In this document: positions 1 to 64,000 of the stretch, piece after piece
Layout of the letters: the number at the start of each line of letters is the position of its first letter
Position numbering within the stretch: the stretch's first letter is position 1
NCBI GenBank assembly: GCA_016210745.1
Contig: JACQTO010000018.1
Location: 1 to 64,000 of the forward strand
From: Betaproteobacteria bacterium
Lineage (GTDB): Bacteria; Pseudomonadota; Gammaproteobacteria; Burkholderiales; SG8-39
Reading direction: 5' to 3'
DNA: 64,000 nt
Notes under the pieces: model-generated
What the model was told of the DNA's origin: nothing
The model's database searches: none
The model's input: only the letters and a program-made list of their open reading frames with translations
Made by a program: the position numbers and the translations under genes

Positions 1-3000
1 GAGAGAGGGCAACGCCATCTTCCACTCGGACCTGAACGCGATCATCGCCGGACCGAACGCGGACGGGAGTTTCCCGGCCAGTACCTATCCGCTGGAGAGC
101 GTGGGCAAGCGCAATCCGGCGGTGCCGAATCGGCTCGAGCCATTCCGCGAGTTCACTGTTGTCTTCCACGACGAAGCTTCGGTCGGGCAGGCGTTTCCCG
201 GGTGGTTCAACGCGAACCCGGTGACCAGCCGCATCCTCCACGGCGTTCGCGACTCGTTCTTGATCAACTACGGCTCGGGCGGCGTTGGATCGGAAGTCAT
301 CGCCAACCGTCTCGGTGTGGGGCCGATGTGGGACTGTCTCTCCTGCTCCTATGAGGAATTCTTTCTCACGTCGTTCGCCGTGGGCGATCCGTCGATGCTC
401 GTGGATGTCCCGGCCAACGTTGGCCTCGAGGCTTGCGACATCTCCGGCGCCAACTGTGCTGATGTCGGCCCCAAGGCCACCAAGGCCTTTTTCCCCGACG
501 ATCCGTCGAACGTGCATCACAGCTACCAGAACGACCGTGTGGTGTTCAGGAATCTGCATGCGGGCAAAGAGCACCACATCTTCCACCTGCACAACCACCA
601 ATGGCTGTTTGACGCCAATGACGACAACGCGAACTATCTGGATGCGCAGGCGATAGGCCCCGCCACCGGCTACACCTACGAGATCAACTTCGGCGGATCC
701 GGCAACCGCAACAAGACCGCCGGTGACGCGATTTTCCACTGCCATTTCTATCCGCATTTTGCCCAGGGCATGTGGGAACTCTGGCGGATCCACGATGTGT
801 ACGAGACCGGGACGCGGCTCGCGGTGAGTGGGGCCGACATCCACGCGGTGCCGTTCGCGCTGGTAGATGGAACGCCGGCGGCCTCCGCGACGGTCGCAGG
901 TTCCCGGATGCGGGCTCTGCCCGACGGCGAGATTCTGGTCGGCACGCCAATTCCGGCCGTAGTGCCGCTTCCCGGCAAGGCGCTGCCATTGATGCCCGCT
1001 GAGGTAGTGGTCGTGAAGAAGAACGCTAACCCGGGGGTCGATGACGATCCGGTCACCCTGGGCGTGCAGCAACTCGCCGAATCGAGCCAAGCCTACGTGG
1101 TCGAGCGCACCAAGAATCCGGGCTATCCGTTCTGGATCGCCGGGGTGGACTGCGGCGTCGATCCGGCGACCTGCGAAAAGGGCGTGGTAGGTCAGCGTCC
1201 GCCGACGCCGGTGCTCGATATGTTGAGCGAGACGCAGGCTGCAAGTCTCCGCGCAGCCGACGCTGCGCTGTTCGGCGCGCTCAACTTCACCCCGGGCAAC
1301 GCCAGTGGTGGCTGGGACGGCGGACTCCCGCGTCACGCTCTGGATGGTTTCCTGGCGGTAGCCAATCCGAACGCCAATCCCCGGCTCGACCCGGACATCG
1401 TCCTCCAAGAGCAAACCAAGCTCAGCTTTGCCAAGCACATCCACAAAGCCAAGCCGGTCTGGTTTCCGGAGGCAGGCACCGATATAGAACGTGTCGCGAT
1501 GCAATTTCATGCCCAGCGCGAGCATCCGAGCGCTGCGCTTCATATCGGGGCTGCGCCGGTGCCGGCTAACTACATCACCAACGGCGGACCCCCGCAGGCA
1601 GGCGCACCGTTCTTCGAGCCGTGCATCGACGATAAGGGCAAGACGCTTTTCGCCAACGCGGGTGCAGGCGAATGGTTCGGCGCCACGGCGGGCGGTTTCG
1701 TGAGCCTGGGCGCCTCGCCATTCAACGCCGCCACGCCGCGCGTCTACAAGGGCGCGAATGTTCAGATCGACGCGGTGTTCAACAAGATGGGCTATCACTA
1801 TTCCCAGCAGCGGATCGTATCGCTGTGGGAGGATGTGGGTCCCTTTATCAGCAAGCAAAAACCGGCCGAGCCGTTCGTCATCCGCAACAATACGCTGGAC
1901 TGCACGCGGTTCCTGCACACGAACTTGGTGCCGCAGGTCTTCGAAGTGGATGACTACCAGGTCAGAACGCCGACCGACATTATCGGCCAGCACATCCATC
2001 TGCCCAAGTGGGATCTGCCGTCGGCCGACGGCTCGGGCAACGGATGGAATTACGAAGACGGAACGCTCGCGCCCGGCAACGTGCAAGAGCGGATCCTGGC
2101 GATCAATCACTACAACCCGAGCGGGGTAGGAAACCCGGCGAACAGCCAGGGCAGCGGAACGAACGCCCCGCTGGCAGCCTTGCCGCACCCGTTCTTCGGC
2201 GCCGGCCAGGGCAACGAGTATCTCGGTGCCCGGACCACGATCCAGCGCTGGATGTTCGACCCCGTGCTGAACATTCATCACGCGGACCGCGGGCTCGGCA
2301 TCATCTTTAGCCACGACCACTACGGCCCGTCCACCGTGCAGCAGGTGGGGCTGTATGCGACCGTCTTAGCCGAGCCGATCGGTTCGCAGTGGAGGCACAA
2401 CGAGACCGGCGTGGCGATGTACACGCGCCCGGATGGCGGGCCGACCGGCTGGCAGGCCGCCATTCTTCCGGCGACCAATGCTTCGCAGCCGGCGCAGTTC
2501 GAGCCGTTCCGCGAGTTTTGGTTCCAGCACAGCGTCTTCGAACACGCCTATGAACCCGGCGTCTACATCGGCGCCGGACCTGATGGGCGGCCAAACGGGG
2601 TTCTGCCCGATGCCAACAGTTTCCGCGCCGCGATCAATCCCTCGGTCAGGGAAATGGCAAATCCGGTATTCCCGGACGTGGTACGAACTGCTGCGGTTTG
2701 CAAGGACGGTACGCCGCGGCCATGCCCTGAGGCGATTTCAGCCGACGACCCCGGCTTTTTCGTGACCAACTATCGCAACGAGCCGATCGGCTGGCGCGTG
2801 TTCGACCCGAACAAGCTCGGGCCCGACGGCAAGCCCGGCAGCCAGGCCGACGGTCAGGCAGGCGATCTGGCCTTTGCGCTGCAGTCCCGTACTGATCGGA
2901 AAATTCCGGCGCTTAACACGGCCCTCGGAAATACTCCCTATCCTGCACTCACCCGGGGCGCTCTGCCCGGCGACCCGTTCACGCCGATGATACGCGCCTA

Positions 3001-4993
3001 CGCCGGCGACCTGATCCGCATCAAGTCGCAGGCAGGCGGCGACGAGGAGGAGCACAACTTCAGTATGCCTGGGGTCAAGTGGCTCCAAGGCGGGTCTGGC
3101 CACGGCCGGGCGCCTAATTCCGGTTGGCGCAGTTCCCAGCACCGGGGTATCTCGGAACAGTTCACCTTCGCTGCGCCGATCGGCCCGTTCGCGGATTCGA
3201 CGCAGTCACTCATTTCCGCAGACTACGCCTACACCCAAAACACGAGCGTTGATGGCTGGTGGACCGGCGTCTGGGGTCTGATGAGATCTTACAACCTCGC
3301 TCAAGGGAACCTGTTCAAGCTGCCGACCACCAAGGTGCCGGTATTGCCTGCCAACGCCATCGAGTTCGGTGGGGTTTGTCCAAGAACGGCGCCGGTGAAG
3401 CGCTTCAACATCACCGCCGTGCTGGCAAACAGTGTGCTCAGGAATGCCGTCGGTGCAACCATACCCTCGAATGTCAATCCAACCGATAATGTCGGCGCTG
3501 CGCTTAACCCGGGTGGCGGCACTTTGGTCTACAACCCGCGCAACACGCCGCTTGCGCCGCCGTCGACCACAGCCGAGCCGGGCGAGCCCGCTGAGCTCTT
3601 CGAGCCGGCACCGATCCCGGGTGTGCCGCGCAGCGGACCTCTCCACGACCCGACGGCGATCCTGTTGGTGCAGACGTCGGACCTCGGGTTGGACGGCAAG
3701 CTCAAGGTTAACGCGCCGGTCGAGCCGATCGTCTTGCGTGCTACGGCGGGCCAGTGCATCGAGGTGAGACTCACGAACAAGCTGCCGGCGCAGATGCCCG
3801 ACCTGGCGGGTTTCCACCAATTGATGGCGGTGGTCCCGCGGGACAAGAACGACCCACAGGGCGTGACCTGGTTCGGCAACAATCTGATCCGCCCATCGAG
3901 CTATGTGGGGCTCAGCCCGCAGCTGGTCGCGCACGACGTGACCAAGACCGGTTTGGCCGTCGGCAAGAATTTGATCAAGCCCGAAAGCAATCTCGGGCCG
4001 CTCGTGGCACCAGGAAAGACGCAAATCTTCCGCTGGTATGCGGGCGACTTGGAGTCAGTCGACGTCGCTGGGGGCGACAATCTCCAGAGCGTCAATATCG
4101 TCGCCACACCGATCGAGTTCGGGGGTGCCAACCTTGGTCCCGCCGACGTGATCAAGCAGGGACAGAAGGGCCTCATCGGCGCAATCGTTATCGGGCCGCA
4201 GAACGCGACGATCACAGAAACCGATAAGACCTGGGACCACCAGCAGGCTGACCAGAGCAAGACACGGAACACCCGTGCGTCGGGAACCTTCAACGGAACA
4301 GTCCGCGACTTCGCGGTGGTGCTGCAGAAGGGCTTATCCCTGCGCTACGGTGACGGAGCCGCCGTAGAAAACATCGCCAGCGAGGGCGCGGGATCACCTG
4401 AAGATCCACAGGATTCCGGTCAGATGGGAATCAACTACGGCACCGAGCCCATGTGGTTCCGGTATGGGCTTCAGCCCCACGTGCCGTTTGGCAGCGCCGG
4501 GACGGCGGGCAGTCTCGGCGCCGTAGCCAACCCCGAGCAGGCGTATAGCAATGCGCTCGTGAGTGGTGACCCGGCAACTCCGGTCTTTACAGCCAGCGCC
4601 GGCGCTTCGGTCAGGCTGCACGTGCTCAACCCCGCAGGCGTCGAGCGCGGTACGGTTTTCCAACTGCACGGGCATCTGTGGCAGCGGGCGCCGTATATCT
4701 GCCCGGGACAAGACGACGGGACGGGGCTGCAAGGCAAGTGCAACTGGACCGATTTCGGTGCGGCCAATTTCGAGATCGGCTCGCGCGCAATCGGCTTCAA
4801 CCCGATCGGCATGTACGTGGGGGCGCAGGAAAGCATTCTCCCCGGCGCGCACTTCGACATAGTCCTTCCCGGCGACGGCATCGCTCACGGCGGCGCAGGC
4901 GGCGCGGGCAAGGTGCCCGGCGATTACCTGTTCCGCGACCAGGGTTCCTTCGGCAACCTGAACGGCCTGTGGGGGATTTTGCGAGTGGAATAG
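1..4993 (+). CDS. Giant multicopper oxidase, MofA/MnxG-like (5' partial)
   Basis: The reading frame is open from nucleotide 2, so the true start lies upstream; at least 1663 residues are visible. Copper-site motifs are clear: an HxHxHxW-like stretch (HLHNHQW, about nt 582-605), then HCHFYPHFAQGM (about nt 737-772), which is the classic HCHxxxHxxxGM type 1/trinuclear signature. Further His-rich segments occur at about nt 1990 (QHIHLPKW), 2305 (SHDHYG) and 4660 (QLHGHLW). The C-terminus ends in a cupredoxin-like strand but has no second HCH motif. Size and motif layout match the very large bacterial multicopper oxidases linked to Mn(II) oxidation (MofA, MnxG); substrate is inferred only. It heads a run of genes for periplasmic redox and copper handling, which supports an exported or outer-surface oxidase. 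Any signal peptide is outside the window. Confidence 0.85.
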   Translation, partial: REGNAIFHSDLNAIIAGPNADGSFPASTYPLESVGKRNPAVPNRLEPFREFTVVFHDEASVGQAFPGWFNANPVTSRILHGVRDSFLINYGSGGVGSEVIANRLGVGPMWDCLSCSYEEFFLTSFAVGDPSMLVDVPANVGLEACDISGANCADVGPKATKAFFPDDPSNVHHSYQNDRVVFRNLHAGKEHHIFHLHNHQWLFDANDDNANYLDAQAIGPATGYTYEINFGGSGNRNKTAGDAIFHCHFYPHFAQGMWELWRIHDVYETGTRLAVSGADIHAVPFALVDGTPAASATVAGSRMRALPDGEILVGTPIPAVVPLPGKALPLMPAEVVVVKKNANPGVDDDPVTLGVQQLAESSQAYVVERTKNPGYPFWIAGVDCGVDPATCEKGVVGQRPPTPVLDMLSETQAASLRAADAALFGALNFTPGNASGGWDGGLPRHALDGFLAVANPNANPRLDPDIVLQEQTKLSFAKHIHKAKPVWFPEAGTDIERVAMQFHAQREHPSAALHIGAAPVPANYITNGGPPQAGAPFFEPCIDDKGKTLFANAGAGEWFGATAGGFVSLGASPFNAATPRVYKGANVQIDAVFNKMGYHYSQQRIVSLWEDVGPFISKQKPAEPFVIRNNTLDCTRFLHTNLVPQVFEVDDYQVRTPTDIIGQHIHLPKWDLPSADGSGNGWNYEDGTLAPGNVQERILAINHYNPSGVGNPANSQGSGTNAPLAALPHPFFGAGQGNEYLGARTTIQRWMFDPVLNIHHADRGLGIIFSHDHYGPSTVQQVGLYATVLAEPIGSQWRHNETGVAMYTRPDGGPTGWQAAILPATNASQPAQFEPFREFWFQHSVFEHAYEPGVYIGAGPDGRPNGVLPDANSFRAAINPSVREMANPVFPDVVRTAAVCKDGTPRPCPEAISADDPGFFVTNYRNEPIGWRVFDPNKLGPDGKPGSQADGQAGDLAFALQSRTDRKIPALNTALGNTPYPALTRGALPGDPFTPMIRAYAGDLIRIKSQAGGDEEEHNFSMPGVKWLQGGSGHGRAPNSGWRSSQHRGISEQFTFAAPIGPFADSTQSLISADYAYTQNTSVDGWWTGVWGLMRSYNLAQGNLFKLPTTKVPVLPANAIEFGGVCPRTAPVKRFNITAVLANSVLRNAVGATIPSNVNPTDNVGAALNPGGGTLVYNPRNTPLAPPSTTAEPGEPAELFEPAPIPGVPRSGPLHDPTAILLVQTSDLGLDGKLKVNAPVEPIVLRATAGQCIEVRLTNKLPAQMPDLAGFHQLMAVVPRDKNDPQGVTWFGNNLIRPSSYVGLSPQLVAHDVTKTGLAVGKNLIKPESNLGPLVAPGKTQIFRWYAGDLESVDVAGGDNLQSVNIVATPIEFGGANLGPADVIKQGQKGLIGAIVIGPQNATITETDKTWDHQQADQSKTRNTRASGTFNGTVRDFAVVLQKGLSLRYGDGAAVENIASEGAGSPEDPQDSGQMGINYGTEPMWFRYGLQPHVPFGSAGTAGSLGAVANPEQAYSNALVSGDPATPVFTASAGASVRLHVLNPAGVERGTVFQLHGHLWQRAPYICPGQDDGTGLQGKCNWTDFGAANFEIGSRAIGFNPIGMYVGAQESILPGAHFDIVLPGDGIAHGGAGGAGKVPGDYLFRDQGSFGNLNGLWGILRVE

Positions 4994-5106
4994 GTCGACT
5001 TTGCAGCTAACGTGGCGTGAGTAGCTGCGGTCACCGCCCCGATTTGGACCGGTGTCCGCATGGCTCGCGGAGTTCAACAGTTCAAGATAACGTGGGAGGA
5101 TCTGCC

Positions 5107-7050
5107 GTGTATTGCCTTGCAGTAAAGCGCGTGCTTCGCTGCGCCGCCCTGGGTCTTTTCCTGGCCGCACCTGCCCTCGGGCAAGCGCCCGAGCAGGCTT
5201 CGTTATCGAATCGGTTCGTTCGCGAAGGACTGGCCGTCGAGTTTTCCGCGCGGCCCGCGGGGCGCGGGGGCGAGCTGCGGGAGGGCGATTACGCGGAGAT
5301 CACCTTTGGCATAACGGACACCTCGACAGGCAAGCCGGTCCGCTCGCTGGCGCCGGGGGCATGGATGGACGTAGGTCAAACGGTGGCAGCGCGCGACAAC
5401 GTGCCGCTGGATTGCCGGCAGAAGATGAGTCTCTATCTCTCGGGCCGGGTGGGCATCCGGCCGATGATCGACCTGAACAGCTATTACGTCCTCGCCCTGA
5501 ACCAGGACTCGAGCATCTCGGTGGTGGATCCGATGGTGGGGATGGCGGGAAAGACATACCTCTATGCTCATATCGCGCTCCCACGGCCGGGCGCCGACTG
5601 GGCGAAGAGCGCCGACGACAAACGGCTGTTCGTCACGATTCCGCGCGCTTCGCAGTTGGCGGTAGTCGACGCCGAAAACTTCAAAGTTGCCGGCAAAGTG
5701 GACGTAGGCGGCGTCCCCATGCGCATCGTGATGCAGAACGATGGACGCTATCTCTGGGTAGGCAACGACAGCAAGGAGGCCGCACAAAGCGGAGTGGTGG
5801 TCGTCGATCCGGTCTCCCTCGCAGTAGCGGGCCGTATCCCTACGGGGCGAGGCCATCACGAGATCGCGCTTTCGCCGGACGATCGCTGGGCCTTGGCGAC
5901 CAATCGCGAAGACGGCACGGTGTCGGTGATCGACGTCCATCGCATGGAGAAGGTCAAGGACGTGAAGACAGGCCTCCAGCCGATCTCGATCGTCTATGCG
6001 CGCCTGAGCCGGGCCTTTTACGTCGCCGACGGCAAGACCGGGGAAATCGCGGTGCTCGACGGCCGGAGCCATGAGGTGATGGCACGCATCAAAGCCAAGC
6101 CGGGTCTTGGGCCCATGCGCTTCACGGAGGATGGCCGCTGGGGTCTCGTCACAAACAGTTTGGAAAACGCGGTTCACATCATCGACACTGCGAGCAACCG
6201 CCTGGCTCATACCGTCTCCGTCGGAAAACGTCCATACCAGTTGACCATTACTCGGGCCTTCGCCTACGTGCGCTCGCTCGACTCGGAAAAGGTGGGCATG
6301 ATTCCGCTGTCCGAACTCGGTCGCGATCGGGCTCCGGCTGTGACCGAGTTTGCCGCCGGCACCGAGCGCCCGGGTTTAGCGGGGCCGGGGATGGCCGTGG
6401 CAGCGCCGATGGTGTCCGCGCTGGAAGAGGCGGCAGTGATGGTGGCGAATCCGGCGGACGGCAACGTGTACTTCTATATGGAAGGAATGGTGGCGCCGAT
6501 GGCGACGTTCCGCAACTACGGACATCGGCCGGTCGGGCTGGAGGTGATCAACAGGAGCCTCAAGGAGACCGAGCCCGGCCTCTACAAGACCACCGTGCGC
6601 TTGCCTGCAGCCGGCAAATATGACGTCGGGTTCATGCTCCAGTCCCCGCGCGTGATTCACTGTTTCGCCGCCGAAGTCGCCTCAAACCCGGCGGCGAAGC
6701 GCGCCGGACCCGCGCTCGAGATCGAGCACCTGATCAAGAGCCGGAGGGTTCCAGTGGGTGAACCCGTGAAGCTCGCTTTCAAGCTGACGGACGCGCAGAC
6801 CCAAAAGCCGCGCACCGGGTTGAGCGATGTGCGCGTGGGCTACCACATGGCCCCGGCTGGCCAGCGAAAAGAGGCGCTCGTGCGCGAGTTGGGAGAAGGT
6901 GTTTACGAAGCCGCGCTGTCGCTGCCGGAGGCCGGGGCCTACTATGTGCATGTGGCGGTGCCATCGGCGAAGCTCCGTTTCGGAGACCTTACGTTTCTGA
7001 GTCTGATCGCTCAGCCTAGGAGCGAGTCCGGTCGCTCGGCGAGAAGATGA
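5107..7050 (+). CDS. Secreted YVTN/cytochrome-D1-type beta-propeller protein
   Basis: I place the start at the GTG at 5107 because it follows GGGAGGA with good spacing and opens a signal peptide (MYCLAVKRVLRCAALGLFL, cleavage near ALG-QA). A GTG at 5017 is in frame but has no leader-like sequence. The 647-residue product has repeated propeller blades of the YVTN type through about residues 140-410 (for example SVIDVHRMEKVKDVKTG, VLDGRSHEVMARIKAKPG), resembling the haem-d1-like WD fold without an obvious haem ligand set. The C-terminal third (from about 490) has two Ig-like beta domains of the FixH/YtkA flavour. It lies 113 nt after the multicopper oxidase and overlaps the following SCO gene by 4 nt. 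A role as periplasmic scaffold or partner of the oxidase is inference. Confidence 0.8.
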   Translation: MYCLAVKRVLRCAALGLFLAAPALGQAPEQASLSNRFVREGLAVEFSARPAGRGGELREGDYAEITFGITDTSTGKPVRSLAPGAWMDVGQTVAARDNVPLDCRQKMSLYLSGRVGIRPMIDLNSYYVLALNQDSSISVVDPMVGMAGKTYLYAHIALPRPGADWAKSADDKRLFVTIPRASQLAVVDAENFKVAGKVDVGGVPMRIVMQNDGRYLWVGNDSKEAAQSGVVVVDPVSLAVAGRIPTGRGHHEIALSPDDRWALATNREDGTVSVIDVHRMEKVKDVKTGLQPISIVYARLSRAFYVADGKTGEIAVLDGRSHEVMARIKAKPGLGPMRFTEDGRWGLVTNSLENAVHIIDTASNRLAHTVSVGKRPYQLTITRAFAYVRSLDSEKVGMIPLSELGRDRAPAVTEFAAGTERPGLAGPGMAVAAPMVSALEEAAVMVANPADGNVYFYMEGMVAPMATFRNYGHRPVGLEVINRSLKETEPGLYKTTVRLPAAGKYDVGFMLQSPRVIHCFAAEVASNPAAKRAGPALEIEHLIKSRRVPVGEPVKLAFKLTDAQTQKPRTGLSDVRVGYHMAPAGQRKEALVRELGEGVYEAALSLPEAGAYYVHVAVPSAKLRFGDLTFLSLIAQPRSESGRSARR

Positions 7051-7721
7051 TCTGCGCGCGCCGAGATGTGAACAGGAGAACCGGGTTCAGGCCCATTGCC
7101 TCGATAGGCCTGGGCGCGCTGCTTTGGGTCAACGCCGGATTGTTCAGCGCGGGCAGTCTCGCGCACGAAACCCATGGATCTCATGCTGCAGCGGCACAGG
7201 CGGTCAAGGCTGCCTCGGCCAATGTGAGGCTGCTCGATCTCGAGTTGACCAACCAGGAAGGGAAAACGGCGAGATTCAAAACCGACGTGATCGGGGACCG
7301 AATCGTCGTCCTGGATAATATCTATACCAGTTGCACGACGATCTGTCCGATCGTCACGACCATCATGTCGAATGTCCACAGCAAAATCGGCCGCGCGGGC
7401 AGGGAGGTTTCGTTGGTCTCGCTCAGCGTGGACCCTGTAACCGATACGCCCCAGCGCCTGCGGGCCTATGCGCGGCGCCACAAGGCCGCATGGAATCTGT
7501 GGACCGGACCGAAGCCAGCTATGGACCAGGTATTGAAAGGGCTCGGCATTTATACGCCCGACTACACCGACCATCCGTCGTCGATTCTGGTGGGCGACGG
7601 AAGGACCGGGGAGTGGACGCGTTTCTACGGATTCGCCAGCCCCGAGCAGATCGTTAAAAGGGTGGACGAGCTCTTGTCGGCGCGGCAGAGTGCGGTTGGA
7701 AAAACAGGAGCAAGTAAATGA
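7047..7721 (+). CDS. SCO1/SenC family copper chaperone (first copy)
   Basis: A 224-residue thioredoxin-fold protein with an N-terminal membrane/signal segment (about residues 16-40). It has the SCO copper site: CTTICP gives Cys96 and Cys100, and the distal His is in DYTDHPSSI (His176). SCO proteins deliver copper to CuA centres or act as periplasmic thiol-disulfide reductants. It starts within an ATGA overlap with the propeller gene and ends in an ATGA overlap with the next SCO gene, so the three are translationally coupled. A His-rich stretch (HETHGSH) follows the leader and could bind metal. Copper loading of the large multicopper oxidase encoded upstream is a reasonable inference, but cytochrome oxidase assembly is the family's usual job. 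Confidence 0.9.
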   Translation: MICARRDVNRRTGFRPIASIGLGALLWVNAGLFSAGSLAHETHGSHAAAAQAVKAASANVRLLDLELTNQEGKTARFKTDVIGDRIVVLDNIYTSCTTICPIVTTIMSNVHSKIGRAGREVSLVSLSVDPVTDTPQRLRAYARRHKAAWNLWTGPKPAMDQVLKGLGIYTPDYTDHPSSILVGDGRTGEWTRFYGFASPEQIVKRVDELLSARQSAVGKTGASK

Positions 7722-8383
7722 AGCTTGGGACGGCAATGACTTTTTTCATCGTGCCGATGATAGCCCTCTTGTCGCCGGTCGCGTATGCGTCGCAAAGCCA
7801 GGCAAACCCACAGCCGCCGAGCACGCAACAGGCGAAGGGCCCGGACGAGCAAACCAGTCGCAACTACTTTACCGATCTTCCGCTATTGACCCAGAAAGGC
7901 CAGCGCGTACGCTTCTACAGCGATGTGCTGAAAGACAAAGTGGTGTTGATCAGCTTCATCTATACGAGCTGCAAGGATGCGTGTCCGATCATCATGCATA
8001 GGCTCTCACAAGTGAAGAATCAGCTCGGCGAGGCCTTCGGCAAGCAGGTGTTCTTTATTTCCATGAGCGTCGATCCGGTTCGGGACACGCCGCAGGTCTT
8101 GGCGAAATATGCCAGGCAGCACCACGCCGAGCACCCGGGCTGGGTGTTTCTCACCGGCGAAAAGGCGAATGTCGATCGGATATTGACCAAATTGGGTCAG
8201 CGTGCAGAAACACCGGAAGCCCACTCCGCTATGCTGTTGGCGGGCAATGTCGGAACGCGCCATTGGACGAAAGTGGCTCCAACGGTTTCGGTCGCGGGAG
8301 TTGCGGCGAAACTGCAGGATCTGGCGCTTGAATCGGCGGCGGCGAATGCGCCCGGCCGCTCTGCCGGTTCAAAGCAAAATTAG
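7718..8383 (+). CDS. SCO1/SenC family copper chaperone (second copy)
   Basis: A 221-residue exported SCO protein with a signal segment at residues 1-25. Cys85 and Cys89 lie in SCKDACP, and the third ligand His169 in PEAHSAML. It overlaps the first SCO gene by ATGA. The two copies differ strongly outside the motif, so they are not a recent duplication; they may have split functions (copper delivery against thiol reduction). Its N-terminal linker (residues 26-48) is Gln/Pro-rich and probably tethers the domain. Confidence 0.9.
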   Translation: MKLGTAMTFFIVPMIALLSPVAYASQSQANPQPPSTQQAKGPDEQTSRNYFTDLPLLTQKGQRVRFYSDVLKDKVVLISFIYTSCKDACPIIMHRLSQVKNQLGEAFGKQVFFISMSVDPVRDTPQVLAKYARQHHAEHPGWVFLTGEKANVDRILTKLGQRAETPEAHSAMLLAGNVGTRHWTKVAPTVSVAGVAAKLQDLALESAAANAPGRSAGSKQN

Positions 8384-8464
8384 CGCGACGAAGGTGAACG
8401 CAGCTTCCGGCGGGGGGCGATCGCATTCGATGTCGACGTTCGGCCGGAAGGCGCAAGAGCAGCC

Positions 8465-10033
8465 GTGCGGCTCGTAGCGGTCTTTTTCGCCGCGGCGACG
8501 ACTCTATGCGCGACCGACGCGGGTGCCGCGGCGCTGTCTATTGCGGAAGAGCGCGGCCGAGAAATCTATCTAAACGGCAAGAGCCCCTCCGGGCGGGATA
8601 TCACCGCGCTTGTCGGACAGGGGTTGGTCGCCACGCCGGCAACGGGACTCCCGTGCGGAAGTTGCCACGGCCCTGACGGGCTGGGCCGGCCGGAGGGCGG
8701 GGTAGTTCCGTCCAATATCACGTGGGGCTATCTGACTAAGCCTTACGGCACGCTATCCACTTTCGGCCAGCGCCGCCCCGCCTACACGGCTGATACGTTG
8801 GCGCGGGCGATAAGGCTGGGTATCGATTCTGCGGACAAGCGCCTGGATGTAAGCATGCCGCGCTATCGAATGGCGCAAGAGGATATCGAAGACCTGATCG
8901 CCTATCTCAAGCGTCTCGAAACCTACTTGGATCCCGGCTTATCCAACGACCGGATCATCCTCGGAACGATCTTGCCCGGTCCGGGGCCGTTGCACTCTCT
9001 GGGGCAGTCCATGCGTGCGGTGGTGGAAGCCCATCTCGATAGCATCAATGCGCAAGGCGGCATATACGGACGCAAACTGGAACTCGACGCCAGAGAGGCC
9101 GCGGGCACGAAGGCGGTTCGAGAAGCTGCAAAGAATCTGGGCAAGCGCGCATTTGCTCTGGTCAGCGTTTTCACGGCCGGTGCAGACGACGAGTACGCCG
9201 AACTTGCGGAGGACGAAGGTCTACCGACGATCGGCCCGTTCACACTGTTCAATCAGGACGAGAACTCGCTCCGGCGTTTCACGTTCCATCTATTCGGCGG
9301 CTTGCCGGTTCAGGCTCGAGTCCTGGCCGAATATGCGGCGCGCAAGTTGCGCGGGCAAAAACCATCCACGGCGGTAATTTATCCGGCCGATCCGCAATGG
9401 GCGGCGATCGCTCAGACCGTAGAAAATCAGGCAGCGGGGCAGGGGTGGCCGATACCGCTGCCGATCCGCTACGCGCGCGGCCAGATAAGCGCGGGAGAAC
9501 TGGCGAGGCGATTGAAAGGCGATGGAATCGAGGCGGTGTTCTTCTTCGGCAGTCCTGCGGAGCTGGTGTCCTTGACCAGAGAGGCCGAACGGATGGCTTG
9601 GACGCCGTACGTGTTCCTCCCGGGATCGCTTGCGGGCAAGGAGATTTTCGATGTACCCGCGGTCTTCCAGGACAAGATCTTTCTTGCCTATGCAACCATC
9701 CCTTCGGACCACACGCCGGCCGCCGTAACGGAATTTTCGGCGCTGCGGCGCGGGCACGCGCTCAGCGAGCCCTATCTGCTCGCTCAGATAAGTGCCTACG
9801 CTGCAACCAAGGTTCTGGTGGAAGGGCTCAAACGCGCCGGCCGGGGATTGTCGCGCGAGAAACTGATCGCCGCCTTGGAGAAGATGTACGACTACGAAAC
9901 CGGACTTACCCCAAAACTTACCTACGGGCCGAATCGGCGCATCGGTGCACTGGGCGCCCATATGATCGCCGTTGACCTGGCTAAACGTGAGTTCAAGGTG
10001 GCCGGCGAATGGATTGAACTCAAACCGAAGTAA
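8465..10033 (+). CDS. Cytochrome c domain fused to an ABC-type periplasmic ligand-binding domain
   Basis: The GTG at 8465 opens a signal peptide (MRLVAVFFAAATTLCATDAGA); a GGAAGG about 13 nt upstream is a weak ribosome site. Residues about 24-150 form a class I cytochrome c domain with one haem site CGSCH (Cys64, Cys67, His68) and likely axial Met in VSMPRYRM near residue 137. From about residue 157 onward the protein is a type I periplasmic binding fold like the branched-chain amino acid receptors (Peripla_BP_6): SMRAVVEAHLDSINAQGG, then PTIGPFT, AVIYPADP and FVFLPGS-like strands. No permease or ATPase genes are nearby, so it is unlikely to feed an ABC importer. It is the last gene of the oxidase operon; I infer electron transfer coupled to ligand sensing or to the oxidase. 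Confidence 0.85.
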   Translation: MRLVAVFFAAATTLCATDAGAAALSIAEERGREIYLNGKSPSGRDITALVGQGLVATPATGLPCGSCHGPDGLGRPEGGVVPSNITWGYLTKPYGTLSTFGQRRPAYTADTLARAIRLGIDSADKRLDVSMPRYRMAQEDIEDLIAYLKRLETYLDPGLSNDRIILGTILPGPGPLHSLGQSMRAVVEAHLDSINAQGGIYGRKLELDAREAAGTKAVREAAKNLGKRAFALVSVFTAGADDEYAELAEDEGLPTIGPFTLFNQDENSLRRFTFHLFGGLPVQARVLAEYAARKLRGQKPSTAVIYPADPQWAAIAQTVENQAAGQGWPIPLPIRYARGQISAGELARRLKGDGIEAVFFFGSPAELVSLTREAERMAWTPYVFLPGSLAGKEIFDVPAVFQDKIFLAYATIPSDHTPAAVTEFSALRRGHALSEPYLLAQISAYAATKVLVEGLKRAGRGLSREKLIAALEKMYDYETGLTPKLTYGPNRRIGALGAHMIAVDLAKREFKVAGEWIELKPK

Positions 10034-10060
10034 TTCGGCAGCGACGACGCTTGGCTAGGT

Positions 10061-10078
10061 ACGCCCGCATACGGGCGT
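10061..10078 (+). terminator. Hairpin after the oxidase operon
   Basis: A perfect 7-bp inverted repeat (ACGCCCG / CGGGCGT) with a CATA loop, 28 nt after the stop of the cytochrome fusion gene. There is no U-tract, so it is at best a weak or factor-assisted terminator. Confidence 0.4.
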
Positions 10079-10110
10079 CAATTCCGGAAGCGTTGGCAAC
10101 GTCGACCACT

Positions 10111-10265
10111 TCAACCGGATTGCTGTTTTCCCTTCTGCAGCGCGATCTCCGCTTCCAGCCCGGCGACCGTCGCAGTAACCGGCGACATGACCTGGTCTAA
10201 CGAACGCCGGTATCGCGAATCGGTGGCCAGCGGTCGGGTTACTTCGTCGGGATTGATTGCAGGCA
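10111..10265 (-). CDS. Doubtful small hypothetical protein
   Basis: A 51-codon frame opening with MPAINPDEVTRPLATDSRY and ending in a short helix-like segment (VAGLEAEIALQKGKQQSG). Its composition is protein-like, but the ribosome site is poor and I recognise no family. The frame is also open further upstream across the GMC gene on the other strand, which suggests it could be a chance opening. Confidence 0.2.
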
Positions 10266-10344
10266 TAATTGCGCCACCAATATTTCGAAACGCACAGGAC
10301 GCCTTGGTTCGCCACAGGCGCCAAAATGTGTAAGGGAGCACCCG

Positions 10345-11976
10345 ATGGCTCAGCCGCAGCTCTACGATTACATCATCATCGGCGCCGGCTCGGCAGGCTG
10401 CACCCTGGCCTATCGATTGTCCGAGGATCCGAGCCTCAAGATCCTGGTTCTCGAAGCCGGCGGCTGGGACATCAACCCTTGGATCCACATTCCGCTTGGC
10501 TGGCCGCGCATACTCGCCAAGCGCATGAACGACTGGATGTACTTCTCGGGGCCTGAGCCCGAAGTCGGCGGACGTCCGATGGAATGCGCGCGCGGCAGGG
10601 TTGTCGGCGGATCCTCGTCGATCAACGCCATGGCTTATGTGCGCGGGCACCGCGGCGACTACGAACGCTGGGCCGCATCCGGTTTGAGCACGTGGTCGTA
10701 CGCGCATGTGCTGCCGTACTTCCGCCGGCAGGAATCCTGGGAATACGGTGCCGACGAATTCCGCGGCGGCGACGGACCGCTCACCACGCGGTTTTCGCGC
10801 TACGGCGATCCGCTTGCGGAGGCGTTCACGACGGCTGGGCTTTTGGCGGGCTATGGCTACACCCCGGACTATAACGGTGCCCAGCAGGAGGGGTTTGGCG
10901 AGTGGCAGGCGACCATCCGCGACGGACGGCGGTGCAGCACAGCCGTGGCCTACCTTAGACCCGCTCTCAAGCGGGGCAATGTCACCTTGGCGCTCAAGGC
11001 GCTGACGACGCGGCTGCTCTTGAGCGGCAATCAAGTGACCGGCGTGGAATACGTCCAGGGCGGGTCGAGCAAAATCGCCTCGGCTGAGCGCGAGGTCATT
11101 TTGTGCGGTGGGGCCATCAACAGTCCACAGCTGCTGAACCTGTCCGGAATTGGGGACCCCGATGAGCTTCGCGGCCTGGGTATCGAGGTCAAGGTCCCGC
11201 TCAGAGGCGTCGGCAAGAACCTCAACGACCACATTTCCGTCGGCGTCGCCTATCTGAGGAAAGAGCCGGGACCGCTGCACAAGAGCATGCGCATCGATCG
11301 TATTTCCCGCGAACTCGGCAATGCCTATTTCTTCGGCAAGGGCATCGCCACGGACCTGCCATCGGGCTCGATGGCTTTCCTGAAGAGCTCGCCGGAGGTC
11401 GAACTTCCGGACGTCCAGCTCCTGCCGATGGCCGCGCCGATGGCAGCGGGGCCCTACCTGGAGCCGTTTCGCAGGAGCTACGACGACGGCTTTGCCATCA
11501 GGGCCGTGGTGCTTCGGCCCGAGAGCCGCGGCTATGTCCGCTTGGCTTCGAACTCCCCATCGGCGGCACCGCTCATCTTTCAAAATTTCCTCGCTACCCG
11601 GAAGGACAAGGAGACGCTGCGCGCCGGCGTGCGCATCGCACGCGAGGTCGGACGCCAAGGCCCGCTCAAGCGTTTCGTCGCCAAGGAACTGGCGCCGACC
11701 GGCTTTTCCGATGCGGAAATCGACGCTCATGTTCACGCGAACGGCATCTCTGTCCACCATCCCCTCGGAACGTGCAAGATGGGGCTGAGCTCCGATCCGA
11801 TGGCTGTCGTCGATCCGGAACTGCGCGTATTCGGATTGGAGAAGCTGCGGGTCGTCGACGCCTCGGTCATGCCCGATCTGGTGGGCGGGAATATCAATGC
11901 ACCGGTGATCATGATCGCGGAAAAAGCCGCCGATCTCATCAGGGGACGCGAAGCGCTGGCGCCGGCTAAGGTGTAG
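10345..11976 (+). CDS. GMC family FAD-dependent oxidoreductase (choline/alcohol dehydrogenase-like)
   Basis: A 543-residue member of the glucose-methanol-choline family. The N-terminal dinucleotide fold is IIIGAGSAGCTLAYRLSED (about residues 10-28), followed by the GMC signature around RGRVVGGSSSINAM. The C-terminal active site has His471/His472 in VHHPLGTCKMG and the conserved Asn in VGGNINAPV. Such enzymes oxidise alcohols and pass electrons to quinones or cytochromes; the substrate is not determined by sequence alone. No signal peptide is seen, so it is probably cytoplasmic or membrane-associated. It stands alone, with 311 nt before and about 270 nt after it. Confidence 0.92.
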   Translation: MAQPQLYDYIIIGAGSAGCTLAYRLSEDPSLKILVLEAGGWDINPWIHIPLGWPRILAKRMNDWMYFSGPEPEVGGRPMECARGRVVGGSSSINAMAYVRGHRGDYERWAASGLSTWSYAHVLPYFRRQESWEYGADEFRGGDGPLTTRFSRYGDPLAEAFTTAGLLAGYGYTPDYNGAQQEGFGEWQATIRDGRRCSTAVAYLRPALKRGNVTLALKALTTRLLLSGNQVTGVEYVQGGSSKIASAEREVILCGGAINSPQLLNLSGIGDPDELRGLGIEVKVPLRGVGKNLNDHISVGVAYLRKEPGPLHKSMRIDRISRELGNAYFFGKGIATDLPSGSMAFLKSSPEVELPDVQLLPMAAPMAAGPYLEPFRRSYDDGFAIRAVVLRPESRGYVRLASNSPSAAPLIFQNFLATRKDKETLRAGVRIAREVGRQGPLKRFVAKELAPTGFSDAEIDAHVHANGISVHHPLGTCKMGLSSDPMAVVDPELRVFGLEKLRVVDASVMPDLVGGNINAPVIMIAEKAADLIRGREALAPAKV

Positions 11977-12247
11977 GAACGAAAAGAACGAAAAGGGTCG
12001 GGTTGGGCAATTTCTAGCAATCGCCTGACCGAAACCTTCTGGCGAGCGGCAAATCTAACGATCTTGTCAAGATTGTCGGTAATCTGTGGTTGCCCCGGAC
12101 GCCCCAATCAAAGCCGTGCCGAAGAATGGGCAATTGTGACTATTGCTCGCCACCGCAGATTGGGTGCGCGCGTGCAGCCGAAAGGATCGGCGAGGCGCGG
12201 CGTTATCTTCTTATCGGATGTCGTTATCCGAATCAAAGGGACTTTCG

Positions 12248-13486
12248 ATGAAATTCGTGGCGATGAAATCAATCCTAATAGGAAAGAGTGCCGCTTCGCT
12301 GCTTTGTCTTGCGGCTTCACTTGTCCCGGCAGGTCTCCTATATGCGCAAACCGCCGCGACATTTCCGGTTATCGTCGCTCTTGCAGACACTGTCGCGTTT
12401 CCCAATTACCGAGGCAGCGCTCGGGTGGACGCGCGTGCCGCCCTCAATCCGGACGCATGGAATTATCTCGACCGGGGTGTCGTAGGGGCAGTCCAGATGA
12501 TCGAAGCGCGCCATGGATTCCGGGCGGACCACGTCTATAGCGCAGCGTTAAAGGGATTCGCGGCCCGGCTGACCGCGCGGCAAATCGATGCGCTGGAAAG
12601 CGATCGCCTGGTCTCATATGTCGAAGCCGACGGCACGATGTCCATCGTCGCGCAGACGCTCCCTTGGGGCATCAACAGGATCGACGCGGATAGCAGCTCA
12701 ACGCAGGCGGATAACGGCAGCGGTGAGATCGCCAACGTCAACGCATACATCATCGATACCGGCATCGACACGAAACACCAAGACTTGAACGTGGTGGGCC
12801 ACGTGAATTTCGCCGGAGGGCAGAACAGGGATTGCAACGGCCACGGGACGCATGTGGCCGGCATCGTGGCTGCCGAAGACAACGCAAGTGACGTGGTAGG
12901 GGTAGCGCCCGGAGCGCGGCTGATCGGGGTGAAGGTGCTCGGCTGCAGCGGTAGTGGTACGACCTCGGGCGTGATCAAAGGAATCGACTGGGTGACGGCA
13001 AACGCCGCAAAACCGGCCATCGCCAACGTGAGCCTTGGCGGGAGTGTGAGCACCATGCTCGACAACGCGGTGAAGAACTCGGCCAATAGCGGCGTTTTCT
13101 ACTCCATCGCGGCGGGCAACGCGGGTGATTTGGCGTGCAACTATTCCCCTGCTCGAGCCGGTACGCATGATGGCGTTGTGACTACCGCCGCGACCGACTC
13201 AAACAACCAGGAAGCTTCGTTCAGCAATTACGGCGACTGCGTAGACATCTGGGCGCCTGGCGTGAGCATCCTGTCGACGGAAAAAGGCGGTGGAACAACC
13301 ACCCTTTCCGGCACATCTATGGCCGCGCCCCATGTGGGTGGAACGGGGGCACTTTATCTTTCGTCGCAGAACCCAAACGCAACCCCAGGCACTGTCGAGA
13401 TCGCACTCAAGGCCGCTGCCAGAACGACTGGCACGACAAGCAAGGATGGGCGCGCTATCACGCTTGACTACGCTGGAGGGTATTGA
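12248..13486 (+). CDS. Secreted subtilisin-like serine protease (S8)
   Basis: I chose ATG 12248 because it follows AAAGGGA at proper spacing and begins a signal peptide (MKSILIGKSAASLLCLAA, cleavage near LYAQ-TA); an ATG at 12263 is also possible, and upstream in-frame starts lack support. The product has 412 residues. Residues about 36-135 resemble an I9 inhibitor-type propeptide (ALKGFAARLTARQIDAL...). The catalytic domain holds the triad Asp170 (IIDTGI), His202 (GHGTHVAG) and Ser357 (GTSMAAPH), with Asn291 as oxyanion residue. It resembles proteinase K-type secreted peptidases. Four or more cysteines may form disulfides. It is monocistronic, with no links to neighbours. Confidence 0.92.
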   Translation: MKFVAMKSILIGKSAASLLCLAASLVPAGLLYAQTAATFPVIVALADTVAFPNYRGSARVDARAALNPDAWNYLDRGVVGAVQMIEARHGFRADHVYSAALKGFAARLTARQIDALESDRLVSYVEADGTMSIVAQTLPWGINRIDADSSSTQADNGSGEIANVNAYIIDTGIDTKHQDLNVVGHVNFAGGQNRDCNGHGTHVAGIVAAEDNASDVVGVAPGARLIGVKVLGCSGSGTTSGVIKGIDWVTANAAKPAIANVSLGGSVSTMLDNAVKNSANSGVFYSIAAGNAGDLACNYSPARAGTHDGVVTTAATDSNNQEASFSNYGDCVDIWAPGVSILSTEKGGGTTTLSGTSMAAPHVGGTGALYLSSQNPNATPGTVEIALKAAARTTGTTSKDGRAITLDYAGGY

Positions 13487-13663
13487 CCCGGGAGCGTTAC
13501 TGCGGCTCCGGCAATGCCGGGGCTCAGCGTCGGGCGCCTGCACGAATCCTGCACGCACCCGGGTCTTTGCTCGTCTTCAGGCCTAATGAAATTAAGTTCG
13601 ATTTCGTCTAAACATTATGTCCGATTTGATTTCTAAGGAGAACGCACTTCACGAGGTTACCCC

Positions 13664-15043
13664 ATGACGACTCGATTTGACGCCGTCATCATCGGCACCG
13701 GCCAGTCCGGGCCATCGCTGGCAGCACGGCTGGCAAATGCAGGCCGCAAGGTCGCGATCGTTGAACGCAAGCGCTTCGGCGGCACTTGCGTCAACACGGG
13801 CTGCATTCCGACCAAGACGCTCGTCGCCAGCGCTTATGCCGCGCACCTCGCGCGCCACGCAGCCGACTACGGTGTGATGATAGACCGGCCGATCAAGGTC
13901 GACATGAAGCGCGTCAAGGCGCGCAAAGACACCGTCGCCGACACAGCGAGCCGGGCCGTCGAGAAATGGCTGAAGGGCACTGCCAACCTGAGCGTGTTCG
14001 AAGGGCATGCGCGTTTCGAGTCGCCGTTCACGGTGCGCGTCAACGGCGAGGTGCTGGAGGCGAAGCAGATTTTCATCAACGTCGGCGCCCGCGCGCTGGT
14101 GCCACCGATGCAAGGTCTCGATCAAATCGACTACCTCACCAACTCGACCATGATGGAGATCGATTTCCTGCCCGAACATCTGATCATCGTCGGCGGCAGC
14201 TATATCGGGCTCGAGTTCGGGCAGATGTACCGGCGTTTCGGCGCGCAAGTCACCATCGTCGAGAAAGGCCCGCGCGTGATCGCGCGCGAGGACGAGGACG
14301 TATCGCAGGGCGTTCTCGACATTCTGCGCAACGAGGGCGTCCAGGTCGAAGCGGGTGCGGAGTGCATGGCAGTCGAGAAACGCGACGGGAAGACCGTGGT
14401 CAGGCTCGATTGCGCCGACGGCTCGCGCGAAGTGACGGGGTCACATCTGCTCCTGGCGGTGGGACGCGTTCCCAACACCGACGATCTGGGGCTGGCACAA
14501 GCGGGCGTGCAGACCGACGCGCGCGGCTATATTACGGTGGACGACCAGCTGCGCACCAACGTGCCGGGAATCTGGGCGATCGGCGACTGTAACGGACGCG
14601 GTGCGTTTACCCACACTTCCTACAACGATTACGAGATCGTCGCCGACAATCTGCTCAACGGCGAACATCGCAGCGTTAACGACCGCCTGACGACTTACGG
14701 CTTGTTTATCGATCCGCCGCTCGGGCGTGCCGGCCTGACTGAAACCGAGATCCGCAAGTCCGGCTACAAAGCTCTGGTCGGCAAACGGCCCATGACGCGC
14801 GTCGGTCGCGCTGTTGAAAAAGGCGAAACACAGGGCTTCATGAAAATCGCGGTTGATGCGGAAAGCAAACAAATCCTAGGCGCCGCGATTCTCGGCGTCG
14901 GCGGCGATGAAGCGATCCACTGTATCCTCGACGTGATGTACACCAAGGCGCCGTACACCGTGCTGCAACGCTCGGTCAACATCCACCCGACAGTGGCTGA
15001 ACTCATACCCACTATTCTCGGAGAATTGAAGCCGATGGCGTGA
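13664..15043 (+). CDS. Mercuric-reductase-like FAD/NAD(P) disulfide oxidoreductase
   Basis: A 459-residue class I pyridine nucleotide-disulfide oxidoreductase. The N-terminal FAD fold (IIGTGQSGPSLAARLANAG) is followed by the redox pair Cys42/Cys47 (GGTCVNTGCIPTK). The NAD(P) fold is IIVGGSYIGLEFGQMYRRFG, and the dimer-interface His441 sits in HPTVAELIPT. It lacks both the N-terminal metal-binding domain and the C-terminal vicinal cysteines of true MerA, and no mer genes are nearby. It is therefore probably a general oxidoreductase or dihydrolipoamide dehydrogenase relative. The upstream AAGGAG (about 13634) is too far away; GAGGT at about 13650 is the likely ribosome site. Confidence 0.88.
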   Translation: MTTRFDAVIIGTGQSGPSLAARLANAGRKVAIVERKRFGGTCVNTGCIPTKTLVASAYAAHLARHAADYGVMIDRPIKVDMKRVKARKDTVADTASRAVEKWLKGTANLSVFEGHARFESPFTVRVNGEVLEAKQIFINVGARALVPPMQGLDQIDYLTNSTMMEIDFLPEHLIIVGGSYIGLEFGQMYRRFGAQVTIVEKGPRVIAREDEDVSQGVLDILRNEGVQVEAGAECMAVEKRDGKTVVRLDCADGSREVTGSHLLLAVGRVPNTDDLGLAQAGVQTDARGYITVDDQLRTNVPGIWAIGDCNGRGAFTHTSYNDYEIVADNLLNGEHRSVNDRLTTYGLFIDPPLGRAGLTETEIRKSGYKALVGKRPMTRVGRAVEKGETQGFMKIAVDAESKQILGAAILGVGGDEAIHCILDVMYTKAPYTVLQRSVNIHPTVAELIPTILGELKPMA

Positions 15044-15136
15044 TCCCGGTGCGGAAACAAACGTTGCGCCGCGAAGGCACGAGGAATTGCTTCCGACCCG
15101 AGACCCAGTGCAGGTTATGCCCATGCAGTTTCCAGT

Positions 15137-16105
15137 TCACCGCGGTCTGATGCGCTCGACCCTGACCTTGCCGGTCGCATCCAGACGGCCGCGGACCTCG
15201 ACATAATCTCCCGCAGCGGGCGCTTTATCGAATCGGGTGCGCGTACCGACTGCCAGATCGAGTCCGTCCAATTGCCAGCGTCGTCCCAGCGTTCCGTGCA
15301 AGCGAACGGCGGCTCCTGCCGGCATGGCAGCACTCTTGCCCTCAGCGTCGCGCGCGCCTTGCGCAATCCAATCCTCGATCAAGCGGATTTCGTCAGCGTC
15401 GAGATAAGGGGGACCATCGAACGGCATTCTGGGCCGCGCTTGGCCGCGGATGCGCCGGGCAAGTTCGCTTGCGTTGGGACGGCCGGGCACCACGCGCACG
15501 CGATCGGCGCTGGAGAGCGTCGCCTCGTAGGAGGTCAATCGGAATCCCTCCGGAGCCGGACCCATCGAGCCCTTTTCGGTGTGGCACTTGGCGCAACGCC
15601 TGGCAAAGATCGGCGCCACATGCACATACGTGACTGACTCACCCGAGGCCGGGCGGCGTGGTGCCGCGTCCGGGGGTGACATCGCTTCGACAGCGTCGCC
15701 TTTGCTCAAGCCGGTGGCCACCCAGCGCTCGAACAGGACGATCTCACTCTCGGACAAGAACGGCGGACCCGTCATTGGCATGCGCGGCTGAGCAATACCC
15801 TTGATCCGGCGGATGAGCTCGCTCGCCGAAGGATCGCCCGCTTTTACTACCGGTCCCTTGGCGCTTCCCTTCAGTATTGCCTCGAAACTGTCGAGCCGAA
15901 GACCGACTGGTGCAGCCCCACCCGAATGGCACATCACGCAGCGCTGCGCCAATATCGAGGCGAGGTCGGCGTAGCTGGTGCTGCCGGCGGTCTGAGAACT
16001 GGCATTCGGCGTTGAGACAACGAGGAAGAACACGAGCAGCCACAGCAGCCGGGGCGATGAGACCGGTGCGTCGACCCGAGTACGGCATGCACGAGAGTGT
16101 TTCAC
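15137..16105 (-). CDS. Exported double-haem c-type cytochrome with C-terminal OB-like domain
   Basis: I favour the GTG at 16105 as start because it opens a short basic region and a signal/membrane segment (PRLLWLLVFFLVVSTPNASSQ). An in-frame start at 16183 would overlap the glutathione transferase gene by 38 nt. Two homologous planctomycete-type cytochrome c (PSCyt1-like) modules follow, each with CxxCH: RCVMCHSGG and RCAKCHTEKG. Each is followed by a P-R-M-P motif (QPRMPMTG, RPRMPFDG) whose Met is a likely axial ligand. The last 80 residues form a small beta domain (GDYVEVRGRLDATGKVRVERI) like DUF5666. It probably shuttles electrons in the periplasm; the partner is unknown. Confidence 0.8.
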   Translation of the reverse strand: MKHSRACRTRVDAPVSSPRLLWLLVFFLVVSTPNASSQTAGSTSYADLASILAQRCVMCHSGGAAPVGLRLDSFEAILKGSAKGPVVKAGDPSASELIRRIKGIAQPRMPMTGPPFLSESEIVLFERWVATGLSKGDAVEAMSPPDAAPRRPASGESVTYVHVAPIFARRCAKCHTEKGSMGPAPEGFRLTSYEATLSSADRVRVVPGRPNASELARRIRGQARPRMPFDGPPYLDADEIRLIEDWIAQGARDAEGKSAAMPAGAAVRLHGTLGRRWQLDGLDLAVGTRTRFDKAPAAGDYVEVRGRLDATGKVRVERIRPR

Positions 16106-16145
16106 GTAGCAGTTCGGAGCAGGACCCGCTACTGCGTCGCGGGTC

Positions 16146-16922
16146 CTACGGGAGTTCGCGCATCCGCACGACAGCGGGGACAAGTGGCGGCGTGCCGCAG
16201 ACGTAGGGCTCCATGCGTTTCAGCCATGACATGATCTCCGGGGATTCGAGAATGTCCTCGCTGCCTCGAAAGCCCGTCAGGTAGAACAGTGCGAACTGCG
16301 GGTAGGCAGCCAAGTCGGGTAGCGATGGCGCGCTGCGGCCAGCAAGGAACGGTCCACCGTTCAGGTGTGAGATGAACTGGCGGTAGAGCCTCCGTTTCGA
16401 TTCTCGCATCGAAAGTCCGTCTTCAGCCATCACCAGCAGACGGCGGATGAAAGCAACGCGCTTGATGAAGAATGGCCATGCCGCACGGAGCAACCCCGGG
16501 AGGCCGCCTTGCGCTGTCTTGTCCATCAGGAAGGAGAGCTTCCAGCCGTTCAGCCACCGGTCGAGACCTTCCCCGGGAAAGAAACGGAAGCTGCCGGGGA
16601 TCAGACGGTTCGTGATCCAATCGTCAATCTTGAGCAGCAGCGCGCGCTCATCGCCGCTCTCGGGCAGCAGGCGGGGCAGATCCGGGAACCGCTCGTCCAG
16701 CCACAGGCCGATGGGTGTGGAATCCGCGCGGCTTTCGCCGCCGATCGTCACCACCGGAATCTGTCGGCCTACGGGCAGATCCTGCTTGAGTCTCAGCGGG
16801 TTGATATAGAAGCACTCGAATGACATGTGTTTGTAGAGGAGGAAGCAATGCACTTTCGCCGCATAGGGGCTCATAACGTAGGTATAGAGCGTGACGGGCT
16901 TGGGTTGGAGATCGGATTTCAT
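16146..16922 (-). CDS. Glutathione S-transferase family protein
   Basis: The ATG at 16922 gives a 258-residue protein starting MKSDLQPKPVTLYTYVMSPY. The N-terminal thioredoxin-like domain carries VMSPYAAKVHCFLLYKH and the cis-Pro/substrate region QIPVVTIGGESRADSTPIGLWLDERFP, which is the GST glutathione-binding pattern. The rest is an alpha-helical C-domain. An earlier in-frame start at 17015 would read back into the dehydrogenase relic and is unlikely. It is co-oriented with the double-haem cytochrome downstream. Substrate unknown. Confidence 0.82.
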   Translation of the reverse strand: MKSDLQPKPVTLYTYVMSPYAAKVHCFLLYKHMSFECFYINPLRLKQDLPVGRQIPVVTIGGESRADSTPIGLWLDERFPDLPRLLPESGDERALLLKIDDWITNRLIPGSFRFFPGEGLDRWLNGWKLSFLMDKTAQGGLPGLLRAAWPFFIKRVAFIRRLLVMAEDGLSMRESKRRLYRQFISHLNGGPFLAGRSAPSLPDLAAYPQFALFYLTGFRGSEDILESPEIMSWLKRMEPYVCGTPPLVPAVVRMRELP

Positions 16923-17316
16923 ACTATGACAGTTTACGGCAATTCGGGCCGGCTTATAGGGGTCTCTCGGCCCCCCATCTGCCCAAGAGTTCGGAGAACA
17001 TCGCCGCGAGCGCATACAAGGCGTGGCGCCACGTGGGCGAGATGGAGGAGATCGCAGCGAGTTTTGCGGCGGCCGGGGGAGCTTGCGGTCCCCGTTCCCC
17101 CCGAAGGCGCACCGCTTTGCGGAACTTTTCGACTACGCATCGCACTCAAACCAGGGGGCGAGCGAGGTTTTCGCGTGCCGTGGGGTGGAGAGCAGATTGA
17201 AAATCCGGAACACGTCGTCGCCCGGCCTCTCGCGCCCCTCACGGCGGGCCGGATGTGTACGGTCAAAAGGGGAGGGCCGGTAGAACCTTCCTTTATCGAT
17301 AACGGAGGAGGCAGCC
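16923..17316. other. Divergent intergenic region with a gene relic
   Basis: 394 bases between the start of the GST gene (-) and the TAXI receptor gene (+). It contains the dehydrogenase fragment at 16976-17077. The rest (17080-17300) shows no recognisable gene. A strong GGAGGAGG ribosome site lies just before 17317. Confidence 0.7.
16976..17077 (+). pseudogene. Relic of a 6-phosphogluconate-dehydrogenase-like (DUF1932) gene
   Basis: About 34 codons translate to a stretch including NIAASAYKAWRHVGEMEEIA, collinear with residues encoded at 22987-23088 of the intact dehydrogenase in this window. By eye 29 of 34 residues match, and most codon differences are synonymous. Similarity stops at both ends; there is no start, NAD-binding half or proper C-terminus. 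It is the core of a decayed homologue, not a functional gene. The synonymous divergence suggests a separate homologue that was lost, rather than a fresh copy of the neighbour. Confidence 0.75.
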
Positions 17317-18339
17317 ATGCTCAAACGTACGCTTACCCTGCTCATTGCCGCGCTGATGGCGGCCGCGGGCGCCTCGGCGTGGTCGCAGGTGAAAGAGATT
17401 CCTTGGGGTACGTCGGCGGTCGGTTCATCGGGACACAAGGCACTTGTTGTCTTGGCAGAGGTGTTGAACCGCGAGATGAAGAACTACCGCGTCACCGTTC
17501 AGCCGACGCCCGGGGCGATCGTCACCGTCAAGGGTTACGCGACTGGTCAGTTCGAGGGGTATTACGGCGCCGACATCGCTTTCTATGAACTCGCCAACGA
17601 CATCAGTCGCTTCAAGGGGTTCAAGGCGAGCATCAAGCGCCAGCCCGTGCAGTCCTTCTGGACGTTCACCCTCGAGGTCGGCACCGCAATTCATTCGCGC
17701 GACAGGGGCAAGTTCAAGAAGTGGAGCGATCTCTCGGGCAAGCCCGTGTTTACCGGGCCGTTGCCCTGGGATGTCCGCGCGCACCTCGAGCGCGCCTATG
17801 GCGCGCTCGGACTGAAGCACCAGTACCGGCAGGTTGACCTGTCCACAGCCGGATCGCTGCTCCAGTCCGGCGGCATCGAAGGGTTCATCATCTACACCAG
17901 CGGGGAGGCGACTACGGCACCGTGGATCACCGAGGCCTCGCTGGCGACGGATTGGGCCGCGCTCAACCCGAGCGCCGACGAACTCGCCAAACTGAAGAAT
18001 GCCGGGTTTGCGGTCACCGCAGTAAAACCCGACGTATTCAAGAAGGACGTTCACAACCCCAACGTAATCCTGTTGCCGTTCTATTACGGCTTCCACGTCG
18101 GCCTCGAGGTGCCCGAGAACGACATGTACCGGATGCTGACCGTGATCGAAAAGAACGTCGCCGAACTGGTCAAGGCTGATCCGAGCTTCGCGCAGATCGC
18201 CAGGAACATGCCGGAATTCCAGCGCCGCGGCGTCATGTCGTCGGTGGACTTTGTGCCGATCCACCCGGGCCTGGCGAAGTACATGCGCGAGAAGGGCGTG
18301 TGGGACGCGAAGTGGGACGCCCGGATCGCGATGAAGTAG
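17317..18339 (+). CDS. TAXI family TRAP transporter solute-binding protein
   Basis: A 340-residue exported receptor with a signal peptide (MLKRTLTLLIAALMAAAGASAWSQ is too long to be cytosolic; cleavage near AWS-Q). The start has an excellent GGAGGAGG site. It shows the TAXI pattern: WGTSAVGSSGHKALVVLAE, then GQFEGYYGADIAFYEL, and later YYGFHVGLEVPENDMY. TAXI receptors capture small acids or amino acids for sodium-driven TRAP permeases. The fused permease gene follows at 18421, separated by a stable hairpin. Confidence 0.88.
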   Translation: MLKRTLTLLIAALMAAAGASAWSQVKEIPWGTSAVGSSGHKALVVLAEVLNREMKNYRVTVQPTPGAIVTVKGYATGQFEGYYGADIAFYELANDISRFKGFKASIKRQPVQSFWTFTLEVGTAIHSRDRGKFKKWSDLSGKPVFTGPLPWDVRAHLERAYGALGLKHQYRQVDLSTAGSLLQSGGIEGFIIYTSGEATTAPWITEASLATDWAALNPSADELAKLKNAGFAVTAVKPDVFKKDVHNPNVILLPFYYGFHVGLEVPENDMYRMLTVIEKNVAELVKADPSFAQIARNMPEFQRRGVMSSVDFVPIHPGLAKYMREKGVWDAKWDARIAMK

Positions 18340-18362
18340 GATCGATCGCGTGAACCGATCGG

Positions 18363-18392
18363 GGGGACGGATGCGCGGGTCCGCCCGTCCCC
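18363..18392 (+). promoter_or_regulatory. Intercistronic hairpin between TRAP receptor and permease
   Basis: A perfect 8-bp stem (GGGGACGG / CCGTCCCC) with a 14-nt GC-rich loop lies between the two genes, with a TTTTT stretch about 20 nt later, just before the permease start. It may stabilise the receptor message or attenuate permease expression, as periplasmic receptors usually need excess expression. This is inference. Confidence 0.5.
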
Positions 18393-18420
18393 GACCGGTC
18401 ATGCGGGCCTTTTTCCGGAC

Positions 18421-20373
18421 ATGACCGACTCCGCCGCGCCACCCTCCCGGCCACACGCCGTGGCCGAATGGCTCTATCGCCTGACTGCGGTCTTCTTCTT
18501 CATCTACCTGTTCATCTACTACTGGACCAGCCTTGGTGGGCCGACTCTGCTCGCGATCACCTTGGTCCCGGTCACGTTCTTGCTTTTCACGCTCGACGAG
18601 CTGCGCAACAAGCGGTTCTATCCGCGCCTTCCCGCGGCCGCAAGCAGCGTCATCGGCGCCGTCTACATCGCCGTTTCGATCGCGGTCGCCGTGTACATGC
18701 ACACGGAATACGTCGACATCGGCACGGTGCGGGCGGGCATCTGGAGCACCACCGATCTCGTCATGGGCGCGCTGATGGCCGTACTGATCATGGAGTACGC
18801 GCGCAAGCGCTACATGCCGCTGTTCATACTCAACATTGCACTGATTCTCTACGCGGTCTACGGCGCGGTGGTCCCGGGCATGTTCTTCCATCCGGGGCTG
18901 AGCTGGGGGCGGATCGCCAGCGCTATGAGCGTCGAAATGACGACCGGCGTCTTTTCCAACCTTCCCCAGCTCGCATTGACGCTGATCGGCTCGTTCATCC
19001 TCGTCCTGAGCGCCCTGCGTGCCTTCGGCTGCGTCGATTCGATCCTCAAGGGCTCCACGCAGATCGCAGTCCGCTCGCCGCACGCCCTGCCGCAGGCGGC
19101 CGTGCTCGGCTCGACTGCCATCGCCGCCGTGAGCGGCAGCGGCGCGGCCAACGCGATCACCACCGGCTCGGCGACCATTCCGGCCATGATCGGAGCCGGA
19201 ATGCCGCGGGTAACCGCGGCCGCCATCGAGACGGCCTCATCGCTCGGAGGACAGTTGATGCCACCGATCATGGGCATCTCCGCCTTTCTGATGGCGGAGT
19301 TCCTCGGACGCAGCTATTTCGACGTGGTCGCGCGCGGTTATGCGCCGGCGGTCATCTATTTTGTCGGTGTCGCCGTGTCGGTCTACCTGCTCTCGACACG
19401 CCATCGTCACCGCCTCGACAGCGTCACCGCCGAAATGATGCGCTGGACCGACTGGACCAACATCGGCGTCTTCATCGCCGTCGTGGCCGGATTGATCGGC
19501 CTGATGGCGGTATTTCACCTGCCGCCGATGTTCGCGGCGCTGTATGTCTTCATCGCGGTCATGGTCGCCCTGATCGCCGCACACCTCGTATCGATCGTGA
19601 GAGATCACAGTGCCTCGGCGCGGGCGATCGCTGCGCCGCTCGGGCGCTTCGTCGACATTTTCGCCAACATGACCGCCGATCTCACTTTGCTGCTCGCGAC
19701 GCTGTCGATCATGACCGGGGCATTCGTCATAACCGGCATACCGACGAAGATTGGGTCAATCCTCATCGCGGCCGCCGGCATAAATCTCGCAGCCATGGCG
19801 ATCGTCGCCTTCTTCTTCGGCGCGCTGCTTGGCGCCGGCCTGCCCCCGGCGCCGACTTACATCATCACCGCGCTGGTGATCGCACCGCCGATGATCAAGA
19901 TCGGCGTCGACCCGTGGGTCGTTCATTTCTTCGCCTTTTTTCTCGCGGTGTGGGGCGAGCTCACCCCGCCTACTTCCGTGACCGCTGCGGTCACCGCCAA
20001 GATCGCGGACGCGCCCTTCATGCAAACACTATTTCATGCAATCCTGATCTGCCTTTCGCTGTTCGTCCTGATGGCCGGCGTCTTCACCCGGCCGGAGCTC
20101 GTCTTGGAGCCGGGGATGGCGCAGATCGGAGCGATGCTGCTGATCATGGCCTCGACCATCGGCTTGAGCTTCAGCGTCCAAGGGCGGTTCGCCGACGAAC
20201 GCTGGATCGACGTGCCGCTTCGACTGGCGCTTGCCGCCGTCGCGCTGGTGGTGCTGTTGCACCCGGATCGGCTGGTCGCAGCGATCGCCTGCATCCCGGT
20301 CGGCGCGTTTGTCGGTTACTGGATGGTGCGGCGTCGCGACGCGCCGGTCGCGGCGCAGGCCGCCGTACGCTGA
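18421..20373 (+). CDS. TRAP transporter fused permease (4TM/12TM)
   Basis: A 650-residue integral membrane protein. Multiple hydrophobic helices occupy the first about 180 residues (DctQ-like part). The DctM-like part follows, with GSGAANAITTGSATIPAMIGAGMPR and SSLGGQLMPPIMGISAFLMAE, the TRAP large-subunit signatures, repeated as LLGAGLPPAPTYIITALVIAPP and WGELTPPTSVTAAVTAKIA. Together with the TAXI receptor upstream it forms a complete secondary transporter for an organic acid-like solute. Its stop is only 2 nt from the stop of the convergent cytochrome gene sorB. Confidence 0.92.
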   Translation: MTDSAAPPSRPHAVAEWLYRLTAVFFFIYLFIYYWTSLGGPTLLAITLVPVTFLLFTLDELRNKRFYPRLPAAASSVIGAVYIAVSIAVAVYMHTEYVDIGTVRAGIWSTTDLVMGALMAVLIMEYARKRYMPLFILNIALILYAVYGAVVPGMFFHPGLSWGRIASAMSVEMTTGVFSNLPQLALTLIGSFILVLSALRAFGCVDSILKGSTQIAVRSPHALPQAAVLGSTAIAAVSGSGAANAITTGSATIPAMIGAGMPRVTAAAIETASSLGGQLMPPIMGISAFLMAEFLGRSYFDVVARGYAPAVIYFVGVAVSVYLLSTRHRHRLDSVTAEMMRWTDWTNIGVFIAVVAGLIGLMAVFHLPPMFAALYVFIAVMVALIAAHLVSIVRDHSASARAIAAPLGRFVDIFANMTADLTLLLATLSIMTGAFVITGIPTKIGSILIAAAGINLAAMAIVAFFFGALLGAGLPPAPTYIITALVIAPPMIKIGVDPWVVHFFAFFLAVWGELTPPTSVTAAVTAKIADAPFMQTLFHAILICLSLFVLMAGVFTRPELVLEPGMAQIGAMLLIMASTIGLSFSVQGRFADERWIDVPLRLALAAVALVVLLHPDRLVAAIACIPVGAFVGYWMVRRRDAPVAAQAAVR

Positions 20374-20375
20374 GC

Positions 20376-20750
20376 TCAGTTTCCTGCGGCAGCGCGGGAC
20401 ACATAGTGCGCGACCGCCTCAATCTGCTCGTCCGTGAGCTTGCCGGCATACGGAGGCATGACCCCCAGGCCTTTGCGAACGGCCTCGGCCACGCGATTCG
20501 CGTCCGGTCTCAGCTCCTCGAGCTTGGCACCGATCGTTCCTGTCGTCCCGGCATCTTCGAGCGTGTGGCAGAGGCCGCATTGCGGCTGCGCGATCTTGGT
20601 GAAGACGGTGCGTCCCAGCTCCATTTTCGCGTTCGCGTCGGCCCCGGCGGCGCTCGTGGAAAAGGCGATGGCCGCGGCAGGCCATAGGGCGGGCAGGATG
20701 CGGAAGCACGCGGTGACGCAGCGGACGCGGCGAGAAAACGAACGCATCAT
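20376..20750 (-). CDS. sorB: Sulfite dehydrogenase cytochrome subunit (SorB-like)
   Basis: A 124-residue exported monohaem cytochrome c. The leader spans residues 1-37 (AAIAFSTSAAGADA). The haem site is CGLCH (Cys58, Cys61, His62) and the axial Met is probably Met98 in GVMPPYAGKL. It lies 84 nt downstream of sorA on the same strand, the standard order for SorAB, where the cytochrome accepts electrons from the molybdenum/haem subunit. Two ATG codons in tandem (20750, 20747) leave a one-residue start ambiguity. Confidence 0.85.
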   Translation of the reverse strand: MMRSFSRRVRCVTACFRILPALWPAAAIAFSTSAAGADANAKMELGRTVFTKIAQPQCGLCHTLEDAGTTGTIGAKLEELRPDANRVAEAVRKGLGVMPPYAGKLTDEQIEAVAHYVSRAAAGN

Positions 20751-20834
20751 GGAATGTCGAAGATCGGAATCGCCGAGGAATAGACGGATAGGCGCCGAAT
20801 GCGCGGTCTTTCAGATTCTCCGCCGATAAACTAC

Positions 20835-22031
20835 TCAGGCGACCGTCAACTTGACGGCGTGATCGCGCCACCCGTTATGGCCGTAGCCGCGCTCGTTTTC
20901 CGTGCGCTCGGCAGGCTGCACATTGCCGGCCGCGTCGGTCGCGCGGCTTACCAGGACATGGCTTCCAGTTCTGAGCTGAACGGGCAGTACGAACTGTCGC
21001 CAGGCATATCGGCCCAGGTCCGGACCGATGAATCGCGCATCCGTCCAGGTCTTGCCGCCGTCGGTGGATACTTCGACTCGCCTCACCGCATTGACGCCGG
21101 CGAAGGCGACGCCGTTGATCTGCACCATGCCCGGGAGCATGGGGCCGTCTCCCGCAGGGTGGTTGATCCACGACTTCACGTTCATTTCCCACATTGTCGG
21201 CTGCCCGGGAGCGCCCTTCTTGCCGATGTCGCGGATGCGGTAGCCGGAGGACTGGATGTTCGCGTCGGTCTCCTTTTCGGTGAAGCTCAGGCGGCTCAGA
21301 TACTTGACGTTGTTGACGCCGTAATAGCCGGGGATGACCAACCGCAACGGACCGCCGTGCGCAAGCGGTAGCGGCTCGCCGTTGAGCTCCCAGGCAAGCA
21401 GCGCCGTCTCCATCGCCTTGAGCGGTACGGAGCGCTCGACCGCGACCTGCCTGCGATCGATGCCGTCGGGAATCCTTTCGCCGCCCGATCCGGTCACGAA
21501 CTGCATGCCGCCTGCCACGCCGCCCATCGCCTTGACGACCGCTGCCAGCGGCACCCCGCTCCAGAGCACGCACCCCGCGGCGCCTACCGTCCATTGCGTG
21601 CCGCTCGCCTTGTGCGCGAAGAAACCGCGGCCGTTGCCCGAGCACTGAAGCACCATGGCGACGGTTTCGACTCCCAGGCGCTTCAACTGGCCGACGGTCA
21701 TCTTGCCCGGCTTGCCGACGCCCTGCACGGTGATCTCCCACGCGTCCGGATCGTAGGCGATCGACTCTTCCGGGGGAGGGATGTTGTTGCGGACGAAAAG
21801 AATGTCGGTCGGAACGACAACGCTGCTGCCGAAAGCGGCGCGCCTGGTCTCGATGGTGTTGCTGCTATGTACGATGAGGCTGTCGATGTATTTCCATTCG
21901 GCATATTTCGGCAGCGGCTTGGCCTTCGCCGCCTGGGCGAAGGCGGCTGTACTCAGGGGCCCCAACCCGGTCGCTGCGAAGGCGCTGCTCAACATCAATC
22001 GACGGCGACGGGAATCGATTGCATGGTCCAT
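20835..22031 (-). CDS. sorA: Sulfite dehydrogenase molybdopterin subunit (SorA-like)
   Basis: A 398-residue protein with a twin-arginine-type leader (RRRRLML, then a hydrophobic run ending AAFAQA), fitting Tat export of a folded molybdoenzyme. The oxidoreductase molybdopterin domain holds the Mo-ligand Cys130 in LQCSGNGRGFF. The C-terminal dimerisation domain has the sulfite-oxidase pattern VRRVEVSTDGGKTW and YAWRQFVLPVQL. It oxidises sulfite to sulfate in the periplasm, passing electrons to SorB and cytochrome c. The ATG at 22031 follows GAGGAG. A broader role in oxidising sulfonate-derived sulfite is possible but not shown. Confidence 0.9.
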   Translation of the reverse strand: MDHAIDSRRRRLMLSSAFAATGLGPLSTAAFAQAAKAKPLPKYAEWKYIDSLIVHSSNTIETRRAAFGSSVVVPTDILFVRNNIPPPEESIAYDPDAWEITVQGVGKPGKMTVGQLKRLGVETVAMVLQCSGNGRGFFAHKASGTQWTVGAAGCVLWSGVPLAAVVKAMGGVAGGMQFVTGSGGERIPDGIDRRQVAVERSVPLKAMETALLAWELNGEPLPLAHGGPLRLVIPGYYGVNNVKYLSRLSFTEKETDANIQSSGYRIRDIGKKGAPGQPTMWEMNVKSWINHPAGDGPMLPGMVQINGVAFAGVNAVRRVEVSTDGGKTWTDARFIGPDLGRYAWRQFVLPVQLRTGSHVLVSRATDAAGNVQPAERTENERGYGHNGWRDHAVKLTVA

Positions 22032-22365
22032 GACGATCTCCTCGGATGAATCGACGCCTCTGCCATTGCACGCCTCTTACGGCGTCATTTCTTCACCAGC
22101 CGCTGGTTGAAGCGAAAACAAACCGCCGGCGCCCCAATAGCCGAGGGACCAGGATCTGATGAGTTAGTTCCGCGCTGCATGCCGGGCGCAGGCGATGCGC
22201 CCAGCTTTCCCCTTGATGTGGCACGTGAGGCACGTAGTCGTGCGCCGAGATGCGAGCGGCGCTTGCGGGTAGAATTGCTTTTGCGCATTGACGTGCGAGT
22301 TCATGAAGCAAGACTATCGTGAATGAGCAACGCATCGGGTATCAACTGTCGCTACGGAGTTCACC
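22032..22365. other. Divergent intergenic region upstream of sorA
   Basis: 334 bases between sorA (-) and the dehydrogenase gene (+). The only candidate content is the doubtful haem-motif mini-frame at 22164-22304. No clear promoter elements were picked out. Confidence 0.55.
22164..22304 (-). CDS. Doubtful 46-residue frame with a haem-binding CxxCH motif
   Basis: The frame starts MNSHVNAQKQFYPQAP and contains CLTCH, a c-type haem motif, shortly before a stop. There is no leader and no good ribosome site, but it lies just upstream of sorA in the same orientation. It could be a remnant of a cytochrome gene or chance. Confidence 0.2.
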   Translation of the reverse strand: MNSHVNAQKQFYPQAPLASRRTTTCLTCHIKGKAGRIACARHAARN

Positions 22366-23214
22366 GTGACTACAAGCACTATCGCCTTGCTTTATCCCGG
22401 AGAGATGGGCGCTGCCGTCGGCGGTTGCCTCGTTGGGCGCGGCCATCGGGTCGTGTCGCCCTGCGCCGAGCGCAGTGCGGAGACGCGCTCGCGTGCTGCA
22501 GCGGCGGGAATCGAGGACGTCGGAACTCTTGCCAAAGCGCTCCAGGCGGCCGAGATCGTGCTTTCGGTGTGCCCGCCGCACGGCGCGATGGAACTTGCGC
22601 GGGAAGTGGCCGGCCGCAACTTCCGCGGAATTTACGTCGATGGTAATGCGGTTTCGCCGGACTCGGCGCGCGCCATCGGCCGCGTGGTCGAGGCGGGCGG
22701 TGCCTCGTTCATAGACGGCGGCATCGTCGGCCCGCCGCCCGGCAACGGCGTTCGCGTTTGGCTTTACCTTTGCGGCGCTCGTGCCGGCGACATTGCCGAA
22801 TGTTTTACCGGCAGCGACGTGGTGGCCGAGGTACTCGGCGCACACTTGGGTGCCGCCTCGGCGCTGAAAATGTGTTTCGCAGCTTGGTCGAAGGGCTCCA
22901 CGGCGCTGCTTGGCGCGATCCGATCGCTGGCGCAGCATGAGGGTGTCGACGCGGCGCTGCTCGCGGAATGGGCACACTCGGCGCCCGATCTGCCCAAGCG
23001 ATCGCAGAACATCGCCACGAGCGCGTACAAGGCGTGGCGCTACGTGGGCGAAATGGAGGAAATCGCGGCGAGCTTTGCCGCGGCCGGTCTGCCCGATGGC
23101 TTTCACCTTGCCGCGGCCGAGATCTATCGCCGGCTGGAGGGTTTCAAGAGCGCTACGAAGCCGCCCGCGATAAGCGAAGTAACCGCGGCCTTAGCGGCTA
23201 GGGCTAAACACTAG
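22366..23214 (+). CDS. NAD(P)-dependent dehydrogenase, 6PGDH-like with DUF1932 domain
   Basis: A 282-residue protein starting at GTG 22366 after a plausible GGAG site. The N-terminal Rossmann fold begins IALLYPGEMGAAVGGCL, a GxxxMGxxxG-type nucleotide site of the beta-hydroxyacid dehydrogenase family. The C-terminal helical domain (about residues 190-260, LPKRSQNIATSAYKAWRYVG) is DUF1932. Substrate unknown; relatives act on hydroxy acids. A relic of a homologue lies at 16976-17077. Its TAG stop shares the palindrome CTAG with the stop of the convergent DUF1993 gene. Confidence 0.85.
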   Translation: MTTSTIALLYPGEMGAAVGGCLVGRGHRVVSPCAERSAETRSRAAAAGIEDVGTLAKALQAAEIVLSVCPPHGAMELAREVAGRNFRGIYVDGNAVSPDSARAIGRVVEAGGASFIDGGIVGPPPGNGVRVWLYLCGARAGDIAECFTGSDVVAEVLGAHLGAASALKMCFAAWSKGSTALLGAIRSLAQHEGVDAALLAEWAHSAPDLPKRSQNIATSAYKAWRYVGEMEEIAASFAAAGLPDGFHLAAAEIYRRLEGFKSATKPPAISEVTAALAARAKH

Positions 23215-23711
23215 CCGATGAAATCTTTCTTCCCTACGTCCACGCCGCAGTGGCGCAGGATGTCGTACGCGGTGGCGGCGTGGAAGAAGAAGTTCGGCAG
23301 AGCGTTGTGGAGCAAGTAGGCCTGCCCCTGTAGGGTCTGGCTGAAGTTGCCGAACTTGAGCGTGATTTCGCGCGACTCCGAGCCATCGATCTGCGCCGGC
23401 TTGAAGGTATTGATGTAGGCGATGGTCTTGTCGATCCTCGCCTTGAGTTCGGCAACGCTCGCTTCGTTGTCTTCGTACACAGGGGCCTCGACGCCGGCAA
23501 GCCGGGCACAGGCGCGCTTGGCGTGATCCGACGATAACTGCACCTGACGCGTCAGGTTGAACATGTCCGGTGCCAGGCGATAGCCGAGCAACACCGACGG
23601 ATCGACTTTCTTCGCCGCCGCGAAAGCGGCGCCCTTGTCCAGAATCGCCGACAGATTGCCGAGGGTCTTGACGAACACGGGAACAGATGCCTGGTACATG
23701 GATAGAGCCAT
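23211..23711 (-). CDS. DUF1993 domain protein
   Basis: A 166-residue, mostly helical protein (MALSMYQASVPVFVKTLGNL...) matching the DUF1993 family, with HALPNFFFHAATAYDILRH near the end. The His-rich C-terminal helix is typical of DinB-like four-helix bundles that bind a metal. Function is unknown. It ends tail-to-tail with the dehydrogenase gene, the two stop codons overlapping in CTAG. Confidence 0.82.
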   Translation of the reverse strand: MALSMYQASVPVFVKTLGNLSAILDKGAAFAAAKKVDPSVLLGYRLAPDMFNLTRQVQLSSDHAKRACARLAGVEAPVYEDNEASVAELKARIDKTIAYINTFKPAQIDGSESREITLKFGNFSQTLQGQAYLLHNALPNFFFHAATAYDILRHCGVDVGKKDFIG

Positions 23712-23756
23712 GGTGAGTCCTTTATCAACGTTGAGGGAATGCCGGCTGACTATTCG

Positions 23757-24176
23757 TCAGCCCAGAATTTTATTCTCGTCCACGCAGAGCAGGCGCACCT
23801 GGCCTTTCGCGACAAGCTGCTCCTTCTCGTCGCGAACCCATGCCTCCCATACCTGGGTCGAGCGGCCGCGGGTAACGGGTCGGGCCACTGCGTGGAGCTT
23901 TCCGGAGCGCACGGCGCGGATAAACGAGGTATGGTTCTCCAGCCCGACCACGCGCTGCCCGCGCGCTCGGGCGGCGATTGCGGCGCCGAGCGAAGCCAAT
24001 GTCTCGATTACCCCGCAATGCACGCCCCCGTGCACGATGCCATAGCCTTGATGGTGTTTCTCGGTCACTTCCCATTCGCAGGTAACCTCCTCGGCTGATG
24101 CGGTAAGGACAACAATCCCCATCGCTTTTACCCAGCCCGGGGCTACATTGATGCCTTCGGCTATCTTGTCTACCAT
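23757..24176 (-). CDS. PaaI-type hotdog-fold thioesterase
   Basis: A 139-residue hotdog protein. The PaaI/DUF4442 signature is present: HHQGYGIVHGGVHCGVIETLASLGAA, with the HGG turn and a following acidic residue (Glu in VIETLAS) as the likely catalytic group. It probably hydrolyses acyl-CoA thioesters in the cytoplasm. It lies between the DUF1993 and aminopeptidase genes on the same strand with short gaps (45 and 19 nt), so the three may be co-transcribed. Confidence 0.85.
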   Translation of the reverse strand: MVDKIAEGINVAPGWVKAMGIVVLTASAEEVTCEWEVTEKHHQGYGIVHGGVHCGVIETLASLGAAIAARARGQRVVGLENHTSFIRAVRSGKLHAVARPVTRGRSTQVWEAWVRDEKEQLVAKGQVRLLCVDENKILG

Positions 24177-24195
24177 CGAGTCCTCGTTGAGCTAT

Positions 24196-25173
24196 CTATC
24201 GGTTTGTCGTAGCGAAGCGATCGGTCGCTGCGACCTGAGCCCGGCAGTTCCCAGGCTCGAATGCCGAGTGGCCGGCATCCGGGACGATGATAAAGTCCGC
24301 CTCCGGCCAAGCCTTGTGAAGCTCCCATGCGGACTCCATCGGGCAAACCATGTCGTAGCGGCCCTGGACGATGACGGCGGGGATGTGTCGAATCCTCCCG
24401 ATGTTCCGGAGGAGTTGGTCTTCGGGATTCAGGAAGGCGCGGTTCATGAAGTAATGGCTTTCGATTCGGGCAAAGGCGAGCGCCGTTTCGGGCACCTCGA
24501 ACTTGGCCATAAGATTCGGGTCCTGGAGGAGGGTGCTCACGCTCGCTTCCCAGATCGACCACGCCCGAGCCGCCTCGAGGCGTACATCCGGGTTAATCGA
24601 AGTCAGACGCCTGTGGTAGGCACCGATGAGATCGCCGCGTTCCGAAGGCGGAATCAGCCTGATGTATCGCTCCCATTCGTCGGGGAAGATGACACCGATT
24701 CCGCCTGCTTCCGAGGCCTGATACAGCCAGTCGAGTTCCTTCTTGCGAACCAGGAAGATCCCGCGCAGCACGAGCTCCGTGCAGCTCTCCGGATGGGTTT
24801 CGGCGTACGCAAGCGCGAGCGTGCTGCCCCAGGATCCTCCGAGCACCTGCCACTTGCGAACGCCGAGATGCTTGCGCAGCTTTTCGCAATCCTCGACCAG
24901 ATCCCAGGTCGTATTCTGATCGAGCGAAGCGTGCGGCGTGCTCTTTCCGCAGCCCCGCTGGTCCATCAGTATGATGCGGTACTTGGTCGGGTCCCAGAAA
25001 CGGCGCTGCCTCCCATCGGTTCCTCCGCCTGGGCCGCCGTGCAGAAAGATCGCGGGCTTTCCGCCCGGATTGCCGGATTCCTCATAATAGATTTCGTGCA
25101 GATCGGAGACCTTGAGCCGGCCCGCGCCGTAGGGCGCGATTTCAGGATAAAGCCAGGTAGTCGGGTCCTTCAT
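24196..25173 (-). CDS. pip: Prolyl aminopeptidase (proline iminopeptidase)
   Basis: A 325-residue alpha/beta hydrolase of family S33. The oxyanion region is FLHGGPGGGTDG, the nucleophile elbow is GGSWGST (Ser), the acid is Asp in QGRYDMVCP and the base His in PDAGHSAFEPG. DQRGCGKSTPH is the family hallmark. It releases N-terminal proline from peptides. Length is close to the family norm. It sits 19 nt before the thioesterase gene in the same direction. Confidence 0.92.
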   Translation of the reverse strand: MKDPTTWLYPEIAPYGAGRLKVSDLHEIYYEESGNPGGKPAIFLHGGPGGGTDGRQRRFWDPTKYRIILMDQRGCGKSTPHASLDQNTTWDLVEDCEKLRKHLGVRKWQVLGGSWGSTLALAYAETHPESCTELVLRGIFLVRKKELDWLYQASEAGGIGVIFPDEWERYIRLIPPSERGDLIGAYHRRLTSINPDVRLEAARAWSIWEASVSTLLQDPNLMAKFEVPETALAFARIESHYFMNRAFLNPEDQLLRNIGRIRHIPAVIVQGRYDMVCPMESAWELHKAWPEADFIIVPDAGHSAFEPGNCRAQVAATDRFATTNR

Positions 25174-25192
25174 CGGGCGCGATGGAGTTGCT

Positions 25193-26191
25193 TTAGTCTG
25201 GGCGAAAGCCGGAGGCGCGGATGATCGGCGTCCACTTCGCGGTTTCTTCGCGCACGAAGCGCGCGGTCTTCTCGGGCGTTGAGTCGACGGCGGCCTCGGC
25301 GCCGGCCGATTCCAGGTCCTTGCGCAATCCGCCTTCGGACATCGCCTTCACCGTCGCCTGGTGCACTGCGTCGATGACAGGTTGCGGCGTGCCGGCCGGT
25401 GCAAAGATGCCGCTGAAGAGCTGGGCGCGCATGTCGGGCATGCCGGACTCGACTGCGGTCGGGATTTCCGGCGCTGTTCTGGCGCGCTTTTCGTGCAGCA
25501 CCGTGATGACCCGCAGCCGGCCGGCGCGGTGGTGCGCCAGCACCGAGGAATTCAAGATCACGACGGTCATCGGAATATGGCCGGCGATGAGGTCCTGAAT
25601 GGCCGGGCCGTTGCCTTTGTAGGGAATATGCTGCAGGTCGATGTTGCCCGCCCTTATCCGCAGCAGTTCGCCGGTGAGGTGCACAAAAGTGCCCGCGCCC
25701 GCAGAACCGTAGGAAAACTTGCCGGGACTAGCCTTGATCAGCGCGATCAGTTCCTGCAGCGTCTTCGCCGGCACCGAAGGATTGAGCGCGATCGAGGGCG
25801 AGCTGCCGCTTATCAGCGTAATCGCTGCGAAGTCTTTCAGCGGATCGTAGGCAGGGTTCTTCGCCGCCACTGGATTGATGATCTGGGTGCCGGTGGTACC
25901 GACGAGAAGCGTGTAGCCGTCAGGCTTTGCGCGCGCCACTTCGGCTGCTCCGATGCTCCCGCCGCCACCGCCGCGGTTGTCGGCGATGATCGATCCGCCG
26001 AGGAAAGAGGCGACTTTCTGCGCCCATATCCGGCCGATGATGTCGTTCTCCCCGCCGGGGGCAAACGGTATGACGAGCCGGATCGTTCGCTCCGGGTACT
26101 TGCCCTGCGCGCCGGCTGGATGCGACGCCATGCCGAGCACCGACAAAGCGGCGCAACTCATAATCAAACCCAACACGCTGCGTCTTTTCAT
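25193..26191 (-). CDS. Tripartite tricarboxylate transporter receptor (Bug family), copy 1
   Basis: The ATG at 26191 gives a 332-residue exported receptor beginning MKRRSVLGLIMSCAALSVLG. An upstream in-frame start at 26263 precedes the signal peptide and is unlikely. Family marks are IRLVIPFAPGGENDIIGRIWA, RGGGGGSIGAAEVARAKPDGYTLL and IPYKGNGPAIQDLIAGHI. Bug proteins bind carboxylates or related small molecules. No TctA/TctB permease is present in the window. Confidence 0.9.
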   Translation of the reverse strand: MKRRSVLGLIMSCAALSVLGMASHPAGAQGKYPERTIRLVIPFAPGGENDIIGRIWAQKVASFLGGSIIADNRGGGGGSIGAAEVARAKPDGYTLLVGTTGTQIINPVAAKNPAYDPLKDFAAITLISGSSPSIALNPSVPAKTLQELIALIKASPGKFSYGSAGAGTFVHLTGELLRIRAGNIDLQHIPYKGNGPAIQDLIAGHIPMTVVILNSSVLAHHRAGRLRVITVLHEKRARTAPEIPTAVESGMPDMRAQLFSGIFAPAGTPQPVIDAVHQATVKAMSEGGLRKDLESAGAEAAVDSTPEKTARFVREETAKWTPIIRASGFRPD

Positions 26192-26587
26192 GGCATTTTT
26201 CCTTGTGGATTGTTCTCGGGGCGTTTCCCCGGAATCGTTGCTGCCTGGAACGTAGCATAACAAAGGAGGCGCAGAAGATCCTCGCCCGCAAGGCTGGCAG
26301 CGTTAGCGCGATGAACAAGCCGGTACTCGATCTCCTGGGAGAAAATCGTGCTGGAATCCTACCAATGCTGGTTTACACGCATATAGGGTTTCGGGATTCG
26401 CGCCGCCAATGTCTCACCGATGGCACGGGAACGTTCCTCGCCTAGCGCGCGCCCATGAGGTATTCTAGAAAAAAACTACCCGTTGCAAAATGGGGTCAGA
26501 GTAACATTTCCCTCGCGCATCGAACCGACGCGGTATTGCTTTGAGGAAATGTTACTCTGACCCCATTTTGCTAGGGGCAAGCTTGCT
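26192..26587. other. Divergent intergenic region with a long inverted repeat
   Basis: 396 bases between the Bug receptor (-) and the carboxyltransferase gene (+). Its distal part is taken up by the inverted repeat at 26485-26571, ending 16 nt before the carboxyltransferase start. The remaining 290 bases show no gene. Confidence 0.7.
26485..26571. repeat. 27-bp perfect inverted repeat, MITE/REP-like element
   Basis: Left arm 26485-26511 and right arm 26545-26571 are exact reverse complements (core GGGGTCAGAGTAACATTTCC), separated by 33 nt. The arms are AT-richer than the surroundings. The core GGGTCAGAGTAA is, from memory, a recurrent palindromic motif of proteobacterial genomes often near REP-associated tyrosine transposases; no transposase is here. 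As RNA it would fold into a long hairpin in the 5' leader of the downstream gene. Confidence 0.8.
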
Positions 26588-28078
26588 ATGGATGTGCGTT
26601 TCGTTGACACCACATTTCGCGACGGCTCGCAGAGTCTTTGGGCCGCGGGGATCCGGCACGGCATGATCGAGGCAGTCGCCGAAACCATGGGCCGGGCCGG
26701 ATTCGAAGTCGTCGAGGTTCCCGTCGGCGGCAACCACATGAAGAAATCGCTCCGGGACTCGAAGGAGGATCCGTGGGAAAGGGCGAGGATGCTGGCAAGA
26801 AAAATGCCCCACACGGTCAAGAGCTGCATGGGCGGGGCCCACATCATTCTGTTTGAAGCCGCTTCGACACCCCGCTCGGTGATCGAGCTCTATTACGCGC
26901 GTCTGGCCGGGATCGGCGCCCTGAATCGCGTGCAGGTGATGGCCAATGTCATGGACGAATGCAGGCGCACCTTTCCCTGGGTCATCCCGATGTTTCGGAA
27001 ACTGGGGCTGCAGGTGGCCATTGCGCTGTCCTACACCATTTCTCCGCGTCATAACGACGAGTACTACGCGCAAAAGACACGCGAGGTCCTCGCCTTCAAT
27101 CCCGACGCCGTTTACCTGAAAGATCAGGGTGGCCTGTTGACGGTCGATCGCGCGCGCACGCTGCTTCCCGTCATTGTGCAGAATGCGGGCACGGTGCCGG
27201 TGGAACTGCATTCGCACTGTACGACCGGTCTTGCCCCGCTGGTGTACCTCGAGGCGCTGAAACTCGGCATTCGCAGGTTGCACACGGCCGTTCCGCCGCT
27301 TGCCAATGGCTCCGGACAACCTTCGATATTCAACGTGGCCGGTAACGCCCGGCTCATGGGCTATTCGCCGCAGGTCGATTTGGCGCTGTTGCGGCCGGCC
27401 GCCGAGCGGCTCACCGCGATCGCCAGGCAGGAAAATCTGCCGATCGGCGCTCCGCTTGAGTACGACTACGGGCAGTACATCCATCAGGTTCCCGGCGGCG
27501 TGATCTCGAACTTGCTGCATCAGTTGAAGGAGATGCGCATCATCGGCCGATTGAACGAAGTGCTCGATGAATCTGTGCGCGTGCGAAAGGATTTGGGCTA
27601 TCCGATCATGGTTACCCCGCATTCGCAGTTCGTGGTCACCCAGGCCGCAATCAACGTTGTGACCGGGGAACGCTACAAACACGTCATCGACGAAGTGATC
27701 CTGTTGGCGCTAGGTGCCTTCGGGGAGGATTCAGGTTTCGCTTGGATGGATCAGAATCTGAAGGACAGGCTGCTCGGTTTGCCCCGGGCCAAGGAGCTGG
27801 CGGCCAGACAAAAGACCCGCGACATTTCGCTCAAGGAGATCCGCGAAAAACTGGGCGGCCCAGGCGTCTCCGACGAGGAATTTCTGATGCGCTACCTGAT
27901 GAAGGGCGAGGAAGAGATCCGGGCGATGCGCGCGGCCGGCCCGCCCAAGCAGTATTTCAACACCTCCATGCCGGTACTGACCCTGATTCAGGAACTCGGC
28001 AAACACCGGCACGTGCGTTACGTCCAGGTCCAGCGGGGCAGCGATTCGCTGGTTATTCAGAACCTGTCATTGAACTGA
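26588..28078 (+). CDS. Carboxyltransferase-domain enzyme, PycB/OadA-like (copy A), no biotin domain
   Basis: A 496-residue protein of the HMG-CoA lyase/pyruvate carboxylase carboxyltransferase superfamily. DTTFRDGSQSLWA (Asp7, Arg11, Asp12), Lys178 in YLKDQGGLL and His208/His210 in ELHSHCTTG form the metal and carboxybiotin site. YDYGQYIHQVPGGVISNL and VTPHSQFVVTQAAINV match pyruvate carboxylase subunit B/oxaloacetate decarboxylase alpha. The protein stops before any AMKM biotinyl domain, and no biotin carboxylase gene is nearby, so it may act as a lyase or use carrier proteins encoded elsewhere. It is followed by two Bug receptors and an acyl-CoA dehydrogenase. Confidence 0.85.
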   Translation: MDVRFVDTTFRDGSQSLWAAGIRHGMIEAVAETMGRAGFEVVEVPVGGNHMKKSLRDSKEDPWERARMLARKMPHTVKSCMGGAHIILFEAASTPRSVIELYYARLAGIGALNRVQVMANVMDECRRTFPWVIPMFRKLGLQVAIALSYTISPRHNDEYYAQKTREVLAFNPDAVYLKDQGGLLTVDRARTLLPVIVQNAGTVPVELHSHCTTGLAPLVYLEALKLGIRRLHTAVPPLANGSGQPSIFNVAGNARLMGYSPQVDLALLRPAAERLTAIARQENLPIGAPLEYDYGQYIHQVPGGVISNLLHQLKEMRIIGRLNEVLDESVRVRKDLGYPIMVTPHSQFVVTQAAINVVTGERYKHVIDEVILLALGAFGEDSGFAWMDQNLKDRLLGLPRAKELAARQKTRDISLKEIREKLGGPGVSDEEFLMRYLMKGEEEIRAMRAAGPPKQYFNTSMPVLTLIQELGKHRHVRYVQVQRGSDSLVIQNLSLN

Positions 28079-28106
28079 TACCCTACCGACGAAATCTGGA
28101 GAGATT

Positions 28107-29090
28107 ATGAAATCAGGCTCTTGTAAAGTGATTGCGCTCGCGCTCGCCGTTCTGCTGAGTGCGATCGTTGTGCCCGCGGCGCAGGCGCAATCCTGGCCGT
28201 CGCGCCCGTTGAAATTCGTCGCGCCGTTCACGCCCGGAGGGAGCACCGACAATCTGTCGCGGCTCCTGGCGCAGAAACTCTCGGTGGTCTACAAGCAGAG
28301 CATCGTCGTCGAGAACCGCCCGGGAGCAGGCGGGGCAGTGGGCTCGGACCTGGTCGCCAAGGCGGCGCCGGACGGCTATACGCTCTTGCTCTCGACGCTG
28401 GCGACGCACGTGATCGCGCCGGTAATCCAGAAGACGCCCTACGACGGGCTGCGCGATTTCACGCATATCGCCCTGCTCGGCGGCCCGCCGACGACGCTGA
28501 CCGTCGGTCCGGGGCTGGCGGAGGCGAAGGACCTCAAATCGTTCATCGCGCTCGCGAAGGCGAAACCGAACGCCATAGCTTATGGCACGCCGGGCAACGG
28601 CACGCACGGGCATCTCGTCGCAGAACTGTTCAAGCAGCTCGCCGGAATTGAAATTTCGCACGTGGCATACAAGGGCGGGATGCCCGCGGTCACCGACCTG
28701 GTGGCGGGGCATGTGCCGGTCGGGGCGCTCACGGTGGCGAGCGTCGGACCGCACGTGCGTGCCGGCAAAGTGCGCGTGCTGGCGAGCACGGCAGCGAGGC
28801 GCATCCCCGACTTTCCCGAGATTCCCACTTTCGCCGAGCTCGGCTATCCCGAGCTGACCTCCATCACCTGGTTCGGCGTAGCCGGTCCGGCGAACCTGCC
28901 TGCCGCCATCGTCGATAGCCTGAACCGGGAGATCCGCAAGGCGATGCAGGCCGCCGATGTGCGCGACAGACTGCGCGCCGAGGGATTCGAATTCGCAGAC
29001 CTCGACCCGGCGCAGACGCTCGAATATGTGCGCAGTGAAACGCGCCGCTGGCAGCCGATCGCCAAAGCGTCCTCGGCGCGCAACGATTGA
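28107..29090 (+). CDS. Tripartite tricarboxylate transporter receptor (Bug family), copy 2
   Basis: A 327-residue exported receptor (leader MKSGSCKVIALALAVLLSA, cleavage near AQA-QS) with LKFVAPFTPGGSTDNLSRLL and NRPGAGGAVGSDLVAKAAPD. It starts 28 nt after the copy A enzyme and is presumably co-transcribed with it, suggesting the ligand is related to that enzyme's substrate. Confidence 0.92.
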   Translation: MKSGSCKVIALALAVLLSAIVVPAAQAQSWPSRPLKFVAPFTPGGSTDNLSRLLAQKLSVVYKQSIVVENRPGAGGAVGSDLVAKAAPDGYTLLLSTLATHVIAPVIQKTPYDGLRDFTHIALLGGPPTTLTVGPGLAEAKDLKSFIALAKAKPNAIAYGTPGNGTHGHLVAELFKQLAGIEISHVAYKGGMPAVTDLVAGHVPVGALTVASVGPHVRAGKVRVLASTAARRIPDFPEIPTFAELGYPELTSITWFGVAGPANLPAAIVDSLNREIRKAMQAADVRDRLRAEGFEFADLDPAQTLEYVRSETRRWQPIAKASSARND

Positions 29091-29165
29091 TGCCTTGCGG
29101 GGAATTCGCCGCCATGGAGAAGAATTCGCGTTAGGGTGCATACATCTGTTTGCGGAGGAGGAGCC

Positions 29166-30146
29166 ATGCTTGAAAGACGGACGTTGAAGACCGGGTCCTG
29201 GCTGGTTTTTTGTGCGTTCACGCTGTTATGCGGTACGGCGCTTGCCCAAAGCTATCCGACGCATCCCATCAAGCTGGTCGTGCCTCTTACGCCCGGGGGA
29301 CCGCCCGACAGAACGGCACGCTTGCTGGCGCAGCGACTTACTGAAGCCTTGAAGCAGCCGGTAATCGTGGAGAACAGGACTGGCGCCGGCTCCGTGCTGG
29401 GTGCCGATTACGTGGCCAAGGCCGCACCGGATGGCTATACGCTGCTGATAACCAACCAGGCGTCCATCTCCCTCGGTCCATTGATGCGCCGTAACCCGAC
29501 CTATGATCCACTGAAAGACTTTACCCATATTGCGATGATCGGCACATTCCCCATGTTCTTCATGGTGCGGACCGATCATCGAGCCAAGAACTTCCAGGAA
29601 TTCCTGTCGCTCGCGAAAGCGAGACCAGGCACCTTGAGCTTCGGCTCCTCGGGTATCGGCTCCCTGGGCTATCTCATCGGCGAACTGATCAAACAGCTGG
29701 GGGGAGTCACCATACTGCATGTGGCTTACAAAGGCGCGACACCGGCGATCAGCGATTTGCTGGGCGGTCATATCGATGCGACGTATATCGCCGACTCCTC
29801 GGCAGCGGAGTTCGTGCGCAGCGGCAAGCTTCGCATGCTGGCAACCACCACGGAAAAGCGGGTGCCTGCGCAACCCGATGTCCCGGCGATGAACGAAATC
29901 GTGCCCGGCGTTCACGGTTCCCTATGGTATGGCGTTTCGGCGCCTGCAAGAATGCCGCAGGCGGTGGTTGATCGCCTGCAGACCGAGATACTTGCCAGCA
30001 TCAATTCGAGCGAGATGCAAAGCGGGCTGACCGGCATCGGGATGACGCCGATACCGCTGGGTGCGACCGAGTTCGTGGCATTCATTCAAAGCGAAATGCG
30101 CAAGTGGGACCCTCTCATCAAAGCAGGCAATATAAAAGTGGACTGA
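29166..30146 (+). CDS. Tripartite tricarboxylate transporter receptor (Bug family), copy 3
   Basis: The ATG at 29166 follows GGAGGAGGAG and opens a signal peptide (SWLVFCAFTLLCGTALAQS). The 326-residue product has IKLVVPLTPGGPPDRTARLL and NRTGAGSVLGADYVAKAAPD. It is a divergent paralogue of copy 2, 75 nt downstream, and precedes the acyl-CoA dehydrogenase gene. Confidence 0.9.
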   Translation: MLERRTLKTGSWLVFCAFTLLCGTALAQSYPTHPIKLVVPLTPGGPPDRTARLLAQRLTEALKQPVIVENRTGAGSVLGADYVAKAAPDGYTLLITNQASISLGPLMRRNPTYDPLKDFTHIAMIGTFPMFFMVRTDHRAKNFQEFLSLAKARPGTLSFGSSGIGSLGYLIGELIKQLGGVTILHVAYKGATPAISDLLGGHIDATYIADSSAAEFVRSGKLRMLATTTEKRVPAQPDVPAMNEIVPGVHGSLWYGVSAPARMPQAVVDRLQTEILASINSSEMQSGLTGIGMTPIPLGATEFVAFIQSEMRKWDPLIKAGNIKVD

Positions 30147-30282
30147 ATGATTTTCGCTGAGTGATGGCGATGGATTCCGCAAGTACTGCGGCTGGATGCT
30201 GCAATTGAGTTGCTCAAGCTACGATACCGGTAAACTTGGGCGTCGACGTTGATACACTTGAGGAAATTGAAGAGGATCGGGG

Positions 30283-31473
30283 ATGGAAAAAGAATTGGAT
30301 GGAATGTCGGGTGACGCAATGAATTTTACCCTGCCGGAGGATCTGCGGATGCTCAAGGAAGCCTTGCGCAAGTTCGTCGACCGCGAGCTTATACCGATCG
30401 AGCTTCACGCCTGCGAGGGGAACAAGCTGTTGCCGGAGGTTCGTGCCGATCTCGAGGACAAGGCAAAGGAACTCGGACTATGGAACTATGATGTTCCCCG
30501 GGAGTACGGTGGTCTAGGCTTTGGTCAGCTCGCCAGAGCGGTCGTGTGGGCGGAACTCAGCCGCTCTGTTGCGCTTCCGACCCGCAATGCGAATATCTTT
30601 GGTCCCATCATAAGTCCGATCCTCTATCGGCTCGATGAAGAGCAGAAGCAGCGTTTTCTTGCCCCGACGCTCAGAGGTGAGATGAAGTGGTGTTTTGCCC
30701 AAACCGAACCGGACGCGGGCAGCGACCCGAGCAGCATGCGAACCACAGCGGTGCGGCAGGGCGATACTTATGTGATCAACGGCACCAAACGGTTCATAAC
30801 CGATGCGGGCGACGCGGACTATGCGCAGGTCATCGCGGCCACCGATCGGGCGAAGGGTTCGCGCGGCGGCATCTCCGCGTTCATCGTCGACATGAAGACG
30901 CCGGGGGTCAAGCTGCTTCGCAGGCAGGAACTGATGATCGACGACCGGCCATGGGAACTCGCCTTCGACAATGTGGTGGTACCGGCGCAAAACATGATCG
31001 GGAAGGAAGGCGAAGGCTTCAAGTTCGCGCAGAACGTGATCGCGGGGCAGCGCCTGCGTCACGGAGCCAGGGCCGTGGGTGTCATCGAGCGCTGCCTGGA
31101 ACTGGGCGCCCGCTATGCAAAGCAGCGCGTCACTTTCGGCCGCCCCCTGGCCGACCGGCAGGCAGTGCAATGGATGCTGGCCGATTCGTATCTCGAACTG
31201 CACCAACTGCGGCTCATGCTGTACCAGGCAGCGTGGAAGCACGACCGCGGCGAGGACATCCGCGTTGAAGCTTACATGGTGAAGAATTTTGGCGACACCA
31301 AGTCGTTCGAGGTTGCCGACCGCTGCATGCAGATCCATGGCGGGATCGGAATGGCAACCGAACTCCCCATTGAAAAGTTCTGGCGCAATCAGCGCAGCAT
31401 GAGAATTACGGAGGGGCCGACCGAGGTTCTCAAGACAGCGATTGCCCGCCATGTTCTGAACGAATTCGGTTAG
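30283..31473 (+). CDS. Acyl-CoA dehydrogenase
   Basis: A 396-residue flavoprotein with the three acyl-CoA dehydrogenase domains. The signatures are AQTEPDAGSDPSSMRTTA in the middle beta domain and QIHGGIGMATELPIEKFWRN plus ITEGPTEVLK near the C-terminus; the Glu of TEGPTE is the region of the catalytic base in many relatives. GAGG before ATG 30283 supports the start. It introduces a double bond into an acyl-CoA, passing electrons to ETF. Placed between the two carboxyltransferase paralogues, it suggests the cluster degrades an acid as its CoA ester, although no CoA ligase or transferase is present here. Confidence 0.93.
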   Translation: MEKELDGMSGDAMNFTLPEDLRMLKEALRKFVDRELIPIELHACEGNKLLPEVRADLEDKAKELGLWNYDVPREYGGLGFGQLARAVVWAELSRSVALPTRNANIFGPIISPILYRLDEEQKQRFLAPTLRGEMKWCFAQTEPDAGSDPSSMRTTAVRQGDTYVINGTKRFITDAGDADYAQVIAATDRAKGSRGGISAFIVDMKTPGVKLLRRQELMIDDRPWELAFDNVVVPAQNMIGKEGEGFKFAQNVIAGQRLRHGARAVGVIERCLELGARYAKQRVTFGRPLADRQAVQWMLADSYLELHQLRLMLYQAAWKHDRGEDIRVEAYMVKNFGDTKSFEVADRCMQIHGGIGMATELPIEKFWRNQRSMRITEGPTEVLKTAIARHVLNEFG

Positions 31474-31509
31474 AGCCTGTTACTTGCTTTTTGCGGGGAT
31501 TTCACAGTC

Positions 31510-32994
31510 ATGCACGTGCGTTTTATCGACACGACGTTTCGCGACGGAGCGCAGAGCCTCTGGGCTGGGGCGATGCGCTCCGGAATGATCGAGGTGGTTG
31601 CCGGCGAGATGGACCGGGCGGGATTCGAAGCCATCGAGGTCCCTGTAGGCGGCAACCGTATTAAGAAATCTCTCCGTGACTTGAAGGAGAACCCCTGGGA
31701 CCTGGCCAGGATGGTGGCCAGAAAGATGCCGAACACGGTTAAGAGCATGATGGCCGGCGCATTTATCGTCCCGTTCGAAGCGCCGCCGCCCCGATCGATC
31801 GTCGAGCTCTATCACGCGCTGCTGGTCGAGATAGGAGCGCTCAATCGCGTTCAGGCGACGGCCAATACGCTGGACCAGATCGAGCGGACGTTCCCGTGGC
31901 TTATCCCGATGTTCAGGAAATTGGGCTTGCAGGTCGCGATTGCGCTTTCCTACTCGATATCTCCCCGCCACACCGACGAGTACTACGCGAAGAAGACCAG
32001 CGAGGTCCTCGCGTTCGAGCCGGACGCCATTTACCTCAAGGACCAGGGCGGTCTGCTGACTGTGGATCGCGCGCGCACCTTGTTTCCGGGCATGGTGCAA
32101 AGCGCGAAAGGGATACCGGTGGAATTGCACTCGCATGGCACCACGGGGCTGGCCCCGCTGGTCTATCTGGAGGCGATGCAACTGGGAGTCCACACGCTGC
32201 ACACTGCCGTGCCCCCGCTGGCCAACGGCGCCTCGCAGCCTTCGGTATTCAACGTGGCCGGCAACGCCCGGCTCATGGGCTACTCGACCAGAGTCGACGA
32301 GACGTTTCTCCGCCCGGTCGTGGAACGGCTCACGGCAATTGCCAAGCAGGAAGGGTTGCCGATCGGCGCTCCCCTTGAATACGACTACGCGCAGTACATC
32401 TATCAGGTACCTGGCGGCGTGATTTCAAACCTCCGGCACCAATTGGGGGAAATGCGGGTCGTCGACCGGCTGGACGAAGTGCTGGAAGAAACGGTGCAGG
32501 TTCGCAAGGACATGGGCTACCCGATCATGATTACCCCGCATTCCCAGTTCGTGGTCACCCAGGCTGCGATCAACGTGGTGACGGGGCAAAGATACAAGCA
32601 TGTCATCGACGAGCTGATACTGTTTGCGCAAGGAGTCTATGGCGTGGATTCCGGCTACACCTGGATGGACCAGAACTTGAAGGACCGGCTGCTCGGCTCG
32701 CTTAGGGCGAAGGAATTGGCGGGTCGGCAAGAACGGGAAATCACCCTGAAGGAACTCCGCGAAAAACTGGGGGGTCCCGGGGTATCGGACGAGGAGTTTA
32801 TCCTGCGCTATCTTATGAAGGGCGAGGATGAAATTCGGGTGATGCGTGCGGCCGGTCCACCGAAGCAGTATTTCAACACTTCAATGCCGTTGCTCACCCT
32901 GATTCAGGAACTGGGCAAACACCGGCAAGTGCGTTACGTTCAAGTCGAACGAGGCAGCGATTCACTGGTCATCAAGAATCATTCTGCGGTCTAG
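31510..32994 (+). CDS. Carboxyltransferase-domain enzyme, PycB/OadA-like (copy B), no biotin domain
   Basis: A 494-residue paralogue of the enzyme at 26588, similar along its whole length. The active-site set is kept: DTTFRDGAQSLWA, Lys177 in YLKDQGGLL and His207/His209 in ELHSHGTTG. It too ends without a biotinyl domain. It lies 36 nt after the acyl-CoA dehydrogenase and is followed by two more Bug receptors, so the enzyme-plus-receptor arrangement is repeated. Confidence 0.85.
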   Translation: MHVRFIDTTFRDGAQSLWAGAMRSGMIEVVAGEMDRAGFEAIEVPVGGNRIKKSLRDLKENPWDLARMVARKMPNTVKSMMAGAFIVPFEAPPPRSIVELYHALLVEIGALNRVQATANTLDQIERTFPWLIPMFRKLGLQVAIALSYSISPRHTDEYYAKKTSEVLAFEPDAIYLKDQGGLLTVDRARTLFPGMVQSAKGIPVELHSHGTTGLAPLVYLEAMQLGVHTLHTAVPPLANGASQPSVFNVAGNARLMGYSTRVDETFLRPVVERLTAIAKQEGLPIGAPLEYDYAQYIYQVPGGVISNLRHQLGEMRVVDRLDEVLEETVQVRKDMGYPIMITPHSQFVVTQAAINVVTGQRYKHVIDELILFAQGVYGVDSGYTWMDQNLKDRLLGSLRAKELAGRQEREITLKELREKLGGPGVSDEEFILRYLMKGEDEIRVMRAAGPPKQYFNTSMPLLTLIQELGKHRQVRYVQVERGSDSLVIKNHSAV

Positions 32995-33120
32995 TAGCGA
33001 TTGAATCGGGCAACAAAGGTTAATCCTACCTTCGAGCGAAGCCCGTCATTCCTGAACCCGCAGCAGTGGTATCGTTTTGTGCTAATGTCGTCCACGGGAG
33101 AGGAGAGAGGAGGCTACCTG

Positions 33121-34095
33121 ATGACGATTCACTTGCGTGTCCTGCTTGTCGCTGTTTTATCACTGTCGTTCGCCTTGCCTGCGCTTGGACAGAGCTGGCC
33201 GTCACGGCCGATCAAGATCCTGGTGCCGTTCGCACCGGGGGGCAGCTCGGACCTGGCCGCCCGGTTGGTGGCCCAGCGCCTGCAGGAGGCGCTCGGTCAA
33301 GCGGTCTTGGTCGAGAATCGCCCCGGGGCAGGGGGCATCCTCGCAACCGACGCGGTTGCCAAGTCCGCGCCCAACGGCTATACGTTGCTGCTGGCCGTGG
33401 CTGGCCCGTACATCACGGCGCCGCTATTGCAGAATACGCCCTACGACCCGCTGCGCGACTTTGCGCCGGTATCGACGCTGAACGGCAATCCGCAGGTGCT
33501 GGTGGTGCATCCCGACGTGCCGGCGACAAACGTGCGAGAGCTGATTGCCCTTGCGAAGGCAAAACCGGGCAAGCTGAATTTCTCCACCTCGGGCCCGGGT
33601 GCGCTGACCGAAGTCTCCGCGATCATCTTCAATCAAATGGCAGGAGTGCAAATTACGCTCGTACCCTACAAGGGCGGAACGAGCGCTGTGACCGCCATTC
33701 TTTCGGGGGAGGCACACGTGCACTTCACCAATCCGTCTGAAGCGATTCCCCAGACGAGAGCCGGCAAGGTGCGCGCGCTGGCCGTGACCGGCGCCAAGGC
33801 GTTTGCCCCCATGCCGACGGTGCCGACCATCGCCGAGTCCGGTCTGCCCGGGTTCGTCGTCGAAACCTGGAATGGAGTGGTTGCCCCGGCCGGCACGCCG
33901 CCGGAGATCGTCAACCGGCTCTCGGACATCATTCAGGCGTTGACCCGGGATCCCTCAGTGCGCCAGCGAATGGCCGACACGGGCATGAGTCCGATGGGCG
34001 AATCGCCCGAGGAGTTCAAAGTCTTCATCCAAGCGCAATTGAGTCTGTGGTCGAGATTTTTCCGCGAATACGGCATCAAGGCTCCCGGAAAGTGA
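33121..34095 (+). CDS. Tripartite tricarboxylate transporter receptor (Bug family), copy 4
   Basis: The ATG at 33121 is preceded by AGGAGG and starts a signal peptide (LLVAVLSLSFALPALGQS); the longer frame from 33001 has no such support. The 324-residue product has IKILVPFAPGGSSDLAARLV and NRPGAGGILATDAVAKSAPN. It is co-oriented with copy B and probably transcribed with it. Confidence 0.92.
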   Translation: MTIHLRVLLVAVLSLSFALPALGQSWPSRPIKILVPFAPGGSSDLAARLVAQRLQEALGQAVLVENRPGAGGILATDAVAKSAPNGYTLLLAVAGPYITAPLLQNTPYDPLRDFAPVSTLNGNPQVLVVHPDVPATNVRELIALAKAKPGKLNFSTSGPGALTEVSAIIFNQMAGVQITLVPYKGGTSAVTAILSGEAHVHFTNPSEAIPQTRAGKVRALAVTGAKAFAPMPTVPTIAESGLPGFVVETWNGVVAPAGTPPEIVNRLSDIIQALTRDPSVRQRMADTGMSPMGESPEEFKVFIQAQLSLWSRFFREYGIKAPGK

Positions 34096-34168
34096 TTCCC
34101 TGGGGAACCGGCAATGCCAATGGGCATAGGCTATTCAGGTCGAAACTGATTTAGGAGGAGGAGACAAA

Positions 34169-35203
34169 ATGAAGGGTATTTGGAGGACACAAGCGCCTGC
34201 GTTGCCGGCGCAATGGTTTTGCTTCCGGGGCAAACGGTGGTCGCCGAAAGGGTGGCTGCTTGCGTCGTTGGCATTCGTCGTGGCGGGCACGGCCGCCGCG
34301 GCGGATGTCTATCCATCGCGCTCGATCAGGATCATTACGCCTTATTCGGCGGGCGGGCCGACCGACACCGCATCCAGGCTGATTGCCGAGGCTCTGGGCC
34401 GTCAGCTCAATCAGACGGTGGTCGTGGAGAATCGCACCGGCGCCGGCGGGGTGATCGGAACGGAAGCGGCATTGAATTCTCCTCCCGACGGTTACTCGCT
34501 TCTAGCGAGCGCCGCTGCCACCTTTACCATCATTCCGGCCGTCAAGAAGGTTGCCTACGATCCCTTGAAGGACTTCGTGCCGCTCGGTCAGATCTGGAAC
34601 GCGGCACAGGCCGTAGTGGTGAACCCGAAATCGAACTTCAGAACCCTTGCCGATTTGATCGCATACGCGAAAGGCAATCCGAACAAAGTCAGCTTCGGCT
34701 CTGCCGGCAACGGCACAACTACGCATTTGTCCATGGGACTGCTGTCGCGGGAAGCCGGCGTGAGCCTCGTCCACGTTCCATACCGCAGCACCAGCAATTC
34801 GGTGGTGGACGTGATCGGCGGCCAGATCAGCGCGATCTTCGGCGATATCTCGACCGTGGCACCGATGGTCAAGTCCGGTAAGTTGACCGCGCTCGCCGTC
34901 ACCGCCTCGGAGCGCTCGCCTCTGCTGCCAGAGGTGCCGACCACGGCCGAAGCCGGATTGCCGGAAATAGCCACGGTCAACTGGTATGGTCTGCATGTGC
35001 ACGCGGCTACGCCGCCCGCGGTGATCGCGCGGCTCAAGGCCGCAGTGCGGGCCGCGCAGATGGACCCGGCCTACAAAGCGTCACTCGCCAAGCTCTCGAA
35101 TTCGACCGGCACGGTAGGTGCCGAAGCGTTTGACGAAATGATCCGGAAGGAAATCAAGCGGCTCTATCCCCTGGTGCGATCGATGGGAGTGACCTTCGAC
35201 TGA
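34169..35203 (+). CDS. Tripartite tricarboxylate transporter receptor (Bug family), copy 5
   Basis: A 344-residue receptor after a strong AGGAGGAGG site. The N-terminal leader is unusually long (hydrophobic core about residues 28-44, LLASLAFVVAGTAAAAD), then IRIITPYSAGGPTDTASRLI and NRTGAGGVIGTEAALNSPPD. It is the last gene of the receptor/enzyme cluster, tail-to-tail with acnA. Confidence 0.9.
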   Translation: MKGIWRTQAPALPAQWFCFRGKRWSPKGWLLASLAFVVAGTAAAADVYPSRSIRIITPYSAGGPTDTASRLIAEALGRQLNQTVVVENRTGAGGVIGTEAALNSPPDGYSLLASAAATFTIIPAVKKVAYDPLKDFVPLGQIWNAAQAVVVNPKSNFRTLADLIAYAKGNPNKVSFGSAGNGTTTHLSMGLLSREAGVSLVHVPYRSTSNSVVDVIGGQISAIFGDISTVAPMVKSGKLTALAVTASERSPLLPEVPTTAEAGLPEIATVNWYGLHVHAATPPAVIARLKAAVRAAQMDPAYKASLAKLSNSTGTVGAEAFDEMIRKEIKRLYPLVRSMGVTFD

Positions 35204-35244
35204 TTGCGGCGGTGCCGGCGGAGACCGCTCGCCCGCCGGCGCTT

Positions 35245-35269
35245 CGCCCCTCGCGCAAGCGAAGGGGCG
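35245..35269. terminator. Hairpin between convergent receptor gene and acnA
   Basis: A 10-bp stem with one bulge (CGCCCCTCGC / GCGAAGGGGCG) and a GCAA loop lies between two convergent genes. It lacks a U-tract but could stop transcription from either side. Confidence 0.45.
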
Positions 35270-35280
35270 GAGAACCGTTG

Positions 35281-37983
<2,703 letters not shown>

Positions 37984-38181
37984 GGTGTGAACTCCAAAGA
38001 ATCGCGAGCGAATGGCGGGCGCTTGGCGCGCCGAAAAATATGAATTTTAACCCGCTGAGTGGCGCGGGGGCCGGCCGGAGAACGCCCCAGGATGCGAGGA
38101 CTCCGATCGGCGCGGCTGATCGAGCGCGCTCGAAGCCCAGGAAACGGCGGGGTGGAAGCTGTCGCGGCTGCTGACAGAAAG

Positions 38182-38211
38182 GCGGCTTCCCCGCCGTTGC
38201 GGGGAAGCCGC
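38182..38211 (-). terminator. Rho-independent terminator of mdh
   Basis: A perfect 11-bp GC-rich stem (GCGGCTTCCCC / GGGGAAGCCGC) with an 8-nt loop lies 24 nt beyond the mdh stop. On the minus strand it is followed by CTTTCTG. It separates mdh from acnA, so acnA probably has its own promoter in 37984-38181. Confidence 0.75.
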
Positions 38212-38234
38212 ACAATTGACTGCCCTGATTCTTC

Positions 38235-39218
38235 TCAGCCGAGCAAGTGCTTGACGCCGTCGCGCTCTTCCAGCAACTCCTTGAGCGTTGCGTCCATCTT
38301 CTGGCGGCTGAACTCGTCGATTTCCAAGCCTTTGATGACTTGGTACTTGCCATCTGCGCAAGTGCAGGGAAAACCGTAGACGATGCCGTCTGGGATGCCG
38401 TAGGAGCCATCGGAGGGCACGCCCATCGTCACCCATTTTCCGCGGGAGCCCAGGACCCAGTCGCGCATGTGATCGATGGCGGCATTGGCCGCGCTCGCCG
38501 CCGAGGACGAGCCGCGCGCCTCGATGATCGCCGCACCGCGCTTGCCGACGGTAGGCATGAAGGTTTCTCGATACCATTTATCGTCGTTCACCACTTTCGG
38601 GGCCGGCTGGCTTGCGATGGTTGCGAATCGGTAATCCGGATACATCGTGGGAGAGTGGTTGCCCCAGACCACGAATTTTTCTATCGAATCGACCGGCTTC
38701 GCGGTCTTGGCAGCCAGCTGCGACAGCGAGCGGTTATGATCCAGGCGCAGCATTGCGGTGAAGCAGTCGCGCGAAAGACTTGGGGCGCTCTTCATGGTGA
38801 TGTAGGCATTCGTATTGGCCGGGTTGCCGACCACCAGGACCTTCACGTTGCGTTTGGCGACCTCGTTCAACGCCTTGCCTTGGACGGTGAAAATGGCGGC
38901 GTTGGCCTCGAGCAAGTCCTTTCGCTCCATGCCCTTGCTGCGCGGCTTGGCGCCAACCAGCAATCCGATGTCCGCGTCCTTGAATGCAACTTTGGGATCA
39001 TCGGTAGTTACGACCCCGGAAAGCAGCGGGAATGCACAGTCGTCGAGTTCCATGACCACGCCCTTGAGCGCTTGCAGCGCCGGGGTGATCTCGAGCAATT
39101 GCAGAATGACCGGCTGGTCGCTGCCCAGCATCTGACCGCTGGCTATCCTGAACAACAGGCTGTATCCGATTTGGCCGGCGGCACCGGTAACTGCAACACG
39201 AACGGGTGGTTTTGCCAT
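38235..39218 (-). CDS. mdh: Malate dehydrogenase
   Basis: A 327-residue NAD-dependent enzyme of the cytosolic-type family found in betaproteobacteria. The Rossmann motif is [21 protein letters not shown]; the catalytic region is [15 protein letters not shown] with the active-site His, and substrate Arg residues are in [14 protein letters not shown] and [10 protein letters not shown]. It interconverts malate and oxaloacetate in the TCA cycle. A GGAG site precedes the ATG at 39218. It is transcribed away from the sdhE-gltA side. Confidence 0.95.
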
Positions 39219-39667
39219 GGGAGAACTCCGTGGAGGAAGAAATCAGTAGGGGAGGAGGGCGACCATCAGGTGGCCATGCAAAACAAGCCTTATTTGTTGC
39301 GCTGCAAATAGGACGAGTTTAGGCGCTCGCCGATAGGCTGTCAATTTCGCGTCCCGCCAGAGGGAAAAAACCTTCGAAAACCTTGTGCCAAGTCAAACCC
39401 GCGCGATTCCGCGTGCAGGGATGCCATTTGTGCAGCACAACAACGGGCGTCGGCTTGTTATATAATTACTTCATCTGGCACATTGGATCAATGTGGGCGC
39501 AAACACCAAGAGTTGTCGTTGCATGGCGGGTCTGCCAGTGAGAATAAATTGCCCCGCATTTGTCGATTTCGTTTACCTCCCCGCCGGACTTTCGTGGCCC
39601 GGGTATGCCTCGGCCTCCCATCGGACCGTCGGTCCGGCGCCCCGGCGCGCAATATTGCGGCACTCCC
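39219..39667. other. Divergent intergenic region mdh / sdhE
   Basis: 449 bases. A good -10 box TATAAT is present at 39461-39466, directed towards sdhE; I could not assign a matching -35 box. In related genomes sdhCDAB occupies this spot, but no recognisable fragment of those genes is present in any frame I read. Small open frames here are not protein-like. Confidence 0.6.
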
Positions 39668-39925
39668 ATGGATGAAGCGGAACTCCGGCGATTGCAATGG
39701 AGTTGCCGGCGCGGAATGCTGGAGAACGATCTGGCGCTCGAGCGCTTCCTGAAGAAGCACGCGCGGACGCTCGACGGCGAGCGTCTGAAGGCGTTCAAGG
39801 CGCTACTGGATTACCCGGACAGCGATCTGCGGGAACTGTTGAGCGGACGCCGCGAGGCGCGCGACTCCGCGCTTTGCGACATCGTGCAGTTGGTGCGCTC
39901 ATGTGAGTCGCGCGGATCAGTATGA
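39668..39925 (+). CDS. sdhE: FAD assembly factor SdhE
   Basis: An 85-residue protein beginning MDEAELRRLQWSCRRGMLEND, with the SdhE/DUF339 features: the RGM(L)E motif (Arg-Gly near residues 15-16) needed for flavinylation of succinate dehydrogenase, and the helical core LERFLKKH. ATG 39668 gives the standard length; an upstream in-frame start would add an unlike tail. The ribosome site is weak. SdhE normally follows sdhB, yet sdhCDAB is missing here, so its client flavoprotein must be encoded elsewhere. Confidence 0.88.
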   Translation: MDEAELRRLQWSCRRGMLENDLALERFLKKHARTLDGERLKAFKALLDYPDSDLRELLSGRREARDSALCDIVQLVRSCESRGSV

Positions 39926-40038
39926 AACAGGTTTTAAGTAGGGCGCTGCGGACGAATGGTGCGTCGCGCGAGTATGTTCCGGTGGCCCTGCAGGCGGGCA
40001 TTTAATTTAACTTCAGCAAGCAACAGGAGATCAGGGAA

Positions 40039-41364
40039 ATGACCCAGTTAAAAGACAAGTTGTCGGAAAAGATTCAAGCGCACCGTCCCCGCACCGCCAA
40101 ACTCACGAAAGAATACGCAGACGTTGTCATCGATAAGGTTGACATCGGACAGTGTATCGGCGGAGCCCGTGACATCAGGTGTCTAGTCACCGATATCTCC
40201 TACCTCGACCCGCAGGAAGGGATTCGCTTCAGGGGCAAGACCATCCCCGAAACCTTTGCGGCCCTTCCCAAGGCTCCTGGCTCCACTTATCCGACGGTCG
40301 AGTCCTTTTGGTACTTCCTCCTGACTGGCGACGTTCCCACCCAGGCCCAGGTGGACGAAGTCCTTGCAGAGTGGAAAAAACGACAGGAAGTCCCCAAGTA
40401 CGCGTTTGAGGTGATCCGCGCCCTGCCGCGGGAGAGTCATCCGATGGTAATGCTCTCCACCGGTATGCTTGCTTTACAGAAGGATTCCAAGTTCGCCGCT
40501 CACTATAACTCGGGCAAGTTCAACAAGATGAACGCCTGGGAATCTCTGTACGAGGATGCCAGCGACCTCGTGGCGCGTATTCCCGTCATCGCCGCCTTCA
40601 TTTACAACCTGAAGTACAGGGGCGATAAGCAGACCACCATAGACCCCAAGCTGGACATGGGCGCCAATTTCGCCCATATGATCGGCCAGAGCGAAGAGTA
40701 TAAAGACGTGGCCCGCATGTACTTCATACTCCACTCCGACCACGAATCCGGCAACGTTTCGGCCCACACTACCCACCTTGTGCACTCGGCATTGTCCGAC
40801 CCCTACTATGCGTACTCTGCCGGTCTCAACGGCCTGGCGGGCCCGCTCCACGGCCTTGCCAACCAGGAAGTGCTCAGCTGGACCATGAAGTTCCAGGAGA
40901 AGTACTGCAAAGGCGTTGAGCCCACCCGGGAATTAATCACCAAAGCGCTTTGGGATACCCTCAATTCCGGACAGGTCATCCCGGGGTATGGTCATGCCGT
41001 CCTGCGCAAGACCGATCCGCGCTATATGTCGCAGCGCGAATTCTGTCTCAGGACTCCGGGCCTCAAGGACGATCCGCTGTTCAAGCTGGTTTCCATGATC
41101 TTCGAAGTTGCGCCGGGCGTCCTTGGCGAGCATGGCCACACCAAGAACCCCTGGCCAAACGTCGATGCGCAATCCGGTGTAATCCAGTGGTACTACGGCC
41201 TCAAGAACTGGGACTTCTATACAGTCCTTTTCGGCGTGGGCCGCGCTCTTGGCTGCATGGCCAATATCACCTGGGACCGCGCTTTGGGCTACGCCCTGGA
41301 GCGGCCCAAGTCCGTCACCACCGACATGCTCGAGAAGTGGGCGGCCGAAGGCGGCAGGAAGTAG
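40039..41364 (+). CDS. gltA: Citrate synthase, mitochondrial/Geobacter type
   Basis: A 441-residue citrate synthase. The catalytic residues are His271 (GLAGPLHGLANQEV), His319 (PGYGHAVLRKTDPRY) and Asp376 (KNPWPNVDAQSG). These motifs and HSDHESGNVSAHTTHLV match mitochondrial citrate synthase far better than the hexameric, NADH-regulated bacterial GltA. Eukaryote-like enzymes of this kind are known from Geobacteraceae. It condenses acetyl-CoA with oxaloacetate. It follows sdhE by 113 nt in the position where betaproteobacteria carry their own gltA, so I infer replacement by horizontal transfer, perhaps with the ATPase gene downstream. Confidence 0.93.
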   Translation: MTQLKDKLSEKIQAHRPRTAKLTKEYADVVIDKVDIGQCIGGARDIRCLVTDISYLDPQEGIRFRGKTIPETFAALPKAPGSTYPTVESFWYFLLTGDVPTQAQVDEVLAEWKKRQEVPKYAFEVIRALPRESHPMVMLSTGMLALQKDSKFAAHYNSGKFNKMNAWESLYEDASDLVARIPVIAAFIYNLKYRGDKQTTIDPKLDMGANFAHMIGQSEEYKDVARMYFILHSDHESGNVSAHTTHLVHSALSDPYYAYSAGLNGLAGPLHGLANQEVLSWTMKFQEKYCKGVEPTRELITKALWDTLNSGQVIPGYGHAVLRKTDPRYMSQREFCLRTPGLKDDPLFKLVSMIFEVAPGVLGEHGHTKNPWPNVDAQSGVIQWYYGLKNWDFYTVLFGVGRALGCMANITWDRALGYALERPKSVTTDMLEKWAAEGGRK

Positions 41365-41609
41365 GGCTGGTCCGGTTCGTTGGGGTAGTCATCCACGGTG
41401 CCGCCGCCGATCCCGCTGAGGCGGAAAAGGCGGGCGGCGCGGTGGATAGCCAAATTCACATCGCGCTGCCTATTTTGCGCAGGCAAGCATATATACTAAT
41501 CATACGTCACGCAGCGCCAAAGCCGCTCAACGAACACATTGTCGAGCCAGCGGCCCTTGCCGTCCATGCTGATGCGAATTGAACTGCCTATCGTGCTAGG
41601 GTCTAAACG

Positions 41610-43265
41610 GTGACGACAGATCTACGAAGCGTTTCATCCCCAGCCGTGCCGGACTACGGCGGAGGGATCAAGAAACAAGTCGCTGAGGTCAAGTTCCTCA
41701 TCCACGACCTTCGTGTGGAGGGCTTTTTCAACGATATCCTCCACTACCACGTCACCCTGAACACCGACCTCGAGATCTACAACATCGAGCAGGCGCAGGT
41801 TCTGCATGGTGCGGATGTCCAGGAGTTGAAGGGGAAACTCGGCGCATTGCGCCGTGCCTACCAGGACTACTCGAATGCGGTGAAGAGCTTTTCGCCGGAC
41901 CGCACCATCCTCCTCCTCGGCCGCCGGTACATCGAGACCATCCGCGAAGCATGCGAGCTCATCCTCAACCCCCTGTGGGGCCGGTCGGACAAGGTGCTGG
42001 CTTTTCTGCCCGATGATGCCCGCTCCGTTCGCTCGCGGCGCCACTACCGCAACTGCATCGTCTGGCTGTACGGCGTGCACTGGCGCATCGAAGCCTTCCT
42101 CGAGGAGCTTGAGCACCCGGGCGCCCACGAGGAGTTCGACATCGCCGAGGACATCCGCGATTTCACGCGCGACGTAGTCGTGGGGTACGTGGTCGAGAAG
42201 TCCGAGTCCCGCGTCGAGTTGCAGCTCGACCGGCTGGATCCGGCGGTCATCGTCGGCAACCGCCAGCGTTTCCGCCGCATGTACTTCAACCTGGTTATGA
42301 ATGCCGTCGATGCCATGAGCGGGCGCAGGGCGGGCGTGCTCAACGTGAGCGCCGTCATTGAGGACGACCGCGTGGCCTTGCGCGTGCGGGACGACGGCAT
42401 GGGCATGTCACCCGAGAAGATCCAACAGCTCCTCGCCGACCGCCAGAGCCTGGATGGCGAACTCCACTCGCTCGGGTTCGTGTTCGTGCGCCAGACGGTC
42501 GCCCAGTTCGGCGGCGACCTGGCGATCGAAAGCACCGTGGGCAGGGGCACGACCATGACGCTGCGACTGCCCTATCTGCCGGGCATGACCGCTGAATCGC
42601 TGGATCCGTCGCGCCGGGACAAATATCGGCTGCCGCAGAAGTACCGGTCCCTCCCGGCGGAAGGCGGCCTGGTGGAATTCCCATCGGCGCGCGTCGCAAC
42701 CGCCGCTGCCGAAGCTCCGGCGCCCGCCCAGCCGGTGGCGGTGCGCGCCACGGAAGGCGAGGAACGGGAGCGCCAGTGCGGCAAGCTAGTCTTCGAGGCC
42801 TACCGGCGGTCCAAAGCCCAGTTCCCCGGCTGCATTTTCGCTATCGCGGTCACCGAGGAGGACCGGGTCGAGATGTTCACTGTCAAGCACTACGACCGCG
42901 ACTGGGATATCTCACACGAGGATCTCTCGCCCATGCACTACCTGGCGACCTATCGCGGACGCATAGAGGAGGACGAACTGAAGAAACCGATCCTGATCCT
43001 CAAGCCGCCCCAGAGCGTCCGCGAGTACTTCGAGTTCAAGGAGGTGCCCGAAGCCGACCGTGGTCTGGATCGCTTCACGCGCATGGTCCGCGACGAGGGC
43101 ATCAGGATCGCGCGTAAGCTCATCGCGACCGGACTTGCCGCGCAAATCCAGGTCCACCTGGCCAGTGCGTCCCGGTTCTTCCCTGCTCCCCCGGAGTTGC
43201 ACGGGACCGAGCCCTTCCCGCTCGATCTGCTGGCACGCCAGAAGCTGTCCGCGGAAGAGAGCTAG
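41610..43265 (+). CDS. Cytosolic histidine-kinase-like ATPase of unknown role
   Basis: A 551-residue protein from GTG 41610 (start uncertain). Residues about 215-325 form a GHKL/HATPase_c domain: N-box NLVMNAVDAM (about 227-236), G1 box DDGMGM (261-266), G2-like SLGFVFV, then GGDLAIESTVGRGTTMTLRLP. The N-terminal 200 residues are helical; HDLR at residue 32 is only a vague match to an H-box. The region after 330 (a Pro/Ala-rich linker, then about 170 residues from CGKLVFEAYRRSKAQF) is an unrecognised domain. There is no membrane segment, sensor domain or receiver partner. It lies between citrate synthase and sucA; a regulatory link to the TCA genes is a guess. Confidence 0.7.
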   Translation: MTTDLRSVSSPAVPDYGGGIKKQVAEVKFLIHDLRVEGFFNDILHYHVTLNTDLEIYNIEQAQVLHGADVQELKGKLGALRRAYQDYSNAVKSFSPDRTILLLGRRYIETIREACELILNPLWGRSDKVLAFLPDDARSVRSRRHYRNCIVWLYGVHWRIEAFLEELEHPGAHEEFDIAEDIRDFTRDVVVGYVVEKSESRVELQLDRLDPAVIVGNRQRFRRMYFNLVMNAVDAMSGRRAGVLNVSAVIEDDRVALRVRDDGMGMSPEKIQQLLADRQSLDGELHSLGFVFVRQTVAQFGGDLAIESTVGRGTTMTLRLPYLPGMTAESLDPSRRDKYRLPQKYRSLPAEGGLVEFPSARVATAAAEAPAPAQPVAVRATEGEERERQCGKLVFEAYRRSKAQFPGCIFAIAVTEEDRVEMFTVKHYDRDWDISHEDLSPMHYLATYRGRIEEDELKKPILILKPPQSVREYFEFKEVPEADRGLDRFTRMVRDEGIRIARKLIATGLAAQIQVHLASASRFFPAPPELHGTEPFPLDLLARQKLSAEES

Positions 43266-43324
43266 CGGCGCCTTAAGCAGGGGCCGAGCGGCTGGGTCGT
43301 CGAGCCCTTGAACGTCTTGATGAA

Positions 43325-43368
43325 CCTATTTCATAATGATTCGCGTACGTTGCTCACTGTGAAATAGG
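43325..43368. promoter_or_regulatory. 9-bp inverted repeat upstream of sucA
   Basis: CCTATTTCA at 43325-43333 and TGAAATAGG at 43360-43368 are exact reverse complements 26 nt apart, ending 18 nt before the sucA ATG. This could be an operator or leader hairpin governing the 2-oxoglutarate dehydrogenase genes. Confidence 0.4.
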
Positions 43369-43386
43369 CCAAGGAGCGACTGCCTT

Positions 43387-46263
43387 ATGAGTACGATGAA
43401 ACAGTTCTTGGCCAACTCCTATCTCTTCGGCGCCAATGCGCCGTTCATCGAAGCGCTGTACGAGTCGTACCTCGACAATCCGCAGTCGGTAACCGAGGAA
43501 TGGCGAGAGTACTTCGACAAGATGCAGGTGCTGCCTGCGCCCGGTGGCGGGGCTGTACGGGACGTGGCACACGCGCCGGTCGTCGAATCGTTTGCGCTGC
43601 GCGCCAAACAAGGCCGAATGCGCTCGGCGGCGATGGCAAGCGATGTCACAATTGCGCGCAAACAGGTGTTTGTCCAGCAGCTCATCGGCGCCTACCGCTT
43701 CCTCGGTGCGCGTTGGGCCGACCTGGATCCGCTCAAGCGACAGGGGCGAGCGCACATTCCGGAACTCGAGCCGGGGTTCTACGACCTCACCGAGACCGAC
43801 ATGGACATGGTGTTCGACGCCGGCAGTCTGTATTTCGGCGCTGAGCGCCTGACGCTGCGCGCCATCATCAAGGGCCTGCGTGACACTTATTGCAGTTCGA
43901 TCGGCGCCGAATACATGTACTTGAGCGATCCGCGCGAAAAGCGCTGGATCCAGCAGCGCCTCGAATCGTGCCGCTCCAAGCCGGACTATTCCCCCGAGGT
44001 GAAGCGCCACATTCTCGAGCGGCTGACTGCCGCCGAGACCCTGGAGCGATACCTCCATACGCGCTATGTCGGGCAGAAGCGATTCTCGGGCGAAGGAGCG
44101 GAAACCCTCATTCCGCTGCTCGATGACCTGTTGCAGAAGGCCGGTGCCGCCGGCGTGCAGGAGACGGTAATCGGCGTGGCCCACCGCGGACGACTGAACG
44201 TGCTGGTCAACGTGCTCGGGAAAATGCCGAAGGACCTGTTCTCCGAATTCGAGGGCAAGCACCCAAGCGACGTGATGGCGGGCGACGTCAAGTATCACCT
44301 GGGCTTTTCCTCCAACGTGATGACGCCCGGCGGCCCGATGCACGTGACCGTCGCTTTCAATCCCTCGCACCTGGAAATCGTCAATCCCGTGGTCGAGGGC
44401 TCGGTGCGGGCGCGTCAGGACCGGCGCCGCGACGCGGAAGGAGAAATGGTGCTTCCTGTTCTCATTCACGGCGATGCCTCGTTCGCAGGGCAGGGCGTGG
44501 TGATGGAGACGCTCAACCTGTCGCAGACTCGCGGCTATCGAACCGGCGGCACCGTGCACATCGTGGTCAACAACCAGATCGGATTCACGACATCCGATCC
44601 GCGCGACACGCACTCCTCCATCTATTGCACCGACGTGGCCAAGATGGTCGAGGCTCCGGTTTTCCACGTCAACGGGGACGATCCCGAGGCGGTGCTGCTG
44701 GTCACGGAGCTCGCGCTGGACTTTCGCAATCAGTTCAAGAAAGACGTGGTCGTCGACATGGTGTGTTTCCGCCGGCTCGGCCACAACGAGCAAGACGAGC
44801 CGATGGTGACCCAGCCGCTGATGTACAAGATCATCAGCAAGCACCCGGGCACGCGCCGGCTGTATGCGGATTTTCTGCAGGCGCAGGGACTGATCGGCGA
44901 AGGCGAGGCCGACGCCATGGTGCAGGCGTTCCGCAGCGGGATGGATGAGGGTTCACACGGCAACAAGACCATCATGTCCAATTTCACCCCGCCCTACGCG
45001 GTGAACTGGAGTCCATTTCTGAAGAAGACGGCCTGGAACGCGCCCTGCGACACCGCGGTGGCGCTGCCAAAGCTTCAGGAATTGGCGCGTCGCCTTACCA
45101 CCATTCCCGACAATTTCAAATTGCATCCTCGCGTGGAGCGCATCATTTCCGATCGCAGGGCGATGGGCGAGGGCAGGATTCCGCTCGACTGGGGCATGGC
45201 GGAGAATCTTGCCTACGCCTGCCTGCTCGCGGAGGGGTACCCGGTGCGCCTCTCAGGGCAGGACTCGGGGCGAGGCACGTTTTTTCACCGCCATGCGGTG
45301 TTGCACGATCAGAATCGTGAGCGCTGGGACCAGGGCATCTACGTGCCCCTGTGCAACGTGGCCGACAAGCAGCCCGAATTCGTAGTGATCGATTCATTGC
45401 TCTCGGAGGAGGCCGTGCTCGGATTCGAATACGGCTATGCCACTGCCGAGCCGAACGAATTGGTGATCTGGGAGGCGCAGTTCGGCGATTTCGCCAACGG
45501 CGCGCAAGTCGTCATCGACCAGTTCATCGCTTCCGGCGAGGTCAAATGGGGCCGGCTTTGCGGACTGACGCTGATGCTGCCCCACGGCTACGAGGGCCAA
45601 GGTCCCGAGCATTCGTCGGCGCGCCCGGAGCGCTTCCTGCAGCTGTGCGCCGACTACAACATCCAGGTGTGCATGCCCACGACCCCGGCGCAGATGTTTC
45701 ACATGCTGCGTCGGCAGATGCTGCGTCCGCTGCGCAAGCCGCTGATTATCATGAGCCCCAAGAGCATGCTGCGGCACAAGGAGTCGGTCTCCAGTCTCGA
45801 GGACCTGGCGAGCGGGCGCTTCATGCCGGTTATCCCCGAAGTAGAAAAGCTCGACGCGGGGAAAGTAAGGCGCGTCGTCTTCTGCAGCGGCAAGCTCTAT
45901 TACGATCTGCTCGCGGCGCGGCGACAGCGCAACATCGACGACGTTGCGCTGGTGCGAATCGAACAACTCTATCCGTTCCCGCACGACGATTTCAGGGCCG
46001 AAATCGCGCGTTATGCGAATGCGGGTGAAATACTGTGGTGCCAGGAGGAGCCCGGCAACCAGGGTGCCTGGCACCGTATTCAGCATTATCTGCTGCGCCA
46101 CCTTCGCGCCGATCAGGTGCTTGCGTACGCGCTGCGTCCATCGTCGGCGACGCCCGCTGTGGGCTATCTTTCCCTGCACAATGAGCAGCAAAAGCAACTG
46201 ATCGACGCCGCCTTCGGCAAGATTGCCGATAATGTCGTCATGCGGGCGAGAAACAAACGGTAA
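43387..46263 (+). CDS. sucA: 2-oxoglutarate dehydrogenase E1 component
   Basis: A 958-residue thiamine diphosphate enzyme. The N-terminal E2-binding segment [16 protein letters not shown] is typical. The cofactor region includes [19 protein letters not shown] and [15 protein letters not shown], and the transketolase-type pyrimidine domain begins [40 protein letters not shown] is a family hallmark. It decarboxylates 2-oxoglutarate and hands the succinyl group to the lipoyl domain of SucB. It is the first gene of sucA-sucB-lpdA. Confidence 0.97.
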
Positions 46264-46266
46264 GAC

Positions 46267-46296
46267 CGCACGGCGGGGCTAAGGCCCCGCCGTGCG
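46267..46296 (+). promoter_or_regulatory. Strong hairpin between sucA and sucB
   Basis: A perfect 13-bp GC-rich stem (CGCACGGCGGGGC and its complement) with a TAAG loop begins 3 nt after the sucA stop. There is no U-tract, so it more likely stabilises the sucA message 3' end or tunes sucB levels than ends transcription. Confidence 0.6.
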
Positions 46297-46331
46297 CTGA
46301 AGACAAGAAGACTCTGATCAAGGACGCCATC

Positions 46332-47642
46332 ATGCTCGTTGAAGTCAAGGTTCCGCAGCTGTCTGAATCGGTCGCCGAGGCGACGCTGCTTACTTGGCGC
46401 AAGAGAGAGGGAGAGCGCGTCGCGCGGGACGAAAACCTGATCGACATTGAAACCGATAAGGTCGTGCTCGAGCTTCCGGCGCCGCAAGCGGGTGTCATCG
46501 CGAAAATCATCAAGGGCGATGGCGACATCGTAGTGAGCGGCGAGGTCATCGCGACCATAGATACCGACGCAAAGTCCGAGGCAAAATCTGCGGCGCTCGA
46601 ATCGGCCAGACCGCAGCCGGTCAAATCGGGCACGCCGAGCAGGGAAGCGGCCCCGGCGCGCAAGCCTGCGAACGAAGAAGCGAAGCTGCTGCCCGCCGCG
46701 CGCAAGATGATTGCCGAAACCGGCATCAATCCGCAGAGCATCCCCGGCACCGGACGCGGCGGGCGTATTACCAAAGGCGACATCATCCAGCATCTCGAGG
46801 GCGAAAAGACCGAGAGCAAAGTCAAAGCCCCTGCGGAATCCGCGAAAGCGCCTGCGGAGCCGGCGCTGCCTCCGAAGGCTGAACAGAAGCCTCCGATGCC
46901 GCCCTTGTCCACACCGGTGGTGATCGACCGGATCCTCGGGGATCGGTCCGAGCAGCGGGTGCCGATGTCGCGCCTGCGGGCGCGCATCGCCGAGCGTTTG
47001 GTCCAGTCGCAATCGACCGCTGCGATCCTGACGACCTTCAACGAGGTCAACATGCAGCCGGTGATGGAGCTTCGCACCAAGTTCAAGGACCGGTTCGAAA
47101 AAGAACACGGCATCAAGCTGGGTTTCATGTCCTTCTTCGTCAAGGCCGTGGTGGCGGCGTTGAAGAAGTTTCCCGTGGTAAATGCTTCGATCGACGGCAA
47201 CGACATTGTCTACCACGGCTATATCGACATCGGCATCGCCGTCGGCAGCCCGCGCGGTCTTGTTGTGCCTATCCTTCGCGACGCCGACCAGATGAGTTTT
47301 GCCGAAATCGAGGAAAGAATTGCCGACTTCGGCAAGCGCGCGCAGGAAGGCAAGCTTGGAATCGAGGAACTGACTGGAGGTACCTTCTCGATCTCCAACG
47401 GCGGCGTGTTCGGATCCATGCTGTCCACGCCGATCATCAATCCGCCGCAGAGCGCTATTCTTGGCATTCATGCCACCAAGGACCGCCCGGTCGTCGAAAA
47501 TGGCCAGATCGTAATCCGGCCGATGAATTACCTGGCGATGTCGTACGATCATCGCATCATCGACGGGCGCGAGGCGGTTCTGTCGCTGGTCGCGGTAAAG
47601 GAAGCGCTGGAGGATCCGGCGCGGATGTTGCTGGAATTGTAA
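46332..47642 (+). CDS. sucB: Dihydrolipoyl succinyltransferase, E2 of 2-oxoglutarate dehydrogenase
   Basis: A 436-residue enzyme with three modules: the lipoyl domain (residues 2-77, lipoylated Lys43 in IETDKVVLE), the E3-binding domain (about 116-153, [20 protein letters not shown]) and the catalytic domain from about 205 with His407 and Asp411 in [12 protein letters not shown]. Ala/Pro/Lys-rich linkers separate them. It transfers the succinyl group to CoA. It sits between the E1 and E3 genes. Confidence 0.96.
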
Positions 47643-47746
47643 GAGAGTGAGGAGCAAGGAGGCGAAGTTTCATGGTCGCGACTTCACTTGCTGCTCCGGG
47701 CTTCTGACTCCTCGCTCTTCAGCCCTCACACCTCACGGAATCTAAT

Positions 47747-49174
47747 ATGACGCAAACATACGATGTGGTGATAATCGGCGCAGGTCCGGCAGGATATGTT
47801 GCCGCGATCCGCGCCGCACAACTGGGTTTTTCCACGGCCTGCATCGACAACTGGAAGAACGATAAGGGCGACTATGCGCTCGGCGGCACCTGCCTCAACG
47901 TCGGCTGCATTCCGTCCAAGGCGCTGCTGGAGTCATCCGAGAACTACGAACGCGTCCTGCAGAAGTTTTCTGCGCACGGCATTTCGGTCAAAGGCGCGGA
48001 GATGGACGTGAGAAAAATGCAGGCGCGCAAGGAAAAGATCGTCGCGCAGCTCGTCAACGGCATCGATTTCCTGTTCAAGAAGAACAAGGTGACTTGGCTC
48101 AAGGGCCATGGCAGCTTTGTCGGCGGAGCCGGCCCGTACCGGCTCGAGGTGAAAGGCGACGGCGCTGCGCAGACCGTCGAGGCGCAGCATGTGATTATCG
48201 CCACGGGCTCGATCGCCCGCCACTTGAGCGAAGTGCCGGTGGACAACGAAGTTGTCTGCGATAACGTCGGCGCGCTGGCGTTTCGAACCGTGCCGCCTCG
48301 GCTCGGCGTCATCGGCGCCGGGGTGATCGGGCTGGAACTCGGGAGCGTCTGGCGCCGGCTTGGCTCCAAGGTAACCTTGCTCGAGGCGCTGCCCGATTTC
48401 CTGGGTGCCTGCGATAAGGCAGTGTCGAAGGAGGCCTGGAAAATATTCACCAAGACACAGGGGCTCGATATCCGTCTTGACGTGAAGATCGGCAAGGTGA
48501 CTCGCGATGCAAAAGGGGTCAGGGTCGAGTACAAGGACTCCGGCGGCGGCCAGCTTCTCGAGTGCGACAAGCTCGTGGTATCGATCGGCAGGATTCCCAA
48601 CACCAAGGGACTCGGTGCCGATGCCGTGGGTCTCAAGATCGGCGAGCGCGGATTCATCGACGTCGACGCGCACTGCCGTACCAACTTGCCCGGGGTGTAC
48701 GCCGTCGGCGACGTCGTGCGCGGTCCGATGCTTGCGCACAAGGGCATGGACGAGGGCGTCATGGTTGCGGAGCACATCGCCAGCCAGGCGGGGCACGTCG
48801 ACTTGGACGTGATTCCCTGGGTGATTTACACCGCACCGGAGATCGCCTGGGTTGGAAAGACCGAACAACAACTGCAGGCCGAGGATATTGCCTATCGCGT
48901 GGGCCAGGCGCCGTTCGCCGCCAATGGACGCGCGCTCGGTCAAGACGAAACCGAGGGGTTCGTGAAAGTCCTCGCCGACGCCAAGACCGACCGCGTGCTG
49001 GGCGTGCACATCATCTGCTCGCACGCCTCGGAGCTGATAGCCGAGGCGGTGATGGCAATGGAATTCCGTGCCAGCGCCGAGGACATTGCGCGCATTTGCC
49101 ATGCCCATCCGTCGCTCGCGGAGGTCATGCACGAGGCGTCCCTGGCGGTGGGAAAACGGGCGCTGCATCTCTAG
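47747..49174 (+). CDS. lpdA: Dihydrolipoyl dehydrogenase (E3)
   Basis: A 475-residue flavoprotein. The FAD fold is [21 protein letters not shown], the redox pair Cys49/Cys54 is in [13 protein letters not shown], the NAD fold is [20 protein letters not shown], and the interface His-Glu pair is in [13 protein letters not shown]. It re-oxidises the lipoyl group of SucB. The 104-nt gap after sucB contains imperfect direct and inverted repeats of GAGGAG/CTCCTC type. Its hydrophilic insert [14 protein letters not shown] is typical of proteobacterial LpdA. Confidence 0.96.
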
Positions 49175-49280
49175 TCCCGGAACCAGGGCCTCACGGTGCG
49201 GCTGGCTCGTCCGGCCGAGCTATATACGGCGTCTTAAGTCTTGTCTCATGCGACCAGCGGACTTGCGCGCTGCGCGCGCC

Positions 49281-49329
49281 AACCGCGCATTCTGCACGGA
49301 TAAACGCCATCCGTGCAGAATGCGCGGTT
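49281..49329. repeat. 21-bp perfect inverted repeat (palindrome 1)
   Basis: Arms 49281-49301 and 49309-49329 are exact complements (AACCGCGCATTCTGCACGGA and one more base) around a 7-nt spacer AAACGCC. Too long for a normal terminator stem and without a U-tract; REP/MITE-like. Confidence 0.8.
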
Positions 49330-49366
49330 ATGGTTAACAGCAGGGACTTGGTAGAGTTTTGGCCGA

Positions 49367-49417
49367 GATCGTCGATTGCGCACGGATTGCCTTTTCTTCG
49401 GTGCGCAATCGACGATC
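49367..49417. repeat. 17-bp perfect inverted repeat (palindrome 2)
   Basis: Arms 49367-49383 (GATCGTCGATTGCGCAC) and 49401-49417 are exact complements around a 17-nt pyrimidine-rich spacer. It lies 37 nt after palindrome 1 and shares a GCAC-GGAT theme with it, so both may belong to one element class. Confidence 0.78.
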
Positions 49418-49521
49418 CGCACGGACGGCTTTTCGTCCGCGCAACACCGCGACTTCGCTACTCTGAGGTGCACGAGCAGGCGAGCCCGCGCCGGTATAAT
49501 CAAGACAGGAGGACGGGAACA

Positions 49522-50727
49522 ATGACAACGGATGCCCGCACGCTGCGGACGATTCTTGTTTGCGGCGGGCTGATCCTGACGCTTTCGGTGGGCCTGCGCG
49601 TCGGCTTCGGCTTCTTCCTCCGCCCGATGACCATGGAGTTCGGCTGGCCGCGCGAGACATTTTCGTTCGCCATCGCGCTGCATAACCTGTTTTTGGGCGC
49701 CTCGCAGCCGTTCCTGGGCGCCTTGGCCGACCGTTATGGCGCCCCGCGCGTCGTCGTGGTCAGCGCGTTACTGTACGCCATCGGTTTGGCGGCGATGTCC
49801 GTATCTTCCACCGGCTGGATGCTTTCGCTTTCGGCCGGGTTGATCGTGGGTCTTGCCGCAGCGGGCACGGGATTCGCCATCGTTATCGGTGTTATCGGGC
49901 GCGCTTTTCCCCCGGAGCAACGCTCCAATGCCATAGGAATTTGCGCCGCGCTCGGGTCCTTCGGGCAGTTCTTCATGGCCCCGGTGGAGCAGGCCCTGAT
50001 CTCCACCTTCGGCTGGTCCGGCGCACTGCTCGTGCTTGCGGCGATTTCCCTCATTATGATACCGATGGCCGGCGGTCTTCGCGACGACCGTCACGCAGTG
50101 GCTCACCTGACCGGCCAGACTGTTCGCCAGGCGCTCGCACAGGCGAGCGCTACGCCGAGTTTTTGGCTGCTGATGGGCGGCTATTTTGTCTGTGGCTTTC
50201 ACGTCACCTTCGTGGCGACCCACCTGCCGGCCTATTTGCGCGATCAGGGACTGGCGGTGGGCGTGGGCGTTGCGGCCATAGCGCTCATTGGTTTGTTCAA
50301 CATTTTCGGGAGTTACGCCTCGGGACGCCTTGGCGCTGTCTATACGAAGAAATACCTGCTAGCCGGTGTCTACTTCTCACGCAGCGTAGTCATCGCGCTG
50401 TTCGCGCTGCTGCCCTTGAGCCCCTATTCGGCCTATGCTTTTGGCATCGCGTTCGGTCTGCTCTATCTGTCCACGGTGCCGCTGACCAATGGCCTGATCG
50501 CGGATATCTTCGGGGTACGTTATCTGGCCATGCTGAGTGGTCTAGTGTTCTTTTCGCATCAGATCGGCTCCTTCTTCGGGGCATGGCTGGGCGGGCGCCT
50601 GTTCGACCTGAGCGGGTCCTACGGGGTGGTATGGAGCATGGCCATTGCCTTGGGCGTAATCGCGGCGCTGTTCAATCTGCCGATCCGCGAAAAGTCGCTT
50701 GAGCGACAAGCGACCGCCACGCTCTGA
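49522..50727 (+). CDS. MFS transporter
   Basis: A 401-residue protein from ATG 49522, preceded by AGGAGGACGG; the frame is open far upstream, but those starts lie within lpdA and are not used. About twelve hydrophobic helices are visible. The A-motif-like loop is GALADRYGAPR, and FGWPRETFSFAIAL is common in the oxalate/formate antiporter-like (OFA) and monocarboxylate branches. It probably moves an organic anion across the inner membrane. The AcuI/PrpE genes follow, so a propionate- or acrylate-related substrate is possible. Confidence 0.88.
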   Translation: MTTDARTLRTILVCGGLILTLSVGLRVGFGFFLRPMTMEFGWPRETFSFAIALHNLFLGASQPFLGALADRYGAPRVVVVSALLYAIGLAAMSVSSTGWMLSLSAGLIVGLAAAGTGFAIVIGVIGRAFPPEQRSNAIGICAALGSFGQFFMAPVEQALISTFGWSGALLVLAAISLIMIPMAGGLRDDRHAVAHLTGQTVRQALAQASATPSFWLLMGGYFVCGFHVTFVATHLPAYLRDQGLAVGVGVAAIALIGLFNIFGSYASGRLGAVYTKKYLLAGVYFSRSVVIALFALLPLSPYSAYAFGIAFGLLYLSTVPLTNGLIADIFGVRYLAMLSGLVFFSHQIGSFFGAWLGGRLFDLSGSYGVVWSMAIALGVIAALFNLPIREKSLERQATATL

Positions 50728-50802
50728 GATAGAATTCCCTCGAGCCTGCAGAGCAGGTTGCCCTGTACGCCGCGGTTCTCAATTCAACTGCGAGGAAGAT
50801 CG

Positions 50803-51795
50803 ATGAACACGTTCAAGGCTTATCGCATCCACGAGATCGAGAAGAAGACCGCCGCACGCTTCGAGGATATGTCGCTGGATCAGCTCGATCCGGGTGAGGT
50901 GGTCGTACGCGTCGCTTATTCGAGCGTGAATTACAAGGATGCACTCGCGGCTACCGGCGCCGGCAAGGTCATCCGGCGCTTCCCCTGCGTCGGCGGAATC
51001 GACCTGTCGGGCACGGTGATAGAATCGAGCGACACGCGATTCAAGAAAGGCGATGCGGTAATCGCCACCAGTTACGATCTGGGCGTATCGCACGATGGCG
51101 GTTACGCAGAGTATGCGCGTGTCCCGGCCGACTGGATCGTCCCGATGCCCAAGGGCATGAGCCTTTTCGAGGCGATGGCGATCGGAACCGCCGGCTACAC
51201 CGCGGCACTGGGCATCGTCCGGATGGAAACGAACGGGCTTGCGCCGGCAAACGGTCCGGTGGTCGTCTCGGGCGCCACCGGCGGCGTCGGATCGATCGCA
51301 ATCGACATTCTCGCCGGGCTCGGCTACAAAGTGACAGCGCTCACGGGCAAGGAAAGCGAGTCGGATTACCTCAAGGGGCTGGGAGCGAACGAGGTGATGC
51401 TGCGCTCGAGCCTGAATCTAGCCAAGATCAAACCCATGGACAAGGAACTCTGGGCCGGCGCTGTGGACAATCTCGGCGGCGAGGTGCTCGCCTGGATCAT
51501 CAGCACCATGCGCACCGGCGGCACCGTCGCCAGTATCGGCCTTGCCGCCAGCATGAGTCTCAACACCACGGTTGCGCCGTTTATCCTTCGCGGGGTGAGC
51601 CTGCTCGGGGCCGATTCCGGCTATACGCCGATGCCGCTGCGTCAGCGGGTCTGGAGCCGGCTGGCGAGCGACCTGCGCCCGCGCCACCTGAAGCAATTGA
51701 CGCAGACGATCCCGTTCGAGAGCCTGCCCGGGTTATTCGATAAGTTCATCAAGTCGCAGGTGCGCGGTCGGTTCGTGGTCGACATGGCCGCTTAG
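50803..51795 (+). CDS. acuI: Acrylyl-CoA reductase family oxidoreductase (AcuI/YhdH-like)
   Basis: A 330-residue zinc-independent MDR protein beginning MNTFKAYRIHEIEKKTAARF, after a GAGGAAG site. YSSVNYKDALAATGAGKVIR is the YhdH/AcuI hallmark; the NADPH fold is VVSGATGGVGSIAIDILAGLGY; GADSGYTPMPLRQRVW lies near the end. The family reduces acryloyl-CoA to propionyl-CoA with NADPH. The propionyl-CoA synthetase gene follows 61 nt later, supporting a role in C3-acyl-CoA metabolism. Confidence 0.88.
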   Translation: MNTFKAYRIHEIEKKTAARFEDMSLDQLDPGEVVVRVAYSSVNYKDALAATGAGKVIRRFPCVGGIDLSGTVIESSDTRFKKGDAVIATSYDLGVSHDGGYAEYARVPADWIVPMPKGMSLFEAMAIGTAGYTAALGIVRMETNGLAPANGPVVVSGATGGVGSIAIDILAGLGYKVTALTGKESESDYLKGLGANEVMLRSSLNLAKIKPMDKELWAGAVDNLGGEVLAWIISTMRTGGTVASIGLAASMSLNTTVAPFILRGVSLLGADSGYTPMPLRQRVWSRLASDLRPRHLKQLTQTIPFESLPGLFDKFIKSQVRGRFVVDMAA

Positions 51796-51856
51796 CGGGG
51801 GGGCTTGCACAGTCTGCAGGCTTGTCGGCAGCCGGCTTTTTCGCAAAGGAGGATCC

Positions 51857-53755
51857 GTGACCAGCTACAAGGCATTTCACGCGCGGTCCATCGAAGACCG
51901 CAACGGCTTCTGGGGCGAGATGGCGGGGTTGATCGACTGGAACAAACCGTTCTCGAAGGTCCTCGATTACAGCCGGCCGCCGTTCGCGAAATGGTACGTC
52001 GGCGGCGAAACCAATCTGTGCCACAACGCCATCGACCGCCACCTTGGGGTACGCGGGGAGCAGAAGGCGCTCGTCTACATTTCCACCGAGACCGGCGAGG
52101 AGACGAGCTACACCTATCGCCAACTGCATGCCGAGGTGAACCGCTGCGCGGCGATCCTCGCGGGTCTGGGGGTAGGAAAAGGCGACCGGGTCATCATCTA
52201 CATGCCCATGATCGCCGAGGCCGCATTCGCGATGCTCGCTTGCGCGCGCATCGGTGCGATCCACTCGGTGGTCTTCGGCGGTTTCGCCGCGGCAAGCCTC
52301 GCGACGCGCATCGACGATGCCAGGCCCAAGGTCATGATTTCAGCCGATGCCGGCATGCGTGCGGGCAGGGCGATTCACTACAAACAGTTGCTGGATGAGG
52401 CCATCGACCTGGCGAAATTTCCGCCGCAAAAGGTGGTGCTGGTCAATCGCGGCATCGACAAAGGCATGCAGGTAGTCGCCGGGCGCGACCTGGATTACGC
52501 GCGCTTGCGTTCGCAGAACATGAACCCGCAGATTCCGGTCACGTGGCTCGAGTCGAATGAGCCCTCGTACATCCTCTACACCTCGGGCACCACGGGCAAG
52601 CCCAAGGGAGTGCAACGCGATGTTGGCGGCCACGCCGTGGCGCTGGCAGCCTCGATGAAATACCTCTATTGCGGCGAACCCGGGGGGACGATGTTTACGA
52701 CCTCCGATATCGGCTGGGTGGTGGGACACTCGTACATCGTCTATGCGCCGCTGCTCGTCGGCATGACCACGATCATGTACGAGGGCGTGCCCATCCGGCC
52801 CGACCCGGGCATCTGGTGGAAGATCGTTTCCGAAAACGAGGTTTCGGTGATGTTTTCCTCGCCGACGGCGATCCGCGTTCTGAAGAAGCAGGATCAGTCC
52901 TATCTGAGGAAATACGACGTCAGCTCGCTCAAACACCTGTTTCTCGCCGGCGAGCCGCTCGATGAAACGACGCACGGCTGGATTGCAGACGCGCTCGGCG
53001 TGCCGGTGATCGACCACTATTGGCAGACCGAGACCGGCTGGCCGATCCTGACAGCGGTGCCTGGCGTGGAGAAGACGCCCATCAAGCTGGGCAGCCCGAG
53101 CTTCCCCGCTTTCGGCTACGACCTGCGGCTGTTGCGCGAGACCGATGCCTCGGAGGCCGAGGCCGAAGAGAAAGGCGTAGTGGCAATCGTGCCGCCGCTT
53201 CCACCGGGATGCATGTCGACGGTGTGGGGCGATGACCAGCGCTTTATCGATACCTACTTCACGACTTTCAGCGCCAGGATGGTCTACACGACCTTCGATT
53301 GGGGCATCCGCGACAAGGACGGCTATTACTTCATCCTCGGGCGCACCGACGACGTCATCAATGTCGCCGGCCACCGGCTCGGCACGCGGGAGATCGAGGA
53401 GGCAATACAGACGCACACCAATGTCGCCGAGGTGGCGGTCGTCGGCGTCGCCGATCAGTTGAAGGGGCAGATGCCCCTGGCGTTCGCGGTGCTGAAGGAC
53501 GTATCGAAGATCGCGACGCCGCAATTGCGCGCGGCGCACGAACAGGAGATCATGGCGACCGTCGACGCGAAATTGGGTGCGATCGGGCGACCGTCGCGCG
53601 TGCATTTCATCACGCTGCTGCCGAAAACCCGGTCGGGCAAGCTGCTGCGCCGCTCGATCCAGGCGCTGGCCGAGGGACGCGATGCAGGCGACCTGACCAC
53701 GATCGAGGATCCGGGAGCGCTGGAGCAGATAAGGGCGGCCCTCGCGGGAAAATGA
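51857..53755 (+). CDS. prpE: Propionyl-CoA synthetase
   Basis: A 632-residue acyl-AMP-forming ligase starting at GTG 51857 after AAAGGAGG. The P-loop-like motif YTSGTTGKPKGVQRDVGG is the PrpE form (acetyl-CoA synthetases have different flanks). YWQTETGWPI, GRTDDVINVAGHRLGTREIE and the acetylatable catalytic Lys in PKTRSGKLLRR follow. It activates propionate, and often acrylate or 3-hydroxypropionate, to the CoA ester. With AcuI it could convert acrylate to propionyl-CoA. Confidence 0.93.
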   Translation: MTSYKAFHARSIEDRNGFWGEMAGLIDWNKPFSKVLDYSRPPFAKWYVGGETNLCHNAIDRHLGVRGEQKALVYISTETGEETSYTYRQLHAEVNRCAAILAGLGVGKGDRVIIYMPMIAEAAFAMLACARIGAIHSVVFGGFAAASLATRIDDARPKVMISADAGMRAGRAIHYKQLLDEAIDLAKFPPQKVVLVNRGIDKGMQVVAGRDLDYARLRSQNMNPQIPVTWLESNEPSYILYTSGTTGKPKGVQRDVGGHAVALAASMKYLYCGEPGGTMFTTSDIGWVVGHSYIVYAPLLVGMTTIMYEGVPIRPDPGIWWKIVSENEVSVMFSSPTAIRVLKKQDQSYLRKYDVSSLKHLFLAGEPLDETTHGWIADALGVPVIDHYWQTETGWPILTAVPGVEKTPIKLGSPSFPAFGYDLRLLRETDASEAEAEEKGVVAIVPPLPPGCMSTVWGDDQRFIDTYFTTFSARMVYTTFDWGIRDKDGYYFILGRTDDVINVAGHRLGTREIEEAIQTHTNVAEVAVVGVADQLKGQMPLAFAVLKDVSKIATPQLRAAHEQEIMATVDAKLGAIGRPSRVHFITLLPKTRSGKLLRRSIQALAEGRDAGDLTTIEDPGALEQIRAALAGK

Positions 53756-53818
53756 GATAAGCGAGCGCCCGACGCGGACGAGCCGGAATCATCGATGCTG
53801 GTTTTGCCGTTATATCAA

Positions 53819-53866
53819 TCTCCCCCTTTTCGTGCAGTTGCAAGCAACTGCACGAAAAGGGGGAGA
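53819..53866. repeat. 48-nt perfect palindrome
   Basis: Arms 53819-53841 and 53844-53866 are exact complements (TCTCCCCCTTTTCGTGCAG... and reverse) with only AA between them. It sits between prpE and the GlcG-like gene, 64 nt after the prpE stop. It would form a long hairpin or cruciform; the following TTTAAAAA is only weakly terminator-like. Confidence 0.8.
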
Positions 53867-53943
53867 CGGGTTTAAAAACCAAATCTTCGCCAAGTTCGAC
53901 AATACTTGCGAGCGTTAATGTCCAAAGCTGACAGGAGAATGCA

Positions 53944-54342
53944 ATGAAGACCAAACCCTACCTTACCCTTGCCGACGTGAAGAAAATCGCCGCCGCCTGC
54001 GAAGCCGAAGCGCTGAAGAACAAATGGAATGTCGCCATTGTGATTTTGGACGACGGCGGGCATCCGCTGTGGCTGCAGCGACTCGATGGCGCCACGCCCG
54101 CGAACGCGGAGATCGCGCTGCAGAAAGCACGCACCGCGGCCCTTTCGCGCCGAACGAGCAAGAGCTGGGAGGATCGCATCACCGGCGGGCGCTTGGCGAT
54201 GCTGGCGATGCCGTTGCTGCCAATTCAAGGCGGGGTACCGATCACCTATCAGGGCGAGTTCGTGGGCGCAATCGGTGTGTCCGGGGTGCAGTCCTTCGAG
54301 GATGAACAGATCGCAACGGCTGGAGCAAACGCGCTCAATTGA
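53944..54342 (+). CDS. GlcG/HbpS family protein
   Basis: A 132-residue small alpha/beta protein matching the GlcG/HbpS (DUF336) family: LTLADVKKIAAACEAEALKN, IVILDDGGHPLWLQRLDGA, KARTAALSRRTSK and GGVPITYQGEFVGAIGVSG. Family members bind haem or cobalamin-like ligands or form accessory subunits; the precise role is unknown. There is no signal peptide. A GGAG site precedes the ATG. It appears monocistronic, bounded by the palindrome upstream and a hairpin downstream. Confidence 0.9.
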   Translation: MKTKPYLTLADVKKIAAACEAEALKNKWNVAIVILDDGGHPLWLQRLDGATPANAEIALQKARTAALSRRTSKSWEDRITGGRLAMLAMPLLPIQGGVPITYQGEFVGAIGVSGVQSFEDEQIATAGANALN

Positions 54343-54344
54343 GC

Positions 54345-54374
54345 CCGGGCGCCGGAGAGGAATTCTGCGCCCGG
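54345..54374 (+). terminator. Hairpin after the GlcG-like gene
   Basis: An 8-bp perfect stem (CCGGGCGC / GCGCCCGG) with a 14-nt loop, 3 nt after the stop. No U-tract; a weak terminator candidate. Confidence 0.4.
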
Positions 54375-54497
54375 AGCGGACGCTGATTCATCGATCCATC
54401 CAGGCGAAAAACAGGTGCTCCTGGGGCCCGAGAACGGGCTATGAAAAAGCAGTGGTCTCAAGGATAATGCGCCCTAGGAGTCGATGAGAGAACACTT

Positions 54498-55196
54498 ATG
54501 ATGGTTCATACCCCCCCCGGCGTCATCCCCGAACCGGGGCCGGCCTATCTGGAGAGCACCTATTATCTCGACTGGAAGACCGAGTCCGTGCGCCGGTTCG
54601 CCGAAAAGACGGTCGCGGGCGAGCAAAGCGATATCGGCCGCGCAGTCAAGCTCTTCTATGCCGTACGCGACGACTGGCGCTACGACCCATTCGCCATCCG
54701 GCTCATTCCGGAGACCTACGTGGCGAGCTACGTGCTCACGGCGAAGTCGGCCTATTGCATTCAGAAAGCGAATCTCCTTGCGGCACTGGCGCGCGCGGTC
54801 GGCATCTGCGCCGCTATCGGGCTCTCGGACGTCGTCAATCATCTGACCACCGAAAAGCTCCGAAAGCGCATGGGGGGGACGAACCTATTTCGCTACCACG
54901 GTTACACGGTGCTGTACCTCGATGGGAAATGGGTCAAGGCGGCACCGGCATTCAACCTCGGACTGTGCCAGCGCTTCGGGGTGGTGCCCACGGAATTCGA
55001 CGGGCATTCGGATGCCATTTTCCAGGAGTTCGACGCCAGCAATCGCCGCCACATGGAGTACGTCGAAGATCACGGGATGTGGTCCGATTTTCCCTATGAG
55101 TTGGTCGACAAGGACTTCCGCGCCTACTATCCAAAGGAGGTCTGGTCCGAAGCGCCGGAGGAGGAGAAGTTCGAGGACGGCGTTCTCATACGCTGA
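54498..55196 (+). CDS. Transglutaminase-like domain protein
   Basis: A 232-residue cytosolic protein with a transglutaminase/protease-like core. The Cys of SAYCIQKANLLAALARAVGI, the His of RYHGYTVLYLDGKWVK and a following acidic/Asn residue (PAFN) form the likely catalytic triad. The C-terminus is acidic (APEEEKFEDG). Such bacterial proteins are usually peptidases or amidases; the substrate is unknown. It is followed by a strong terminator. Confidence 0.82.
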   Translation: MMVHTPPGVIPEPGPAYLESTYYLDWKTESVRRFAEKTVAGEQSDIGRAVKLFYAVRDDWRYDPFAIRLIPETYVASYVLTAKSAYCIQKANLLAALARAVGICAAIGLSDVVNHLTTEKLRKRMGGTNLFRYHGYTVLYLDGKWVKAAPAFNLGLCQRFGVVPTEFDGHSDAIFQEFDASNRRHMEYVEDHGMWSDFPYELVDKDFRAYYPKEVWSEAPEEEKFEDGVLIR

Positions 55197-55207
55197 AAAG
55201 CGTATTC

Positions 55208-55234
55208 AAAAAGGGGGCGATGCCCCCTTTTTTT
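55208..55234. terminator. Bidirectional rho-independent terminator
   Basis: An 11-bp stem (AAAAAGGGGGC / GCCCCCTTTTT) with a GAT loop and a T-run to 55234, with the matching A-run on the other side. It serves the transglutaminase-like gene (+) and the convergent EF-G-like gene (-). Confidence 0.9.
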
Positions 55235-55236
55235 AT

Positions 55237-55260
55237 GTCCGAACCGAACCGGGTTCGGAC
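55237..55260. terminator. Second hairpin in the convergent terminator region
   Basis: A perfect 9-bp stem (GTCCGAACC / GGTTCGGAC) with a 6-nt loop directly follows the main terminator, 6 nt from the stop of the EF-G-like gene. On the minus strand it precedes the main terminator. Confidence 0.55.
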
Positions 55261-55265
55261 GCGCG

Positions 55266-57314
55266 CTACTCGTCTTCTTCTCGCGCCGTCTTGTACTGCG
55301 ACGTGATCTGCTGCTGGATCGAACCCGGCACCGGCGCGTAGTGGCTGAACTCGATCGTGTACGAACCCTGGCCACCGGTCATCGAACGCAACCGCGACTG
55401 AAAATCCACCAGTTCCGAAAGCGGCACCTGGCCCGTGATCGCCGAGGTGTCGCTCGCAAGCGGCTGAGTTCCGGTGATCTGGCCGCGCTTCGAAGAGATA
55501 TCCGAGGCGAGATCGCCGATGTAGGTTTCCGGAGTCAGCACCTCGATGTTGACCATGGGTTCGAGCAGGATCGGCCCGGCCTTGGTAACTGCGTCGATAA
55601 CGGCTTTGCGGCCGGCGCTGACAAAAGCAATTTCCTTGGAATCCACGGGGTGGCTTTTCCCGTCGTACACGATCACGCGCAGGTCTTCGGCCGGATAGCC
55701 GGCTATGATGCCGGCGTCGAGCGCCTGGCGCACGCCTTTTTCGACTGCTGGGATGAACACGGTCGGAATGACGCCGCCCTTCACTTCATCGACAAACTCG
55801 AATCCCGTGCCGCGCGGGAGGGGCTCGATGCGCAGGTACACCTCGCCGAACTGTCCGGCGCCGCCGGTCTGCTTCTTGTGGCGGCAGTGGCCCTCGGCTT
55901 TCTTGGTGATCGTCTCCCGGTACGGGATCTTGGGCGGCGTCGTCGTCACTTCGAGCTTGTATTGCTGGACCATTTTCTCCAGCTTGCAGCGCAGGTGCTG
56001 TTCGCCCAGGCCGCGGATAATGGTCTCATTGGTGGCCGGATGGCGCTCCACGCGAAAGCACGGGTCTTCCACCTCGAGCTTGCGCAGCACCTCGAACAGG
56101 CGCTGCTCATCGCCCTTCTTCTTGGTCTCCACCGCGAGGCCCTGCATGGGAACCGGAAACTCGAGCGGGCGCAGGTGAATGCGGTCCTCATCGTGGGAAT
56201 CGTGCAGCACCGCGTCGAATTCGATTTCCTCGACCTTCGCCACCGCGCCGATATCGCCGGGCACCAGCGCGTCAGTCTCGACGTATTCCTTGCCCTGCAG
56301 CATAAGCAGGTGTCCCACTTTGAATGGGCGCTTGCCGTCGCCGATGAATAGCTGGGAGTCCTTGGTCACCGTGCCCTGGTGAACGCGGAACACGCCGAGC
56401 TTTCCCACATAAGGGTCGACCACGACCTTGAACACATGCGCGAGGACGTGTTTTTTCGGATCCGGCTCGGCATGAAACTCAACCGCATTGTTTCCCTCTC
56501 CCTTGAGAAAGGGCGGGGCGTTGCCTTCGGTGGGGTTCGGCGCCAGTTTCGCCAATATGTCGAGCAGTTCGACGATGCCGGTGCCGGTCTTGGCCGAAAC
56601 GAAGCACACCGGCATCAAGTGCCCTTCGCGCAGGGCCTTCTCGAACGGGGCGTGGAGTTGTTCGGGGGACACCTCTCCCTTGTCGAGGTAGATCTCCATC
56701 AGCGCCTCGTCGACCTCGACCACCTGGTCGACCAGCGCGCGGTGCGCCTGTGCGACCGAGGAGAAATCCGCCTCGCCATCGGGATTGAAAAAACAGTCGA
56801 CTACCCGGGTCCCCCCATTCGCGGGCAGGTTGATCGGCAGGCACTCGCGTCCGAATGATTCTTGCAGCGAAGCGAGCACCGCAGGCAGGTCGACATTCTC
56901 GCCATCGATCTTATTGACCACGATCATGCGACACAATCCGCGCGCGCCTGCCCACTTCATCATGCGTCTGGTGTTCAGCTCAATGCCCGTCTGGGCATTG
57001 ATCACGATCGCCGCCGTGTCCACGGCCGCGAGTGCGCCGATGGCCTGGCCGGCGAAGTCGGGATATCCCGGCGTGTCGACCAAGTGCACGCGGACGCCCT
57101 GATAGTCGAAGTTCGCCAGTGCGGAATTGAGCGAATGCCCATAAGACTTCTCCAGGGGATCGAAGTCGCACACGGTGTTGCCGGCCTCTACCGTGCCCTG
57201 GGAAGCGAGGGCGCCGGCCTTGAACAGCAGCGCCTCGGCCAGCGTCGTCTTGCCTGCTGCGCCATGGCCGACCAAGGCGACGCTACGAATTGTTTCAGTT
57301 GAATATTTCGGCAT
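55266..57314 (-). CDS. Elongation factor G-like GTPase (second EF-G type)
   Basis: A 682-residue translational GTPase with EF-G domain order. G1 is GHGAAGKTT, G3 is DTPGYPDF and G4 is NKID. Switch I does not contain the RGITI sequence of canonical EF-G (the region reads DFDPLEKSYGHSLNSAL), and domain IV has HCRHKKQTGGAGQFGEVYLR. These are features of the EF-G-like paralogues (as in Thermus EF-G-2) rather than of the housekeeping fusA, which normally lies in the str operon. It probably acts on the ribosome in an accessory or stress role. No neighbouring ribosomal genes. Confidence 0.9.
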   Translation of the reverse strand: MPKYSTETIRSVALVGHGAAGKTTLAEALLFKAGALASQGTVEAGNTVCDFDPLEKSYGHSLNSALANFDYQGVRVHLVDTPGYPDFAGQAIGALAAVDTAAIVINAQTGIELNTRRMMKWAGARGLCRMIVVNKIDGENVDLPAVLASLQESFGRECLPINLPANGGTRVVDCFFNPDGEADFSSVAQAHRALVDQVVEVDEALMEIYLDKGEVSPEQLHAPFEKALREGHLMPVCFVSAKTGTGIVELLDILAKLAPNPTEGNAPPFLKGEGNNAVEFHAEPDPKKHVLAHVFKVVVDPYVGKLGVFRVHQGTVTKDSQLFIGDGKRPFKVGHLLMLQGKEYVETDALVPGDIGAVAKVEEIEFDAVLHDSHDEDRIHLRPLEFPVPMQGLAVETKKKGDEQRLFEVLRKLEVEDPCFRVERHPATNETIIRGLGEQHLRCKLEKMVQQYKLEVTTTPPKIPYRETITKKAEGHCRHKKQTGGAGQFGEVYLRIEPLPRGTGFEFVDEVKGGVIPTVFIPAVEKGVRQALDAGIIAGYPAEDLRVIVYDGKSHPVDSKEIAFVSAGRKAVIDAVTKAGPILLEPMVNIEVLTPETYIGDLASDISSKRGQITGTQPLASDTSAITGQVPLSELVDFQSRLRSMTGGQGSYTIEFSHYAPVPGSIQQQITSQYKTAREEDE

Positions 57315-57476
57315 GCGGTGGTTTCCTCGCTGAGTTTGAATTCCACTTAGCGAGACTTTAACTCATGCGGCACTGGAAGGTCGAGCGCCCTCTCCGGTAT
57401 CGCTGGAACGCAGGGAACTGGAGCTTATTGCGCTCGAACCTCTTGTTTCCGCCTCTTTCGTCCGCATCTACGCCGC

Positions 57477-57881
57477 ATGCATCCCAAAGACCCTAAATAT
57501 TCGATGTGGTCCGAGGCCCTGGACCTGCTGCAGTCGGCAGAGCGGCTGCAGCGCCAGTTCTTCCAGGTGGGCGCGGGAGCGGCGTGTTGGGAGCCGCCGA
57601 TCGATATGTACGAAACGGCCGATGGCCTGTGGATTCTGGTCGCCCTTCCCGGCGTCGCTCCCGAGCAGATCAGGGTCATGATCGACGGCACCGCCGTGGC
57701 CATTATCGTGGCGGGCGAGCGGCCGCTGCCGGTCGAGTCCAGGAGAGCGATGATCCATCGTCTGGAAATTCCCTATGGTCACTTCGAGAGGCGAATTGCG
57801 CTGCCGGGGGGGCGCTTCGAGCTGCTCGATCACCAACTGGACCGCGGCTGTCTTGCTCTTCGGCTGCGCCGGTTGGCGTGA
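57477..57881 (+). CDS. Hsp20-like small heat shock protein
   Basis: A 134-residue protein with an alpha-crystallin core: PPIDMYETADGLWILVALPGVAPEQIRVMIDG and later FERRIALPG. The final A-x-L-x-L-like strand LALRLRRLA matches the core's end; a flexible C-terminal I-x-I tail is missing. It lies 13 nt before the lon-type gene, so the two are presumably one operon for protein quality control: Hsp20 holds unfolded clients and Lon degrades them. Confidence 0.85.
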   Translation: MHPKDPKYSMWSEALDLLQSAERLQRQFFQVGAGAACWEPPIDMYETADGLWILVALPGVAPEQIRVMIDGTAVAIIVAGERPLPVESRRAMIHRLEIPYGHFERRIALPGGRFELLDHQLDRGCLALRLRRLA

Positions 57882-57894
57882 TGGGAGTCCAATC

Positions 57895-60285
57895 ATGACT
57901 ATGTCGCTTGAGGGCAAACACGCGGATTCCGGAGAAATGCGCGGCACGGCGCCGAGCGGGACTGCGAGCAGTGCGCTCGCCATTCCCGATGACGCGCTCG
58001 TACTGATTCCGGTGCGCAACCTGGTGCTGTTTCCGGGGATGATCCTGCCGGTTGCGATCGGCCGGGAAATTTCGATCGCCGCCGCCCAAGCGGCGGTCAA
58101 AGACGAGAAGCCGGTCGGATTGCTTTTGCAGCGCAATGCAGAGGCCGAGCGCCCCGCGCCCGACGATCTATGCCGTATCGGGACTATCGCGAATATCCTG
58201 CGCTACGTAACCACGCCGGACGGAGCCCACCACATCGTCTGCCAGGGGCAGCAGCGATTTCGCGTGATCGAGTTTCTCGACGGTTATCCGTTCCTGGTCG
58301 CGCGTGTCGAGAAAATCGCCGAGCCCGAACCGCAAGGCAGCCAGATCGAAGCCCGGCTGATGCAGATGAAGCAGCGCGCCGTCGAGGCGCTCGAACTCCT
58401 ACCGCAGACGCCGCAGGAGTTGCTGGGCATGGTGCAGAACATGACCTCGGCCGGCGCCCTGGCGGATTTCGTTGCGGGATTCATGGATCTCAAGCCTGCG
58501 GAGAAGCAGGCAATTCTTGAAATCATCGATTTGGAGAAGCGGCTGGACGAGGTGCTCTCGCTGCTCGCCCATCGGATCGAGGTGCTCAAGCTTTCGCGCG
58601 AAATCGACGAGCGCACCAAGGCGAGCATCGACCAGGGTCAAAGGCACTACCTCCTGCGCGAGCAAATGAAGGCCATCCAGAAGGAACTGGGCGAGGGAGA
58701 GAACGAGGCGGCCGAAATCGAGGAGCTGAGGCGTGCCGTCGCCGAGGCGAAAATGCCTGCCGAAGTCGAGGCGCATGCAATCAAGGAACTGAAACGTCTG
58801 GAACGTACGCCCGAGTCCTCGGGAGAGTACTCCATGATCAGGACCTATCTCGATTGGCTGATCGAGCTGCCCTGGGCGGAGCCGGCGCCGGACGCGATCG
58901 ATATTGCCGAGGCGCGGGGGATCCTGGACGAAGACCATTTCGGACTGGAGCAGGTGAAGAAGCGCATCCTCGAATTTCTGGCGGTGCGCAAGCTCAATCC
59001 ATCGGGCCACGGACCGATTCTGTGCTTTGTCGGCCCGCCGGGGGTAGGGAAGACGTCGCTGGGACAATCGATCGCACGGTCGTTGGGGCGCAAGTTCGTG
59101 CGCGTGTCGCTCGGCGGCACGCACGACGAGGCCGAGATCCGCGGTCACCGCCGGACCTATATCGGTGCACTCCCCGGAAACATAATCCAGGTGATCAAGA
59201 AGGCCGGCACACGCGGATGCGTGTTGATGCTCGACGAGATCGACAAGCTCGGTACCGGCATGCACGGGGATCCGAGCTCGGCGATGCTGGAAGTTCTCGT
59301 TCCGGAGCAGAACAACACATTCCGCGACAATTACCTCGCGGTGCCTTTCGACCTGTCGCGGGTGCTGTTCATCGCCACGGCCAACGTACTCGATGCCATT
59401 CCGGGACCGCTGCGCGACCGGATGGAAATCTTGCACTTGCCGGGCTATACGCAAGAGGAAAAACGGGAAATCGCGCGGCGCTACCTGGTCAGGCGCCAGT
59501 TGAAGGAAAACGGTCTGAAGGACGAGCAGTTCGAGATCGGCGACGCAGCGCTCGCGGCGCTCATTCGCGACTACACCCGCGAGGCGGGAGTGCGAAATCT
59601 CGAGCGTCAGATCGGCTCGCTTTGCCGCAATGCCGCGGTGAGGATCGCCGAAGGCAAGCTCGAACGGGTGCGCGTGGACGAGGGCGACCTCGCCGCTGTC
59701 CTGGGACCGCCGAAGTTCGAGAGTGACGTCGCGCTGCGCGTCAGCGTTCCGGGGGTTGCAACCGGCCTGGCTTGGACGCCGGTCGGGGGGGACATTCTGT
59801 TCGTCGAAGCGAGCCGAACGGCTGGCGCCGGCAGGCTTATTCTTACGGGGCAGCTCGGCGACGTGATGAAGGAGAGTGCACAAGCCGCGCTGACGCTGGT
59901 GAAATCCAGCGCCGCGAGCCTCGGGATCGATGCCGGCGCTTTCGAGAAGTCCGATGTGCACGTCCACGTTCCGGCGGGTGCGATTCCAAAAGACGGTCCA
60001 AGCGCCGGCGTCGCCATGTTTGTTGCCTTGGCATCGCTTTTCGCGGGCAAGCCGGTGCGCAACGACACGGCCATGACGGGCGAGATCAGTTTGCGCGGCC
60101 TGGTTCTGCCGGTAGGCGGAATCAAGGAAAAGGTGCTGGCCGCGATGCGCGCCGGTATCTCGCGGGTGATGCTGCCCGCGCGCAACCGGCGCGACTTCGA
60201 GGAGATTCCCGCCGAAGCGCGCGAGAAGCTCGAATTTGTCTGGCTGGAGACCGTGGAAGGGGCGTTGGCGCAGGCAGTCCGCTAA
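57895..60285 (+). CDS. lon: ATP-dependent Lon protease
   Basis: The ATG at 57895 (GGGAG upstream) gives 796 residues; an in-frame start at 57775 lies inside hsp20 and is rejected. An N-terminal substrate-binding LON domain (LIPVRNLVLFPGMILPVAIG) is followed by the AAA+ module with Walker A GPPGVGKTS (about residue 380) and LDEIDKLG as Walker B. The C-terminal protease domain has the Ser-Lys dyad Ser703 (KDGPSAGVAMF) and Lys746 (GGIKEKVLAA). The Hsp20 neighbour suggests an accessory, stress-linked Lon. The start could also be the ATG at 57901. Confidence 0.94.
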   Translation: MTMSLEGKHADSGEMRGTAPSGTASSALAIPDDALVLIPVRNLVLFPGMILPVAIGREISIAAAQAAVKDEKPVGLLLQRNAEAERPAPDDLCRIGTIANILRYVTTPDGAHHIVCQGQQRFRVIEFLDGYPFLVARVEKIAEPEPQGSQIEARLMQMKQRAVEALELLPQTPQELLGMVQNMTSAGALADFVAGFMDLKPAEKQAILEIIDLEKRLDEVLSLLAHRIEVLKLSREIDERTKASIDQGQRHYLLREQMKAIQKELGEGENEAAEIEELRRAVAEAKMPAEVEAHAIKELKRLERTPESSGEYSMIRTYLDWLIELPWAEPAPDAIDIAEARGILDEDHFGLEQVKKRILEFLAVRKLNPSGHGPILCFVGPPGVGKTSLGQSIARSLGRKFVRVSLGGTHDEAEIRGHRRTYIGALPGNIIQVIKKAGTRGCVLMLDEIDKLGTGMHGDPSSAMLEVLVPEQNNTFRDNYLAVPFDLSRVLFIATANVLDAIPGPLRDRMEILHLPGYTQEEKREIARRYLVRRQLKENGLKDEQFEIGDAALAALIRDYTREAGVRNLERQIGSLCRNAAVRIAEGKLERVRVDEGDLAAVLGPPKFESDVALRVSVPGVATGLAWTPVGGDILFVEASRTAGAGRLILTGQLGDVMKESAQAALTLVKSSAASLGIDAGAFEKSDVHVHVPAGAIPKDGPSAGVAMFVALASLFAGKPVRNDTAMTGEISLRGLVLPVGGIKEKVLAAMRAGISRVMLPARNRRDFEEIPAEAREKLEFVWLETVEGALAQAVR

Positions 60286-60339
60286 GGTCCTGAGCAAGAA
60301 ATCGATTCAATAAAGCGCCTACGCGAAACAGGCACCGTC

Positions 60340-60484
60340 CCTCGTTGCTCGGCAGCTCCTCTCTCCCTGTGCCGCGGCGCTCCGCGCTGCCCTCACCGAC
60401 GGCGAAGCCCAGATAAGGCTCCTGGTCTTCGCCGCCGGCTCGGCGCGACACTTGATGGGAGAGAGGAGCTGCCGAGCAACGAGG
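60340..60484. repeat. 28-bp perfect inverted repeat with an 89-nt folded interior
   Basis: Arms 60340-60367 (CCTCGTTGCTCGGCAGCTCC...) and 60457-60484 are exact complements. The interior contains further complementary pairs (GGCGAAG at about 60401 with CTTCGCC at about 60427), so the whole 145 nt could fold into one long branched hairpin. It lies between lon (+) and the DUF748 gene (-), tail-to-tail. Candidate MITE-like element or structured RNA; no U-tract. Confidence 0.8.
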
Positions 60485-60503
60485 ACGAAGCCGCCGAGAG
60501 AGG

Positions 60504-63500
60504 CTAACGAGCCGTCAGCGAAAGCTGCAGCTTGATTTGTTTAGCCTCGGGCTCCGAGGTCGGCTCGGCGGTTGTCTGCGCAATCCGAGAGGCGTCGGCA
60601 CCCGCTGCTTTGAGCGCCGTTTCGATTGCGAGCCCGCGCTGGCGCGCAAGCTCGGCCAGAGCATCGCTCGCCAGCGGCTGCTCCTCGCGAAGTCTGCGCA
60701 GCAGAGTCTGGTAAAACTCGCGCGCATCGACGATCTGCGGCTCGCCGCTCATGAGGTTGCGAACCCGATCGGCCACCGAAGGCGGCGGCTGGCCGGCAGC
60801 GCGCGCCTTTTCTTCGGCCTGGCCACGCAGTTTGTCCAGCTCCGCCCGGGAGAATCGTTCGGCAAATAAGGCTCTCAAGGCGGCGCGGGTCGGCTTGTCT
60901 TGGAGATTGAGAGGTCCCGGTTCTTCGTCTTCAGCGACCGCGAACCCCGCACGGCGGCCGATTTCGCGGCCCAGTGCGGCCCGCTTCATGGCGCGGGCAT
61001 CAGCCTCGGCGTCGTAGCGCGCCGGGATGAGAAGCTTCACCTCCGGGCGCTTGGAGAGCCCCTGGGCGATACGCCCGAGTTTCTCCCGCTCGGGGGGCAG
61101 CAGCCTGCTTCTCCCCGGGTCAAAGGCGATCATACCGGCATTGTCTTCCGAAGCGCCGCCAAACAGATGCGCGAGCGCGCGAAACGGCGCCGCGATGACA
61201 TTGCCGATCAGGTTCCCGATCGCTTTCCAGATAAGCGGCGCCAAACTGAATTGCGGGTCGTCCAGGTTGCCTCTGACCGGAACCTCCAGGTTGATCGTGC
61301 CGTCGGGCTCTTTGAGCAGCCCAATTGCAAGCTCGAACGGCAGCTTGAGCGCGTCAGGGCTTTCGACATGCTCGCCGAGCTTGAAATCTTGGAGCGTGAT
61401 CTTGTTGTCGCCTTCGATCAGGCTGGTGCGCACCCGGTAGTTGAGATCGAGCGCCAGGTGGCCGCTCGCGATGCGATAGCCGGCAAAGCGCATGGCGTAC
61501 GGCGACGCGCCCGCAAGGTCGATGTTGCGCAATTGCACGCGAAATGTGCTCCGGTTGCGCGGCGCGAACAGATTGACCGAGCCCGATAAGCGCGCATAAC
61601 CGAACTCGTCAACGCGGCCTTCGAGGGAGAATTGACTGCGGGTATCTTGGTCGCTCGACAGGCCGTTAGCCGTGCCCGCAAGTTCGTAGATTTTTGCCAC
61701 GAAGCGGGGACTGAGACTGTCGTCGGAAAAATCGAGCGCGCCCTGCTCGACGCGCACTCGACGCACCGTCACCGAAAACGGAACGCCATCGCCAGGTTTC
61801 GGCTCCGCTGCTTCCGCATCAAGCGCTGTTTTCGGCGTGACGATGGGCGTTCCATCGTCCTTCGCGGCGGCGGGGGCGCTTGAACTGGCCGAAGCCTCCT
61901 TTCGTGCGAAAGCCCGCGAGAGGTTGCTGGTGCCGTCGGCGGCGATCGCAAGGCGGCCGGCAGGAGCGTTGAAGCGCAGTTCATCGATTTCGATCTGGTC
62001 GGGTGAAAGCGTCGCCTTGAGCAATTCGGTTGAAACGGACTTCCAGCCGATCAACCTCGCCCCGGCAGGGTCATCGAGCGCGACATTCGCGACATGGGCG
62101 GCTCCGGAGTACGTGAATTTTGCGCCGTCGCCGCCGATGCGCAGCGCACCGGAAAGCGAAACATCACCCGAGCCGAGGGCCAAGCTCGAGTGGCGCGAGA
62201 GCAACGGCTGTAGCGGCGCCATCGCAATCGCCTTGGCGTCCACCTGCGCCTCGAGCGTTCCTTTGGCGGGCAGTGCGCGGCCGCGAAGCGCGATCCGCCC
62301 GCCGCTTCTTACTTCGGTGCTCACTTCGAAGCGGAGCCGCCTGTTCGGATCGGTCGAGACATTGCGGAGTTTGGCGCTGGTGTGATCGAGAGCGATCGCG
62401 ATGCCGCTGGTGCGATCGGCGATGCTTAAGCTGCCTTCATCCAGCGCCAGAGACCTGATCCGCGCCGATAACGGTTTTGCCGCGCTGGAATCCTGCGTCT
62501 TGGGCAGGAGATCGAGCAGCGACGCTCGGCCATCTTCCAGCAACGTGTCCGCGCCGAGACCGCCTATGCGCACGCTCTGAATCTCGAGCGTGTTCGCGGC
62601 GCTGTTAAAGCGGGTGCCATCGATCGAGAAATCGGTGACCCTTAGCGCCGGGGCAGCGCCCAGCGCTGCCGATGCCGCAACGGCATCGAGTTTGGCAAGC
62701 GAAAGTTTCTCCGCTTCCAGGCGCATGCCAAATCCTTCGGCTCCGGATGATGCTTCGAGCTTGAAACGGGCGAACAGACCGCTGATGGCAAGGGCAAGCG
62801 GAGTCTTGGCGGTCAAGTCGGTGTAGTTTGCCGAAGCATTGGCGAACTCCACCGAGTCGATGCCAAACCGCCACGCAGGGGAACTGGCGCCGCTTGAACC
62901 ATCTCTCTTGCCGGACCACAAGCGCGCCAGATCCAGGTCGCCATTGGCGCCGCGTTCGAGCGCCAATGCGAGGTCGGCGAGGCGCAAGCCTTTTGCCGAG
63001 GCGCTTTGCGAGTCGAAATCGAACTCCAAGCCCTCCAGCGCAAGCTGCCCCAGCTTCGCGAGCGGCTGCTTGCCGTCTCCGCCCGTGAGAACCGCGCCGG
63101 CGACGTTGAGCGCGCGCGCCGAAACCCGGCGCGTCCTGGGGTCGAAACCCAGACCCTCGATCGCAAACGGGCCGAGCGCAGCGGTTCCTGCGTTTCCCTC
63201 GGTGGCGGCGAATTCGATGCCGCCAACGTTCAGGGTCGCCGCTGATGCGCGGCGGGTTCCGATTTCGAATGCCGCGCCGTCGAGCGTAAGCGCGCCGATT
63301 TTGGCGAGCGGTGCATTGTCTTTGCCGGAGGCGATCGTCGATTCGCCGATGCGCAATGACCTTGCCGATGCGCGTTGCACAGTCCAATCGAAATCCACGC
63401 CGCCAAGAGAGATGGTGCCGGGCTTCACGAGCAGAGCTTCTTGCCCGGTGCTTGCGAGCGCGGGATCGCGCACCTCGAGCTTCGCTCCAGCGAGACTGAA

Positions 63501-64000
63501 TCGGGGCTGGCCCCCGGTGAGGGCGAAGCGATACGGCAGTTCGAGATCGGCTCGGCCGGCGACAATGCGCATTGCGGCGACCTCATCGACGTAGGGCATG
63601 AGGTCCGCGAGCGGCACGTTTCCCACCGCGAGGGTGCCGGTGGCCTCCAGCGGCGCGAGCGAAAGCTCCCCTTTCCATTGCAATGCCGCGCCGCCCGGTG
63701 TCCGGCCGGCAAGCATATAGGGTCCTTTCTTCTCCCCCAGCGTTGAAAGCGACGACAGATCGATGGATATCCCCTCCAGTCGATTGCGGTAGCCCTGCCG
63801 AAGATCCTCGAAGTCGATGCTTCCGTTGACGACAGCAAGACGGGCGATGGCGAAGTTCGGGAGCGGTGTCGCAGGCGCAGCGCCTCGATCGGGCGCTAGG
63901 GCGGCAAGGTTCAGGCGGCCCTCCTTGGACAGCTCTAAACGGGCCGACGGATTGACCAGCCGCAGTTCATCGAGCACCCAGGCGCCTCGTGTGAGCGAGC
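60504..64000 (-). CDS. DUF748/AsmA-like envelope protein (5' partial)
   Basis: The frame is open to the window edge, so the start is upstream (beyond 64000); about 1165 residues are visible. The sequence is a long repetitive beta-type protein: repeated blocks of the form ALTLDGAAFEIGTRRASAATL / LALEGLEFDFDSQSASAKGL, which recur about every 45-50 residues in the first 350 visible residues. The DUF748 module lies near PFELAIGLLKEPDGTINLEVP and GNLDDPQFSLAPLIWKAIGN, and a C-terminal OmpA-like/helical region (FDPGRSRLLPPEREKLGRIA) closes it. AsmA-like proteins span the periplasm and are linked to lipid transport or outer membrane assembly. Function here is inferred only. Confidence 0.82.
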   Translation of the reverse strand, partial: SLTRGAWVLDELRLVNPSARLELSKEGRLNLAALAPDRGAAPATPLPNFAIARLAVVNGSIDFEDLRQGYRNRLEGISIDLSSLSTLGEKKGPYMLAGRTPGGAALQWKGELSLAPLEATGTLAVGNVPLADLMPYVDEVAAMRIVAGRADLELPYRFALTGGQPRFSLAGAKLEVRDPALASTGQEALLVKPGTISLGGVDFDWTVQRASARSLRIGESTIASGKDNAPLAKIGALTLDGAAFEIGTRRASAATLNVGGIEFAATEGNAGTAALGPFAIEGLGFDPRTRRVSARALNVAGAVLTGGDGKQPLAKLGQLALEGLEFDFDSQSASAKGLRLADLALALERGANGDLDLARLWSGKRDGSSGASSPAWRFGIDSVEFANASANYTDLTAKTPLALAISGLFARFKLEASSGAEGFGMRLEAEKLSLAKLDAVAASAALGAAPALRVTDFSIDGTRFNSAANTLEIQSVRIGGLGADTLLEDGRASLLDLLPKTQDSSAAKPLSARIRSLALDEGSLSIADRTSGIAIALDHTSAKLRNVSTDPNRRLRFEVSTEVRSGGRIALRGRALPAKGTLEAQVDAKAIAMAPLQPLLSRHSSLALGSGDVSLSGALRIGGDGAKFTYSGAAHVANVALDDPAGARLIGWKSVSTELLKATLSPDQIEIDELRFNAPAGRLAIAADGTSNLSRAFARKEASASSSAPAAAKDDGTPIVTPKTALDAEAAEPKPGDGVPFSVTVRRVRVEQGALDFSDDSLSPRFVAKIYELAGTANGLSSDQDTRSQFSLEGRVDEFGYARLSGSVNLFAPRNRSTFRVQLRNIDLAGASPYAMRFAGYRIASGHLALDLNYRVRTSLIEGDNKITLQDFKLGEHVESPDALKLPFELAIGLLKEPDGTINLEVPVRGNLDDPQFSLAPLIWKAIGNLIGNVIAAPFRALAHLFGGASEDNAGMIAFDPGRSRLLPPEREKLGRIAQGLSKRPEVKLLIPARYDAEADARAMKRAALGREIGRRAGFAVAEDEEPGPLNLQDKPTRAALRALFAERFSRAELDKLRGQAEEKARAAGQPPPSVADRVRNLMSGEPQIVDAREFYQTLLRRLREEQPLASDALAELARQRGLAIETALKAAGADASRIAQTTAEPTSEPEAKQIKLQLSLTAR

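Follow-up and report, generated by a model that had tools for sequence, protein, structure and literature searches.

A probable mnxG-type Mn(II)-oxidase operon without a SurA gene in a betaproteobacterial genome

As far as the available excerpts of the literature go, the described system closest to the locus presented here is the putative mnxG operon of Pseudomonas putida GB-1, in which mnxG, coding for one of the three Mn oxidases of this strain, is followed by genes for a YVTN propeller protein, two SCO1/SenC proteins, an amino-acid ABC substrate-binding protein with a cytochrome c domain and SurA (PMC11409713, Table 4). According to the same excerpts, all six genes stand in identical order in DSV-1 and MS-1 (PMC11409713), and Pseudomonas sp. 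OF001 has a similar operon with five further genes resembling those of GB-1 (PMC8218464). They also describe the involvement of cytochrome c maturation genes in the Mn oxidation of P. putida MnB1 (PMC11409713), treat the mnxG and mcoA promoters of GB-1 (PMC11930936), describe the mof and ompB clusters (PMC5566968) and report mnxG as absent from Gallionellaceae (PMC10734462).

The stretch of DNA analysed here (the window, 64,000 nucleotides) corresponds to C125:1-64000 of an assembly with 270 contigs and 5.2 Mb (completeness 97.34%, contamination 5.28%), and its left edge coincides with the end of the contig. The ORF list gives five ORFs at positions 1-10033, all on the + strand (Table 1), and together with the domain matches it agrees with the sequence-only reading, which had recognized an oxidase, a propeller, two SCO proteins and a cytochrome-receptor fusion encoded in one direction, three of the genes being in overlaps. 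These overlaps measure 4 bases each (7047-7050 and 7718-7721) and join the genes of the propeller, SCO 1 and SCO 2, while gaps of 23 bases (oxidase/propeller) and 81 bases (SCO 2/cytochrome fusion) separate the remaining neighbors; the five genes are presumably co-transcribed. Domains and gene order also support the proposal of a copper-oxidase operon with SCO chaperones and a cytochrome of its own. To call it "self-contained" was an overstatement, since the usual sixth gene, encoding SurA, is missing at this locus. A GMC oxidoreductase gene stands in that place, for which no match at E 1e-6 was found in the available flanks of the 87 other loci compared, and SurA-like matches elsewhere in the genome (on C71 and C240) reach only 24-37% identity.

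Table 1. Genes and copper motifs of the locus (positions within the window).
Feature	Position	Strand	Evidence
mnxG-type giant multicopper oxidase, 3' 1663 codons	2..4993, open at left end	+	NF041487 MnxG profile match
Copper motif C, HIFHLHNHQW	575..604	+	four His in 88/88 aligned rows; aligned with Bacillus MnxG 9bxa
Copper motif D, HCHFYPHFAQGM: T1 Cys, His, axial Met and trinuclear His	737..772	+	residues in 88/88 rows (HCHFYPH served as a pattern of the search)
Copper motif A, QHIHLPKWD (HxH)	1988..2014	+	both His in 88/88 rows
Copper motif B, SHDHYGPST (HxH)	2309..2335	+	both His in 88/88 rows
YVTN beta-propeller protein, YtkA-like C-terminal domain	5017..7050	+	YVTN repeats, Cytochrom_D1/YNCE-like propeller and YtkA matches
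SCO1/SenC copper chaperone 1	7047..7721	+	SCO1-SenC; CTTIC at 7332-7346, His codon 176
SCO1/SenC copper chaperone 2	7718..8383	+	SCO1-SenC; CKDAC at 7970-7984, His codon 169
Cytochrome c fused to LivJ-type periplasmic receptor	8465..10033	+	Cytochrom_C and Peripla_BP_6; CGSCH at 8654-8668, Met codon 131
GMC oxidoreductase, next gene after the cytochrome fusion	10345-11976		Pfam match

Over its entire available length (residues 2-1663) the oxidase matches the NCBIfam profile NF041487 ("manganese-oxidizing multicopper oxidase MnxG") with 2009.5 bits; no Pfam family was found at E 0.001. The proposed MnxG affiliation is thereby borne out, and Mn(II) is the likeliest candidate among the substrates that had been considered. 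The score lies below the cut-off of 3100 bits curated by NCBI for MnxG equivalogs, as do those of the complete oxidase of a congener (G003, 2280.8 bits) and of a Myxococcota MAG (2234.6 bits). Since this applies to the truncated window protein and to the complete congener protein alike, the substrate could have shifted. Bacillus MnxG, likewise a giant multicopper oxidase and structurally solved (PDB 9bxa), is matched with E 6.7e-62 by way of seven collinear pieces; taken alone, three of them are strong, one is borderline and three are weak. The relationship is distant (212 bits), and Ala occurs at the position of the third motif-D His of the window protein. The partners of the Bacillus enzyme are MnxE and MnxF.

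The T1 (H, C, H, M) and trinuclear His motifs that characterize a multicopper oxidase are intact in the window protein, with motif names and ligand roles that we take from general knowledge of this family. In the alignment with MnxG homologs that had been proposed as a check, the ligands of all four motifs recur in every one of the 88 rows of at least 1600 aa (window oxidase included, 6 shorter rows of the 94 excluded), a count that for motif D has to be read with regard to HCHFYPH, a part of it, being a pattern of the GTDB search itself.

The 5' part of the gene probably lies on another contig. Searched with NF041487, the genome yields four pieces, namely the window, the end of C115 (model positions 1-300) and two on C175. 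The window opens with exactly the 141 bases that close C115, an identity suggestive of a k-mer overlap from assembly. Because of this exact overlap, the gene probably starts at C115:14582 and would encode 1946 aa in total, if the overlap represents the true junction. As the two contigs are joined by an assembly overlap and the bin contains a paralogue, the first 283 codons could also come from another mnxG copy. The N-terminus of the joined protein resembles a signal peptide as judged by eye, and we infer that the oxidase is exported. The upstream extension that had been recommended thus leads, if the junction is right, to a desaturase gene directly before mnxG at a distance of 265 bases; the upstream genes on C115 comprise two tandem fatty-acid desaturases, an SPW protein, an MFS transporter, a flavin monooxygenase, and a histidine kinase with a LuxR-type regulator. 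Control by MnxS1/MnxS2/MnxR and sigma-54 would be expected of an operon of the GB-1 type, and in P. putida GB-1 MnxR is required and predicted to be sigma-54-dependent. A search with a sigma-54 -24/-12 consensus (at most 2 mismatches) gave 2 matches on C115, below the chance mean of 7.08, and none near mnxG.

The two further pieces raise the question of additional gene copies. C175 (4814 bases) carries the 3' part of one mnxG, which contains a single in-frame TGA, followed by the start of another mnxG, and the encoded pieces are 76% and 82% identical to the joined window protein, the first being closer to the congener's gene (84% identity). The bin contains a single close propeller gene; a further match, on C101, is weak (24% identity). 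In P. jinjuensis and P. schmalbachii one propeller-SCO-SCO-cytochrome/receptor-SurA set follows three mnxG genes arranged in tandem, and two consecutive copies occur at L041, where the contig stops soon after. It is conceivable, if somewhat doubtful, that the window oxidase is one copy of such a tandem array served by one accessory set. Alternatively, C175 may derive from a co-binned relative, the bin contamination of 5.28% leaving room for both explanations. If the array were real, the paralogues could divide Mn(II), Mn(III) and other donors among them while sharing maturation partners. In the literature on tandem or paralogous mnxG and on mnxG in other groups, judged by titles and abstract openings, no description of a tandem array was found, which is no proof of its absence from print.

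The accessory proteins keep the residues expected of their families. In both SCO proteins the CxxxC motif (CxxxCP in the window) and the distal His typical of SCO1/SenC are kept in at least 95% of the rows (68 and 67 rows, respectively), and the same holds for CxxCH and Met131 of the cytochrome (70 rows). The AlphaFold model of the latter protein (mean pLDDT 86.4) shows a cytochrome domain and a LivJ-type receptor, with branched-chain and other ABC receptors as its best structural matches. The propeller, whose true start may be located further in than 5017 and which is probably exported as judged by eye, was modelled as a YVTN propeller flanked on either side by beta-rich parts (mean pLDDT 84.0), and its best Foldseek match is an archaeal surface-layer YVTN domain. 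Foldseek also lists nitrous oxide reductase and cytochrome cd1, and the NCBIfam L-NosZ profile gives 63.6 bits (cut-off 700), for which reasons a catalytic copper or haem enzyme was considered. We reject this possibility, since just one His reaches a conservation of 95% or more across 74 propeller rows, compared with the seven His of the NosZ copper site, and since the query-normalised TM-scores are 0.33-0.44 among the 50 matches listed. A second His adjoining the conserved one is also invariant in a 23-row alignment, as are two cysteines (99 and 515, numbered from 5119).

The co-occurrence search suggested by the sequence-only reading was carried out as a single GTDB scan, with HCHFYPH among its patterns, in which the best 80 of 474 candidate relatives were retained, giving 79 loci, mostly from Pseudomonas. 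Gene order was counted at the 68 loci that reach at least 5.2 kb past the last mnxG, the other 11 ending too soon, and SurA matches of less than 40 bits were discarded. The order propeller-SCO-SCO-cytochrome/receptor follows mnxG at 64 of the 68 loci, which confirms that the set recurs beyond chance; its hosts are nearly all Pseudomonadota, plus Anaeromyxobacter (Myxococcota). SurA, a usual but not an invariable feature of GB-1-type operons, completes it at 60 loci and is missing at four (L032, L035, L037, L110). The sets are altered at L033 (propeller-cytochrome/receptor-SCO) and L036 (propeller-SCO-cytochrome/receptor). Oxidase homologs without the partners, which had been named as evidence against a functional unit, do exist, as L108 has no partner gene and L091 only the propeller, but both are second copies in genomes where another mnxG is followed by the full set. 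Among the 11 short loci, L034 of an Acidobacteriota MAG has propeller-SCO-SCO-SurA and lacks the cytochrome fusion. L029, L030 and L031, which belong to members of the same order, carry more distant sets, as does an Indioceanicola plasmid (L018), where the cytochrome fusion was not found.

Within the lineage of the host the distribution of mnxG is patchy. Matches were obtained in 3 of 101 relatives and, at E 1e-100, in 5 of 300 genomes of the order, the own genome counted in both cases. Two of the four genus members examined carry it (G000 and G003); it was not found in G001 (86% complete) and G002 (91% complete). A quick tree built from 36 chosen rows, rooted at the midpoint and with SH-aLRT values as its only support, places the window oxidase together with C175, the congener's gene (L032) and those of a Myxococcota MAG (L033) and an Acidobacteriota MAG (L034), outside a clade that includes Pseudomonas, Aromatoleum and Caldimonas. 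Two branches of the tree are long and four rows have an unusual composition; none of these falls within this group. The grouping and the patchy distribution suggest that mnxG may have been transferred horizontally.

The MnxG profile and 9bxa matches, the intact copper motifs, the CxxxC/His and CxxCH/Met residues of the partner families and a conserved gene order corresponding to that of GB-1 make it very probable, on sequence grounds, that the locus is an mnxG-type Mn(II)-oxidase operon in which proteins for copper loading and accessory functions are encoded alongside the oxidase, whose substrate would be Mn(II). Counted against this reading are the score below the cut-off, the missing SurA, the altered sets of L033 and L034 (its two closest relatives beyond the genus), the lack of a sigma-54-like site near mnxG on C115 and the uncertain C115-C125 junction. 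The exported oxidase would strip single electrons from Mn(II) and then from Mn(III) via the T1 copper, which would pass them to the trinuclear copper site for the reduction of O2 to water, with Mn(III/IV) oxide remaining outside the cell. Copper would be supplied to it in the periplasm by the two SCO proteins, while the propeller would most likely act as a non-catalytic assembly or docking partner and the cytochrome c/receptor fusion as an electron-handling or sensing partner. As multicopper oxidases hand electrons to O2 unaided, the fusion should in principle be dispensable for catalysis.

Some of the counter-evidence would also fit an operon of the same type in which the divergent clade that unites this genus with the MAGs of Myxococcota and Acidobacteriota acts mainly on another substrate (Fe(II), Mn(III) complexes or a phenolic) and oxidizes Mn(II) as a side reaction. 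The scores of the window protein, the congener and the Myxococcota MAG under the MnxG cut-off, the separate clade, the lack of SurA in window and congener and the altered sets of L033 and L034 speak in its favor, but window and congener keep the copper motifs and the five-gene set, and we regard it as unlikely. Far less probable is an OmpB/MofA-type metal oxidase or reductase cluster. According to the excerpts available, Leptothrix discophora mofABC and the Geobacter sulfurreducens ompB cluster also pair a giant multicopper oxidase with a cytochrome c gene, and that of Geobacter includes an SCO gene (PMC5566968). However, propeller, double SCO and receptor fusion, which do not figure in these descriptions, where mof has a peptidyl-prolyl isomerase instead (PMC5566968), correspond gene for gene to the GB-1 mnxG operon (PMC11409713), and the named family match is MnxG. 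A chance neighborhood of unrelated copper and redox genes without functional unity can be dismissed in view of the synteny, including the 4-base overlap of the two SCO genes that recurs at 51 of the 79 loci.

With the mnxG-type operon as the preferred reading, a betaproteobacterial genus in which the gene is patchily distributed would join the likely Mn(II) oxidizers. Propeller, SCO pair and cytochrome/receptor genes remain associated with the oxidase across wide distances, apart from some losses, and are therefore good knock-out targets in P. putida GB-1; the literature examined, as far as its excerpts extend, holds no test of their roles.

A close counterpart of the locus is found in the congener MAG NC_groundwater_680 (G003, JACPRN010000040.1), with the same five genes in the same order and an oxidase of 81% identity. 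Its contig begins just ahead of mnxG, and here too SurA is not found, the 2 kb remaining on the contig giving no match; its complete oxidase shares 50-52% identity (best segment) with the listed Pseudomonas genes. The sequence-only reading knew of no description of this five-gene set, but in the published operon tables and texts available it equals genes 1-5 of the GB-1 mnxG operon (PMC11409713, PMC8218464), in the order and orientation also seen in DSV-1, MS-1 and OF001. It differs from these in lacking SurA as the sixth gene and in an oxidase that belongs to another clade than Pseudomonas MnxG. The operon is thus of a kind already known, and the locus is a new, somewhat divergent member of it without SurA.

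The genome that holds the window oxidase carries further mnxG sequence on another contig, C175, where the 3' part of one gene is interrupted by a single in-frame TGA. These pieces may represent a paralogue array, or else derive from a co-binned relative. In both Pseudomonas jinjuensis (L066/L124) and P. schmalbachii (L058/L125), three mnxG genes lie in tandem and are followed by a single set of propeller, SCO, SCO, cytochrome/receptor and SurA genes. In one member of the same order as the window's organism, two mnxG genes flank genes for a histidine kinase of the MASE1 type and for a regulator of the LuxR type (L027:1-8367). Two further genomes of this order, L029 and L030, have mnxG in a longer form, with ORFs that span 2470 and 2436 codons, respectively; it is accompanied by the propeller and two SCO genes, with a shorter cytochrome/receptor gene of 457 and 460 codons, respectively.

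Features of the window's own genome outside the window
Feature	Location	Remark
Further mnxG	C175 (L004:1-4814)	3' part, then start of another mnxG, in tandem
Two fatty-acid desaturase genes, tandem	L007:12016-14316	directly upstream of mnxG

The two desaturase genes are 88% identical to each other at the DNA level. Elsewhere in this genome, large ORFs matching animal-haem-peroxidase (L129 on C246, L130 on C61) presumably resemble MopA-type Mn oxidases; their calcium-repeat (RTX-like) matches score far under the family cut-offs.

The third histidine of copper motif D (737-772) is present in the window oxidase and throughout the alignment (88 of 88 rows, the window's own included), whereas Bacillus MnxG (PDB 9bxa) has an alanine at this position.
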